From a virus, in IMG/VR virus record IMGVR_UViG_3300007734_000698, positions 1 to 44,980 of that record: DNA of 44,980 bases. The stretch is one strand, 5' to 3'. Positions within the stretch are counted from its first letter, which is position 1; every line of letters begins with the position of its first letter. The translations under genes were made by a program, and so were the position numbers. The notes beneath the pieces were generated by a model. It was given only the letters and a program-made list of their open reading frames with translations. It was not told the origin of the DNA and did no database searches. Positions 1-44,980 of this stretch are shown one piece after another.

Positions 1-209
1 CAATTCTCGAAACACACGGACACGTTGGTTTTCTCAACTGCCCACCGACATGGGTTGCGTTTGCAAGAGAACTCGAACGCGAACTCAACGCAGCCAACCA
101 ACGCATAAAGCGGCTGGAGGAGGCTGGGGATTACCTATGCGCTGCTGCCGCATTCATGGGATGGCATGACAAGATCGAAAACTGGAACAAATCAAAGGAG
201 GCCAAATGA
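1..209 (+). CDS. Hypothetical phage protein, C-terminal part (continues from the right edge)
   Basis: The frame starting at base 3 is open from the left edge and ends in TGA at 207-209, overlapping the next ATG at 206. It encodes about 68 residues rich in Glu, Arg and Ala, including a helical stretch (RELERELNAANQRIKRLEE) that looks like a coiled coil. There is no start codon here. Joining the right edge of the window to base 1 extends this frame without a stop into the gene starting at 44776, giving a 137-residue protein with a second Glu/Lys/Leu-rich helix upstream. I do not recognise a family. It is the last part of a translationally coupled string of small genes. Confidence 0.7.
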   Translation, partial: ILETHGHVGFLNCPPTWVAFARELERELNAANQRIKRLEEAGDYLCAAAAFMGWHDKIENWNKSKEAK

Positions 210-406
210 AAGACAGCCCCGCATTTATTTATGTCCACAAAAATAACAAAGCAATTCGCGTAGAAAGTCTGGATACAGCCAAACACATCGACGAAAATCC
301 AGAGTGGAAGCACGTTAGCACGGTCAGCGCGCACGTTGTTCTGGAGAACATTCTTAGGGCTTCGATAAAAGAGAGAAATCAAATCATCAAACACCTGCTG
401 GAATGA
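206..406 (+). CDS. Hypothetical small protein (66 aa)
   Basis: It starts at ATG 206, preceded by a strong Shine-Dalgarno sequence (AAGGAGG, 5 bases upstream). The start overlaps the stop of the preceding gene, and the stop overlaps the next ATG at 403, so it sits in a coupled series. The product is a small mixed alpha/beta protein with no motif I recognise. It begins with a short beta-like stretch (AFIYVHKNN) and ends in a basic helix. Confidence 0.7.
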   Translation: MKDSPAFIYVHKNNKAIRVESLDTAKHIDENPEWKHVSTVSAHVVLENILRASIKERNQIIKHLLE

Positions 407-594
407 CATTAAAGAAAAAATACACAGTTATCACCATCGACTCAGCTCTCCACGAAGAGGTTCGCAAACATTGCGATGAGCATGGATTGAAGATTGGATT
501 TTTCGCCAATCAAGCGTTAAGGAAGTTGCTGGAAAAGAGGTGCGCCACGACGCAATCGAGCGCGCCTTCTACCGCCAGTACAACGAACGAATGA
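403..594 (+). CDS. Ribbon-helix-helix-like small protein (63 aa)
   Basis: The first 45 residues fit the ribbon-helix-helix DNA-binding plan: a basic start, a short strand (YTVITID), a helix (SALHEEVRKHCDEHG), a Gly-containing turn and a second helix (FFANQALRKLLEK). Proteins of this fold bind DNA as dimers and usually act as small repressors. The tail after residue 48 is Ser/Thr/Ala-rich and probably disordered. The start overlaps the previous stop (ATGA) and the stop overlaps a possible 26-codon frame at 591. The role is inferred from the fold pattern only. Confidence 0.55.
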   Translation: MTLKKKYTVITIDSALHEEVRKHCDEHGLKIGFFANQALRKLLEKRCATTQSSAPSTASTTNE

Positions 595-671
595 CGGCGG
601 AGCCACCCGTGTGGGCGGCACAATCCCCTTCGCTCGCTATGAAGCAGTGGGCGGAGGGGCAAATTTCCTAA
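591..671 (+). CDS. Possible micro-protein (26 aa)
   Basis: This short frame begins at an ATG that overlaps the stop of the upstream gene (ATGA) and ends five bases before the helicase start at 676. The product is MTAEPPVWAAQS followed by 14 more residues, with no recognisable motif. Its only support is position: it fills the gap between two genes exactly and has the same ATGA coupling as its neighbours. It may simply be an untranslated leader for the helicase gene. Confidence 0.25.
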   Translation: MTAEPPVWAAQSPSLAMKQWAEGQIS

Positions 672-675
672 AACT

Positions 676-2793
676 ATGAATCTGAGAGAATACCAAAAAA
701 ACGCAGTAGAGTGGGCCAAAACTAGCCACGGCCTGATTATCGCACCGGCAGGCAGCGGCAAGACATGGATTGCTGCGAGCATTATCAAGCACTATCAAAA
801 CTGCGGATCTGGATTAAGATTTGGTTGGCTTGCTCCAACCCGCGAGACATGCCAGCAAGCGCGCACATCGCTCCGTGTTGCTGGCGTACCTGATGAGATT
901 GTCGAAATCCGCTGTCCGCACGAATCGGTGGACTTCAGTAGAAAGGATGTGCTGATCGTGGACGAGTGTTTTCCGTCTTGGGTCAAAATAGGGAACAAGC
1001 CGATCAACCAAATCAAAACTGGAGACATGGTTGATTCGTACAACCATGAACTGAAGTGCGTTGAAAAACGGCGTGTTTTGGATGTTTTCAAAACACCAAT
1101 GCCAAACACGATGGTGACTGTTTGGACTGAAAACGGATCAGTCACTTGCACCCAAGGTCATCCATTCTGGAACGGATTCGAGTATGTTCCGGCCATCAGC
1201 TTGACATCAGACGATATGGTTGCCACCATTCCATCGCATGAACATGGAATGCAGAGAATGCGGAACATTTACCGAAAGAAGCGGCCACTTCTCGACAACC
1301 AGGAAGCCGGTTTGCGAGCAATGCAAAACACTTCTTCGGTTCGAGAAAAGGAGACGCGTGGAAACTCAATGTGCATGGTGCAAGACGCCAGTCACATGCA
1401 TGGGAAGGACTCCAGCTTACAAAAGTCTGGATGCACTCAAGCGTGGCCGAGTCTACTGCTCAATTCAGTGTCGGGACTTGATGGTTTCAAAAATGAGTTC
1501 GGAAAGAATGTCGGCCACGAACGAGCGAATGGGCGACAAGATTTCCAAATGGATGTCAGCCAGAAGTGTGTCCGATCAGACGAGGAGGCGTATGTCGGAA
1601 TCACTCAAAGCGATTGGACACAAACCGAAGGTTCGTGGAGGGAATGGAACAGGGCCAACATCAACTCAGCATATTCTTTCGCTCATGTGCAACCTTTTGA
1701 CGGAGTATCCGATCAAGACCGCTGGAAGCGGGATTCAGAATGTTCCGAATTGCTACAAGGTGGATCTAGCGGAACCTGCGGTAAAACTGGCGATAGAGGT
1801 GGACGGCGGTTCACACAGTTCAATCAGCAGGAAAGCTGCGGACAAAAAGAAGACCGAAACACTCAATTCACTAGGGTGGTGCGTGTTGAGATTCACAAAC
1901 AAGGAGGTGCTTCTTGGGGCCAAGCAATGCGCGGAGAAGATCATGTCTACAATTTCTCGGTTGAAGGAAATGAGAACTACTTCGCAAACGGTATCCTAGT
2001 CCATAACTGCAAACATGCGCCTGCTGCCGGATGGCGTCGCATCATCGAGTCTTGTAACGGGATTCGTTATGGGTTTGACGCCACGCCGTGGGGCGACGAT
2101 CCAGATCGGAACGAGGTTACGCGAACGCTCTTCCACAACCGCACCTACGAAATCAAGCGAAGCGACATTGGCGATTCATTGGCCGACGCATACCTCGAAA
2201 TCAGCCACGCCACGGACCTCAACATCCAGCAGAAGATCGACGACAACATCGACCGCCTGTTCCAAGCGCGACGTAAGTACATGCGAATAACCGACGAAGA
2301 ATTGAAGCGTATGTGCGCTTGGGAATCGCTCGTCGATATCGGCATCTGCCAGAACAAGGAACGCAACGACTACGCCATCCAGTACGCGATGGAGCATGGA
2401 GACATGCAGACACTCATCCTCATTCCACGCATCACGCTTGGAGAGGATTACGAACGCCGGATTCCGGGTTCTCGGCTCGTTCATTCCAAGATTTCGAAGA
2501 AGCTGCGCAAGGCGGCGATGGACGAATTCAAGAGCGGACAACTCAAAACCATGATAGCCACATCATTGGCCGACGAAGGATTGGATCTGCCCAACGTCGA
2601 TCTGCTCATCATGGTCAGCGGCGGTCGGTCGTCACAGAAAACCATCCAGCGAGCGAGTCGTGCATTGCGCAAAACAGAAACCAAGAACTGCGCGACAATT
2701 CTGGACTTCTCTGACAAGTTTCACCCCATCGGCTCGTTCCACGCAAAAAAGCGTATGACCTGCTACCGCCAACTAGGTTGCGTCTTCCAATGA
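676..2793 (+). CDS. SF2 DEAD/DEAH-type DNA helicase containing an intein
   Basis: The 705-residue precursor is a superfamily 2 helicase interrupted by an intein at residues 98-444. The host protein has a Walker A motif (APAGSGKT, residues 23-30), a Walker B/DExH box (IVDE then CKH across the splice junction), a DATPWGDD segment after the intein, and C-terminal motifs including TSLADEGLDLP and QRASRALR (motif VI). Splicing would leave a helicase of about 358 residues, a common size for phage DNA-repair or replication helicases. It is followed by SSB with an ATGA overlap. No Shine-Dalgarno is evident at ATG 676. Unspliced protein would be inactive because the intein separates Asp-Glu from Cys-Lys-His of the ATPase box. 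Confidence 0.9.
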   Translation: MNLREYQKNAVEWAKTSHGLIIAPAGSGKTWIAASIIKHYQNCGSGLRFGWLAPTRETCQQARTSLRVAGVPDEIVEIRCPHESVDFSRKDVLIVDECFPSWVKIGNKPINQIKTGDMVDSYNHELKCVEKRRVLDVFKTPMPNTMVTVWTENGSVTCTQGHPFWNGFEYVPAISLTSDDMVATIPSHEHGMQRMRNIYRKKRPLLDNQEAGLRAMQNTSSVREKETRGNSMCMVQDASHMHGKDSSLQKSGCTQAWPSLLLNSVSGLDGFKNEFGKNVGHERANGRQDFQMDVSQKCVRSDEEAYVGITQSDWTQTEGSWREWNRANINSAYSFAHVQPFDGVSDQDRWKRDSECSELLQGGSSGTCGKTGDRGGRRFTQFNQQESCGQKEDRNTQFTRVVRVEIHKQGGASWGQAMRGEDHVYNFSVEGNENYFANGILVHNCKHAPAAGWRRIIESCNGIRYGFDATPWGDDPDRNEVTRTLFHNRTYEIKRSDIGDSLADAYLEISHATDLNIQQKIDDNIDRLFQARRKYMRITDEELKRMCAWESLVDIGICQNKERNDYAIQYAMEHGDMQTLILIPRITLGEDYERRIPGSRLVHSKISKKLRKAAMDEFKSGQLKTMIATSLADEGLDLPNVDLLIMVSGGRSSQKTIQRASRALRKTETKNCATILDFSDKFHPIGSFHAKKRMTCYRQLGCVFQ
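967..2007 (+). mobile_element. Intein (347 aa) in the DExH box of the helicase
   Basis: The insertion starts at Cys98 and ends at Asn444, with Cys445 as the +1 nucleophile. Block A is CFPSWVKI. Block B contains the TxxH motif (T159, H162; VTCTQGHPFW). Block F is VYNFSVEGNENYFANG, and block G is VHN followed by Cys. These are the standard residues for protein splicing of Cys-type inteins. The linker between about residue 188 and residue 400 has no in-frame endonuclease motif and reads as low-information sequence. A homing endonuclease occupies that DNA in another frame (1238-1999). The insertion point, directly after Asp-Glu of the ATPase site, is a typical conserved-site location for inteins. 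Confidence 0.92.
1238..1999 (+). CDS. Vsr-like homing endonuclease with zinc fingers, nested out of frame in the intein
   Basis: This frame is shifted +1 relative to the helicase-intein frame and is open from 1220 to TAG 1997-1999. ATG 1238 (or 1244) gives 253 or 251 residues. Counting from ATG 1238, there are Cys pairs at residues 5/8, 26/29, 45/48 and 74/78 (zinc-ribbon-like), then a NUMOD3-like DNA-binding stretch (RRRMSESLKAIGHKPK). A Vsr/DUF559-type nuclease core follows: KVDLAEPAVKLAIEVDGGSH with D176, E187, D189 and H193, then LGWCVLRFTNKEV. Such enzymes cut intein-free alleles and drive homing. The C-terminal helix overlaps the codons of intein blocks F and G. No clear ribosome binding site is visible. 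Freestanding Vsr-like homing endonucleases are known between split-intein halves; here the intein frame is intact. Confidence 0.85.
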   Translation: MNMECRECGTFTERSGHFSTTRKPVCEQCKTLLRFEKRRRVETQCAWCKTPVTCMGRTPAYKSLDALKRGRVYCSIQCRDLMVSKMSSERMSATNERMGDKISKWMSARSVSDQTRRRMSESLKAIGHKPKVRGGNGTGPTSTQHILSLMCNLLTEYPIKTAGSGIQNVPNCYKVDLAEPAVKLAIEVDGGSHSSISRKAADKKKTETLNSLGWCVLRFTNKEVLLGAKQCAEKIMSTISRLKEMRTTSQTVS

Positions 2794-3149
2794 GTGCATC
2801 AATTACGACATCAAATGAAACAGCCACGCCTACAGAGAACGTAGTCCTTCTCATCGGAGAGCTGCGCGGAATCAGCCGAAAAACGGAAACCAAGACAGGC
2901 TCGCTCATGGTGCGCCGCGTCATATCAATCGCCCGTCACTGGACCGACAACGAAGGGCGCTTCCACGAAGACTTCGATGAGTTCGAATTGTCCTCATGGG
3001 GGCAAGTTGCGGAGAAGATTCTTGAAATCGGCAACGGCGCGCTGGTGCGTGTCAAAGGCCGTGTGAAAGTCGAAAAGTGGAGCGAAGACGGAGCAACAAA
3101 ATCAGCGGTTCGCATCGCGGCGGAGAACGTCTCGGTGCTGTGCTATTAA
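2790..3149 (+). CDS. ssb: Single-stranded DNA-binding protein (OB fold, 119 aa)
   Basis: The pattern is that of bacterial/phage SSB: a first strand (NVVLLIGELRG), a long polar hairpin, an aromatic-rich strand (HEDFDEFELSSWG), then AEKILEIGNGALVRVKGRVKVEKW and a closing strand (RIAAENVSVLCY). The start at ATG 2790 overlaps the helicase stop (ATGA). The upstream TTG at 2778 is less likely. It lacks the long Gly/Pro linker and acidic tail of cellular SSBs. It would coat single-stranded DNA during replication and recombination with the helicase, RecT and primase-helicase of this phage. Confidence 0.75.
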   Translation: MSASITTSNETATPTENVVLLIGELRGISRKTETKTGSLMVRRVISIARHWTDNEGRFHEDFDEFELSSWGQVAEKILEIGNGALVRVKGRVKVEKWSEDGATKSAVRIAAENVSVLCY

Positions 3150-3153
3150 AAAT

Positions 3154-3327
3154 ATGAAAACAAACACTTACGTTCCTTTGAACGGGCATATTCCAAATGC
3201 AGTAGTTTTCGAGGTACTGGAAGACCTTAAGGGCGGAAAGACCTATCGACAGATTGCGGAAGACTACGCAGTCAGTCTCGGTTGGATTTCAAAGTTGAAG
3301 CGTGGTCAGATCAGGAGGAATCGATGA
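3154..3327 (+). CDS. Small helix-turn-helix protein (57 aa)
   Basis: The gene starts at ATG 3154 and ends in TGA 3325-3327, overlapping the next ATG at 3324. The second half reads as a resolvase-type helix-turn-helix (GKTYRQIAEDYAVSLGWISK) followed by a basic tail (LKRGQIRRNR), so DNA binding is likely. The N-terminal 25 residues contain a short helix (AVVFEVLEDL). It may be a local regulator. The last codons contain the AGGAGG that serves as ribosome binding site of the next gene. Confidence 0.6.
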   Translation: MKTNTYVPLNGHIPNAVVFEVLEDLKGGKTYRQIAEDYAVSLGWISKLKRGQIRRNR

Positions 3328-4142
3328 GAATCTTAAATCTCGGCGGAGGCGTTCAATCGACAACGCTCTATCTGATGGCACTGCGCGGTGAGGTTGCACC
3401 GATTGATTGCGCCATCTTCGCTGACCTCGGTGAGGAGCCGAAGTCTGTCTACGCCCACATGGAATGGCTGAAAAGCTTGGGTGGGCCAACCATCCATGTC
3501 GTTTCCGCTGGATTCCTTGGAAACGACCTAGTTCATGGCATGAATTCAACAGGTCAACGCCATGCGACGATTCCTGCCTTTACCGCTCAAAACGAAGGTG
3601 AACCGCTTGGAATCATGCGAAGGCAATGCACCAAGGAATACAAGATTGTTCCTATCGAACGGTTCATTCGACGTGAATTGCTTGGACTAGAGAAAGGTCA
3701 GCGTATCACAACAAAGCTGACCCAGCTTTTTGGAATCAGCTTGGATGAAGCGGGACGAGCAACTCGAATCAAATCCAACTCTCCGCACTGGTCAGAACCA
3801 GAATTCCCGCTCTGCGACAAGATGATGACGCGAGCCGACTGCGTGAAATGGTTAGAAGCGTTTGAAATACCTCACACTGTCCCAAGATCTGCTTGCGTGT
3901 TCTGTCCGTACAAGTCTGACCATGAATGGCTTTTGCTGCGTGAACGAGATGAAGACGGATGGAATCGCGCTGTAGAAATTGATGAGGCGTTGAGAAAAGA
4001 AGGAACCGTTATGAATCGCGGATGCAACGACAAGCTCTACCTCCACAAGTCGTGCCGTCCTTTGAAGGAGGTTCATCTTACCGACAACGAACGTGGGCAA
4101 TCTGCGTTCAACTTCGAGTGCGAAGGTGGATGCGCTCTCTAA
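3324..4142 (+). CDS. PAPS-reductase-like / adenine nucleotide alpha-hydrolase family protein
   Basis: The 272-residue product begins with a PP-loop motif (LNLGGGVQSTTLYLMA), as in phosphoadenosine phosphosulfate reductases and related enzymes that bind ATP or PAPS. Later features are RRQCTKEYKIVPIERFI, which resembles the substrate-binding region, and a Cys cluster (SACVFCPYKSDHEW) that could hold metal or an Fe-S cluster. The C terminus has further cysteines. The start is ATG 3324, with AGGAGG five bases upstream. Phage members of this family have no settled role; nucleic-acid sulfur chemistry or an assembly role has been suggested for relatives. A sulfotransferase-like protein occurs elsewhere in this genome (13239-13784), but a link is only a guess. 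Confidence 0.7.
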   Translation: MRILNLGGGVQSTTLYLMALRGEVAPIDCAIFADLGEEPKSVYAHMEWLKSLGGPTIHVVSAGFLGNDLVHGMNSTGQRHATIPAFTAQNEGEPLGIMRRQCTKEYKIVPIERFIRRELLGLEKGQRITTKLTQLFGISLDEAGRATRIKSNSPHWSEPEFPLCDKMMTRADCVKWLEAFEIPHTVPRSACVFCPYKSDHEWLLLRERDEDGWNRAVEIDEALRKEGTVMNRGCNDKLYLHKSCRPLKEVHLTDNERGQSAFNFECEGGCAL

Positions 4143-4215
4143 CATTTACTATCCGAGAAAACCAGCGTTTACACTTCACAAACTGAGCGTCGAACAAATT
4201 TTTCAATCAACTCAA

Positions 4216-4680
4216 ATGAAGCATACATACAAACCTATCGTAGCGGTCGATCCGGGTGTGGGCGGCGGATTTGCCATCAGCACGTCGGAAGGAATACTGC
4301 TCTTCCCAATGCCCGAGTCGTTACCGGACACGGCGCAGTTACTAAGCGGATTCAAGGTCAACGACTCGCATCTGTGGATTGAGAAAGTACCAAAGTTCGT
4401 GAGCAAGCTCACATCATCGGCCAGCATGGCGACGCTCCACGAAAACTACGGTATTGTGCAGGGTCTGGGCTACGCACAAGGTTACGCACTTCACCGCGTC
4501 GAGCCTAAGATATGGCAGGAACCTCTTGGACTTGGTGGACGCAAATCATGCGAAACAGGACCAGAATGGAAGCGAAAGCTCAAAAGCAAAGCCCAGGAAC
4601 TCTATCCGCATCTGGACGTGACGCTCAAAAACTGCGACGCCCTTTTGATCCTTCATTATGCGATGGGAGGAGGCAGATGA
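4216..4680 (+). CDS. RuvC-like Holliday junction resolvase
   Basis: The 154-residue product has the RNase H/RuvC fold signature. The first strand carries the catalytic Asp (PIVAVDPGVGGGFAIS), a second acidic strand follows (HLWIEKVP), and a C-terminal helix contains Asp (KNCDALLILHYAMGG). Family members cut branched DNA and help resolve recombination intermediates before packaging. ATG 4216 was chosen because the Asp strand follows at once; the frame is open further upstream to 4093, but that part overlaps the previous gene. The stop overlaps the next ATG. It fits the replication-recombination block. Confidence 0.72.
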   Translation: MKHTYKPIVAVDPGVGGGFAISTSEGILLFPMPESLPDTAQLLSGFKVNDSHLWIEKVPKFVSKLTSSASMATLHENYGIVQGLGYAQGYALHRVEPKIWQEPLGLGGRKSCETGPEWKRKLKSKAQELYPHLDVTLKNCDALLILHYAMGGGR

Positions 4681-4796
4681 TCCACAAATCTAATCGTCCT
4701 CCATCGCCCGAGGAATTGAAGCAGTTACTCATCGCCGCGTTCGCTATGGGCGTCGTCGTCGCCAGCGCCTACTTCATCCTCTTCGTCGTCAAATGA
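4677..4796 (+). CDS. Small single-pass membrane protein (39 aa)
   Basis: ATG 4677 overlaps the stop of the resolvase gene, and the stop overlaps the next ATG at 4793, so coupling supports translation. The product has a polar N terminus (MIHKSNRPPSPEELKQ) and one hydrophobic segment of about 20 residues (IAAFAMGVVVASAYFILFVV), ending in Lys. It is predicted to sit in the inner membrane with its N terminus inside. The function is unknown. Confidence 0.55.
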   Translation: MIHKSNRPPSPEELKQLLIAAFAMGVVVASAYFILFVVK

Positions 4797-4987
4797 GCGA
4801 GGAGCTTAAACCTTTGTCCAAGGAAACGGACGTGGAAATATTGCGAGCGGCCATCGACGAATACAAGTGGTTGGCCAATGTACTATTCAAATCTCTCGGG
4901 TGCGGATGCAACGGAACTCAAGACCTTTGCTGGAACTGCACCCAAGCCGAGCGACACTACAAACACACAATCGAGACATACAAATGA
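4793..4987 (+). CDS. Hypothetical small Cys-containing protein (64 aa)
   Basis: A short acidic helical N terminus is followed by a cysteine-rich patch (LGCGCNGTQDLCWNCTQ) that could bind one zinc ion, then a basic helix. Start and stop both overlap neighbouring genes by four bases. No family is recognised. It probably belongs to the set of small replication-block proteins whose roles are unknown. Confidence 0.6.
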   Translation: MSEELKPLSKETDVEILRAAIDEYKWLANVLFKSLGCGCNGTQDLCWNCTQAERHYKHTIETYK

Positions 4988-5172
4988 ACGACGGAAATAA
5001 ACTATCAATCATGCGGATAGCGGAATCAAACGAATCATCCGAAAAGATTCACTTCGCCTACATCGACCAGAAGTACAAGGAGTGGCTAGTGCGACGCGGA
5101 TTTGTCAACGAACTTGGTCAGGAACTCGGGATGAGAAGGTCGATGGGAAGACGTGGGAAAAAGGCTAATTGA
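4984..5172 (+). CDS. Hypothetical small basic protein (62 aa)
   Basis: It starts at ATG 4984, overlapping the upstream stop, and ends at 5172, overlapping the next ATG. The C terminus is strongly basic (GMRRSMGRRGKKAN), suggesting nucleic-acid contact. The middle contains an aromatic stretch (HFAYIDQKYKEWLVRRGF). No motif identifies a family. Confidence 0.55.
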   Translation: MNDGNKLSIMRIAESNESSEKIHFAYIDQKYKEWLVRRGFVNELGQELGMRRSMGRRGKKAN

Positions 5173-5375
5173 TGAAAAGTGAAATAACGAGAGAACAATT
5201 GTTGAAGGAAGCGCCAGCACTCATCGACCATGCGATTCTTCGAGGTTGGATGACTAAGCCAAAGCCAAAGGCGCAAATCATTGATGGTGCTTGGCAATCG
5301 CTTGGAGTCGGACATCTCGATAACGCCTCCGAAGATGAAATTCAAAAACTCAGGAAACAGTTCGGTGCAGGTTGA
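5172..5375 (+). CDS. Hypothetical small protein (67 aa)
   Basis: Coupled to its upstream neighbour by an overlapping start (TGATG). The product is helical and charged, starting MKSEITREQLLKEAP. The 3' end overlaps the next proposed gene by 41 bases. No family recognised. Confidence 0.5.
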   Translation: MKSEITREQLLKEAPALIDHAILRGWMTKPKPKAQIIDGAWQSLGVGHLDNASEDEIQKLRKQFGAG

Positions 5376-5523
5376 AGTCATTTCAGACGACGTAGAGATA
5401 CGAATCGGAGAAATGAAATGGGTGGGTGTTGCCTACACCCGCGACGGTAAATCAAAGGTGTACGTTCGAACGAAGGCTGAATTCAAAACTAAGTTCATCC
5501 CGGTCATTGAACAAGCACCCTAA
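5335..5523 (+). CDS. Hypothetical small protein (62 aa)
   Basis: A beta-rich small protein starting MKFKNSGNSSVQVEVIS. Strand-like stretches (VQVEVISDDVEIRIG and KSKVYVRTKAEFKTKF) suggest a compact beta fold. ATG 5335 lies inside the previous gene (41-base overlap), and the frame is open further upstream to 5281. The start is uncertain and the function unknown. Confidence 0.5.
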   Translation: MKFKNSGNSSVQVEVISDDVEIRIGEMKWVGVAYTRDGKSKVYVRTKAEFKTKFIPVIEQAP

Positions 5524-5734
5524 ACTCTACATTGCAGCACAAGAGCAGCTCTTTGCGAAGTTCCAGTCTCGCTCCATTCCAATTCAACATTGGAGCAAGT
5601 ACCTGATGACTCCCAAAGAGCTGTCTCTCCTTTTCCTGAAACTTGAAGAATCAAAATCAGTTCTCCATCAAATCGCCATCACTGACCTCGGCGAAAGTGG
5701 AGAGCTGGCGCGCAAACAACTTGGAATCCAATGA
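5507..5734 (+). CDS. Hypothetical small protein (about 75 aa)
   Basis: The frame ends in TGA at 5732-5734, overlapping the primase-helicase ATG. TTG 5507 gives 75 residues and a slight overlap with the upstream gene; the first ATG (5606) would give only 42. The product is helical (KELSLLFLKLEESKSVLHQ). Which start is used cannot be decided, as no Shine-Dalgarno is evident. No family recognised. Confidence 0.45.
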   Translation: MNKHPKLYIAAQEQLFAKFQSRSIPIQHWSKYLMTPKELSLLFLKLEESKSVLHQIAITDLGESGELARKQLGIQ

Positions 5735-7542
5735 ATCAATCAAAAATCGACCGTGCGCGAGCATGGCTCAGAAACACGCCGGGAGCCGTCGCCGGTCAGG
5801 GCGGTCATAACGCAACCTTCGCAGTAGCTACCGCGCTCATACACGGCTTTGAGCTATCGCATGGAGACGCCGAGACGCTCCTGCATGAGTACAACGCGAA
5901 ATGTCTCCCGCCGTGGAAGCCACATGAATTGGCCCACAAAGTGAATCAGGCGATGACTGTGACGCACGACAAGCCAAAGGGATGGCTTCTATCCGCGCAA
6001 AGCGGAACGCCCGTCTCAACGACCGGCAAGTTCGTCGTTCAAAAGATCCAAGCAATTCCGCAACCGGAATTCAGATTTTCAACCATCGACTTCCTGAAAG
6101 CCTGCTTTGAGCCGGACGAAGTTGTCTGCATCTGTAACGACATCATCTGCGACGAAGACGGTCGAGGTAGGCCAAACTCCAAGGGTACATTCCTCAAACG
6201 CGACGAATGGATTAAGAACCACTTCACGCCGCCCATCAGCGCCATGTGGAACGGCCCTGACAGCCGTGGCGCGTACGTCCGCATCAACCCGTGCATTGAG
6301 GAGAACGGCTCTGATTCCGGCGTGGCAAACTTCCGCCATGTCCTCGTTGAGATGGATGAGAAGACGAAGGACGAGCAATGGACGATTCTCAAGGAGTCGA
6401 AGCTGCCGCTCTCTGTTGTGATAGATTCCGGCGGCAAGAGCCTGCATGGATGGGTGCGCGTCGATGCGGCGAACAAGGAGGAATGGAACGAGCGTCGTGA
6501 TGTCGTCTATCGCCAGCTAGAGGCTCTCGGCATCGATCCGAAGAACAAGAACGCGAGCAGGTTCTCTCGTCTTGCCGGTGTGATGCGCGATGGCAACGAA
6601 CAGAAGCTCTTGGCCATCAATGTGGGTTCGGTGAACTGGGACGCCTACACGGACCATCTGGAGTCGCAGGACATGCCTCAGGAGTTCACGCTCCAGAGCA
6701 TTGTCGATTATGATCCGCAGAATGATCCTGACAACCTCATCGGCGATAGATGGCTACGACGCGGTTCATCTCTCCTATTCGTTGGACAGAGCGGATGCGG
6801 CAAAAGCTCGATGGCATTCTATCAGGGACTGAAGTGGGCCATAGGTAGTGACTGGTTCGGTGTACAGCCCGTAAGACCATTGAGAGTGGCCTACGTCCAA
6901 GCGGAGAACGACATCGCCGATCAGCATGATGCTCTCAAGGGAGCCTCGCAGATGGTGTTCGGTAGCGACTGGGTGAACGGACTCAAACGAGCGAACATGC
7001 TATTCTTCCGTGAGGCAGTTCGTACTGGGTCAGACTTCACGCAAATGCTGCGTCGCCTCATCCGTAAGACGAAGGTGGACATCGTCTACATCGATCCACT
7101 GCTCTCGTACATCGGAGGCAATCCATCGGATATCGAGGTCTGTGCGAACTTCACGCGTCACTTGCTCCAGCCGATTATGATCGAGACGGGAGTCGTCATC
7201 GTGCTGGTGCATCACTTCCCCAAACCAAAGGGCAAGGACGACAAACCTGAGAGCGTGGCAGACATGGCCTACTCAGGCTTTGGATCGTCGGACCTGACGA
7301 ACTGGGCCAGAGAGGTAATCGTGATGAAGGAGATAGGATTCAATCAACCGAGACGCTTCATGCTCGGAATGGCAAAGCGCGGAGATAGGTCAGGCTTGCA
7401 GGATAAGGAAAAGAAGAAATCAGGCTCGATCATCATCCAGCGCGGCGTCGGTACGATATCATGGGATTACGCACCGCCCGAACAGTTCGTCGTCGATAAG
7501 TCCACAGCGAAGAAGCCGTGGACAGCAAGACCCAAGCGTTAG
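5731..7542 (+). CDS. Primase-helicase: AEP-like primase fused to a RepA/RecA-type ATPase
   Basis: The 603-residue product has three parts. Residues 1-75 form a PriCT-like helical domain (GHNATFAVATALIHGFELS). About 150-300 resembles an archaeo-eukaryotic-type primase domain: an acidic strand in FRHVLVEMDEK, a VVIDSGGKSLHGWVRVD segment with the usual Ser/His, and a later FSRLAGVMR. About 325-560 is a RecA/RepA-like ATPase with Walker A (GQSGCGKS, 352-359) and Walker B (VDIVYIDP, 449-456), then VIVLVHHFPK. It would unwind and prime DNA at the phage origin. It closes the plus-strand replication block and its stop overlaps the end of a minus-strand gene by four bases. Confidence 0.85.
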   Translation: MNQSKIDRARAWLRNTPGAVAGQGGHNATFAVATALIHGFELSHGDAETLLHEYNAKCLPPWKPHELAHKVNQAMTVTHDKPKGWLLSAQSGTPVSTTGKFVVQKIQAIPQPEFRFSTIDFLKACFEPDEVVCICNDIICDEDGRGRPNSKGTFLKRDEWIKNHFTPPISAMWNGPDSRGAYVRINPCIEENGSDSGVANFRHVLVEMDEKTKDEQWTILKESKLPLSVVIDSGGKSLHGWVRVDAANKEEWNERRDVVYRQLEALGIDPKNKNASRFSRLAGVMRDGNEQKLLAINVGSVNWDAYTDHLESQDMPQEFTLQSIVDYDPQNDPDNLIGDRWLRRGSSLLFVGQSGCGKSSMAFYQGLKWAIGSDWFGVQPVRPLRVAYVQAENDIADQHDALKGASQMVFGSDWVNGLKRANMLFFREAVRTGSDFTQMLRRLIRKTKVDIVYIDPLLSYIGGNPSDIEVCANFTRHLLQPIMIETGVVIVLVHHFPKPKGKDDKPESVADMAYSGFGSSDLTNWAREVIVMKEIGFNQPRRFMLGMAKRGDRSGLQDKEKKKSGSIIIQRGVGTISWDYAPPEQFVVDKSTAKKPWTARPKR

Positions 7543-7718
7543 CCCTCCTTCATAGCGCGGCGACGACCTTTCGCAGCAAGCGATTGGAACTTTGCCTTGC
7601 CGAGTTTCTTACGTCCAATGTATGCCGCAAGAGCCGCAGGGTCTTTGACGCCCTTGCTCTCAAGAGAGCCGATAAGCTTCTCGTAACGACCGCCACCACC
7701 AAGTTTCATCTTGTCCAT
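7539..7718 (-). CDS. Conserved small basic phage protein (59 aa)
   Basis: Translated from the minus strand it begins MDKMKLGGGGRYEKLIGSLE and continues with GVKDPAALAAYIGRKKLGK and a very basic end (AAKGRRRAMKEG). I recognise this as a small protein type often found near phage structural genes, with no firm function. The Gly-rich start and Lys/Arg-rich end suggest DNA contact or packaging into the virion. It is the last gene of the minus-strand late block, and its stop codon overlaps the primase-helicase stop on the opposite strand. Confidence 0.6.
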   Translation of the reverse strand: MDKMKLGGGGRYEKLIGSLESKGVKDPAALAAYIGRKKLGKAKFQSLAAKGRRRAMKEG

Positions 7719-7748
7719 AATATGTAGAATGAGTTGTTACTGACGAAA

Positions 7749-8018
7749 TTACCAAGCGGCGCATGACCAATACTTAGGCGTCGTCTTGTCCTTAGCCTCC
7801 GAGCAATTATGCCTCGCTCGGAAGTTCTTGCGACGCTCAGGATTCGACTTCTTGATGGTCATGTCAGGATCGCCGAAGCGGACGATGACAACCTTGCCAG
7901 CAGGATTCTTGACGTAAACAGCACTCTTTTTCCGCTCACCCGGAGTGTAGAACGGATTGTTGAGCGTCACCTTCTTACCCTGATAGGTATTACCTTTCTT
8001 AGAGAGGGAGGTTTTCAT
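7749..8018 (-). CDS. Conserved basic phage protein (89 aa), often near capsid/tail genes
   Basis: It reads MKTSLSKKGNTYQGKKVTLN, then a beta-rich core (KKSAVYVKNPAGKVVIVRFG) and a conserved end (RRKNFRARHNCSEAKDKTTP, KYWSCAAW). I recognise this pattern from many phage genomes, where it is annotated as hypothetical. The conserved Cys/His (ARHNC, YWSC) could hold metal. Its start overlaps the stop of the large internal virion protein upstream by four bases, so it is probably made late with virion proteins. Confidence 0.7.
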   Translation of the reverse strand: MKTSLSKKGNTYQGKKVTLNNPFYTPGERKKSAVYVKNPAGKVVIVRFGDPDMTIKKSNPERRKNFRARHNCSEAKDKTTPKYWSCAAW

Positions 8019-10876
8019 CGTTCAAGATTTTGCAGCTCGTCGATGTCGGGAGAGTCATCTCCATCGTACGCTGAAATTGCGGCTGTTGTTGCCCTTAAAA
8101 CAGCGTTTGCCTCGTTTTTTGTAATCTGTCCAATTGGCTTCATTGCAAGATAGCGCAGTTCTGGAGTGGTTAGCAGTTTGGCTGCGATTTTGTAGCGGAT
8201 TCTTGGAAGAAGCTTTACGATTTGGTTGGCCTGATTCGCGCCTCCTATCGTCCCAATCCTTGCTCCTTTTCCTGCAACGCCTCCAGCGACACCTCCAACA
8301 CCCCTTGCGATGCCTTCGATAAAAGGATCGGATTCACTGAGAGGCGCACGAATCTTCTCCATCTTGGAAACATTCTGAATCACAGACCTTATGTTTTCAG
8401 TTCGAGAAGACCCAAGTATTGCGTCCGCATAACCTTTTAGTGAACCAGCTTTTCCAGCAATCGCCTCTGGAGAAAGGTCAGCGGCCAAAGATGAAACATC
8501 CAAAACACCTTTACCTGAGTATTTTGAAATCAAATCATCAACATACTGGAATTGAAGTTGATTCAAAAGTTCTGGGTTTTCCCTTCCAATCAAATCAAAA
8601 GCAGCTTTTGTCTGGGTGCTAGAAAAAGGTCCTTCTGCATCTGAAATTGCCTTAATAAACTTTGATGGATTTTGAGAAATAGCATCAGTTATTTCTCCCC
8701 CTGAACCTTTCTTCAAAGCACCAAGAACTGTTCCTCTAAAAGCTTTTTCCATCTCTCCAGACCGCTTCATTGCCGCTGAAACCAAATCTTCAACAGCTTT
8801 TCCTCCACTTCCAAGAGCCTCAAAAAGAAGTCTAGGATCAGCGGTAAGTGAAGATGATATTTTGTCTGCTGATTTTTCGAGTTCCTGCAAAGACGACTGT
8901 CTCTTTGCTAACCCTTTAATGGATTGAAAATTTGGGAAATAAGACTCCTTCAGTTCAGGGGCGAGGTTATCAATGTATTTGACAACTCTACCTATAGAAA
9001 CTTCCCCGGAAACAACATCCTTGGCCGACTTACCTGCTTGATTGAAAATAAACTCCTTGGCTATCGAATCAATTTTTGAAGCCTCGCTTGGATTCGAAGC
9101 TTTTTTCAATTGATTTATAAATGACGGAGCATCAGCAGATTCCAACTTGTTAGCAATTGAAGCAGGCCCAGCACCGCCTTGGTATCCAACCTCTTTGATG
9201 ATTGACTGAATTTCTCTTCCAGCAAAATTATCGACATTTTCGCGATGGAACTTGTCGGCCAACTTTAACTGATCCTTTAATGTTGAGGTTGGAAGGTTGT
9301 CAATTAATTGGGAAATATCTTTTGATGCAGCATTATAAAGCTGTAGCTTGGCTCTATCTCCAAGCCCAAGAAGCGCCGTATCATCTCCAATTGAATCACC
9401 AATCTGACTTCTTAGTTTTCTAAGTGAATCAAGTTTTTGATTTGGAGCCATTTTCCCAATTGCTCCAATGAATCCGCGAGTTCCCTCTGGATACGTTGAC
9501 GGTATTCCGATTGTTTTTGGAGACTGCGTTGAAGGAATGCTAAAACCAAACTGATCCACAATTGCCAACGCTTCTTCTGGAGTTGCTGACAACTGCTGAA
9601 CGGCTGAAGAATCTATGTCGTTTGCAACACCTTTTAAGTTGCTAACAGCTTTAGTTTCCAGTTTTTCGTACGCAGGATTTTTGTAAACAATCCCGTAGTT
9701 AGAATTGTCTGTGTCCTTAAGATACTTTAGTCCAGATTGAACGTTCGATCTGAAATTTTGACCAAGCATCGTCGGTGTTGCAGTTGTTCCGGGTATAAGA
9801 GATTGAAATTGATTTTCAACTTCGGAAAAGCCTTTTTTAATTGACGAATCAAGTTGACTGCTAATTTTTCTTACGGCGTCTTCATAAGGCTTTGAAACCG
9901 CGCCGATTTCCTTCTTCAAAAGGTTAATCGTCTCCGTCGCAAGATCATCAGAAGAGATTCCTAGGTTTTTATTGCCGAGTCGAGAAGCCGAAAATAATAC
10001 AGCCCTTTTAACGGCTTCAAGCTCATCAACGCTTGGTTCAGCCTTTGGAACAGAACCTCTCATTGCGTTTGCAATTTCAGGAGTTCCAATAGCCTCCGCA
10101 ACACCAAGCGGAACTTTTTCTCCGGTTGACTCAAAAATAATGTTTCTAATCTCTTCAGACTCCAAGGTTTGAGGGCGTTGAACTTGAGGTCGAAAATATG
10201 TGCCAAGAAAACGCTTTAACCTATCCGCACCCGGAAGAAATGCCTCATAAGCAGCGGTTCCAGCTTTTATCAATGGCCTTGCAACCTCAGTTACAATCGG
10301 GCCAGCCACTGTTCCTACAGCAGTTTCCTTAAGAGCTGTTTTTGCCGCTTCACCATATTCACCGCGAAGCAATTCTGGAATGGCTTGAACTGCTCCAGAT
10401 GCACCTCCGCTTGTTCCTCCTACAAGAGCGCCTGCACCAAGCCTTGCTCCAATTGTTCCTGTCGTTGCTGCTGCGGTTAAAGCTTCTGGAAGGAGTGCTG
10501 GAAAAACCGTGCCAGCAACAAGTCCTCCAGAAATAGCCAACTGTTGAGCGGCTCTTTTCTTTTCTTCGTCAGAAGTTGCAACACTAGGAGGAGCCGTCAT
10601 CACACCGGGACGCTGGAAATATGGCGTTACATACTGACCAGACTCACCTTGAATAGCCTTCTGCTCTCCTATCTTACCCGCATCATCGACAGCCGCCTGA
10701 AGCTGCTGTGTTGATCCAGCTTGAAACATGCTCGCGTAAGGATCAGCCCCAGTCCTCTGCGGAGCCTGATACTGTGCGGACATTGCGGACATGTCCGAAG
10801 AAGGTTGAGCAGAATACGATGCGGCAGGTTGCGCGTCTGCGTAAAACTCTTCCTCTGTAATTTCAATTGATGGCAT
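8015..10876 (-). CDS. Large internal virion / DNA ejection protein (953 aa)
   Basis: This is the largest gene of the tail block. The N terminus (about 1-90) is polar, with Gln/Ser/Ala-rich linkers. Residues about 110-205 are Ala/Gly-rich, with several weakly hydrophobic helices (ISGGLVAGTVFPALLPEALT, ARLGAGALVGGTSGGASGAV) that could insert into membrane during ejection. The rest is a long mostly helical region with repeated Ser/Lys/Leu patterns. Size, composition and place next to two other helical proteins match internal core or pilot proteins of podoviruses, which leave the capsid with the DNA. No catalytic motif was recognised. The assignment rests on context and composition. Confidence 0.6.
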   Translation of the reverse strand: MPSIEITEEEFYADAQPAASYSAQPSSDMSAMSAQYQAPQRTGADPYASMFQAGSTQQLQAAVDDAGKIGEQKAIQGESGQYVTPYFQRPGVMTAPPSVATSDEEKKRAAQQLAISGGLVAGTVFPALLPEALTAAATTGTIGARLGAGALVGGTSGGASGAVQAIPELLRGEYGEAAKTALKETAVGTVAGPIVTEVARPLIKAGTAAYEAFLPGADRLKRFLGTYFRPQVQRPQTLESEEIRNIIFESTGEKVPLGVAEAIGTPEIANAMRGSVPKAEPSVDELEAVKRAVLFSASRLGNKNLGISSDDLATETINLLKKEIGAVSKPYEDAVRKISSQLDSSIKKGFSEVENQFQSLIPGTTATPTMLGQNFRSNVQSGLKYLKDTDNSNYGIVYKNPAYEKLETKAVSNLKGVANDIDSSAVQQLSATPEEALAIVDQFGFSIPSTQSPKTIGIPSTYPEGTRGFIGAIGKMAPNQKLDSLRKLRSQIGDSIGDDTALLGLGDRAKLQLYNAASKDISQLIDNLPTSTLKDQLKLADKFHRENVDNFAGREIQSIIKEVGYQGGAGPASIANKLESADAPSFINQLKKASNPSEASKIDSIAKEFIFNQAGKSAKDVVSGEVSIGRVVKYIDNLAPELKESYFPNFQSIKGLAKRQSSLQELEKSADKISSSLTADPRLLFEALGSGGKAVEDLVSAAMKRSGEMEKAFRGTVLGALKKGSGGEITDAISQNPSKFIKAISDAEGPFSSTQTKAAFDLIGRENPELLNQLQFQYVDDLISKYSGKGVLDVSSLAADLSPEAIAGKAGSLKGYADAILGSSRTENIRSVIQNVSKMEKIRAPLSESDPFIEGIARGVGGVAGGVAGKGARIGTIGGANQANQIVKLLPRIRYKIAAKLLTTPELRYLAMKPIGQITKNEANAVLRATTAAISAYDGDDSPDIDELQNLER

Positions 10877-10877
10877 G

Positions 10878-12350
10878 TTATTGCTTTCTGTAGAATTTGT
10901 TTCCTACTTTATACTTTGTTCCTATTGGAACAGATTTTTCAGCCACTTCAACAGAAGGAAAAACAGGATCTTGTTTTAATGCTGAAAACACATCATTGCC
11001 TAAAGGTTGTTGAGGTTTTGTTTCAGTTATTGGCTGACCTTCAATCTTCTGAATATCCATTTCTCCAATCATTCCAAATGGAGATTTCATTCGATCTTTG
11101 GCGCTTTGGAATTTTTCTTTTAATTCTGAAATTGCCTGCTTGACCTGAGATGGGCTTGATTTCACAAAGCTCTGAGCTATCAATTCGTCAGCTCTTTTTG
11201 CGTCACCTTCAGTTAACCGACCTGTTTCAGAAAGAATACCCCTTGCAACCAAAGGAGTTAACGACCTAAGCGTACCTCTAATCCTAATCTGAGCCTCGTT
11301 AAGACCAAGATTGGCTTTTGCAAGTCCGACTTCTTGTCCGCCAGCTCTAAGCGCACCCTTAAAACTAAATGCGTCGTCGATATCTTTTGGATTAATTTTT
11401 TCAAGAATATCAATCGCAGTGTTGGCAGACTTGATACCATTAAAAAGCTGAGTCTGAACCGCTTGAGGCAACGCCTTCTTAAACTCAAATTCACCAGAAG
11501 GGCCAACAATAATGTCCTGACCGCTCTTTGTAGCAGCGGCTTTGAGAACCTGAAACTTGGCATCCTTTTGATCTTGAGCAGCGCGTTGCCAATCTGCCAA
11601 TGCAGCCGTCAAAGGTGACTTAGAGGCTTGCTTGCTTGCGGAAGCGGATTTTGCCATTTCCCCTTGCGCGGGAGTTAGCAAATTGGACGAAACCATTTGA
11701 TCGATAGCTTCTGGCCCTGACGATGCCGCCGAAGCAATCTTAGCCGCAATACTAAGCCCGGATTCTTGAGCTGTTTTTTCGGCCATTTTTGGAGCAACCG
11801 AATCAAGAATTAGCTTGGCCTTTCCCATGTCTATTTGGCCGTACTCATTCAACCCATTATTGTTCTGCCAAACTACATCGTGCAGACCGTTTTTATTTGC
11901 AAAACTAATAGCGTCTGCCAATTGATTTCCAACAATTTGCTTAGTTTCATTCGCTCCATTCATCAACCGGCGACGAGTGGAAAAATCGTCAAGCTGCTGA
12001 CGATACTGATTCAGTATTCCTTGATTCTTGGCCGACTTGACCGGCTTAAATGTCGGGAAAGGAGCGTTTGGATTTATGAAAAACGTGTCAACCGCTTGAA
12101 CATTGTAGTTCATGTTGTCAACGTCATCAACTTCGTCTTCAGAATTTTTGAGTGCGCGAGTTAGCTCAAACTCCCGAGCTTTATTTTGAAGCTCCATTCC
12201 ACGCCGTTGCAGCAATGACTCAGCAGTCTGCAACTGCAACTGCTCCACCATCCGCTTTTGCGTCTGTGCGCGGTCGTACAGCGATGCGCCTAGCTGGATA
12301 GCTTGGAGCTGGTTTTCAAGACCAACATTTCGATTAGGTTGTAGATCCAT
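10878..12350 (-). CDS. Internal virion / DNA ejection protein (490 aa)
   Basis: A largely helical protein. Its N terminus (GLENQLQAIQLGASLYDRAQ, then KRMVEQLQLQTAESLL) is Gln-rich and coiled-coil-like. The middle part contains many Ala/Lys/Gln helices, and a short beta-like end (VPIGTKYKVGNKFYRKQ) closes it. This resembles the medium-size ejection proteins that sit next to a large pilot protein in podoviruses. The gene lies one base from the downstream 953-residue protein gene and 15 bases after the upstream one, consistent with one transcript. No enzymatic motif is seen. Confidence 0.6.
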   Translation of the reverse strand: MDLQPNRNVGLENQLQAIQLGASLYDRAQTQKRMVEQLQLQTAESLLQRRGMELQNKAREFELTRALKNSEDEVDDVDNMNYNVQAVDTFFINPNAPFPTFKPVKSAKNQGILNQYRQQLDDFSTRRRLMNGANETKQIVGNQLADAISFANKNGLHDVVWQNNNGLNEYGQIDMGKAKLILDSVAPKMAEKTAQESGLSIAAKIASAASSGPEAIDQMVSSNLLTPAQGEMAKSASASKQASKSPLTAALADWQRAAQDQKDAKFQVLKAAATKSGQDIIVGPSGEFEFKKALPQAVQTQLFNGIKSANTAIDILEKINPKDIDDAFSFKGALRAGGQEVGLAKANLGLNEAQIRIRGTLRSLTPLVARGILSETGRLTEGDAKRADELIAQSFVKSSPSQVKQAISELKEKFQSAKDRMKSPFGMIGEMDIQKIEGQPITETKPQQPLGNDVFSALKQDPVFPSVEVAEKSVPIGTKYKVGNKFYRKQ

Positions 12351-12365
12351 AATGTTTCTGTTGGT

Positions 12366-13235
12366 TTATCTTCCAACACCAATGCTGGTTGACGAATCTT
12401 GGCTATACATACCGTAAGGAGTGCTGTACATGTTTGGCTGGTACGATCCGTACGGATTGTATCCAATGCCATTACCTCCGTAACCGCCATAATTTATGGT
12501 TATTCCGCTAGTTCCAGAGCTAGTACCAGAGCTGGTGCCAGTACCCATTCCCATTTTACTCATTCCACCGCCAAACATCATTCCACCAATATTTGACAAC
12601 GATCCACCGATAGCGGCCATCATAGGATCAGGTTGAGCAGCAACTTGAGCAGCCGCCATGTCTCGATTGTACTGGGACTGATTTTCTTGCAGCGAAAGGT
12701 TGATCCGCTGAGTCGGGCTAATGAACATGCTGCTCACCGAGAACGGTTGCGCCATTCCAAAGGCTCGTTGCTGCTGGATAAAGTTCTGCGCTTGAGCAAG
12801 ACCTTGATTCTGCCTTGCCTCTGATGCTCTAGCGTAGTTTTGAACAGCCCCAAAAAGCCCCGCTCCAGAACCGCCACCATATCCGCGAGATAAAGCTTGA
12901 GCAGCCGAGTACCGTTGAATATTGCGATTAGCTTCAGGAGAAAGTTCACCCTTTAAAGCCGATCCAATATTGCTGCTCGCTTGAGAAATGAGCTGGTCGT
13001 AACCGGGAATCGAGCGACGAAGCTGAGACTCAAGAAGAGTCTGCTCAGACTCCGTGGTCTTCCTTGCCAATTCAGAGCCACTTTGAAGCGATGCGATATT
13101 TTGCTTTATCGCCGCCTCTTGCTCCTTCTCGGTGTTTACCCTCTGGAACGCTGGTACTTTGACCTTTTTGCCAGCAGCCATTGCTGATCCGCCGATCATC
13201 AACGCTGCACCAGCTACGCCTGCTATAACTCCCAT
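12366..13235 (-). CDS. Internal virion / ejection-type protein with Gly-rich tail (289 aa)
   Basis: It starts with a short hydrophobic segment (MGVIAGVAGAALMIGGSAMA), then a helical Gln/Ala-rich body (residues about 30-210) and a Gly/Tyr/Ser/Met-rich C terminus (MMFGGGMSKMGMGTGTSSGT, YGGYGGNGIGYNPYG). The layout matches small ejection proteins of podoviruses. A strong Shine-Dalgarno (AAAGGAGG) lies 11 bases before the ATG, inside the end of the upstream gene. The three adjacent helical proteins probably form one ejection complex. Confidence 0.6.
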   Translation of the reverse strand: MGVIAGVAGAALMIGGSAMAAGKKVKVPAFQRVNTEKEQEAAIKQNIASLQSGSELARKTTESEQTLLESQLRRSIPGYDQLISQASSNIGSALKGELSPEANRNIQRYSAAQALSRGYGGGSGAGLFGAVQNYARASEARQNQGLAQAQNFIQQQRAFGMAQPFSVSSMFISPTQRINLSLQENQSQYNRDMAAAQVAAQPDPMMAAIGGSLSNIGGMMFGGGMSKMGMGTGTSSGTSSGTSGITINYGGYGGNGIGYNPYGSYQPNMYSTPYGMYSQDSSTSIGVGR

Positions 13236-13238
13236 AAA

Positions 13239-13784
13239 TTAAAAAACCTCCTTTAAAAGACGACCACCATTCTCAATCGAGAAGACCTTTTCGGGTTCGT
13301 GACGTTGGATATTCATGGTAATCAGACGTGCAGCTTTCTCCTCGGGAAAAGCTCGCTCGTTATGAAAGCAATGAACCCATATCCGACGTAAAGTATCCAC
13401 CTTAAAAAGTTCTCCCTCTCCGATTGTCATTACGCTGTTTGACGCGGCCCATTTGTCAGCGTATTCGCGAAGCATCTGAATTGATGGCAGATGAACCTCG
13501 TAGCCGAATCGCTCGGTGCATTCCTTGGCCGACGACTCCGCGTCCTTCTTGACGTAAACCTTGATCGAGTCATGCACGACAGCCTTTGGAAGGTAGCCGT
13601 AGGTCGAGCAGTCAGCGACGTACTTGTAGCGCATCCGATATTCCTCAATCGACTTCTGCCAGTTTGGGTCAGTCGCACCCTGCTCATGTAGGCCAATGCA
13701 ATCAGTCTCCAACGAGAAAAGGACCGACATAAATGCCGATCCGAATCGTGGCAACCCGCAGATTTGGAATAGTTTACCGTTCAT
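13239..13784 (-). CDS. Sulfotransferase-like P-loop protein (181 aa)
   Basis: The N terminus (KLFQICGLPRFGSAFMSVLF) matches the 5'-phosphosulfate-binding loop of sulfotransferases, usually GLPRSG(T/S), with Phe replacing the second loop residue (residues 10-18). The rest contains a possible second nucleotide-contact region (SIKVYVKKDAESSAKE) and helices typical of the fold, but the protein is shorter than most sulfotransferases (often 250 or more residues). A true enzyme would move sulfate from PAPS to a sugar or protein. It lies inside the tail/ejection operon between a citrate-synthase-like gene and an ejection gene, so a virion-bound or sugar-modifying role is possible. Activity is unproven. 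Confidence 0.45.
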   Translation of the reverse strand: MNGKLFQICGLPRFGSAFMSVLFSLETDCIGLHEQGATDPNWQKSIEEYRMRYKYVADCSTYGYLPKAVVHDSIKVYVKKDAESSAKECTERFGYEVHLPSIQMLREYADKWAASNSVMTIGEGELFKVDTLRRIWVHCFHNERAFPEEKAARLITMNIQRHEPEKVFSIENGGRLLKEVF

Positions 13785-14340
13785 TTTTTACGCACAAAGA
13801 AGTCCATGCAGCAGTTCTAGCCAAGATGAAGATGGCCGACTCTGAACCGGGAATCATACCCAATTCGCTACATATTACCGCACTGTAAAGAGCCGCATTC
13901 GGGTGAAGATCCTTTCCAGCTTCCTTCATCCAACCGTGAAGCTGATTGATGCGACGATTCGCATTCGGGAAGTCCGCTTCAATAATCTCGCGCACCCGAC
14001 TCCACGCCGGATCGATATTGTCCTTGAAGAACGAATTGCCAAAGCCGGGAATCTTCATGCCAGACTCAATGGCCGACTTCAACGCTCGCTCATCGAACCG
14101 CTCGTAAACAAATCGAGCAGGACCAATCGGACCATGAGCATCGCCAAGCGTGAGGATAGCCGAGGCGATTGCGTTGGTTAGCTGCGCGCTACCAAAGAAA
14201 GCGTTTACCGCAGCGCCAGAGCTGGCGTTCTGATTGTTCCTAGCCGCCATGTCATGCGCGTCAAAGACAGCTTGAAGCAGCTCCAGTTTCTTTGGAGTTA
14301 CTTCCGCTAGTGCGAAATCGATGTTGAGCTTTAGAACCAT
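13774..14340 (-). CDS. Degenerate citrate-synthase-like protein (188 aa)
   Basis: The sequence lines up with the C-terminal half of citrate synthases. LNASSGAA-type text occurs as NQNASSGAAVNAFFGS. LTLGDAHGPIGPARFVYERF corresponds to the GxxHGGANE region (H69). IPGFGNSFFKDNIDPAW matches GFGHxxYKxxDPR, but the catalytic His is Asn (N102). LHPNAALYSAVICSELG matches PNVDFYSGVV..LG, but the catalytic Asp is Ala (A150). ILARTAAWTSL matches the AR..GW end. Two of three catalytic residues are therefore lost and the usual N-terminal half is absent. A structural or ligand-binding role is more likely than citrate formation. The gene overlaps both neighbours by about ten bases within the tail operon. 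Confidence 0.6.
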   Translation of the reverse strand: MVLKLNIDFALAEVTPKKLELLQAVFDAHDMAARNNQNASSGAAVNAFFGSAQLTNAIASAILTLGDAHGPIGPARFVYERFDERALKSAIESGMKIPGFGNSFFKDNIDPAWSRVREIIEADFPNANRRINQLHGWMKEAGKDLHPNAALYSAVICSELGMIPGSESAIFILARTAAWTSLCVKNER

Positions 14341-15305
14341 TGCGAGAATCCACCGCCGTTTAAGCCGACGCCGACCATTCGGATCGTTGCAACTGCGTCA
14401 CCTAGGTACTGCATCGTCTGCTCCTGCACAGCCTGAACAGCCTTTGCTTCGTAGGCCACTGCTTCCTGAATCAAATCGTTCTCTTCCTTGCGAATCGCCA
14501 TGACCATCAACTTGATAGCGTCCGGCGAAGGAGGAATAAGGTAGTCGTTGGCGCTTGTAGCGTTGATATGGCGCATCTTTGCCATGACCGTGACGGGCTT
14601 GTCCTCGTCGTTGCTGCAACGATCCGTCAGGTAGCTGCGGCGGTACTGCGGCAAAGTTTCATCAGGGTCGTAAACTGCCAGATCGAGTTCCAACAACGTA
14701 GTCGCATTGTACTCGTACAAACGACTGGCAGTGTTCGTAGCCTCACGGATGACTCCACTCAACGAGATGAACTTCTTTGTGGACTGAACGTACGGCAAAG
14801 CAAGCGTTAGCTTCTCTCCGTCAATCCATGCGCCGCTGGACTGAGTGCGAATCCAGTTTCCGTTCTGATCGACGCCTTGGAGCGTGATGGTCTTTCCAAC
14901 GTCGGAAGCGTCACCTGGATAGACTCGCAGGTAGCTGTTAGTGCCGCCGGACATGTCGCGGTAAGAGACGACGGTGCCACGATCAACAAGTTGCTTGCCG
15001 ACGCATGCGCCATTTTCTTCACCAAGCAATCCGTATCCAGACTCTTGAAATTCAAACCATTGATTGCGAACCGTTCCAACTCCGCAGCAATCGGCTACGG
15101 ATTCGATAGTTTCAATATGACGCGGCCAAGTGATGCAACCGCCTACGGTGTGGATTGTGAAGCGTCCGTACGCGCCAGCCCACAGACCCTTGTGTAGAAG
15201 CCTTCGACACGCTTGATTGATGTAATCATAAACGCGCTGATCATCGACACATGTGCCGATAACCCGAGCGATAGTCGAGCGAATGTCCTGAACGATGAGC
15301 TTCAT
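14331..15305 (-). CDS. Tail adaptor / tail tubular protein A-like (324 aa)
   Basis: The N terminus (VQDIRSTIARVIGTCVDDQR, then VYDYINQACRRLLHKGLWAG) is a helical region like that of T7 gp11-type adaptors, which bind below the portal. It is followed by beta-rich segments (RVYPGDASDVGKTITLQGVD) and a C-terminal helical region (EENDLIQEAVAYEAKAVQAV). The neighbours (nozzle, collar fibre and ejection genes) fit this role. The N-terminal pattern is characteristic but distant, so the name is tentative. Confidence 0.6.
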   Translation of the reverse strand: MKLIVQDIRSTIARVIGTCVDDQRVYDYINQACRRLLHKGLWAGAYGRFTIHTVGGCITWPRHIETIESVADCCGVGTVRNQWFEFQESGYGLLGEENGACVGKQLVDRGTVVSYRDMSGGTNSYLRVYPGDASDVGKTITLQGVDQNGNWIRTQSSGAWIDGEKLTLALPYVQSTKKFISLSGVIREATNTASRLYEYNATTLLELDLAVYDPDETLPQYRRSYLTDRCSNDEDKPVTVMAKMRHINATSANDYLIPPSPDAIKLMVMAIRKEENDLIQEAVAYEAKAVQAVQEQTMQYLGDAVATIRMVGVGLNGGGFSQWF

Positions 15306-16057
15306 TTGGTGTAGTAGACTCGAATGGTTCGCTTGATGAAGTAAACACCGTAGAAAGGAGGCAGGTTGTTGTGAGCGATATCGCCACCTACGCTTACCGC
15401 CTTAGCGTCAAGATCAGGGTCGATGGTTGAGCTTGGAAATATCGTCGTGTTGTTTGTCACCGTGTTGGAAGTGGTTCCGCCATCAGCAGCCGACCTATCT
15501 CCATCTTCTCCACCATGACCAAACACTTTGATGGCAACATCGTGCGTGTGAGCTGCTAACTCAGGAATTGTCAGCTTGTGCTGATCCTCGCCAGCAATTG
15601 AAGTGGACGTGGTCTTGCCAAGAACAGCAACCGCACCGCTTGCAACAAACGCTCCAACACCGACCGGGAAGCGAGCCTCAAACTCAGTGTCAACTTCCCA
15701 CATTGGACCAGTTGTGCTTGTCGCCGTAGCCGTTCCATCTCCGCCGTCGTACGAAAGAAGATCCGTGGTCGTCCCGACATAGATGCGACGCTCGTATGCC
15801 GCCGTAACTGGGTTTTTACGAAGCCAGAATCCTTGGTCGTAAATCCACCACTGACCATTTTCATCAAGCCACGGGTAAATCCGGTTGTTAATCGCCGGAT
15901 ACGTCGGTCCAAAATTGAAGAACGAGTTTCCAATCGTGCTGTTGAACGTAGCCTGAGTGCCTCCGATGATATCGTTGGCCAACTTCTGGTAAGATGCGGG
16001 GCAATAATTTGCCGGAAGGCTTGGCGCTGTAAGCGTGATGAGGGTTAGATTTGGCAT
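15302..16057 (-). CDS. Tail-collar-type fibre protein (251 aa)
   Basis: The C-terminal half resembles phage tail collar domains and microcystin-dependent-protein-like domains: FEARFPVGVGAFVASGAVAV, then LTIPELAAHTHDVAIKVFGHG with its His cluster, and a final NNLPPFYGVYFIKRT that is typical of the family. The N-terminal part contains WLDENGQWWIYDQGFWLRKN, a Trp/Tyr-rich beta region. Collar domains often bind metal through His residues and connect tail to fibres. The gene overlaps the adaptor gene by four bases. Confidence 0.7.
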   Translation of the reverse strand: MPNLTLITLTAPSLPANYCPASYQKLANDIIGGTQATFNSTIGNSFFNFGPTYPAINNRIYPWLDENGQWWIYDQGFWLRKNPVTAAYERRIYVGTTTDLLSYDGGDGTATATSTTGPMWEVDTEFEARFPVGVGAFVASGAVAVLGKTTSTSIAGEDQHKLTIPELAAHTHDVAIKVFGHGGEDGDRSAADGGTTSNTVTNNTTIFPSSTIDPDLDAKAVSVGGDIAHNNLPPFYGVYFIKRTIRVYYTK

Positions 16058-16058
16058 A

Positions 16059-17906
16059 CTATTCCGATGTGTAGAGGAACGGGTTTACGTCGCAACCTTC
16101 AAGAGTTTTGCACCCTTCGAACACGAGGCACTCTCCGACCGCAGGTTCCTGAACGTCGTAAGCGTGAACTCGAATGCTCTTGATGCGACAATATCCAGTA
16201 ATCGTGAGGCTCATCTGAACCTCGTACATGTTTCTTGTCGGTGTGCTGATGCTCGAATTGCACGGGATATCCGAAGGAGTCGGCAAGCGCATCTTCGGCC
16301 TGTACTGAGGCTGGAAATTGGTCAGCGGACAAGCAGGTTGACACTGCAATGTTGCCGCGCATTCGGACCAATCTGCCCACTCAACCCATCCGGGATACTG
16401 GTCTGGCCGGTACTCGATGTTGAACGAAACGTCTCCGTCCAGCGAGTCGATGAAAATGTCGCCTGAATCAAGCCGCTTCAATCCAAACGGAAGCTCGAAA
16501 TTGTAAGCGCGGGTTTGAACCAGCCACTGAATCTCTTTTTTACCGTCAGCAAGGTTGTTGTCAAATTTCTCAGTCTTGCTGATTTCCCAAATCTGAATGG
16601 TTCCATCAAGCCCACGGGCTATTGAGAAGCATCTGTCTCCATAGGCATTCTCGGTTTTGAGAACCTGCAACACATCAAGCCCTGTCCAGATTCCAGCCCA
16701 CGCAGGAGGAAACTTTTTCCGCAGCGACGTAATCAGATCAAAATCAAGAACGACCAGCGACTTGTGGACAACACCCTCGGCATTGTACCGAGGCTGAGAT
16801 GTCATCAGCAGTCGATTGTCGAACACGACGGCAGAACTAGCCCACAGCAGATCAGCCTGATCATTATCAATGATGTTCAGAACCTCGTTGCTGATCGGTG
16901 TATTTCCCCAATCGTTGAACGAGCGTCTGGCGATAATGAACGAGCGAACACCATCGACTGCACGATAGAACACATCACCGTTGACCGTGATGGCTGAACG
17001 CGCACCCAACGCTCCACTAGTCAGCAAGCTAATGGCCTGAATCGGATAGTTCAGATTCTTCCAGACATCACGATCAACCGGAGCGTTTATGCTGAAAACG
17101 TATCGTGGCGTGAAGATGAGAAGCGGTCCTTGCCCCAACGACGTATCTGGATTGCCGGGGACGGCCATTGCTGTGATTCCTCCTGAATCCGACGGAACCG
17201 CAAAGTCACCGCCTTCATTGAGGAAGGTGTTCTCGGTTTCCTTGAGAACACTGGCTCGCGTACCGTCTCCATAAACAATGTCGGTTGCTCGGAATGAGAA
17301 TCCATTCGCTAGCGCATACCAGATACGTCCATTGACGTAGGCCATTACTCTACCGCACTTAATTTCATCGACGGTTGCTCGACGCAGATTTGATCCGTTG
17401 AAGATTAGCGGTGCGCTCTGCCCGTCTTGAATGACGACGAAGTTCTCGGCTTGAACCATCCATCCGTCGAGTATGTTCGATGGATTCTCAAGATCGGGCG
17501 TAGCTGAAAGGCTCTGAACGCTGTTTTGAAGGCAGTCGTAAAGCCACACTTTACCACTGATCAGCATCAGGATAAACGTCGCTCCGTTGTCTCCGATGTA
17601 CGGAAGCGCACACTGAAACACGCCGGTCAGACCTCCAGAGCTGTAACATTCTTCCGAGTATCCATCAGCCGTGACGTTCGTTTGATCCGCAGTGACGAGC
17701 GTGTTATCAGCAGTAATCGAAAGGCATGTTTCGTAATCCTTTTGGATGAAACCCGGTCGAGGAGAAACAAAGCTTTGGCGGAAGCTGGCATTCACTGCAA
17801 ACGCCACCTGATTCTTGTCCACTTCAGACGGCATCACACCTGAGTCAACGCCACCCTCAAAGGTGACAGACCCATCCGTGTACCTCCGTGGTGCGCGTTC
17901 GCTCAT
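16059..17906 (-). CDS. Tail nozzle / tail tubular protein B-like (615 aa)
   Basis: The protein starts GSVTFEGGVDSGVMPSEVDK followed by NQVAFAVNASFR and PRPGF, a start often found in phage beta-propeller tail proteins. Repeated beta blades follow with many hydrophobic strands (GKVWLYDCLQ, NGRIWYALANG, RYVFSINAP, NGDVFYRAVDGVRSF). The size and plan match T7 gp12-type nozzles, which form the distal tail tube. Residues 64-81 contain three TAD heptads (ITADNTL, VTADQTN, VTADGYS), as also seen in another protein of this genome. The C terminus is Cys-rich (ECAATLQCQPACPL). It sits between the fibre gene and collar gene. Confidence 0.65.
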   Translation of the reverse strand: MSERAPRRYTDGSVTFEGGVDSGVMPSEVDKNQVAFAVNASFRQSFVSPRPGFIQKDYETCLSITADNTLVTADQTNVTADGYSEECYSSGGLTGVFQCALPYIGDNGATFILMLISGKVWLYDCLQNSVQSLSATPDLENPSNILDGWMVQAENFVVIQDGQSAPLIFNGSNLRRATVDEIKCGRVMAYVNGRIWYALANGFSFRATDIVYGDGTRASVLKETENTFLNEGGDFAVPSDSGGITAMAVPGNPDTSLGQGPLLIFTPRYVFSINAPVDRDVWKNLNYPIQAISLLTSGALGARSAITVNGDVFYRAVDGVRSFIIARRSFNDWGNTPISNEVLNIIDNDQADLLWASSAVVFDNRLLMTSQPRYNAEGVVHKSLVVLDFDLITSLRKKFPPAWAGIWTGLDVLQVLKTENAYGDRCFSIARGLDGTIQIWEISKTEKFDNNLADGKKEIQWLVQTRAYNFELPFGLKRLDSGDIFIDSLDGDVSFNIEYRPDQYPGWVEWADWSECAATLQCQPACPLTNFQPQYRPKMRLPTPSDIPCNSSISTPTRNMYEVQMSLTITGYCRIKSIRVHAYDVQEPAVGECLVFEGCKTLEGCDVNPFLYTSE

Positions 17907-17909
17907 GGT

Positions 17910-19118
17910 TTAAGCCTGAATCCGCTGGACGGAAAATGAAGATCCAGTTACGACGTTTACTCCAAACCCAGACGTTTGAATCAGAATGTCGTAGTAATCA
18001 GTAATTGCAGCAGCTTGATCGATGTAAGAAAATGAAACCGGAACAAGACTCTGAGGAGAAGTGTTTGTAGCGTTGAATTCCTGAGTCTGCAAAATATTGG
18101 AACCGTTCTTACGCAAAAAAACAATTACGCTCGCAACGCCAGTGTTTCCAAGCAAATTAAACACTGCATCAACCTTATAGTATCCAGTGTAAGGAACCGT
18201 AAATCGACCAGTTGCAGCGGTAAATCCAGACGAAGGATCAAGTGACGACCAAGATCCAGAAGGGAAATCTCCAAGACTAAATGGGTTTTTGGTCGTTCCA
18301 GATGCAATCAGGTTGTTGCCGGTTAGCCTCCGCGTAAACGTGACGTAGCTAAACGCCGCCGCAGCTCCCGTGGCCGCTATGCTAATCGTTCCTGCACCCG
18401 GAGTAATCGTGATGTTCGACCCTGCGGTAAGGCTGGCCAACGTGTAGCCAGTTCCATTGCCAATGAGCAACTGTCCGTTGGTCGGTACGGTTGCTACGTT
18501 TGTTCCACCCTTGGCAACCGGCAACGTGCCGCTGATGTCGCCCACAGGAACCGTTGCTGTAGTCGAAAGAAAACCTGATCCGGCTGACCCTTGAGTCTTG
18601 AGATAACCTGATGAAAACGAATTGAGAGCCGTGGCGCTTGCGAGTGCTGCGTCAGGAACTCGAAGAATGTACGTTCCGGCAGATGGCGCGCCACCGGCAA
18701 CTCCAGCCGGACCTTGTGGTCCAACTGCTCCTGCAAGCGTAATAAGCGAGCCTGACGGGATAGGCGTGGTCGGGATAGCATTCGGTATGCTCAAGACTCC
18801 GGGTGCAGGATTCCCGAGAGTTACGCTCAAACCAACAACATCAACTACCTGCATGTATCCGCATCCCTGAACAGACACGAAAAACTGCCCTTGAATCGAC
18901 TCTGGAAGGAACGAGCTGTTGTCAACTTGAACTACAACGTATCCGCCAAGCGGAGGAACAACAACAGCCGCAGTTGAGTAGCAGAACGCATTTACTCCGT
19001 TTGCGCCATTCGTTCCGTTGGTGCCGGGATTACCTTGAGGTCCGGGCGTGTTTACGACAATCGGATCGGAGTCGCAAGGTTGGCAACAGCCGGTTGAAGA
19101 AATAAGTTGCGACGGCAT
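17910..19118 (-). CDS. Tail fibre with collagen-like repeats and C1q-like end (402 aa)
   Basis: ATG 19118 gives MPSQLISSTGCCQPC; an AAAGGA ribosome binding site lies just upstream, so it is preferred to the longer frame from 19154. The N terminus is followed by collagen-like Gly-X-Y repeats (PGPQGNPGTNGTNGANG) and a second short set (GAVGPQGPAGVAGG). The middle has a GDISGTLPVAKGGTN-type stretch common in tail fibres. The C-terminal 130 residues (FTVPYTGYYKVDAVFNLLGN) look like a C1q/TNF-like jelly roll. It probably trimerises and contacts the host surface. It heads the minus-strand late block. Confidence 0.72.
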   Translation of the reverse strand: MPSQLISSTGCCQPCDSDPIVVNTPGPQGNPGTNGTNGANGVNAFCYSTAAVVVPPLGGYVVVQVDNSSFLPESIQGQFFVSVQGCGYMQVVDVVGLSVTLGNPAPGVLSIPNAIPTTPIPSGSLITLAGAVGPQGPAGVAGGAPSAGTYILRVPDAALASATALNSFSSGYLKTQGSAGSGFLSTTATVPVGDISGTLPVAKGGTNVATVPTNGQLLIGNGTGYTLASLTAGSNITITPGAGTISIAATGAAAAFSYVTFTRRLTGNNLIASGTTKNPFSLGDFPSGSWSSLDPSSGFTAATGRFTVPYTGYYKVDAVFNLLGNTGVASVIVFLRKNGSNILQTQEFNATNTSPQSLVPVSFSYIDQAAAITDYYDILIQTSGFGVNVVTGSSFSVQRIQA

Positions 19119-19157
19119 ATTTTTCCTTTCGCAGAACCTCAAGTCCAACGACAACTA
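19119..19157. other. Divergent intergenic region between the fibre and terminase genes
   Basis: Only about 39 bases separate two divergent late blocks, so their promoters must overlap the gene starts. A weak plus-strand candidate reads TTGAAG (19094-19099), 16 bases, then CATATT (19116-19121), each with four of six consensus bases. The minus-strand ribosome binding site AAAGGA is also here. I see no convincing promoter for the minus block. Confidence 0.3.
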
Positions 19158-20852
19158 ATGCAAGGCCAAACTATGGCAGAGCAAGTGTCAGAGCATCCAT
19201 TGATCGACCACAAGTACGGGATTCGTTCGCCCGTCAAGATTCCAGACCTAGAACTGGAACTCTACGCATTCCGAAATCGGCTCCAACCGAATGAAGGAGG
19301 TCTAGGCACTTTCAACCATTTTGTTAACGCCACAAAAATGCTTTGGCCGAAGATGAGCTGGAATCCGTGGTTAGAAGCTCAAGTAGAAGGTCTTTGCGAG
19401 CATGACTACGTTGGGTGGGCAGGTTGTGGCGCAAGCGGAAAGACTTTCGGCGCAACCCTCTTTGCGACTGTTTGGTGGCTATCAAACCCATCCAAGACAA
19501 CCGTTGTCCTCACGTCTACGACGGCAAAGATGATCCGAAAGCGTATGTGGGCAAATCTTCAGGATCTTGTTCGGAAATCTCGAGGATTCCCTGGAAACAT
19601 GGTCGATTCGAAGATGAGTCTTCAAGCCATCAAAGGCGACGACCGGCATTCAATTTCCGCTATCGCCGTCGCAGAGGGTAACACTTCGAAGGCTGTGGCC
19701 AACATTCAGGGCATCCACGCCGAGCGTGTGATGGTTATTATCGACGAAGCCACGGATACGCCTGAAGCAGCGTTCGAAGCGTGTACGAACCTTTCTAAGG
19801 GTTGCCGCGAGTTCAAGATGCTTGTCATCGGTAATCCGGCCTCAAAGTACGACCCTCATGGACGCTTCTGCACACCGGCAAAAGGTTGGCGCAGCGTAAC
19901 GATTGAGGACCAGCACTGGCTGACAGAACGCGGGATGTGCCGACGCTTTGACGGCATGAAGTCGCCGAACATCAGCGAGGGCAGGACAAAGTATCCGTAC
20001 CTCATCACTCACGATCAGGTCTTGTCAGCAATGCGCCACGAGGGCGAGCAGAGTCCTACGTTCTGGAAGTACACACGCGGATTCTGGAGTCCTGATGGCA
20101 TGGTCAAGACAGTCTTGTCCGAATCGCTCATCGAGACGCACACACCTACAAAGAATTTGGTGTTTACCACCAATGTCCAAATTGTTGCCGGTCTTGATCC
20201 GGGTTTTGGTGGCGATAGATGCGTCCTTCGTTTTGCCAAGGTTGGCACCGCAAACGACAAGCTGAGCATACTTTTTCAGGACATCATCCAGATATCCCCC
20301 AATGCGCAGCTTACGGAGCCGGTCCATTACCAGATAGCCAATCGAGTCAAAGAGGAATGCAACAAGCGAGGCGTTCCGCCTGACAGGTTTGCTCTCGATT
20401 CAAGCGGTGAAGGTGGTGGTCTGGCTGACATTCTGACTCGCGAATGGGGTGTGGTTCATCGCGTCGAGTTTGGCGGTTCTCCATCAACGATTCCCGTCAG
20501 CGACGAGGACAGTAGGCCATGCAATGAGGCTTACGATAGAAAGGTGACTGAGCTATGGTTCTCGATGCGCAAATGGGCCGTTGAAGAGCGTCTTGGCGGA
20601 ATGGACATCGAGACTCTTCAGGAGTTCTGCGCTCGAATGTTTGACGATTCCAAGCGGAAGATATCCGTCGAATCAAAGACCGTGATGAAGCAACGGACAG
20701 GAAAATCGCCTGATTTGGCCGACGCTGCTGTAGTCTTGCTTGATCTAGTGCGCAAAACTGCGTCATTTGAGCCTCGTTCGACCAAGCTAGATAAAGTGTG
20801 GGAAAAACTAGTCAGGGACGCTGACTCAATTTATTACGAAGGAGACGCATGA
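19158..20852 (+). CDS. terL: Terminase large subunit
   Basis: From ATG 19158 the product has 564 residues; ATG 19173 is an alternative with a fair AAGG ribosome binding site. Walker A is GCGASGKT (residues 89-96). Walker B is VMVIIDEATD (from residue 191). After an arginine-rich linker comes the RNase-H-like nuclease domain: AGLDPGFGGDRCVLRF with the first Asp, ALDSSGEGGGLADIL with the second, and DLADAAVVLLDLV near the end. This is the motor that packages DNA into the prohead through the portal. It begins the plus-strand packaging block and overlaps the next gene by four bases. A candidate small subunit lies far away on the other strand (35311-35844). Confidence 0.92.
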   Translation: MQGQTMAEQVSEHPLIDHKYGIRSPVKIPDLELELYAFRNRLQPNEGGLGTFNHFVNATKMLWPKMSWNPWLEAQVEGLCEHDYVGWAGCGASGKTFGATLFATVWWLSNPSKTTVVLTSTTAKMIRKRMWANLQDLVRKSRGFPGNMVDSKMSLQAIKGDDRHSISAIAVAEGNTSKAVANIQGIHAERVMVIIDEATDTPEAAFEACTNLSKGCREFKMLVIGNPASKYDPHGRFCTPAKGWRSVTIEDQHWLTERGMCRRFDGMKSPNISEGRTKYPYLITHDQVLSAMRHEGEQSPTFWKYTRGFWSPDGMVKTVLSESLIETHTPTKNLVFTTNVQIVAGLDPGFGGDRCVLRFAKVGTANDKLSILFQDIIQISPNAQLTEPVHYQIANRVKEECNKRGVPPDRFALDSSGEGGGLADILTREWGVVHRVEFGGSPSTIPVSDEDSRPCNEAYDRKVTELWFSMRKWAVEERLGGMDIETLQEFCARMFDDSKRKISVESKTVMKQRTGKSPDLADAAVVLLDLVRKTASFEPRSTKLDKVWEKLVRDADSIYYEGDA

Positions 20853-21469
20853 GTGGATACAAGGTGCTGAACGAACACATGGTGATTCCAGGTGGATGGA
20901 GCTATCGAGTTCCTGAAACCGGAATAGAAATCGCCGGAGGATCATGGCCGCAACTCCATGAGTTTATTCGCAACCATTACACGGCGAACGCGATTAAAAT
21001 TCCCTCCAACCTTGACACATTAATCACCGAATATGCGTGTCGTAACGGTGCCGATTGCTCTTACGACGAAGTTGAGATTCCTAAGCCAGAAGGGCGTAAA
21101 TCGCTTCAGCTCGGAGATGTCATCCGATTTAGCATGAGTCTTCTCCACGGACTCACGGTTGGCGGAGGCAAGGTTGGTCAGGCAGAAGCAAACCGGCGTG
21201 CAAGCATCTGCTCAACTTGTCCGTTCAATCGAAAGCCCCTCGGATGCACTGGTTGCAATGCTCGCGTCCTGAAGGATGCCGTTAAAACTTTTTCTCAACA
21301 CGGCAGCACTCCAGTAGACGAAAATCTGCAAAGCTGCGAGTTTTGCGGTTGCTTCATCAGGAGCATGGTTTGGTTTCCCATTGAAACCCTTCATAAATTC
21401 TCGGACGCTATAGAGAACGAAAACCTTCCGGCTCACTGCTGGAAAAAACGACCATGTACGGAAACCTAG
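20849..21469 (+). CDS. Conserved Cys-rich phage protein between terminase and portal (206 aa)
   Basis: ATG 20849 overlaps the terminase stop and has a good AAGGAG ribosome binding site. The N-terminal half (GGWSYRVPETGIEIAGGSWP) is a pattern I have seen in other phage proteins next to terminase or portal. The second half contains zinc-binding-type cysteines: CSTCP, CTGC, CEFCGC and a late C. It may be a zinc-containing packaging or assembly factor. No family with known function is recognised. Confidence 0.6.
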   Translation: MSGYKVLNEHMVIPGGWSYRVPETGIEIAGGSWPQLHEFIRNHYTANAIKIPSNLDTLITEYACRNGADCSYDEVEIPKPEGRKSLQLGDVIRFSMSLLHGLTVGGGKVGQAEANRRASICSTCPFNRKPLGCTGCNARVLKDAVKTFSQHGSTPVDENLQSCEFCGCFIRSMVWFPIETLHKFSDAIENENLPAHCWKKRPCTET

Positions 21470-23700
21470 CCCAACTGCCACTTGAAACTATCAACGAAGA
21501 CGGCAAAGCGCCTGAAACGCGCATAGCCGACGCGGCATCCGCTCGCGAAATCTTCCAGAAGCTCATTATGGCCGACGAGCTTCGTAATAGTACGCGAGCT
21601 AAGTTGCGCGGTCTGGTCGATGGAAATCCTCCGTACAATCCAGCGGAACTGCGCCGCAACAACCAAGCGTTCCGCACCAACGTCAACTTCCGCGAATCAG
21701 AAGCGTTTCTCACGTTGGCCATGTCTTCCTTCTACGACGTGTTCGCCGAGGTGCCGACGTACGCAAATGTCCGCACCGCTTACGGTAATGACATGGATAA
21801 GCGGGAGGAATGGTCAAAGATCATCACCGAAGAGTTTGATCGGCTTCAGAAGCTCGACAAGGATTTCGACTACATCATGCAGCTATCGCAGCGTGAGATG
21901 GTCCTCATTGGCGATGGTCCGCTCATCTTCGAGGACAACACCAATTGGCGCTGCAAAGCCATCATGGCGACGGACCTGCTCGTCCCCGATGGCACTAAGT
22001 CTAACGTCAGCGACTGGAAGGTGGCCTGCGTCCGCACTCGCATGGGCGTGGATGACCTGTTCGAGAAGATCCAAGATGAAGAGGCGGCAAAAGCTTCCGG
22101 TTGGGATGTTGACTATGTCCGTCAGCGTATCCGCGCTGCGATGCCCGAACCGTATCGCTCAGGTGTGCAGTACGACTGGGAGTTCTTCCAGAAGCAGCTT
22201 CGCTCGAACGACATCACGTTCAGCGCACGTTCCGAGGTGGTCTTGATGTGCCACGTTTTTTATAAAGAATTCGATGGTCAGATCAGCCATGCCATCATCG
22301 ATGAACGCGATAGCGAGAGTTTCATGTACCGTAAGCTTCGCCGGTTCAGCCGGTGGGAGCAGGTCATTCATCCGATGTACTACGACCGTGGCGACGGCGA
22401 GCATCACGGTGTAAAGGGTCTTGGCATCAAGATGCTTCAGGCGATGGAGCTGAAAAATCGTCTTCGTTGCTCGATGGTGGACAGCGCGTTTGCGCGGACT
22501 CAGATTCTGTTCCGCCCCCTGAACGCCAACGCGCTGAGTAAGACCAGCGTCGTTCAACAAGGACCGTATGCGATACTTCCTCCAGACTACGAAGTCATCC
22601 AGCAGAACATTGCTGGTGTTCTGGACGCTCCTATGGCGGTCAACGCGGATCTTGAGAATGTTCTGCAAGGCAATCTCTCTCAGTATCGCCAATCGCTCAA
22701 CAAGACTGGCAACCCGAGAACTGCCACCGAAATGCAGATTATTTCGTCGCAGCAATCGGCCATCGGTAAGACTCAGTTGAGTCGGTATTACAACCAGTTG
22801 GATTCTTTCTTTGAAGAGCGGTACAACCGTGCCTCAGATCCGAATCTCAATCCGATTACCAAATCGGACAAGGATGCCATTGAATTCCAGCGTCGATGCA
22901 AAGAGCGTGGCGTTCCGATTCAGGCGATGATGGATATCGACTACATTGAGGCGACTCGTACGGTCGGCCAAGGTTCTCAGTTCGCGAAGCAGCAGCTTCT
23001 TGGTCAGCTTCTCGCGTTGTCCGGCTCCCTTCCAGAGGGCGGCAAAATTAACCTGCTCAAGGACTATATTGCCGCACAGGTTGGCCAACAAATGGTAGAT
23101 CGTTACCTGCCCTCGCAGCTCCAATCTTCTCGCACTCAAGACCAGGCCGCCCTAGCTGTTCTGGAGCATGCGTCGCTGCGTCAGGGCAACATGCCAATCG
23201 TCACCGATACGCAGAATCAAATCATTCACATCGAGACTCATCTTGGCGCAGCGAACGAGGCTGCTGGTTCTCTTCAGAATGGCGGCAATCCCGAGGAAAT
23301 CATGCTCTTCATGCAGGGTATTGGTCAGCATGTTCAGCAGCACATCCAGCGGCTGGCAACCGATCCGTCGCGCAAGCAGCAGGTCGATGCGTACGTCCAG
23401 CAGCTCGGTATGCTCGGCGAGACTATCAAGCAGCTTGGTCAGATGCTCCAAGAGCAGCAGCAGGCAATGGCGCAGCAGCAGCAAGCTCAAGCGATTCAGC
23501 AAGGCTCCGATCCTCGTACCGCCGTAATGAACGCAGAGGTTCAGGCAAAAATCGCTCGCCAGAACGCCGAGACTATGGCCAACATCCAGCGTCAGAACAC
23601 GAAGGCGATGGCAGATTTGTCGCGCCGGAATGCGAAGACAACCGCTGATATTCAGCGAGCGAATGCAACTGCGGAATCTAACTTGTCGCGTCAGGGATGA
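21454..23700 (+). CDS. Portal protein (748 aa)
   Basis: The large size, the place after terminase and the sequence pattern of podovirus portals support this call. The N-terminal region includes SREIFQKLI-like helices (AREIFQKLIMADELRNSTRA), an NFRESEAFLTLAMSSFYDVF segment, a beta-rich wing domain, and a crown region rich in Gln. The C-terminal 190 residues are Gln-rich helices ending in four 11-residue repeats (RQNAETMANIQ, RQNTKAMADLS, RRNAKTTADIQ, RANATAESNLS), which suggest a long barrel or coiled coil inside the capsid. The start overlaps the upstream gene by 16 bases. Portal dodecamers form the DNA channel at one capsid vertex. Confidence 0.85.
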   Translation: MYGNLAQLPLETINEDGKAPETRIADAASAREIFQKLIMADELRNSTRAKLRGLVDGNPPYNPAELRRNNQAFRTNVNFRESEAFLTLAMSSFYDVFAEVPTYANVRTAYGNDMDKREEWSKIITEEFDRLQKLDKDFDYIMQLSQREMVLIGDGPLIFEDNTNWRCKAIMATDLLVPDGTKSNVSDWKVACVRTRMGVDDLFEKIQDEEAAKASGWDVDYVRQRIRAAMPEPYRSGVQYDWEFFQKQLRSNDITFSARSEVVLMCHVFYKEFDGQISHAIIDERDSESFMYRKLRRFSRWEQVIHPMYYDRGDGEHHGVKGLGIKMLQAMELKNRLRCSMVDSAFARTQILFRPLNANALSKTSVVQQGPYAILPPDYEVIQQNIAGVLDAPMAVNADLENVLQGNLSQYRQSLNKTGNPRTATEMQIISSQQSAIGKTQLSRYYNQLDSFFEERYNRASDPNLNPITKSDKDAIEFQRRCKERGVPIQAMMDIDYIEATRTVGQGSQFAKQQLLGQLLALSGSLPEGGKINLLKDYIAAQVGQQMVDRYLPSQLQSSRTQDQAALAVLEHASLRQGNMPIVTDTQNQIIHIETHLGAANEAAGSLQNGGNPEEIMLFMQGIGQHVQQHIQRLATDPSRKQQVDAYVQQLGMLGETIKQLGQMLQEQQQAMAQQQQAQAIQQGSDPRTAVMNAEVQAKIARQNAETMANIQRQNTKAMADLSRRNAKTTADIQRANATAESNLSRQG

Positions 23701-24425
23701 AAAATATACACTTCGTACACGGTCTTCACGACGACGGTTTCAACATTTGCGACAGAATCGCAATCGCTTCCGCTTGGATGAACAATCCAGACTGGAGCGT
23801 TTTTCTTTGGTGTCCCAAGGAGCCGACTGGCGAGCAGTGGGAAAAGCTGAAGGCGAAGGTTCCGGTTCGCGTGATGTTTGTTGATGATTTCAAAACTTGG
23901 AACGGAAAGGTTGTTCCCAAGTATCAGCACCGCGCCGACTTGATTCGCCATGCGGTTTTGTATGCGATGGGCGGAGTTTACGCCGACACGGACACGATTA
24001 CGCTCGCTCCTTTCCCGAAGGAATGGCTTGAGCATGACGCTGTTTTAGGGCGCGAGTTCTGCGGCGAAGGAACTATCGGACTCTGCAACGCTGTCATGTA
24101 CAGCAAGATGCACGGACAGTTTCAGTGGAAGTGGCTTCAGGAATGGCAAAAGTTTGACGGCACCGGATGGAACGAGACTTCGGTTCAATTTCCGTGGAGG
24201 CTGCATCAAGAAAATCCGGGTCTTTGCAAAGCAGTTGATTTTGAGATGCTCGGTTTCATTCACTGCGAATCTGGAAAATACTGGGAACCCAACTATTCGT
24301 TAGATGGATGTGTGGTTGCGCATTTGTGGAGGTCGTACCACACACCGAGAATGAATTCTTTAACTGAAGAAATTATAAATAAAAAAGAAAACGTCTACTG
24401 TGAACACGCTTCAAAATATCTTTGA
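23697..24425 (+). CDS. GT32-like glycosyltransferase (DXD type, 242 aa)
   Basis: The signature of the GT32/capsular polysaccharide family is present: YQHRADLIRHAVLYAMGGVY followed by the DXD motif ADTDT (D97 and D99), which holds metal and nucleotide sugar. The N terminus (IHFVHGLHDDGF) is the expected first strand. A later His/Trp pair (VVAHLWRSYH) is also family-like. It overlaps the portal stop by four bases, so it is made with the packaging proteins. It probably adds a sugar to a virion or host glycan; the acceptor is unknown. Confidence 0.7.
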   Translation: MKNIHFVHGLHDDGFNICDRIAIASAWMNNPDWSVFLWCPKEPTGEQWEKLKAKVPVRVMFVDDFKTWNGKVVPKYQHRADLIRHAVLYAMGGVYADTDTITLAPFPKEWLEHDAVLGREFCGEGTIGLCNAVMYSKMHGQFQWKWLQEWQKFDGTGWNETSVQFPWRLHQENPGLCKAVDFEMLGFIHCESGKYWEPNYSLDGCVVAHLWRSYHTPRMNSLTEEIINKKENVYCEHASKYL

Positions 24426-24957
24426 TGATATCTACGAACACGATAAGTGGAATGGTGGATCTGGCCCCGGTTCAAACAAATCAAACACAACAGAATACGC
24501 TTCTTATCTCAACGAACTGATTCGCTCTCTTGGAGTAAAGTCTTTCTTAGATGTTGGATGTGGCGACTGGCAGCTTGCGGAACAGATTGATCTAAGCGGA
24601 ATCCGGTACAAAGGAATCGACGTCAGTAACAGGGCGATTGAAATAGCGAGGTCGAAAGCTCCATCTAAAACCGATCTTTTGAGCGGAACTATTTTTGAGG
24701 TTGATGAGCTGTTTGATTTTGTTCACATCAAAGATGTACTGCAGCATCTTCCATTTTCTGAATGCGACAAGATTTTGAGCAAAGCGACTAAAAATAAATA
24801 CGTTTTAGTGGTAAACGACCATTGCGAATCAAACTCTGACACAGATGCCGGAGGATACAGGCCGATCAACGTGTTGTACTGGCCAAATTCTAAGCTCTTA
24901 AGAATGTTCAACATTGGCGGATTCAATAAATCAGCAGTTTTAATAACAAACAAATGA
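24400..24957 (+). CDS. SAM-dependent methyltransferase (185 aa)
   Basis: The GTG start at 24400 lies within the end of the preceding gene (26-base overlap). Motif I is FLDVGCGDWQLAEQ (residues 49-62), motif II GIDVSNRAIEIA, and a motif IV-like stretch is DFVHIKDVLQHLP, as in class I methyltransferases of the UbiE/Methyltransf_11 type. The substrate is unknown. Placement between two glycosyltransferases suggests methylation of a sugar. This region is more A/T-rich than its neighbours, which may mean later acquisition. Confidence 0.7.
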   Translation: MNTLQNIFDDIYEHDKWNGGSGPGSNKSNTTEYASYLNELIRSLGVKSFLDVGCGDWQLAEQIDLSGIRYKGIDVSNRAIEIARSKAPSKTDLLSGTIFEVDELFDFVHIKDVLQHLPFSECDKILSKATKNKYVLVVNDHCESNSDTDAGGYRPINVLYWPNSKLLRMFNIGGFNKSAVLITNK

Positions 24958-25586
24958 AGTTTCCAACAACATTTTGCGTTTCCCTAAAATCAGCAGTTCA
25001 AAGAAGGGAAATTGTTTCCAAACATTTGAAAAGTCATGGAATTGATTTTCATCTATTCGATGCAATTCACGCTCCAAGGATGGGACTAGAAACAAAACTC
25101 TCATACCTTGATGACCATCCGAATTGGATTCCTGAAGATGGTCCGACATACAGGATTTCCCAAAGCGTCCTCGGTTGCTCCATGTCGCATTACACGATTT
25201 GGAGGATAATGGAGTATCTGGATGACGATTATTTCTTGGTCCTCGAGGATGACGTTGAGCTTTGTGAGGGCTTCAAGGAGAAGCTGATGTCAAAAATTGA
25301 GAATCTGCCGAGCGATTGGCAGTTTGTTTTTGTGGGCCATTGCTGCCTTGATCCAAAGATGCTGATGGTTCGCGAAGGAGTGGCTCACACCCCAACTCCG
25401 CCGATGTGTACACACGCATATCTGGTCCGAAAAACCGCCGTTAAACATTTAATTGCAACCAATGAGTTGATGTATGCGCCGATAGATATTCAGCTCAAAA
25501 AGCGAACTCTTCCAACAATCAGCCACTACTCATTAGTGCCTCCTCTTGCAACTCAAAATGGACAACCAAGTACAATCAATGGATAA
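24954..25586 (+). CDS. GT25-family glycosyltransferase (LPS biosynthesis type, 210 aa)
   Basis: The family features are clear: TTFCVSLKSAVQRREIVSKH (start strand and Arg-rich helix), FDAIHAP, GCSMSHYTIWRIMEYLDDDY (the conserved Ser-His pair) and the acidic motif FLVLEDDVEL (residues 94-103). The later CTHAYLVRKTAVKHLI also fits. GT25 enzymes move galactose or similar sugars in LPS or on collagen-like proteins. It overlaps both neighbours and belongs to a five-gene sugar cassette between portal and scaffold. Confidence 0.75.
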   Translation: MKFPTTFCVSLKSAVQRREIVSKHLKSHGIDFHLFDAIHAPRMGLETKLSYLDDHPNWIPEDGPTYRISQSVLGCSMSHYTIWRIMEYLDDDYFLVLEDDVELCEGFKEKLMSKIENLPSDWQFVFVGHCCLDPKMLMVREGVAHTPTPPMCTHAYLVRKTAVKHLIATNELMYAPIDIQLKKRTLPTISHYSLVPPLATQNGQPSTING

Positions 25587-26184
25587 CGAATCTTGGGAAA
25601 AAGTCATTAAAGCTCGAAGCTTTATTCCAGGGTGGACGTTCGAGGAGAAAAGTCGATACATGTTCGACATTGTTCTTCAATCAAAGCCAAGCGTCGTTGT
25701 TGAAGTTGGAGTCTGGAGAGGCCTAAGTGTCGCAAGCTTTTGCGCGGCGTCGCTGATTCATCAATGCAAAGTGTTTGCAATTGATCCGTGGAGCAAATGC
25801 GCGATGAGCGAAAACGGATACAGCGTCCATTTAACCGAAGGTCAAGATCAACTTGATCTAATCTATCACCAGTTTATTCGTGATTTTAAGGTTCTTGGAT
25901 TGGACAAGAATTTAACCACGATTCGGAAAACCTCCTTCGACGCATCATTCGATTTTGCCGATGAAAGCATCGACATTTTCCACTTGGATGGAGCGCATAC
26001 CGAATGGGATTCAATGCGAGACTTGATTGCGTGGACCCCAAAGATTAAAGTCGGAGGACTGTTCATCATGGATGACGCGAATTGGGAAACCATGAAGCTC
26101 GTCCAAGAACTTGCGCTTAAAAAATACGAGCATTCGACGTATCTAGAAGGCGGAAAAACTCGGGTATTTGTGCGAAAACAATGA
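25558..26184 (+). CDS. Class I methyltransferase (Methyltransf_24 / cephalosporin-hydroxylase-like, 208 aa)
   Basis: From ATG 25558 the motif I analogue is VVVEVGVWRGLSVASF (around residues 46-61). The later FHLDGAHTEWDSMRDLIAWT and GGLFIMDDANW follow the pattern of sugar O-methyltransferases of the Methyltransf_24/TylF kind, which use a conserved Asp-rich loop. ATG 25558 was preferred to TTG 25546. It overlaps the GT25 gene by 29 bases. The likely role is methylation of a sugar or glycan; the acceptor is unknown. Confidence 0.65.
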   Translation: MDNQVQSMDNESWEKVIKARSFIPGWTFEEKSRYMFDIVLQSKPSVVVEVGVWRGLSVASFCAASLIHQCKVFAIDPWSKCAMSENGYSVHLTEGQDQLDLIYHQFIRDFKVLGLDKNLTTIRKTSFDASFDFADESIDIFHLDGAHTEWDSMRDLIAWTPKIKVGGLFIMDDANWETMKLVQELALKKYEHSTYLEGGKTRVFVRKQ

Positions 26185-27533
26185 AAGACATAATCCGAAG
26201 TCTGTCCCTTAAAGCTCTCAAACGATTTGCAAATGGAGGCGATGGTCAGGTGGATCTTCTGGCTGAAATCGAAGACCTTCGCAAAACCCTTGAGATTCGA
26301 ACCAAAGAACATGACGAGCATCTGACCGATGTCCGCGAGGAACGCGATCATTGGCTCGCTCTCTACGATGAAATCAAATTTGCAGCCGAGTTTCTAATGA
26401 GCTACGCAAAAAATGACGTCCCCAAGCTGTGCGAACAAACTGATTGGGAGACTGGCAAAATCGTCCTTCCGCAGGAAACCGGGACGTACTACTTCAACCC
26501 AGCGATTATGCAGGAGCCGGATGGCAAGATCCTGCTCTTCGCACGTCGCTGCCGTAACAAGCGCGAGAAGGACGAGGATGTCTACGTTGAGAAAAACGAC
26601 ATCGTTGTCTTCGAGCTGAGTAAAGATTTACGAGCCACAAAGAAGGCTCTAATCCAGCTCACGTCGCATTACCCTCTTGAACAATTTGAAGACCCTCGCG
26701 TCATCAAGTTTGGTGACAAATACGGCGTCAGTTGCGCCACATTCATCCCGTTCAAGAGCTACGCGCATCAGGGCATGTTCCTTCTGGACAAGCAGTTCCT
26801 GAACGTAGGCCGCTTCGACACGATCTACGGCAACAACTACGCGCAGGCCATGATCAACGATGGCCATGAGAAGAACTGGACCTACTTTGTCCACGATAAT
26901 GCGCCACACATGGTGTATTCGGCCAATCCTCATGTCGTTTTGCGCCTTAATGGGCGTTTAGAGAAGGAGCAGGAGTACGTCACCGAAGAGTTCAATCCTC
27001 TCTGGAAGTTTGGCGAGGTGCGTGGCGGTTCGAACCCTATTCTGGCCGACGGTCTGTACTGGACCTTCTTCCACAGCTCTCTGCCGTGGATCAACAAGAA
27101 GCGCCGTTACTACATGGGTGCGTACGCTTTTGAAACGAAGCCGCCTTTCCGCATCGCTCGAATGACGACACTGCCGATCCTGACTGGAACAAACCAGCAG
27201 GACTGGTGGCCGGGATTGCCTGCGGTCGTATTCCCATGCGGCGCATTCTTCGACAGCGCAAAGAATCAATTCGTCGTTTCGTACGGCATCAACGATATTG
27301 ATTGCGGCTACATCAAGCTTCCTTTGGCCGACATGCTGGAGGTAACGAAGGTGATTCGACCCAAGCGCGATGTTGTCAACAAAGAGAAGCCGATCAAACT
27401 AGACGACGTTCTTGATCCAATTCCGCAGAAACATAAACTCAAACGACACAAAAATTCAAAGCATGATCAACTGGCTAAGAGGCTCGACGAAGAACCGCAA
27501 GGAGACAGCAAAGAACCTGATGCAGTTGCCTGA
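26181..27533 (+). CDS. GH130-like five-bladed beta-propeller protein with coiled-coil start (450 aa)
   Basis: Residues 1-75 are helical and coiled-coil-like (DLLAEIEDLRKTLEIRTKEH). From about 90 the sequence follows glycoside phosphorylase family 130 and related propellers: NPAIMQEPDGKILLFARR, FEDPRVIKFGDKYGVSCATF, HDNAPHMVYSANPHVVLRL, FGEVRGGSNPILADGLYWTF and YYMGAYAFETKPPFRIAR. GH130 enzymes cleave mannosides by phosphate, but phage members may only bind glycans. I cannot confirm catalytic residues. It ends the glycan cassette. The C-terminal 50 residues are Lys/Glu-rich and probably disordered. Confidence 0.65.
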   Translation: MKDIIRSLSLKALKRFANGGDGQVDLLAEIEDLRKTLEIRTKEHDEHLTDVREERDHWLALYDEIKFAAEFLMSYAKNDVPKLCEQTDWETGKIVLPQETGTYYFNPAIMQEPDGKILLFARRCRNKREKDEDVYVEKNDIVVFELSKDLRATKKALIQLTSHYPLEQFEDPRVIKFGDKYGVSCATFIPFKSYAHQGMFLLDKQFLNVGRFDTIYGNNYAQAMINDGHEKNWTYFVHDNAPHMVYSANPHVVLRLNGRLEKEQEYVTEEFNPLWKFGEVRGGSNPILADGLYWTFFHSSLPWINKKRRYYMGAYAFETKPPFRIARMTTLPILTGTNQQDWWPGLPAVVFPCGAFFDSAKNQFVVSYGINDIDCGYIKLPLADMLEVTKVIRPKRDVVNKEKPIKLDDVLDPIPQKHKLKRHKNSKHDQLAKRLDEEPQGDSKEPDAVA

Positions 27534-27795
27534 GGTAGACATTCTCGAATGGACAACGTCGGGGCAAACAGCAGAACTTGCGATTATTCTGCAAAATCCA
27601 ATTCTTCGGATGGCTTTACGCATCGTCGCAGAATCGATGCCGATTCCGATGCCATCCAACGGAACCAAAGAATCTGACATTGTTTTCGCTGCCGGTGTAA
27701 CCGCTGGCTACGCGCATTGTCTTGAAAACCTGCGAAAACTTGCAGTAACCGACACAACGAGAGAACCTGAAGCAACATTCGAAAAACAATACTAA
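27463..27795 (+). CDS. Hypothetical protein upstream of scaffold (110 aa)
   Basis: From ATG 27463 it overlaps the GH130-like gene by 71 bases; the frame is open upstream to 27412. The core is helical (TAELAIILQNPILRMALRIV) with a second helix (AAGVTAGYAHCLENLRKLAV). Small helical proteins just before the scaffold are common in phages, but I do not recognise the family. The stop lies three bases before the scaffold ATG. Confidence 0.5.
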   Translation: MINWLRGSTKNRKETAKNLMQLPEVDILEWTTSGQTAELAIILQNPILRMALRIVAESMPIPMPSNGTKESDIVFAAGVTAGYAHCLENLRKLAVTDTTREPEATFEKQY

Positions 27796-27798
27796 TTT

Positions 27799-28983
27799 AT
27801 GGAAGAACCGCTCAACTCACCCGTAATTCACTCCGCGCAACCGCCTGACTTTGGCAACTCGTTCATCGACGCGTTCAATGCGAACACTCTTGATGACGCC
27901 GCATCGGCTGATGAGTCGGCCAATTCTGCCTCTCAGGTAACTGAAGAGCCTAAGCAGAAGAAGTCATCGACGCCAAAGTCTGAGTCGAACACCAAACTCA
28001 GCAGGTCTGAGATGGATATCGAGCAGATGTTCACTTCAAAGCAGAAGGCTGCGGCTACCGAGGATTCCTCGGCTACTGATGACTCTGGCATTCCTGAGTC
28101 CATCAAGTCCACGAAGGCCGCTGATGCTTTCCGCAAGATCAAGGAAGAGAAGGCGCAGTTGTCCAAGCAGCTTGAGGAGTTCAAGGCTGGCAAGTCTTTG
28201 AGTTCAAACTCCGAGGCGCAGCTCAAGACCTTGCAAGAGGAGCGTGACGCGCTTTCCGAGCGTGTTCGCTTGCTCGATATCGAGCGTCATCCTGAGTTCG
28301 TTAAGAAGTATGAAGGCAAGATTACCGGCGTGTTCGAGTCGATGAAGAGTCTTGTTGGAACTGATGGCGATAGGCTTGTTGGCCTGCTCAAGTCGCCTGA
28401 GAACGACTACCGGAACTCGCAGATCGACGACATCGTTGAGAACCTTTCATCGGCCAAGAGGGCCAAGCTCGGCGCATTAATCGTCAAGTACGACGAAATC
28501 AACGGCGAAAAGTCTGCTGAGATGTCTGAAGCGAAGGCTGACTACGACTCGATCATCTCGAAGTACCAGCAGGACAACGAAACGAACACTCGCACTGCAT
28601 TGGAGTCGGCCAATAAGACTTGGACAAAGGTTAGCGAGAATGCCCGTGCGCTTGAAATCTTTGAGCCGCGTGAAAACGACGAGGAATGGAATACGGAGCT
28701 GAATGGCCGACTTAGCCTCGCCCAGCAAATCTTCAACGGCGAGAACAGCGAAGAAGACCTCGCCAAAGCTGCCCTATGGGCCGCTGCCGCGCCGAAGTAT
28801 CGCGAGCTTCTCTATTCTCAGGTGGAGGTAAACAAGCGTCTCAAAGCCGAACTAGCGAAGCTTCGTGGCAGCGAACCCGGCGTAAGCTCGAAAGCGACGA
28901 ATCCTGGCTTCAAGTCGGCCAATACTAACTCTGCCAAGAGCGAGGACTTTGTCGCCAACGTGATGAAGTCGTTAGGACGCTGA
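27799..28983 (+). CDS. Scaffolding protein (394 aa)
   Basis: The product is highly acidic and helical. An unstructured Ser/Thr/Ala-rich N terminus (DDAASADESANSASQVTEEP) leads into coiled-coil segments (AFRKIKEEKAQLSKQLEEFK; LKTLQEERDALSERVRLLDI) and ends with a Lys-containing stretch (FVANVMKSLGR). Length, acidity, coiled coils and place at the end of the portal block fit a podovirus scaffold. The start follows the preceding stop by three bases, and a strong terminator lies 20 bases after the stop. The major capsid protein it should assemble is on the opposite strand, about 4 kb away. Confidence 0.75.
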   Translation: MEEPLNSPVIHSAQPPDFGNSFIDAFNANTLDDAASADESANSASQVTEEPKQKKSSTPKSESNTKLSRSEMDIEQMFTSKQKAAATEDSSATDDSGIPESIKSTKAADAFRKIKEEKAQLSKQLEEFKAGKSLSSNSEAQLKTLQEERDALSERVRLLDIERHPEFVKKYEGKITGVFESMKSLVGTDGDRLVGLLKSPENDYRNSQIDDIVENLSSAKRAKLGALIVKYDEINGEKSAEMSEAKADYDSIISKYQQDNETNTRTALESANKTWTKVSENARALEIFEPRENDEEWNTELNGRLSLAQQIFNGENSEEDLAKAALWAAAAPKYRELLYSQVEVNKRLKAELAKLRGSEPGVSSKATNPGFKSANTNSAKSEDFVANVMKSLGR

Positions 28984-29003
28984 TTCGCTGCGCTCAAACA
29001 ATT

Positions 29004-29045
29004 ATCCCCCGATGGTTTTAATTACCGCCGGGGGATTTTCGTTTT
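29004..29045 (+). terminator. Rho-independent terminator after the scaffold gene
   Basis: An 8-bp perfect stem (ATCCCCCG at 29004-29011 with CGGGGGAT at 29029-29036) is followed by TTTTCGTTTT. The TGGT/ACC bases inside the loop can add more pairs. It ends the plus-strand packaging block. On the minus strand the same stem is followed by a poor T-run, so bidirectional use is doubtful. Confidence 0.75.
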
Positions 29046-29047
29046 AA

Positions 29048-29188
29048 TCACTTACGATAAGGTCCGCTGCCGCTTGGAACAGGCTTCGGACTTGGCTTAA
29101 TCGGAGGCTTCGGCGGCGGCGACTGTTTGTAAGGTCCGCTTCCGCCACCGACTGGGGGTGAACCTTTATATGGTGCGTTATTGCTCAT
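29048..29188 (-). CDS. Proline-rich small protein with SGPYK repeats (46 aa)
   Basis: The start ATG at 29188 has a clear ribosome binding site (AAAGGA) and overlaps the stop of the spanin-like lipoprotein gene (ATGA). The protein begins MSNNAPYKGSPPVGGG, with SGPYK repeated near the middle and SGPYRK at the end, divided by Pro/Lys-rich text. It is probably unstructured. It is the last gene of the lysis end of the minus block. The function is unknown; a surface or lysis accessory role is a guess. Confidence 0.5.
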   Translation of the reverse strand: MSNNAPYKGSPPVGGGSGPYKQSPPPKPPIKPSPKPVPSGSGPYRK

Positions 29189-29412
29189 TGTTCCTTTGGT
29201 AGTGCATACCAACCTTCGTGGATGATGATGCGGTTATTACTACGCACCGATTTGCCGTTGGCGTCAATGACCCAAACCTTAGCCTTAACGCTCTCAGCGA
29301 GGCGCACAGGCTCACCGTGGGGGACGTAAATCACCCGGCTTGCGCAGCTCACGCTCATGCTCATCAATGCGAGCAAGAAGACCGCGCTTAAGATCGGGTT
29401 GTTTCTTTGCAT
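29185..29412 (-). CDS. Outer-membrane lipoprotein, candidate o-spanin (75 aa)
   Basis: The N terminus (NPILSAVFLLALMSMSVSC) is a lipoprotein signal with a lipobox-like end and Cys, followed by a beta-rich mature part: RVIYVPHGEPVRLAESVKAK, VWVIDANGKSV, then a WYALP end. The mature part matches a small phage domain often seen beside holin genes. A lipoprotein overlapping a small N-terminal membrane protein in another frame (29312-29491) resembles Rz1 within Rz. In Gram-negative hosts such pairs disrupt the outer membrane at lysis. The mature length of about 52 residues is within the o-spanin range. Confidence 0.55.
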   Translation of the reverse strand: MQRNNPILSAVFLLALMSMSVSCASRVIYVPHGEPVRLAESVKAKVWVIDANGKSVRSNNRIIIHEGWYALPKEQ

Positions 29413-29491
29413 CTTCGCTTGAGACGTCCTGCTTCGTTAGCGCGTGAAGCCAGATAACCAGCTTCATCACCAAGTCGGACAGAAAGTTCAT
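29312..29491 (-). CDS. Small N-terminal membrane-anchored protein, candidate i-spanin (59 aa)
   Basis: Read on the minus strand from ATG 29491: MNFLSDLVMKLVIWLHALTK, then a charged helical tail (SSEDAKKQPDLKRGLLARID, EHERELRKPGD). One hydrophobic segment is followed by a charged helix, the plan of an i-spanin, though this is shorter than typical Rz. The ATG overlaps the stop of the holin-like gene (ATGA), and its 3' third overlaps the lipoprotein gene by 101 bases in another frame. Confidence 0.5.
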   Translation of the reverse strand: MNFLSDLVMKLVIWLHALTKQDVSSEDAKKQPDLKRGLLARIDEHERELRKPGDLRPPR

Positions 29492-29685
29492 TCAGCCTTC
29501 ACGGCGTCGGAAGGAGCCTTTGAGGTCTTGCGATTGTTGTAAACAGACCAGCCAACGCCAGCGATGCTTACGACGGCACCAGCGAGTTCAGCAACTTGAT
29601 CAGCACTGGCCAACCCTTTGGCGACGAGAAAACCACCGGCAGCGGTGAGAAAATGGCGAATGAGAGAGGAGAGATTGGAATTCAT
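29488..29685 (-). CDS. Holin-like protein (Pam3 gp28-like, 65 aa)
   Basis: From ATG 29685 the product has two hydrophobic segments: HFLTAAGGFLVAKGLASADQ and VAELAGAVVSIAGVGWSVYN, then a polar tail with basic residues. This is the pattern of a small phage holin family (Pam3 gp28 type) as I know it. Start and stop both overlap neighbours by four bases. It would form lesions in the inner membrane at the end of infection. Confidence 0.6.
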   Translation of the reverse strand: MNSNLSSLIRHFLTAAGGFLVAKGLASADQVAELAGAVVSIAGVGWSVYNNRKTSKAPSDAVKAE

Positions 29686-29876
29686 TTTTCGTTTTTGAGT
29701 TTGCGATACAGTTCGACCGCTTTGACGGCGCAAGTGAGAAGCGCGGCGAGTGCGCCAAGTCCCAACGATGCAGTTTTGAGATGAGGATCGGATAAAACCG
29801 CGTTCCCGAGAATGCCGATGATCGGACCACCGACGCCTATTGAGATATCTCGAATGAAAGCGTGGTGGTCCGTCAT
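29682..29876 (-). CDS. Small membrane protein, second holin or antiholin candidate (64 aa)
   Basis: It starts MTDHHAFIRDISIGVGGPII and has two hydrophobic stretches (IGVGGPIIGILGNAVL and LGLGALAALLTCAVKAV) followed by a basic end (LYRKLKNEK). It precedes the holin-like gene and is coupled to it by ATGA. Pairs of small membrane proteins in this position often act as holin and regulator. Confidence 0.55.
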   Translation of the reverse strand: MTDHHAFIRDISIGVGGPIIGILGNAVLSDPHLKTASLGLGALAALLTCAVKAVELYRKLKNEK

Positions 29877-29885
29877 CGTATGCGA

Positions 29886-30170
29886 TTAGTTAGCGACTGG
29901 AGCCTCTGCAAGCGAATCAGCCGTTGCAACAACCGGCACCGGATTCGCCAGCTTGTAAGCCTCCACAATCGCCGGAGTCCACAGCGCGTTGGCAATATTC
30001 ACAACCTCGACTGGCTGGCCTTCTAGCGAGTCACCGGGATTGAGCGTGTACTGAGCGGTAATCTCAGAACCGACAACCGTGCCATCGTTGTCGTAATCAA
30101 CGCCGGTCGTGACAAACAACGAGTTGTTCTGATTTACCTGCACTGCGACGATATTGACTGGTACGATCAT
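29886..30170 (-). CDS. Conserved phage protein, paralogue A (94 aa)
   Basis: The first half is beta-like (VPVNIVAVQVNQNNSLFVTT). The C-terminal half (GDSLEGQPVEVVNIANALWT, PAIVEAYKLANPV) is clearly related to the end of the next gene upstream (GSDLTGQPEQVVAIANAVWT). The two are tandem paralogues, probably arisen by duplication. They lie between fibre-like genes and the holins. No function is known to me; a structural or fibre-associated role is plausible. Confidence 0.55.
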   Translation of the reverse strand: MIVPVNIVAVQVNQNNSLFVTTGVDYDNDGTVVGSEITAQYTLNPGDSLEGQPVEVVNIANALWTPAIVEAYKLANPVPVVATADSLAEAPVAN

Positions 30171-30418
30171 TGGATGATGGGGCTAGGGGTTTGGCTGGCA
30201 GCGTAGGCAGCGACAGCGGCAGGAGTCCAGACAGCGTTGGCAATCGCTACAACCTGTTCGGGCTGACCAGTAAGGTCGGAGCCGGGAATGAGGCAGTAGC
30301 GGCGGAAGGTGGAAGCCTTCACGGCTTCTCCATCGACGATCTGATCCGACAAGCGGACCTGAAGCGTCGTGTTGGGAAGAACCTCGCAGAGCGAGAAGAT
30401 AGAGCGTTCGGTGAGCAT
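30167..30418 (-). CDS. Conserved phage protein, paralogue B (83 aa)
   Basis: ATG 30418 gives MLTERSIFSLCEVLPNTTLQ; the frame is open upstream to 30484, but that part would overlap the fibre gene ending at 30423. The C-terminal half (GQPEQVVAIANAVWTPAAVA) repeats that of the downstream neighbour. The stop overlaps the next ATG at 30170 (ATGA). The function is unknown. Confidence 0.55.
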   Translation of the reverse strand: MLTERSIFSLCEVLPNTTLQVRLSDQIVDGEAVKASTFRRYCLIPGSDLTGQPEQVVAIANAVWTPAAVAAYAASQTPSPIIQ

Positions 30419-30422
30419 AGGG

Positions 30423-31286
30423 TTAAACGTCGTAGGTAAAGGCAAAATAGGTACTGACAGATCCTGCTGCATACACACCAACAACGTTCACATAAATATC
30501 GGTTGCATCCACAAATCTCGGACTATAAGTAACGCCTGCTGGTGGTGCCGTTGCTGCGACCATTGCGCTACGCGCTCCTGCCGTAAAAGGCAGTCCGCTA
30601 ATGACAAGATTACCAGTGATGTTAGTTGTATTTGGAGTTATGGAAGCAAAAACTTGTCTTCCTATTTTTGTGTAACGTCCGGTAGTTAAATTCGTAAACG
30701 TGCCTCCGGTAATCGTCCCCGTCCAAGTCCCCTCCTCGTAATCATTCAGCAGCTCGGAGGTTCCGTTACTAGAAGTCGCGGAGAAGTCGATGCCTTTGCC
30801 GGATGTAGCCATTACTACGTTTCCGGTGGAAACGGTTACGTTGCCGGTAGCACGAGCAACTGTAAGCACATCCGCAACCGTTCCATAACTCAACAAATGG
30901 AAATCACTGTCGCCAGTTTCCCTAAGACCCATAATCCAATCATTTGTGGATGAGGTCTTAAACTGAATACCTCCTGCCGTCAGGTTTGTTGGTCGAGAAA
31001 TTTGGTTCAACGAATTTCCAGACGAAGCAGTCGCTGTAAAGCCAGCACTAGCTCCGCTGAGTGCTAAACTTGCAGCACTCAAAGCCCCAGTCACACCCAG
31101 CGTCGTCCCCACCGTAGCTGCGCCGGTGATGGTGGCGGTTCCCGGTACGACGATGTTGTTGCCGCTCGGGCCAACAGCCGTGTACAGCTCGGTAAAGTTT
31201 TGGTTGGTGTAATCGAACGAGGTCCGCAGCGGCGTCCCCGTTCCGTCGTTCGGCGATGCGCCGATATTGATGGTTTGCTTTGCCAT
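30423..31286 (-). CDS. Tail fibre / receptor-binding-like protein (287 aa)
   Basis: The N terminus (KQTINIGASPNDGTGTPLRT followed by SFDYTNQNFTELY) is a motif common at the start of phage fibre and virion proteins. The rest is Thr/Gly/Ser-rich beta sequence typical of fibre shafts (GTATITGAATVGTTLGVTGA, STGNVVMATSGKGIDFSA). The C-terminal domain begins around YEEGTWTGTITGG and carries YTKIGRQVFASITP, like C-terminal domains of other tail fibres. It probably forms trimers exposed at the virion surface. Confidence 0.65.
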   Translation of the reverse strand: MAKQTINIGASPNDGTGTPLRTSFDYTNQNFTELYTAVGPSGNNIVVPGTATITGAATVGTTLGVTGALSAASLALSGASAGFTATASSGNSLNQISRPTNLTAGGIQFKTSSTNDWIMGLRETGDSDFHLLSYGTVADVLTVARATGNVTVSTGNVVMATSGKGIDFSATSSNGTSELLNDYEEGTWTGTITGGTFTNLTTGRYTKIGRQVFASITPNTTNITGNLVISGLPFTAGARSAMVAATAPPAGVTYSPRFVDATDIYVNVVGVYAAGSVSTYFAFTYDV

Positions 31287-31314
31287 ATGAAATGTTAAAT
31301 GGTTTTACCGTAGA

Positions 31315-31536
31315 TTAAAATTGAGTCTCGTCCGCCGTTATCGTCGTTATGTCAGCCGTAATCGACGTCAAATCAGCCGTAAGCGGAAATCCGACCGAGC
31401 CGCCAGTGGAATCCGAAATGCGATTCAAAAGCGCCAACTCAAGCATGTCCATCTCCCACGGAGAACGGCACCCAGTTGCCGAAACCTCGGCGATAAGCTG
31501 AGCAGCTTCGGTACAAGTTATGGATGAGTCGGCCAT
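31315..31536 (-). CDS. Small protein with CxEAA/GCRSPWE domain and TAD heptads (73 aa)
   Basis: The N-terminal 41 residues (CTEAAQLIAEVSATGCRSPW followed by EMDMLELALLNRI) match those of the upstream neighbour almost residue by residue, so the two are paralogues over this domain. The C terminus has three seven-residue repeats (LTADLTS, ITADITT, ITADETQ). Similar heptads occur in the nozzle protein. It is probably a virion-associated protein. Confidence 0.55.
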   Translation of the reverse strand: MADSSITCTEAAQLIAEVSATGCRSPWEMDMLELALLNRISDSTGGSVGFPLTADLTSITADITTITADETQF

Positions 31537-31537
31537 A

Positions 31538-31981
31538 TTATTGGTGCGCTACGATGAACCACGCTGTTCCGTTGCTGACAATTTCAACTCTGGCCCATTG
31601 AGCGGTCAAAACATGAGTCGCCGCTCCGTCAATGGTTTCAGAGCCAAACGGATCGACAGTCACATTATTCGCGCCAGCATTCACCCGCTTCACAAAAAAC
31701 ACCCGCCCGTTGGACGTTGCCGCCGGGGGAAGCGAAACCGTAATCGCTCCAGATGTGGAATTTGCGATAATCGCAAAATCACTCGAAACGATTGACGTGG
31801 ACGCAGTAACCGAACGAGCCGTTCCAAACGAAGCAGCATTCGCCGCCGCCGTTCCAGACCCATCGGCAATACGATTCAAAAGCGCCAGCTTTGCCATCTC
31901 ACGCTCCCATGGCGAACGGCATCCAAGAGGGCTAACCTCGCTTAGCAGCGTTGCCGTTTCAGCGCATGTAATGTCGGCCAT
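31538..31981 (-). CDS. Fibre-like protein with the same CxEAA/GCRSPWE domain (147 aa)
   Basis: Residues 4-40 (CAETATLLSEVSPLGCRSPW followed by EREMAKLALLNRI) match the paralogous domain of the downstream 73-residue protein. The remaining 105 residues form a beta-rich domain (VSLPPAATSNGRVFFVKRVN, VTVDPFGSETIDG, WARVEIVSNGTAWFIVAH), like small domains at the ends of phage tail fibres. The domain swap suggests modular evolution of a fibre tip or virion decoration. The function is inferred from pattern only. Confidence 0.55.
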   Translation of the reverse strand: MADITCAETATLLSEVSPLGCRSPWEREMAKLALLNRIADGSGTAAANAASFGTARSVTASTSIVSSDFAIIANSTSGAITVSLPPAATSNGRVFFVKRVNAGANNVTVDPFGSETIDGAATHVLTAQWARVEIVSNGTAWFIVAHQ

Positions 31982-32000
31982 ATGGTCTTAGAGTTTTTGG

Positions 32001-32297
32001 TTATCGCGCCATCGGACCAGCGCCGCGCTGCATTACTTCGGCGATGAAACCCTGCTTACCGCCGCCACGGCTCATGCTTCCAGCCTCTTCGCCACCTTCA
32101 GCAGCGTCCTCTTGCGCGTCGGCCAGCTTCTTGCCCTTGGATTTCTTCTCGTATCCGGGGATAGCAATACCATCAATCTCGATAACCTCGGCTTTGCCAT
32201 TCTTGCCAAGAAGGATCGTTGCCATCGTCTGGAACGCTTCACCTTCAGCAAGATTTTCAGGAACCTCGACGCCTTTGGGGAGAATAAAAACCGGCAT
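32001..32297 (-). CDS. Hypothetical protein downstream of the capsid region (98 aa)
   Basis: The N terminus is MPVFILPKGVEVPENLAEGE, followed by AEVIEIDGIAIPGYEKKSKG, an acidic stretch and a Gly/Arg-rich end. No family is recognised. It is the first gene after the HNH cassette in the minus block, and a small GGAG/CTCC hairpin lies just before its ATG. It could be a head-decoration or adaptor-type protein. Confidence 0.5.
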   Translation of the reverse strand: MPVFILPKGVEVPENLAEGEAFQTMATILLGKNGKAEVIEIDGIAIPGYEKKSKGKKLADAQEDAAEGGEEAGSMSRGGGKQGFIAEVMQRGAGPMAR

Positions 32298-32353
32298 ACG
32301 GGGAGCATTACTCCATGTATTGGGATGTCAACGCCTATCCGAGTGACGGGCAA

Positions 32354-32391
32354 TAAAAAACCCGCCACCAACTTTTCGAGAAGGTGACGGG
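32354..32391 (-). terminator. Rho-independent terminator after the HNH gene (minus strand)
   Basis: On the minus strand the stem is CCCGTCACC (from 32391 down to 32383) with GGTGGCGGG (32369 down to 32361), followed by six T (32360-32355) and ATT. The stem has nine pairs with one G-T. It ends transcription through the HNH gene. Its right arm and T-run resemble those of the capsid terminator at 33123-33157. Confidence 0.7.
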
Positions 32392-32393
32392 GT

Positions 32394-32413
32394 GCCTCAC
32401 AACGAGGCTTTTT
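32394..32413 (+). terminator. Small plus-strand terminator-like hairpin
   Basis: GCCTC (32394-32398), loop ACAAC, GAGGC (32404-32408), then TTTTT. It directs termination on the plus strand, where no gene is present. It may stop antisense transcription and lies next to the minus-strand terminator, forming a two-way block. Confidence 0.45.
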
Positions 32414-32457
32414 ACAAGCAATCAACCCACTGATCCAACGCGGCAACGATTGTCGCG

Positions 32458-33123
32458 TCACTGACATCCTGCAACAGGAATTTTAGCGCCTTTGGAAATA
32501 TTCTCGAACGCGGTTAGGGGCTGAAGATTCGTCCAGTGGCAAAGCCTCTTTATCTCGTCCACCGACTTGGATGAAATCAACGGAAAAATGTGGTCGATGT
32601 GCCAGTGCTTTCCATAGTTCTGCCAAGTCATGCCATCCCTGAACTTCAATTCAAGATGCTTCCGAAGATCATCCTTCGAGCAACCGATGATTTCAAAGCT
32701 GCTCGTCTCTCCTTTTTGACCAGCGTCCAGATATCGGCGGATCGAGCGACGCATGGAGTTTGCCATTCGAACGAGCGGATTATTGGCGCGGCGCTTGGCA
32801 ATGTTTTTGGAAATCTTCTCTCGGTTTTCAGTGCCGTACTTCTGCTTGTCCAACTTGATTTTCTCGGCGTTTTTGGCGCGATATCTACGCTTTGATTCAA
32901 ATACCTTCTCCTTGTTCTTGTCGCGATACGCTTTTTGCTTCTCGTAATACTCGCCTTTTCGAGATGCGTATCTGGCCTTCAGCCTTGCTTTCGACTTTTC
33001 TCGTTCTTGCTCATAGATTTCAGGCTTCAGCCAGTACGGGAAAGGCTGTCCATCTGGAGTTTTTCCGCAATAACCCCAGAAAACCATCCCGTCTTCTCGA
33101 ATCGTTCCACGTTTGATGTGCAT
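32458..33123 (-). CDS. HNH homing-type endonuclease (221 aa)
   Basis: The C-terminal nuclease core is clear: HWHIDHIFPLISSKSVDEIK followed by RLCHWTNLQPLTAFEN. It has the double-His/Asp and Asn features of HNH enzymes. The N-terminal 130 residues are Lys/Arg/Glu-rich helices (KARYASRKGEYYEKQKAYRD, SKRRYRAKNAEKIKLDKQKY) typical of phage HNH homing enzymes. It lies between the capsid gene terminator and another terminator, as an inserted selfish gene would. The ATG follows directly after the T-run of the capsid terminator, so it may be expressed only by read-through. Confidence 0.8.
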   Translation of the reverse strand: MHIKRGTIREDGMVFWGYCGKTPDGQPFPYWLKPEIYEQEREKSKARLKARYASRKGEYYEKQKAYRDKNKEKVFESKRRYRAKNAEKIKLDKQKYGTENREKISKNIAKRRANNPLVRMANSMRRSIRRYLDAGQKGETSSFEIIGCSKDDLRKHLELKFRDGMTWQNYGKHWHIDHIFPLISSKSVDEIKRLCHWTNLQPLTAFENISKGAKIPVAGCQ

Positions 33124-33157
33124 AAAAATACCGCCACAGGTTGCCCCGTAGCGGTAT
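33123..33157 (-). terminator. Rho-independent terminator after the major capsid gene (minus strand)
   Basis: Read on the minus strand, thirteen pairs form between ATACCGCTACGGG (33157 down to 33145) and CCTGTGGCGGTAT (33140 down to 33128), with two G-T pairs and a GCAA loop, then TTTTT. The wobble pairs are good only in minus-strand RNA, which fits use after the capsid gene ending at 33181. The HNH start codon follows directly. Confidence 0.8.
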
Positions 33158-33180
33158 CTGAGTCAATCAATTTGATTCAA

Positions 33181-34419
33181 TCACGAACAAATTACGGTCG
33201 TGAGCGCACCAGTGCAGCGCCGGAAGATAATCGTCATGCCCTGATTGGTGAAGATCGGCTCCGGCGCATGAATGAACTCAGCATAATGCTGACCCTTCTT
33301 GTCCAGAGGATCGGGGCAATCAGTGTCGAGCTTGTAGGCACCAGTCACCCACTGCCACTCGCCCATGTAGTTGGTCGGCATCCACGCCAAATCGCCAACG
33401 CGATTCACAGGACGCACGATATGCGACTTGAACACATACGGAGTCACGATGAACGCGGCTTCGTACAGAGCAGTCGTCCAGCTCGGATTGACGCTGAACA
33501 CAGTACCCTTCGTACCGGAGGTGCTGGTGAACGGCTGAACCAGCGTATACTTGCCGCCAGCGTAGCTGTACCGGGGAGGGAACAAATTCGGCACATGCCG
33601 GAAGTTCTTGATAACCCGATTCGCGCCAATGCGCTTGAGCAGCTCCGCACCAGCGCCAGCACCCTGATCAGCGAAGCGCAAGTCATCGCGGAACGCAGGA
33701 TTGTTCTGAGCGATGCGCTGACTGGCTTCCAAGCCAATGTACAGCGGGAACACCGGGCCGTCGCTTGAGTAGCTGATGAAGCCAGAGCTATCAGGATTGG
33801 TGGCACCGTTACGAATCAACGTAGCAGCAGCAACATCAAGCATCTCCTGAGTCAACTCAGAGGTGGACTGATTGAGCGCCTGACCGACCGATCCAGTCTG
33901 AATCCACGGCAACTCATTCACGCCGGACGGAATCGTCTCAACCTGAGTAAAAGACGAGTCGGCCACTGCCTTGATGGCATACTTGGCGAACATATTCTGA
34001 TAGCGAGTCTCCCAAGAACGCTGCGCACGAATGGACAGCTTCTCCAAGTACACGCGCAAGAACGCCTCGACGCGATGATCAAAGGTCAGATCATCCTTAC
34101 AGAGCAACGGACCTTTCAGCGCGAAACGCTCAGGACTCCAAGTAACGGCATTATAGCCGACCGGAACGTCATTGTAGGTGACATCGCAAGCGCCATTGTT
34201 GGAACCGCTGGCGAGCGTGATGGCCGACCATTCCTCAGCCGCAGTCGGCTCGATGGAAGTGGTGGTGAACGAGGTCTGGGTCAAACCCGTACCCTGAGGA
34301 TACTCGCCGCGCTCAATCATGTTGAGCCACATCGAGCGGTACGAGGCGCGTTTATAAACGTCCTGCGCGAGCGACTCAGTCGCTACAGCGAAGGCGTTGA
34401 AGACATTAGTACAAGCCAT
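33181..34419 (-). CDS. Major capsid protein (412 aa)
   Basis: The 412-residue product has the size and sequence style of a podovirus coat protein. The N terminus is helical (VFNAFAVATESLAQDVYKRA), followed by beta-rich segments with many aromatic residues (VTYNDVPVGYNAVTWSPERF). The middle has helix- and loop-rich text (SWETRYQNMFAKYAIKAVAD), and the end is Cys/Thr-containing (GMTIIFRRCTGALTTVICS). It sits alone before a strong terminator, as highly expressed capsid genes often do. The scaffold is on the opposite strand in the neighbouring block. Confidence 0.72.
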   Translation of the reverse strand: MACTNVFNAFAVATESLAQDVYKRASYRSMWLNMIERGEYPQGTGLTQTSFTTTSIEPTAAEEWSAITLASGSNNGACDVTYNDVPVGYNAVTWSPERFALKGPLLCKDDLTFDHRVEAFLRVYLEKLSIRAQRSWETRYQNMFAKYAIKAVADSSFTQVETIPSGVNELPWIQTGSVGQALNQSTSELTQEMLDVAAATLIRNGATNPDSSGFISYSSDGPVFPLYIGLEASQRIAQNNPAFRDDLRFADQGAGAGAELLKRIGANRVIKNFRHVPNLFPPRYSYAGGKYTLVQPFTSTSGTKGTVFSVNPSWTTALYEAAFIVTPYVFKSHIVRPVNRVGDLAWMPTNYMGEWQWVTGAYKLDTDCPDPLDKKGQHYAEFIHAPEPIFTNQGMTIIFRRCTGALTTVICS

Positions 34420-34609
34420 GAGAATGAAAAATTAAACCGACGTTATCTGCATTTGGTAGGCCATCTATCCACCACACGGTGGCTGATTATCCTATCCATC
34501 CGATGCGGAGCGTCATTGCCGCTTAGACAGTTTTGCATTCGATGACCAAGCGAACGCGGCTCTTAAGGTCGATGGGCGGACTGAGACACACTAATGCCTC
34601 AGGAGTCAA

Positions 34610-35149
34610 TCAGAATAAGTGGGCTGATTGGCAATCCGAAGGATTGTCGATTAGCTCACTTTGCTCTGCCATGTAGCTTTTGTGTCCTCCAAGTAGGCCA
34701 AGTCTATGCGGCTGGATGATATGCTCCCTTGCGATGAAGCCTCTGAACGTATACGGACCGGGGAACTGTCCGGTCATCAGCGCATAGTAGTCCACGCCCA
34801 GCGTTTTAACGCCCTTGCGCGAATCGACCAGTAGCTTGCCAGTCTCATACTTCGTCGTCTTCACATCGATGCGGAATCCCGGAGGAGGCGGGATAACTGC
34901 GTCGTGCAACGGATGCGGAGGCTCGCGCTCCGTGTCGATATCAGGGTAAACATTGAATAGCTTACAAAAGGCTATCTCTCCGCATACGCCCTCAAGGTCC
35001 ACAGTCGCAGGGTCATCCGCGCTAATCTTCAAGTTCGTAATGTTGAAATGACGATTATTGCCGTTGCGATTCTTGGCTACGAAGTGGGCCAACTTCCTCT
35101 CAGCTTGATTAAGAGAAATAGTTTGACCAATTTTAATTTTACTTAACAT
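34610..35149 (-). CDS. PD-(D/E)XK-like nuclease candidate (179 aa)
   Basis: From ATG 35149 the product begins MLSKIKIGQTISLNQAERKL. It contains VDLEGVCGEIAFCKLFN (a helix with Glu), DAVIPPPPGFRIDVKTTKY (a strand with the DxK-like DVKTT) and a later VDYYALMTGQFPG strand. This order fits the restriction-nuclease fold of small phage endonucleases. The frame is open upstream to 35236, but that part contains a hairpin and is probably not translated. It could serve in recombination, packaging or host DNA degradation. It lies between the capsid gene and the candidate small terminase. Confidence 0.5.
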   Translation of the reverse strand: MLSKIKIGQTISLNQAERKLAHFVAKNRNGNNRHFNITNLKISADDPATVDLEGVCGEIAFCKLFNVYPDIDTEREPPHPLHDAVIPPPPGFRIDVKTTKYETGKLLVDSRKGVKTLGVDYYALMTGQFPGPYTFRGFIAREHIIQPHRLGLLGGHKSYMAEQSELIDNPSDCQSAHLF

Positions 35150-35292
35150 GGTCAAAAAGGCGGAAAATTTTTGAGGGGGGTATCGTAAACGAAGCCACCC
35201 CGCAAAGGGGGTGCCAGGTACCCGCTCAACTTTCATACCATTCTGCCAGAAAACAATCCTTTTCGCCCTAGGACACAGAATGTCCGGCTATA

Positions 35293-35316
35293 GTCTGATA
35301 ATATGCATTATCAGAC
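35293..35316. repeat. Perfect 10-bp inverted repeat at the end of the small terminase candidate
   Basis: GTCTGATAAT (35293-35302) and ATTATCAGAC (35307-35316) are perfect inverted arms with a four-base centre (ATGC). The stop codon of the minus-strand gene at 35311 lies in one arm. There is no T-run, so it is not an ordinary terminator; it could be an operator or packaging site. Confidence 0.6.
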
Positions 35317-35844
35317 CGTGGACGCAGCCTCGCTTCCGTGGCTCACGACGACTTCGAATGCGCGATCGGGCATCGAGCCGAGTAGATTGATGGACACTGA
35401 CGCTTGCTCACCAGCCTCAGACCAACCAAACACCAGCGCGCTTCTCTTAGCTACGCTGCCTAGTATTTGTTCTCGTGTGGATTCATCACGGATTCCATCT
35501 AGTGCGTAACCGTCTATGCGTTCGAGCGTTGAGGCTGCGTCTGCCGCGAGACGATTCCTGACGATTGCAGACAACGATTCCAGACTTTCGGTTTTCTTTT
35601 GAATGCAAACCGTTTGCATCTCCCTCTTAACTTTCGTCACCCCTTCCAAACTTGCTCGTTTGCTTAGAGTCGTTTTATTCACGCCTAGTTTGCCCGCTAT
35701 CGTCTCCCAATCCATTCCGGCAAGGTAGAGGCTGCAAGCTCGCTTCCATGTTTCCGTTGGCATCCGCATATCCGGCAACGTACGGAACGCTACGGAATCC
35801 GGCAAGGAATCGGTTTCCCCCGCCTCAAAAATTCGATTTTTCAC
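35311..35844 (-). CDS. Helix-turn-helix protein, candidate small terminase subunit (177 aa)
   Basis: The start is GTG 35844 (GGAGAA lies very close); ATG 35769 or 35763 are alternatives. Residues about 30-65 (TWKRACSLYLAGMDWETIAG followed by KLGVNKTTLSKRASLEG) form a helix-turn-helix. The middle is a helical oligomerisation-like region (LESLSAIVRNRLAADAASTL), and the end is beta-like (VSINLLGSMPDRAFEVVVS). A DNA-binding N terminus and helical core are the plan of TerS. It heads the minus block that contains the capsid gene. A regulator is an alternative. Confidence 0.5.
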   Translation of the reverse strand: MKNRIFEAGETDSLPDSVAFRTLPDMRMPTETWKRACSLYLAGMDWETIAGKLGVNKTTLSKRASLEGVTKVKREMQTVCIQKKTESLESLSAIVRNRLAADAASTLERIDGYALDGIRDESTREQILGSVAKRSALVFGWSEAGEQASVSINLLGSMPDRAFEVVVSHGSEAASTV

Positions 35845-35938
35845 TTCTCCAGTCGTTCGCCTCTAAAAATTTTTTACGCATTTTTCCCAGCAAAACCCCA
35901 TGTTTTCACCATTTATAAATTTATTTTTGATTTTTCTT

Positions 35939-35967
35939 TTGACTCTTTCACGGGCTGAGCCTATCGT
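35939..35967 (+). promoter_or_regulatory. Candidate sigma-70-type promoter for the plus-strand early block
   Basis: TTGACT (35939-35944), a 17-base spacer, then TATCGT (35962-35967; four of six consensus bases). An AT-rich stretch lies just upstream (35905-35940). Transcription would start near ATG 35975. The position between two divergent blocks supports it. Confidence 0.4.
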
Positions 35968-35974
35968 CACCCCC

Positions 35975-36229
35975 ATGCAACACGCCTTGCTTACCGCCGT
36001 TGCCGATTCCGTCGCAACCGGACTTCCCGTCGACGTCAACGTCCCATTCGTCAACGTTGACGCAGCAGTCGCCTTCCTCCGCTCCCGATTCGTCGACGTT
36101 GATTGGGATACGTTCCCCACGTACGTCACCATTTTCGGTGATGACCAACGCATCGAAGGTGACGAAGACGAAGGCCTTTGGGTTCTCAACCTAATCTTCG
36201 CTCCCGCTCCCGCTCGTTTCAATTATTAA
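35975..36229 (+). CDS. Hypothetical acidic small protein (84 aa)
   Basis: ATG 35975 gives MQHALLTAVADSVATGLPVD; the frame is also open from ATG 35900, which would add a hydrophobic leader (INLFLIFLLTLSRA) like a signal peptide, but the candidate promoter falls within that part. The core has repeated Val/Asp text (VDVNVPFVNVDAAVAFLRSR) and an acidic end. No family recognised. It begins the plus-strand early block. Confidence 0.5.
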   Translation: MQHALLTAVADSVATGLPVDVNVPFVNVDAAVAFLRSRFVDVDWDTFPTYVTIFGDDQRIEGDEDEGLWVLNLIFAPAPARFNY

Positions 36230-36233
36230 TCCC

Positions 36234-36329
36234 ATGCGCCGCAAACTCCTCTCTCTCGCTTTCCAAGCCGTCATCTACGCTGTCCTTGGCCTTCTGGCCT
36301 TCTGGTTCCTAATCGTCACGCAGTTCTAA
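36234..36329 (+). CDS. Single-pass membrane micro-protein (31 aa)
   Basis: It starts at ATG 36234 and ends in TAA 36327-36329. The product has a basic start (MRRKLLSLAF) and a hydrophobic segment (AVIYAVLGLLAFWFLIV). This is a credible inner-membrane peptide, possibly acting on the host early in infection. No homologue known to me. Confidence 0.5.
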   Translation: MRRKLLSLAFQAVIYAVLGLLAFWFLIVTQF

Positions 36330-36349
36330 ATCTCAACCCACTAAATCCC

Positions 36350-37039
36350 GTGAATAAAACCTTACTCTCAATCGACACCAACGCCAAAACGGTTAAAGGC
36401 CAAAAACGTGGCTTCATGACCGGAATACTCTACCTTGCGCCGGGAAAACTATCGGGCCTCATCAATGTCTGTCCTCATGCGTCCGCCGCTTGTGACGCGC
36501 TTTGCTTATACTACGCTGGACGCGGCGCATTTAACTCCGTCCAGAAAGCGCGCACAGCAAAGACTATTTTCTACGTCAAAGATCGCGAGTCTTTCTTGGC
36601 CACGCTCAAGGAAAACGTCGCTTCGGTCATCCGAAAGGCCAAGGCCAAAAACATGCGCGCCACGGTCCGTTTGAACGGCACCTCTGATATCGGTTGGGAA
36701 AGGTACGGCATCATTCAAGCGTTCAACAAAACTCAATTTTACGACTACACCAAAAACGTCCAACGCATGCATGCGTTCCTAGATGGAAAACTCCCGTCAA
36801 ACTACAGCATCACCTTTTCCCGTTCTGAAACGAACGAAGCCCAATGTCTCGAAGTTTTGAAGCGCGGGGGCAACGTGGCGGTCGTTTTCCGAAAGCAATT
36901 GCCAACGCATTGGAACGGTTTTCCGGTCATCAACGGAGACGAAAACGACCTCCGTTTTCTCGATCCTAAAGGTGTCGTCGTCGGCCTTAAGGCGAAAGGT
37001 AAAGCCAAGTCCGACACAAGCGGTTTCGTTGTCGGTTGA
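36350..37039 (+). CDS. Gp88-like protein (Cys-cluster, 229 aa)
   Basis: The GTG start at 36350 gives MNKTLLSIDTNAKTVKGQKR. The segment GLINVCPHASAACDALCLYY with C41, C48 and C52 is the hallmark of the mycobacteriophage gene-88 product family as I know it. The rest (ATVRLNGTSDIGWERYG; FYDYTKNVQRMHAFLD; NYSITFSRSETNEAQCLEVL) fits. The function is not established; the Cys cluster and barrel-like order hint at a metal or Fe-S centre. It is in the early accessory region. Confidence 0.7.
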   Translation: MNKTLLSIDTNAKTVKGQKRGFMTGILYLAPGKLSGLINVCPHASAACDALCLYYAGRGAFNSVQKARTAKTIFYVKDRESFLATLKENVASVIRKAKAKNMRATVRLNGTSDIGWERYGIIQAFNKTQFYDYTKNVQRMHAFLDGKLPSNYSITFSRSETNEAQCLEVLKRGGNVAVVFRKQLPTHWNGFPVINGDENDLRFLDPKGVVVGLKAKGKAKSDTSGFVVG

Positions 37040-37094
37040 AAGCGCGCGCGAGCCTATTCGAAAGAGTAGGTTCTGGCGTTCCTTCAATCCAAAG

Positions 37095-37121
37095 CAATCA
37101 ATCCAATCAATCCAATCAATC
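37095..37121 (+). repeat. Three tandem 9-base repeats before the zinc-ribbon gene
   Basis: The unit CAATCAATC occurs three times in a row (37095-37103, 37104-37112, 37113-37121), followed by CAATG, which contains the start codon at 37124. It replaces any Shine-Dalgarno. Confidence 0.8.
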
Positions 37122-37123
37122 CA

Positions 37124-37357
37124 ATGTTAAACCGATACTCCGGCCAGTGCGTCCAATGTCATGAAACCGTTCCGGCAGGCCTTGGCACCGTCACCAAACG
37201 CGGCCGCGTGTGGCGCATCGATTGCAACGCATGCACCGGCCGCATGCCGGAAGACTCCGGCCTAGTCTGCGTCCGCACGTCATCCGGCTGGACAGGCACC
37301 AGGAATGCTCGCGGCCGTTGCGAGGACGCGCCTTGTTGCGGGTGCTGTACTTTCTAA
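37124..37357 (+). CDS. Zinc-ribbon-like small protein (77 aa)
   Basis: It starts at ATG 37124, directly after tandem repeats. Two CxxC knuckles are visible: CVQCHE near residue 9 and CNACTG near 34, plus a C-terminal cluster (CEDAPCCGCCTF). The basic middle (TVTKRGRVWRI) fits nucleic-acid binding. The role is unknown; it is one of the early small genes. Confidence 0.65.
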   Translation: MLNRYSGQCVQCHETVPAGLGTVTKRGRVWRIDCNACTGRMPEDSGLVCVRTSSGWTGTRNARGRCEDAPCCGCCTF

Positions 37358-37380
37358 ATAAACCCAACGAATAAAACACC

Positions 37381-37800
37381 ATGGCCTGTCTAAGCAAAAA
37401 CGGAACGGAGCTTGCCCGTTTCAATCAATTGAAAGCTTCCTATTCGATTCGTTCGAATGGAAAAGTCCTTAAAAACGACGGTTTCGGATGGAAAGTCTGC
37501 ACACTGAAGGAAGGTTGGACACTAGAAACCTTTCGCGCGCGATTTGAGGCTATTGAATCGAAGCTTTCGCAGCCTTACCGCATTTACCGCGCGGCCGTCC
37601 AATCGGAATTCCCTCTGCCTGTCCGCTGGCAATATCTAACCCTTCGCGATTTACTAGGCGACGATATCGACGGAATCTATTCGGATTTACAAGATCGGCA
37701 GATTTACACCGATTTAGACACACTACAGGAGCTGCATGACTTGTACCGCATTTACCGCGCGGAATTCAAAGCGCGCAAAACGGGAAAGGTTACCGCTTGA
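37381..37800 (+). CDS. Hypothetical protein with repeated YRIYRA motif (139 aa)
   Basis: An alpha/beta protein starting MACLSKNGTELARFNQLKAS. A YRIYRA motif occurs twice (QPYRIYRAAVQSEF and DLYRIYRAEFKARK). No recognised family. An A-rich leader (AATAAAACACC) precedes the ATG instead of a Shine-Dalgarno sequence. About 140 bases without a convincing gene follow. Confidence 0.6.
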   Translation: MACLSKNGTELARFNQLKASYSIRSNGKVLKNDGFGWKVCTLKEGWTLETFRARFEAIESKLSQPYRIYRAAVQSEFPLPVRWQYLTLRDLLGDDIDGIYSDLQDRQIYTDLDTLQELHDLYRIYRAEFKARKTGKVTA

Positions 37801-37941
37801 AACTTGTTGAATTCCTCCGCGCGCTTGAAATGCAATCGACCGAAGGCGCGCTGATCTAGATCCGGCCCATCCTCCGCGCGCCATGCCGTCAGGCGTGACG
37901 CGAAAGGGTAGGCCAATCTATCCGCAACCAATCCCGCATCC

Positions 37942-38193
37942 ATGAACAAAAACGAAGTCCTAATTCAACTCCCCACGGAAATTTCCTATTGGGGCAGCAC
38001 CGCCACCGAGTCCGATGTTTCGCGCATCTGCGACAATCTGGAATCCATGATCCGCGCGGAATTCAGCGCGCGCTTAAGCCTCACCTTTGAACGCACTCAA
38101 ACCCCGCGCGGCGGCGGCGTTCACTCAGAGCATGAAGACTCCGCGCAGGAAGTCTGGAATTGGATTGCGAATAACTGGACTGCGGCACTCTGA
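37942..38193 (+). CDS. Hypothetical protein (83 aa)
   Basis: Starts MNKNEVLIQLPTEISYWGST and ends in a helix (AQEVWNWIANNWTAAL). No motif recognised. The gene shows the GCGCG-rich composition of this accessory stretch. Confidence 0.55.
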   Translation: MNKNEVLIQLPTEISYWGSTATESDVSRICDNLESMIRAEFSARLSLTFERTQTPRGGGVHSEHEDSAQEVWNWIANNWTAAL

Positions 38194-38216
38194 ACCATTA
38201 ACGCCTGAGAAAACCC

Positions 38217-38471
38217 ATGCAAAACCATATCATCGACCGGCTCAAATCCGGCGAAACCCAAATCACCATCCGCGTCGGTCCGCGCCATGTTGCGGATGAT
38301 TATGTGCGCGATATCCGCCGCTGGTGGCATCAGGAGTCCGGCGCGGAAGGCGCGGATAGCGAGGCAGTCCACGACGATGGCCGAACTGAAATGCAAGGTT
38401 GGTCCGACGCAACGCCAAGCGTCCAATCTGTAGACTGGCGCGTCATCATGCTCACCACGCCCAACACCTGA
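38217..38471 (+). CDS. Hypothetical protein (84 aa)
   Basis: Starts MQNHIIDRLKSGETQITIRV, with a central Trp pair (DIRRWWHQESG) and an acidic, probably flexible middle. No family recognised. Accessory early region. Confidence 0.55.
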   Translation: MQNHIIDRLKSGETQITIRVGPRHVADDYVRDIRRWWHQESGAEGADSEAVHDDGRTEMQGWSDATPSVQSVDWRVIMLTTPNT

Positions 38472-38489
38472 AACCGAGAACATTTACGC

Positions 38490-38744
38490 ATGAAACCCCA
38501 ACATACCCCTGGCCCTTGGCGGCAAACCGGCCCTAACGTCCGCGCTGGCGACGCTCTGATTTGCTATGCGACGAATCATCACGCGAACGCGGAAACGCCG
38601 GAATCTGAGAAGCTGGCAAATGCTCGCCTCATTTCCCTCGCGCCTCAAATGCTCCTCGCGCTTGAACGCCTCGCGCATCCGATGGCCGACGATGAAGACC
38701 TAGACTACGCTCGCGAGGTCATCGCAAAGGCGAAAGGACTTTGA
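38490..38744 (+). CDS. Conserved phage protein of the HTPGPW type (84 aa)
   Basis: The start (KPQHTPGPWRQTGPNVRAGD) and the segment ANARLISLAPQMLLALERLA are hallmarks of a small protein family widespread in phages of many hosts. The usual order, HTPGPW then ANARLIAxAPxLLxAL, is retained. No biochemical role is known to me. Confidence 0.75.
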   Translation: MKPQHTPGPWRQTGPNVRAGDALICYATNHHANAETPESEKLANARLISLAPQMLLALERLAHPMADDEDLDYAREVIAKAKGL

Positions 38745-38831
38745 GCCGTCCCATTTGTCCGCTAAACCGGGGGTGCGCGCATCCGCTCAACGCGCAAATT
38801 GAACGAATAAACCGTCAGAACGCATCAAATT

Positions 38832-39209
38832 ATGCATCCATTGCTTCTTTCAGCCTTAATCCAAATTGAATCCCACGGAAATGACCTCGCCCGTGGCCGT
38901 CATGGCGAGTTAGGCGCGTTGCAGATCCGCCCAATCCTCGTGCGCGATGTTAACCGCATCATGGGAACGCATTACGCGCACGCCCAAGTCACGAACCGCG
39001 CAACCGCAACCTTCATCGCAAACGCATACCTTTCGCATTACGGACGCAATCTCAGCGACGAATCCTTAGCTCGGCTCTGGCAAGGTGGGCCAAAAGCTCT
39101 CAAGCGGAATTCCTCCCGCGCCTATGGCCGCCGCGTCATGCGCGAACTCCGATCGATGGAGAACGCAAACCGAACTTTCACCGAAAACCATCATTTCACC
39201 GCACGGTAA
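38832..39209 (+). CDS. Transglycosylase-like (SLT) protein, candidate lysin (125 aa)
   Basis: The N-terminal region matches lytic transglycosylases: ALIQIESHGNDLARGRHGEL with catalytic Glu13 in QIESHG, then GALQIRPILVRDVNR and a later LARLWQGGPKALKRNS with the family-like W-x-GG pattern. No signal peptide is visible, so it would need the holins to reach the wall. It lies far from the holin genes. Other wall-cutting genes were not found, so this is the best endolysin candidate. Confidence 0.65.
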   Translation: MHPLLLSALIQIESHGNDLARGRHGELGALQIRPILVRDVNRIMGTHYAHAQVTNRATATFIANAYLSHYGRNLSDESLARLWQGGPKALKRNSSRAYGRRVMRELRSMENANRTFTENHHFTAR

Positions 39210-39223
39210 AACAGCACAAACCA

Positions 39224-39457
39224 ATGAAACTAACCATCCAGTCCAAACAGAACGCACAGACAATCGTCGACCTATTCAACGCAATCCTCGCGGGCGAGGC
39301 AGCCGAATCCGGCGCAACGCCGCTTAGTATTTACGACGACAACAAGCATATCTGCAGCCTCGTCGCGAAGGACGGCCATCAGATCCTCGAACTCATCATC
39401 GAACGCGAGGATGGCGACAAGCTCTGCCCCGGTACACCTGATTCGGAGACGCTATGA
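39224..39457 (+). CDS. Hypothetical protein (77 aa)
   Basis: Starts MKLTIQSKQNAQTIVDLFNA and continues with helical and beta segments (ILELIIEREDGDKL). Its stop overlaps the next ATG (ATGA). No family recognised. Confidence 0.55.
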   Translation: MKLTIQSKQNAQTIVDLFNAILAGEAAESGATPLSIYDDNKHICSLVAKDGHQILELIIEREDGDKLCPGTPDSETL

Positions 39458-39765
39458 CCAAATATTACGACTTGAGCATGGCCGAGATTAATCCGCCGCT
39501 GTCGACCAACATACCGCTCGAAAAGCTCATCGAAACGCTCGATGAAGTGTCGGACAAGACGGAATCGAACTTACTCGTTCACGCATCCTCGCGCCTGTCG
39601 GACGTCGCCGCCGCGCTTACCTGCCTTCAGGACGCGCTTTTCTACGTCCGCATGTATCAGTCGTCGCTCGACACGACCGGCGAGGGCGAGAAGCGACGGC
39701 AGCAACTCATCGACGATTCGGAATTCATCATCAGCCTCATCCGCACCGGAGGAATGTATCCGTGA
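39454..39765 (+). CDS. Hypothetical helical protein (103 aa)
   Basis: A helical acidic protein (LEKLIETLDEVSDKTESNLL; DVAAALTCLQDALFYVRMYQ). It is coupled to both neighbours by four-base overlaps. No motif recognised. Confidence 0.55.
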   Translation: MTKYYDLSMAEINPPLSTNIPLEKLIETLDEVSDKTESNLLVHASSRLSDVAAALTCLQDALFYVRMYQSSLDTTGEGEKRRQQLIDDSEFIISLIRTGGMYP

Positions 39766-40013
39766 GCCGCAACCTCTTCAGAAAACCAGTCTACAAGGTC
39801 CAGATCAGCGGCGCGATTGGCTGGTCCGATCTGAAGGAACGCGTGGTCAAATTTGAGACGGTCGAATTCGCGTCGCGCAAGGATGCGGAACGAGCGGCGA
39901 AGGAACTGAACCCCGGCGAGTACACGCAGGGGAGGATTCGCGTCGTGCCGGTCGAATTGTCGGAAGATTACGATGTGTATCCCACGGCGGAGCGGACGAA
40001 GGCTAACTCATGA
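39762..40013 (+). CDS. Hypothetical protein (83 aa)
   Basis: GTG start at 39762, overlapping the previous stop. It begins SRNLFRKPVYKVQISGAIGW, continues with VKFETVEFASRKDAERAAKE and a strand (GRIRVVPVELSEDYDVY). A compact alpha/beta protein without a known family. Confidence 0.55.
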   Translation: MSRNLFRKPVYKVQISGAIGWSDLKERVVKFETVEFASRKDAERAAKELNPGEYTQGRIRVVPVELSEDYDVYPTAERTKANS

Positions 40014-40282
40014 GAACAATTAGAGAACTTTTGGCCGACATCGACGATGAGCTTCTACTCATGGACGGCTTCGATGACTGCATCATTGGGGTGTGCCATA
40101 GCTTCGGAGGCGAGCCGGTCGTCGCCTACGACTACGACAAGGTAATCGCTCAGCTGGAATCCTACGGCATGACCTACGAGGAGGCGGTCGAGTTCCATGA
40201 TTTCAATCAGGCCGGAGCATACGTCGGCGAGCGAACACCAGTCTTCATCGTGCGTATCGAACATCCGAAATCCGCCGGATAA
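40010..40282 (+). CDS. Conserved phage protein of the DGFDDCIIG type (90 aa)
   Basis: MDGFDDCIIGVCHSFGGEP, VAYDYDKVIAQLE, GMTYEEAVEFHDFNQAGAYV and GERTPVFI form a family widespread in phages and always annotated as hypothetical. The conserved DYDKVI and MTYEEAVEFxxFN parts are intact. The stop lies 44 bases before the next gene. Confidence 0.75.
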   Translation: MRTIRELLADIDDELLLMDGFDDCIIGVCHSFGGEPVVAYDYDKVIAQLESYGMTYEEAVEFHDFNQAGAYVGERTPVFIVRIEHPKSAG

Positions 40283-40326
40283 CTTTTCGCCGGATAAAAA
40301 GTAGGCCATTCAACATCATCCAAACC

Positions 40327-40587
40327 ATGCCTTTCCATCGATTCGATTCTAGCGCGGCGGATACCGCTTCCGCTACCAACACATCATCCGACAATCAAAA
40401 CGCGCCAGCGAGGCGTTTAGAGCGTTTAAACGCTATGTCGATCAATCGATTGAGCGGCGTTCAAGGCTTCAGCCGCTACTTTTCCAAACCGAATGCGTCC
40501 GGCCCGTCAGGAGCCGGTGCAAGCATTTCGGTTTTGGAATTAAGCCTCTCCCCTTTTTTAAGAAGGGGAGGCTTATCTTTTAGATGA
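40327..40587 (+). CDS. Doubtful hypothetical protein whose end lies in a hairpin (86 aa)
   Basis: Begins MPFHRFDSSAADTASATNTS. It is Ser/Ala/Asn-rich and probably disordered. The last 16 codons (ELSLSPFLRRGGLSF) coincide with a terminator-like hairpin, so the frame may not be a real gene or may have lost its true end. No family recognised. Confidence 0.4.
   Translation: MPFHRFDSSAADTASATNTSSDNQNAPARRLERLNAMSINRLSGVQGFSRYFSKPNASGPSGAGASISVLELSLSPFLRRGGLSFR
40541..40581 (+). terminator. Terminator-like hairpin
   Basis: TAAGCCTCTCCCCTT (40541-40555) pairs with AAGGGGAGGCTTA (40563-40575), with a two-base bulge and a loop of about seven bases, then TCTTTTAG. It would separate the accessory genes from those starting at 40683. 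Confidence 0.6.
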
Positions 40588-40643
40588 GTAGGTAGACCAA
40601 GGATAACTTTTTGATAAGCTGGAATAAATTTAGATCTGGTTAC

Positions 40644-40674
40644 TTGACAATCAATCCTGCCAACCTCACATTAA
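40644..40674 (+). promoter_or_regulatory. Weak promoter candidate
   Basis: A perfect TTGACA occurs at 40644-40649. Spacing to the best -10-like bases (CACATT or CATTAA, 40667-40674) is 17 to 19 and the match is poor. It lies between a terminator-like hairpin and the gene at 40683, a sensible place for a promoter. Confidence 0.3.
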
Positions 40675-40682
40675 ACTTACCT

Positions 40683-41144
40683 ATGGGTTATCTACAAAAC
40701 GGTTCCACACTGCGAGCCAACTTCCGGCTGATGGAGCCAACAAAGCATGACGTTGATCCGGCGAAGTCCGAGGTTATCAACAACATACGCCGCGCATTGG
40801 ACTACGGTCAGGAGGATGCGGTTCGATCATTCAACTCGATGCGGAACGTCAAAAGCGGGGTGTTGGTCTTCGATAAAATCCACCGCTTGTGGCGCGGCTG
40901 CGATTGGGTGCCGACTGGCGAGGAGGCTAGGAAGGATTTCATGCTCAGCCAAATTTCTCAACTTCGCCGCGACATGAACCGCGAATTGGCTGAAATTCGA
41001 AAGGAGCTAGCATCGTTGAAGAAGCGCAAATTCAAGAGCAAGGAGAAGGTGGCCAACAATGGCGAACCTGAATCGGAATATAGGGAAATGCCTGAGAACG
41101 ATGCTCAGAAAACCGCTAGGTTGATTGCAGCGGCTTGGTCCTAA
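40683..41144 (+). CDS. Hypothetical protein with C-terminal coiled coil (153 aa)
   Basis: ATG 40683 gives MGYLQNGSTLRANFRLMEPT. The first half contains FNSMRNVKSGVLVFDKIHRL and WRGCDWVP. The second half is a coiled coil (QLRRDMNRELAEIRKELASL) with a strongly basic patch (KKRKFKSKEK). It may bind nucleic acid. The frame is open upstream to 40611. About 160 bases with repeats follow. Confidence 0.55.
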   Translation: MGYLQNGSTLRANFRLMEPTKHDVDPAKSEVINNIRRALDYGQEDAVRSFNSMRNVKSGVLVFDKIHRLWRGCDWVPTGEEARKDFMLSQISQLRRDMNRELAEIRKELASLKKRKFKSKEKVANNGEPESEYREMPENDAQKTARLIAAAWS

Positions 41145-41216
41145 AAAAACTTCAACCGGCCATTGACACGACTCCACGCAACTGCGACGCTACGCATGCA
41201 ACGATGACCAATTTTT

Positions 41217-41312
41217 CAGCGTTCGGGAATAGAGGGCGAGGAGAACTCGTCACGGGTTTTACCAGTGGTTTCCCAAGTGAACACCCGAACGCTGTCGATT
41301 TTTCCAAGTGAA
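41217..41312. repeat. Long-range inverted repeat with direct repeats before the Xis-like gene
   Basis: CAGCGTTCGGG (41217-41227) and CCCGAACGCTG (41284-41294) are perfect 11-base inverted arms 56 bases apart. CCAAGTGAA occurs at 41273-41281 and again at 41304-41312, where it contains the GTG start of the next gene. Possible operator, structured leader or replication origin element. Confidence 0.7.
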
Positions 41313-41571
41313 AGTTTACACCGCCAAAGATACAGCGAAGATGCTCCAGATCTGCACTGAAACGCTACGGCGGATCGTGCGCCATGACGGCATCCAGCAC
41401 AGAAGGATTGGCCGACGAATCTTGTTCACCGAGTCCGACATCGCCGCGATTTTGGCATCGAGGGCGACGACCGGAGCGGTGAACCCATACGCAAGAAAAA
41501 CAAAGATACAACAAGAGAACACAAATGAGCAGCAACAACCTATTAGCGACAACGCAACCGTCCAGTCCTGA
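41308..41571 (+). CDS. Excisionase/MerR-like helix-turn-helix protein (87 aa)
   Basis: The GTG start at 41308 gives KVYTAKDTAKMLQICTETLR, then RIVRHDGIQHRRIGRRILFT and ESDIAAILAS. This is the winged-helix pattern of small excisionase-type and MerR-like proteins (DNA-binding helix 2 and wing). The C-terminal Gln-rich tail is flexible. Since no integrase is present, it is more likely a regulator of the recombination operon that follows. It overlaps the RecT gene by 47 bases, and direct repeats flank its start. Confidence 0.7.
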   Translation: MKVYTAKDTAKMLQICTETLRRIVRHDGIQHRRIGRRILFTESDIAAILASRATTGAVNPYARKTKIQQENTNEQQQPISDNATVQS

Positions 41572-42322
41572 CTTCTACGACCGCATCGACAGCCCGATGG
41601 ACGCGGTCAAAACGATGGGCGATTGGATAGCGCATTCCGGCATGTTCGGATGTGTGAAGCCTGAGCAGGGTTACGTCCTCGCTCTTGAGTGCATTGCCAG
41701 TCGGATGACTCCGCTCTCGTGGAAGCGCGAGAATCATTTGATCAACGGCAACATTACCATGAAGAGCGAATCGATGCTCTCGGGATTGATGAGCGCCGGT
41801 TGGGATATTGACTGGATTCAGTTCGACGCAATCGCCGCCATCGCCGATTTCAGCAAGGGCGTCAAGAAGGTCCGCGTGGCGTTCACCTCAGACGACGCGA
41901 AACAAGCAGGACTATTGCCAGCGAAAGCTGGCAGCGGATGGGCGAAATTCCCCGCCGAGATGCTCAGAGCGCGTGTCATCAGCAAGGCGACTCGCATGCT
42001 TGATCCGCGAATCACTCAGGGCCGCTATACGCCTGAGGAAGTGGCCGACTTCTCCAATCCGGCACCAACACCCTCCATCACAACCACGACGCGCCAGACG
42101 GTCAATGTGACGCCGGAACCGGCCTTCTCGCTCGTTGAGAAGCTGGAGCAGATTCTTGAGCCACATTCCGATATCGCGAATGCGTTCCTCCTATCGAAGA
42201 GCCTCATCAAGGAAGGTCAGAACTTCCGCGATGTCTCGACCAAGGTGGCCAACATGATCATCGCCGATGCGGACGGTTTCATCTCCAAGGCTAAAGCGTT
42301 CGCCAACCCTCCCACCGAATGA
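41525..42322 (+). CDS. RecT-like single-strand annealing protein (265 aa)
   Basis: The middle region follows the RecT pattern: GCVKPEQGYVLALECIASRM, TPLSWKRENHLINGNITMKS, SESMLSGLMSAGWDIDWI, then KFPAEMLRARVISKATRMLD. RecT proteins anneal complementary single strands together with an exonuclease. The partner nuclease is encoded directly downstream with an ATGA overlap. The C terminus is a helical, less conserved region. Confidence 0.75.
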   Translation: MSSNNLLATTQPSSPDFYDRIDSPMDAVKTMGDWIAHSGMFGCVKPEQGYVLALECIASRMTPLSWKRENHLINGNITMKSESMLSGLMSAGWDIDWIQFDAIAAIADFSKGVKKVRVAFTSDDAKQAGLLPAKAGSGWAKFPAEMLRARVISKATRMLDPRITQGRYTPEEVADFSNPAPTPSITTTTRQTVNVTPEPAFSLVEKLEQILEPHSDIANAFLLSKSLIKEGQNFRDVSTKVANMIIADADGFISKAKAFANPPTE

Positions 42323-43113
42323 GCATTCTTAACCAACACGTCAACCTCGACATGCCAGCGGCTCAGTATCACGCCGTTGACGCTCTCTCGAAGTCGATGA
42401 TGTCGAAGATCCTCAAGTCCCCGGCGCACTATCGCGCCGCGCTTGAGGAGCATCAGGAGCCAACGAAGTCTATGCAGCTTGGTACGGCGATTCATACCGC
42501 TGTACTAGAGCCGCAACTATACTCTCAGGTTGTCGCCGTTGTTCCGCCGGATATCGACGCTAGGAACAAGGAAGGCAAAGCGTGGAAGGAAGCGCACAAG
42601 TCGCGCATCCACCTGACTCACGCTGAAGACATCGATGTCCAAGGGGTGGCCAACAGTGTTCGCCGCCATCCGTTCTGGGACATCGTTCGTCTCAGCCACA
42701 AGATTGAGGCAAGCGTGTTCGCTCAGGATGAGGAAACCGGCATCGCTCTCAAAGCGCGTCCCGACATGTGGGTCGAAGATCATACGCTGGTCGATGTGAA
42801 GACGACCGACGACGCATCGCCTGAAGCGTTCCTACGAACCATCGCATCGTTCGGCTACCACATTCAGGCCGCGCATTACCTTGCCATGACCGGCACTGAT
42901 AACTTCATCTTCGTGGCCGTCGAACGTAAAGCGCCGTATGCCATTGGCATTTACAAGCTGGACGCCGAATGGCTTCAGGCTGGCGAGAATCTTCGCCGCA
43001 AAGCAATCTCGACGCTGCACGAATGCCGCGCACTAGACAGTTGGCCAGCCTATCCAACAGCCGTTCAAACACTTTCTTGCCCTAAGTGGGTCTTGAATAA
43101 ATCCGAAAATTAA
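42319..43113 (+). CDS. RecE-type exonuclease (DUF3799-like PD-(D/E)XK, 264 aa)
   Basis: Key features are SKSMMSKILKSPAHYRAALE, SMQLGTAIHTAVLEPQLYS (conserved His), GIALKARPDMWVEDHTLVDV followed by KTTDDASPEAF (the PD...DxK core), and FGYHIQAAHYLAMTG with its conserved Gln. This is the exonuclease VIII C-terminal domain, which resects double-stranded ends for RecT. It overlaps RecT by four bases. Confidence 0.8.
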   Translation: MSILNQHVNLDMPAAQYHAVDALSKSMMSKILKSPAHYRAALEEHQEPTKSMQLGTAIHTAVLEPQLYSQVVAVVPPDIDARNKEGKAWKEAHKSRIHLTHAEDIDVQGVANSVRRHPFWDIVRLSHKIEASVFAQDEETGIALKARPDMWVEDHTLVDVKTTDDASPEAFLRTIASFGYHIQAAHYLAMTGTDNFIFVAVERKAPYAIGIYKLDAEWLQAGENLRRKAISTLHECRALDSWPAYPTAVQTLSCPKWVLNKSEN

Positions 43114-43126
43114 AACCAAATAAATT

Positions 43127-43564
43127 ATGTTCGCAGTAAATCGCAAGGACGCCGGAGGCCGATACATTGATGCCGAAGGCGATTACACAGTCACCGTTTC
43201 GAAGGTCGAGGAAACCCTTGATGCCAAGGGCCGCGAGGTCTGCAAGGTTACGTTCAAGACTGAAGACGGCGCGTCCATCACGGACCGCTTTATCAATCAG
43301 GAGAACGTCTGGTTCCGCGTCAATCAGCTCGTCGCAGCAACCAAGCACAACGTCCCTGATGGCACTCAAGTAGACTTCCTTGGCACCAAGGGGAGCTACG
43401 CCGCGTTCCTCAAAACGATGATCGGATTGGAGCTGTTCATCACCGCTCGATCCGAGGAGTACCAAGTCAATGGCGAGACAAAGAAGACTCTCCGCATCAA
43501 GAACATGCGCGAGGTTCCGATTGCGTCGGTCGATGCCGACGACCTTGATCCGAAGCCGTTCTAA
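43127..43564 (+). CDS. DUF669-like protein, probable second SSB-type protein (145 aa)
   Basis: The sequence (YIDAEGDYTVTVSKVEETLD; VCKVTFKTEDGASITDRFIN; VDFLGTKGSYAAFLKTMIGL, ending ADDLDPKPF) follows the pattern of phage DUF669 proteins found next to recombination genes and thought to bind single-stranded DNA. The acidic Pro-Phe-ending tail resembles SSB tails that recruit partner enzymes. Another OB-type SSB is at 2790, so the phage may have two. An A-rich leader precedes the ATG. Confidence 0.65.
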   Translation: MFAVNRKDAGGRYIDAEGDYTVTVSKVEETLDAKGREVCKVTFKTEDGASITDRFINQENVWFRVNQLVAATKHNVPDGTQVDFLGTKGSYAAFLKTMIGLELFITARSEEYQVNGETKKTLRIKNMREVPIASVDADDLDPKPF

Positions 43565-43629
43565 TCCTCAACACGGAGGGGAGCGCATTCCGCGATAACG
43601 CTCAAACCTAAGAACTCAAAATCGTATCC

Positions 43630-44280
43630 ATGAACGTCAGACTTGTAGCTATCACAAAACCAACCATCGGCGACGGTACAATGACCGCCTCCGATTTCAT
43701 CACGTTCGCCGCCCGTGTCAGCAATCCGTCGAACCAGATGAGCCTCCTCACCGCTCCGAAACTATTGGCCTACTGCATCAAGCACGGCCATTGGAGCATC
43801 TTCGAACAGGCCAGCATGACGGTCGAGATTCAGACCAGTCGCGCTATCTCCGCCCAGCTCCTGCGCCATCGCAGTTTCTGCTTTCAGGAGTTTAGCCAGC
43901 GTTATGCGCCGAGCGATGCGGCGGAGCCGGTCGAGCTTCGTACGCAGGACCGTGCAAACCGCCAGGGAAGCGGAGATGTTTATCCGCAAGAGTGGGCCAT
44001 TGAAGCTGTCTCCAAGTCGGTCGATATGGCGTTCAGAACCTATCGAACGTTGCTTCAGGAAGGAGTGAGCCGCGAGACGGCGCGCATGGTATTGCCGCTC
44101 TGTACGCAGACGACGCTCTACATGACCGGCAACATCCGTTCATGGATTCATTACTTTGAGCAGCGTTGCGCCAAGGGAACGCAGAAAGAACATCGCGACA
44201 TCGCCATCGCCATCCGCGATACGATCTTCGCCGAGCATTTCAAAGTTATTCACGAAGCAATTGCGGAGGGCGTCAAATGA
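43630..44280 (+). CDS. thyX: Flavin-dependent thymidylate synthase ThyX
   Basis: The signature RHRX7S is complete: R79-H80-R81 with Ser89 (LLRHRSFCFQEFSQRY). Other family parts are CIKHGHWSIFEQASMTVEIQ and LPLCTQTTLYMTGNIRSWIH, with a final helix carrying the conserved His/Glu. ThyX methylates dUMP to dTMP using FAD and methylenetetrahydrofolate, supplying thymidylate for phage DNA. The stop overlaps the next ATG. No other nucleotide-metabolism gene was recognised. Confidence 0.93.
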   Translation: MNVRLVAITKPTIGDGTMTASDFITFAARVSNPSNQMSLLTAPKLLAYCIKHGHWSIFEQASMTVEIQTSRAISAQLLRHRSFCFQEFSQRYAPSDAAEPVELRTQDRANRQGSGDVYPQEWAIEAVSKSVDMAFRTYRTLLQEGVSRETARMVLPLCTQTTLYMTGNIRSWIHYFEQRCAKGTQKEHRDIAIAIRDTIFAEHFKVIHEAIAEGVK

Positions 44281-44435
44281 GCGACAGGATCAAGAGCATC
44301 ATCGATGGTGGCACCGGGGTGTACAGCATCTCTAAGAAGGAGGCTGGAGAAATCCACAAAGCGGCCAAGAAAGTTAAGAACCACGAGGTCAGTTACTGGA
44401 CGAGGAATAGGAAGAATAAGAAGGAATCGAAATGA
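44277..44435 (+). CDS. Hypothetical basic small protein (52 aa)
   Basis: ATG 44277 overlaps the ThyX stop. The product begins MSDRIKSIIDGGTGVYSISK and has a basic C terminus (WTRNRKNKKESK). Its stop overlaps the next ATG at 44432. No family recognised. Confidence 0.55.
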   Translation: MSDRIKSIIDGGTGVYSISKKEAGEIHKAAKKVKNHEVSYWTRNRKNKKESK

Positions 44436-44779
44436 CACGCGAACAAACAATCGAAGCCATCAAAGTGATGCAGGCGTATGTGGATGGGAGGGAAGTGGAG
44501 TACTCATGTCGAGGTCATTCCATTTGGGAGCCAAATGAAGCACCATGTTGGAGTTGGTCTGGATGCGACTACCGCATCAAGCCAACGCTCCGCCCATGGA
44601 CTGCGGACGAGGTGCCGCTGGGTGCGTGGATACGGTTCAAGAAAGCTCCGTATGATCGGCATCTTCTTGGATGGGTATCAGTACAAGCTGACCGAGAATT
44701 ATGGCTTCAGGAACGCGAACACAGCACCGACGGTGGAAAAACGTGGCTCCCGTGTGGGGTTGTGGAGGATGCGAAATGA
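44432..44779 (+). CDS. Hypothetical phage protein (115 aa)
   Basis: Begins MTREQTIEAIKVMQAYVDGR and has a Trp/Cys-rich centre (WEPNEAPCWSWSGCDYRIKP) plus a beta-rich second half (PLGAWIRFKKAP; LLGWVSVQAD). The centre, where a GCDYRIKP-type stretch follows a Trp pair, is common in phage hypothetical proteins. The function is unknown. The stop overlaps the next ATG. Confidence 0.6.
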   Translation: MTREQTIEAIKVMQAYVDGREVEYSCRGHSIWEPNEAPCWSWSGCDYRIKPTLRPWTADEVPLGAWIRFKKAPYDRHLLGWVSVQADRELWLQEREHSTDGGKTWLPCGVVEDAK

Positions 44780-44980
44780 GTGCAAACGACAAAGCCGACG
44801 CAGCTTGGGATGATTACATTAACCAGCAACAAGAGGAAAAGATCGAAGAACTTGAGCGTGAAATCGACCGCTTGAAGATGCGAATCCTGTCGCTGGAAGT
44901 GGCAGGTCAGAACGTGGTCTATCAAGCCACGGAGATGTGGAAGCACGGAGCAATCAGGGAATGGATGGATCTAACGAAGA
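44776..44980 (+). CDS. Hypothetical coiled-coil protein, N-terminal part (runs off the right edge)
   Basis: ATG 44776 overlaps the preceding stop. The first 68 residues begin MSANDKADAAWDDYINQQQE and continue with a coiled-coil helix (KIEELEREIDRLKMRILSLE). The frame is open at the edge. Joined to base 1 of the window it continues without a stop to 209, giving 137 residues with a second coiled-coil-like helix. No known family. Confidence 0.7.
   Translation, partial: MSANDKADAAWDDYINQQQEEKIEELEREIDRLKMRILSLEVAGQNVVYQATEMWKHGAIREWMDLTK

What the first reader, a model, noticed from the sequence alone, without database searches (positions are those of the whole stretch)
1238..1999. Homing endonuclease encoded out of frame inside an intact intein
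A 250-residue protein with zinc-finger Cys pairs, a NUMOD3-like region and a Vsr-like nuclease core (D176, E187, D189, H193 from ATG 1238) lies in the +1 frame relative to the intein frame, which stays open for the whole length. Usual inteins carry the endonuclease in frame, and freestanding Vsr-like enzymes are known mainly between split intein halves. Here one gene is nested in another, so splicing and homing may be made separately from one locus. The in-frame intein linker has no endonuclease features, which argues against a chance overlap.
Basis: partly seen in the sequence, partly recalled or inferred. Interest (0 to 1): 0.88.

Follow-up and report, generated by a model that had tools for sequence, protein, structure and literature searches.

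The report
Homing enzyme gene overprinted on intein
A phage helicase carries a self-splicing protein insert (intein) whose DNA also encodes, in a shifted reading frame, the DNA-cutting enzyme that probably spreads it; over a hundred relatives in phages and bacterial genomes share this two-genes-in-one layout, which went unannotated in the phage records I checked.

Summary
Confirmed, and much broader than reported. The helicase ORF 676-2793 holds a complete class-1-type intein (967-2007) in the Walker B/DEAH motif. A 253-aa Vsr/DUF559-type (EDxHD) homing endonuclease (HEN), 1238-1999, lies in its +1 frame. This is not chance or a frameshift. In 139 non-redundant loci (phages of Vibrio, Corynebacterium and Pseudomonas, IMG/VR contigs, genomes of many bacterial phyla) the intein is one open frame and the HEN is always +1, never in frame, never +2. 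In a 117-locus subset the intein frame has 0 stops in 23,518 overlapped codons; free-standing relatives have 109 in 1,021. Substitutions switch from intein-frame to HEN-frame codon pattern at about 1226-1234, next to ATG 1238; the last ~115 nt are constrained in both frames. AlphaFold gives a confident nuclease like I-Bth0305I and Vsr, and a confident HINT fold with a disordered linker. All 80 retrieved close helicases lack the intein and read DEA; carriers read DE|C...N|C. Inteins are ~85% identical where host genes are ~60%, so the element moves. Four relatives are split inteins with the HEN in the same register, linking this to "fractured genes". Splicing, cutting and HEN translation are inferred.

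The parts
676..2793 (+). SF2 (DEAD/DEAH, ResIII-type) helicase ORF, 705 aa, interrupted by the intein; exteins 676-966 and 2008-2790
   Evidence: Pfam Helicase_C 8e-14, ResIII 1e-10; PHROG DNA helicase 3e-38
967..2007 (+). Intein, 347 aa, inserted in Walker B/DEAH motif (VDE|CFPSW...LVHN|CKH)
   Evidence: Invariant C1, T62, H65, N347 in 56 aligned inteins; PDB intein hits by profile; HINT fold Z 19.9 to NpuDnaB intein
967..1242 (+). N-terminal splicing half (intein residues 1-92)
   Evidence: AlphaFold pLDDT 93-98; substitutions follow the intein frame up to about 1226-1234
1243..1848 (+). Intein-frame linker (residues 93-294), predicted disordered
   Evidence: pLDDT below 50 for nearly all of it; low aa identity in intein frame and codon pattern of the HEN frame
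1849..2007 (+). C-terminal splicing half (blocks F/G), dual-coding with the HEN 3' end up to 1999
   Evidence: pLDDT 94-97; fewer substitutions (40 in 115 nt vs 387 in 646 nt), both frames about 80% aa identical
1238..1999 (+). Nested homing endonuclease gene, 253 aa, +1 frame; ATG 1238, stop TAG 1997-1999 formed inside the intein codons CTA-GTC
   Evidence: DUF559 2e-12; AlphaFold pLDDT 90.4
1250..1471 (+). Two four-Cys zinc-ribbon-like modules (C5, C8, C26, C29 and C45, C48, C74, C78)
   Evidence: Second set at least 90% conserved in 70 relatives; scattered zinc-finger Pfam matches; zinc binding inferred
1634..1987 (+). Vsr/EDxHD-type PD-(D/E)xK nuclease domain (residues 133-250)
   Evidence: D176, E187, D189, H193, D202 invariant; Z 12.2 to 3hrl, 11.0 to I-Bth0305I, 9.3 to Vsr
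964..969 (+). 5' side of the insertion site; empty alleles read GAY GAR|GCN (DE|A)
   Evidence: 80 of 80 intein-free helicase relatives are contiguous here; of the 74 whose site motif was tallied all read DEAK

Best explanation
This is a mobile intein whose homing endonuclease is overprinted on the intein in the +1 frame. (1) Ribosomes reading the helicase frame make helicase-intein-helicase. The two folded HINT halves, joined by a long disordered linker, come together, and the intein excises by class-1 splicing (C1, block B TxxH, terminal HN, +1 Cys), restoring the helicase (inferred from conserved residues and fold). (2) Ribosomes initiating at or near ATG 1238 on the same transcript read the +1 frame and make a separate 253-aa enzyme of zinc ribbons, a helical segment and a Vsr/EDxHD nuclease (gene shown by conservation; translation inferred). 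(3) This enzyme cuts intein-free helicase alleles at the conserved Walker B codons, and repair copies in the whole intein with the HEN inside it, turning the +1 Ala codon of the DEAH box into the Cys needed for splicing (target and cut inferred; empty alleles, the A/C difference and transfer are shown). The linker need only avoid stops, which is paid for by HEN codon choice: practically no codon ending in T before AA, AG or GA.
For: Frame and openness: every locus with a contiguous intein is +1. Stop avoidance: T-ending HEN codons before stop-making neighbours 0.1% vs 24.4% elsewhere; 0 vs 109 stops, nested vs free-standing. Selection switches frame at about 1226-1234. Fold of both products. 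Invariant catalytic and splicing residues. HEN stop inside the intein in 114 of 117, so the enzyme travels with the element. Mobility: empty sites in close relatives; intein identity 0.835-0.869 vs extein 0.59-0.65 in six relatives, L003-L007 and L010. No known RNA intron in the region.
Against: No direct evidence of HEN translation, splicing or cutting. A Shine-Dalgarno signal upstream of the HEN start is not above control across the family (median -4.4 vs -4.1, p 0.10) and is weak at 1238. The survey was seeded with nested enzymes, kept the best 80 hits per scan, and its loci are not phylogenetically independent, so it does not rule out in-frame cousins further away.
Confidence: 0.9

Rival explanations
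1. The HEN is reached by a programmed ribosomal +1 frameshift from the helicase frame near 1205-1238, giving an extein-intein(N)-HEN fusion rather than a protein started at its own ATG.
For: The HEN frame is open from 1205, so a shift is possible; no family-wide Shine-Dalgarno signal at the start.
Against: 106 of 117 loci have an in-frame ATG near the domain boundary; in the window clade ATG-AAC-ATG is kept and the selection switch falls just before it; I saw no obvious slippery site; the upstream extent of the open frame varies between relatives; the split relatives carry HEN ORFs with their own ATG.
Confidence: 0.07
2. The nested ORF is a chance overlap, or a sequencing or assembly frameshift of an ordinary in-frame HEN.
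For: Long nested ORFs do occur by chance: 21620-22246 in this window.
Against: Same +1 register in 139 non-redundant loci; HEN-frame codon pattern; conserved catalytic residues; confident fold. The chance control behaves oppositely.
Confidence: 0.005
3. The HEN is real in the family but no longer active here: a relic inside an intein that must stay open.
For: Activity is untested; the usual intein cycle predicts HEN decay after fixation.
Against: HEN-frame aa identity .73-.91 against .48-.68 in the intein frame of the same linker DNA, catalytic residues invariant, intein absent from closest relatives and recently transferred.
Confidence: 0.04
4. The insert is removed at RNA level (group I or II intron) or stays in the protein, as proposed for the ShiLan insertion, and the intein signature is incidental.
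For: Out-of-frame HENs are known in introns and in ShiLan-type inserts.
Against: No Rfam match; complete conserved splicing residues and confident HINT fold.
Confidence: 0.01

Closest known systems
ShiLan-type insertion (out-of-frame HNH endonuclease in a phage DNA methylase; Arsenault et al. 2025, PMC11855218)
   Same: Mobile insert, open in the host frame, with a homing endonuclease in another frame and no clear ribosome-binding site
   Different: That insert has no splicing domains and is thought to stay in the protein; its enzyme is HNH. Here a complete intein is present and the enzyme is Vsr/EDxHD-type
Fractured genes: split inteins with a Vsr-like/EDxHD HEN between the halves (Dassa et al. 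2009; paper not held, described from memory and via PMC12350094)
   Same: Same enzyme fold, association with inteins, HEN as its own reading frame between the splicing halves
   Different: There the host gene is two ORFs and splicing is in trans; here the intein is one intact ORF. Four relatives (L406, L407, L411, L415) are of the split kind with the HEN in the same register
I-Bth0305I (EDxHD homing endonuclease of a phage group I intron; PDB 3r3p)
   Same: Catalytic-domain fold (Z 11.0, rmsd 2.5, 90 residues) and profile match E 0.0024
   Different: Intron-borne; different N-terminal DNA-binding parts expected
CapR-like zinc plus EDxHD/Vsr HEGs in phage group II introns (PMC12350094)
   Same: N-terminal Cys-pair modules followed by an EDxHD/Vsr-like nuclease
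   Different: Carried in introns, so no dual coding with a splicing protein; no direct sequence comparison made here
Canonical bifunctional inteins (LAGLIDADG or HNH HEN in frame, e.g. PI-SceI)
   Same: Splicing domain plus homing enzyme in one mobile element
   Different: Their enzyme is part of the same polypeptide; here it is a separate overlapping gene

Membership tests
Class 1 intein | Cys/Ser at position 1, block B TxxH, C-terminal HN, nucleophile at +1 | tested here: met
   C1, T62, H65, N347 invariant in 56 sequences; V345, H346 at least 90%; +1 Cys or Ser recognised at 114 of 117
Class 1 intein | HINT fold | tested here: met
   Model pLDDT 93-98 in both halves; Z 19.9, rmsd 1.6 over 130 residues to 4o1r
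Class 1 intein | Autocatalytic excision and ligation | not testable with these tools
   Needs expression
EDxHD (Vsr-like) homing endonuclease | Vsr-like PD-(D/E)xK catalytic fold | tested here: met
   Z 11.0 to I-Bth0305I, 9.3 to Vsr; profile hit to 3r3p E 0.0024
EDxHD (Vsr-like) homing endonuclease | Conserved acidic/His catalytic residues | tested here: met
   D176, E187, D189, H193, D202 invariant in 70 sequences
EDxHD (Vsr-like) homing endonuclease | Cuts the allele lacking its element at a long site | not testable with these tools
   Only indirect: empty alleles and horizontal transfer
Canonical intein with in-frame HEN domain | HEN encoded in the intein reading frame | tested here: not met
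   HEN in +1 frame; in-frame linker disordered, no nuclease match
Fractured gene / split intein | Host gene broken into two ORFs in the linker | tested here: not met
   Window ORF 676-2793 uninterrupted; met in relatives L406, L407, L411, L415
ShiLan-type out-of-frame HEN insertion | Insert without splicing domains | tested here: not met
   Complete splicing domain present
Group I/II intron with HEG | Catalytic intron RNA around the HEG | tested here: inconclusive
   No Rfam match at E up to 1 in 600-2900; divergent introns could be missed, but the intact splicing protein makes one unnecessary

The most novel reading that the evidence does not exclude
Overprinted inteins are a distinct, old and widespread class in which the homing enzyme is an overlapping gene rather than a domain, and they are a stepping stone to split inteins: since the enzyme has its own start and stop inside the linker, stop codons in the linker plus a new start for the C half turn the element directly into a fractured gene with a trans-splicing intein.
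Probability: 0.5. Interest if true: 0.88.

Novelty: new variant of a known kind. Interest (0 to 1): 0.8.

Why it matters
Textbook inteins couple splicing and homing in one polypeptide. Here two folded proteins are read from one stretch of DNA, so the two functions can evolve and be expressed apart, and about 150 nt encode folded parts of both. That gives a natural, replicated system of over a hundred loci for studying overlapping genes in viral and cellular DNA, shows a class of homing enzymes that annotation pipelines hide (5 of 5 phage records opened list only the helicase), and offers a testable route from contiguous to split inteins, which are widely used tools.

Tried and rejected
Shine-Dalgarno enrichment at the HEN start: not significant. 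RNA intron: no Rfam match; free-standing relatives are not in Rfam-recognised introns either. NUMOD3 as a defining domain: weak. Second nested ORF 21620-22246: chance. In-frame or +2 relatives: none found in the HEN-seeded scans of viral contigs and the one of genomes. Nucleotide match of window 5000-29000 to sequenced phages: none. Literature: no held paper found that describes an out-of-frame HEN in a true intein; the preprint by Gosselin, Arsenault and Gogarten (2025, 10.1101/2025.01.02.630785, 'non-canonical architecture') and Gorbalenya 1998 ('Non-canonical inteins') are cited in PMC11855218 for overlapping frames, are not held, and may hold earlier examples. A careful maximum-likelihood tree did not finish; the quick trees give only modest support for split and free forms being derived.

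Full report
Observation. The + strand ORF 676-2793 (705 aa) is an SF2 helicase. Between VDE and CKH of its motif II (Walker B, DEAH box) lies a 347-residue intein, 967-2007. A second ORF, 1220/1238-1999, runs in the +1 frame entirely within it; its C-terminus matches DUF559 at 2e-12, while the intein-frame translation matches only intein and HINT models.

Not chance, not an error. tblastn found 15 IMG/VR contigs (36-90% identity) and 43 phage records (all below 60%, the listed ones 33-44%) encoding the enzyme. In all 20 relatives examined first, including Vibrio CP-T1, Corynebacterium phi673 and Pseudomonas MR14, the helicase frame is open throughout and the enzyme is in its +1 frame. The five phage records opened list only the helicase. 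With profile models for the enzyme and for both intein ends searched in all three forward frames, the final survey gave 139 non-redundant contiguous inteins with the HEN at +1, two more loci with only the C half on the contig and the same register, none in frame, none at +2, four split and seven free-standing, besides 61 genome loci where only a DUF559-type nuclease without intein was seen. Genome hits carry labels from Chloroflexi, Verrucomicrobia, Riflebacteria, Myxococcota, Campylobacterota, Bacillota, Bacteroidota, WWE3, Planctomycetota and others; most are MAGs and some contigs may be phage or prophage. The search was seeded with nested enzymes and kept the best 80 per scan, so these are counts within a family, not of all inteins.

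Selection. In 117 non-redundant nested loci the intein frame has no stop in 23,518 overlapped codons, the third frame 1,630; five free-standing relatives have 109 intein-frame stops in 1,021 codons. The absence of stops is partly built into the 'contiguous' class, but only four loci with both intein ends fell outside it. The price is visible in the HEN: codons ending in T are 24.4% before harmless neighbours but 0.1% before codons starting AA, AG or GA (the 5 remaining cases appear to lie at profile edges, since one search finds none inside the enzyme frames). In nine representatives of the window clade, with gapless inteins, substitutions at intein codon positions 1/2/3 are 44/27/89 before 1238 and 229/82/76 in 1238-1883: the pattern switches to third positions of the HEN. 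The best switch point is about 1226-1234, next to ATG 1238. In 1884-1998 the rate falls (40 changes in 115 nt against 387 in 646) and both frames stay about 80% identical in amino acids. A 208-aa out-of-frame ORF elsewhere in the window (21620-22246) served as a control: it is open in 1 of 78 relatives, with host third-position changes dominant.

Structures. The HEN model has mean pLDDT 90.4 and its nuclease domain matches 3hrl (Z 12.2), the homing endonuclease I-Bth0305I (Z 11.0, rmsd 2.5, 90 residues) and Vsr (Z 9.3); a profile search also finds I-Bth0305I (E 0.0024). D176, E187, D189, H193 and D202 are invariant in 70 sequences. The intein-frame model is confident for residues 1-92 and 295-347 and disordered between; the folded part matches NpuDnaB and many other inteins (Z up to 19.9). 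So about the last 150 nt of the HEN gene encode folded parts of two proteins. The HEN stop lies within the intein in 114 of 117 loci; here TAG is formed by the intein codons CTA-GTC.

Mobility. All 80 retrieved close relatives of the spliced helicase (83-92% aa identity) lack the intein; the tallied sites read DEAK, while intein carriers read DE|C...N|C. Two of these contigs also share a 2.2-kb gene with the window at 93% nucleotide identity. Conversely, for relatives L003-L007 and L010 the intein is 83-87% identical to the window's but the helicase flanks are only about 59-65%. The same family also sits in DNA polymerase III clamp-loader-type ATPases (L115, L117) and SNF2-type proteins (L116, L120), mostly at Walker B-like positions. 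The A-to-C change of the DEAH box thus marks invaded alleles; co-conversion is the inferred cause.

Link to split inteins. L406, L407, L411 and L415 have the two intein halves in separate ORFs, many stops in the linker, a candidate ATG for the C half and the HEN still +1 to both halves. They form one clade that falls among nested forms in a FastTree tree with DUF559 proteins as the outer group, as do free-standing copies. Support for the deeper branches is modest, so the direction overprinted to split is a proposal.

Mechanism. Shown: conserved dual coding, both folds as models, containment of the HEN in the mobile unit, presence/absence and horizontal transfer. Inferred: protein splicing, internal initiation near ATG 1238, cutting of the empty DEAH site, copying by repair. 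How the HEN is translated is the least certain step: in-frame ATGs are present near the boundary in 106 of 117 loci, but no Shine-Dalgarno signal stands above control.

Known or new. The parts are known kinds. The nearest described layouts are the ShiLan insertion, an out-of-frame HNH enzyme in a methylase without splicing domains, and fractured genes with split inteins and Vsr-like enzymes (Dassa 2009, not held; cited in PMC12350094). I found no held paper on an out-of-frame HEN within a complete intein, but two unheld works cited in PMC11855218 for overlapping frames could contain examples. I therefore rate it a new variant of a known kind.

Noticed in passing
window 21620-22246 (+), inside 21454-23700: A 208-aa ORF nested out of frame in a large gene; open in only 1 of 78 relatives, so chance.
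   Followed up: yes
L406, L407, L411, L415: Split-intein (fractured) helicase genes with the same HEN family between the halves, in the same +1 register; insertion site a few residues past DE (e.g. DEHHR|C).
   Followed up: partly
L112:1861-5649: A helicase that appears to carry two inteins: an upstream one with an in-frame LAGLIDADG-type enzyme and the overprinted one.
   Followed up: no
L053, L078, L087, L107, L113, L368, L397: Free-standing members of the HEN family without detectable intein; the first five have no Rfam-recognised intron; scattered in the quick trees.
   Followed up: partly
window 23697-24425 (+): Glycosyltransferase-like gene (Gly_transf_sug 8e-13) downstream of the terminase region.
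   Followed up: no
L115, L117 (and probably L118, L119): The same overprinted intein in DNA polymerase III clamp-loader-type genes of bacterial genomes, again after a Walker B-like motif.
   Followed up: partly
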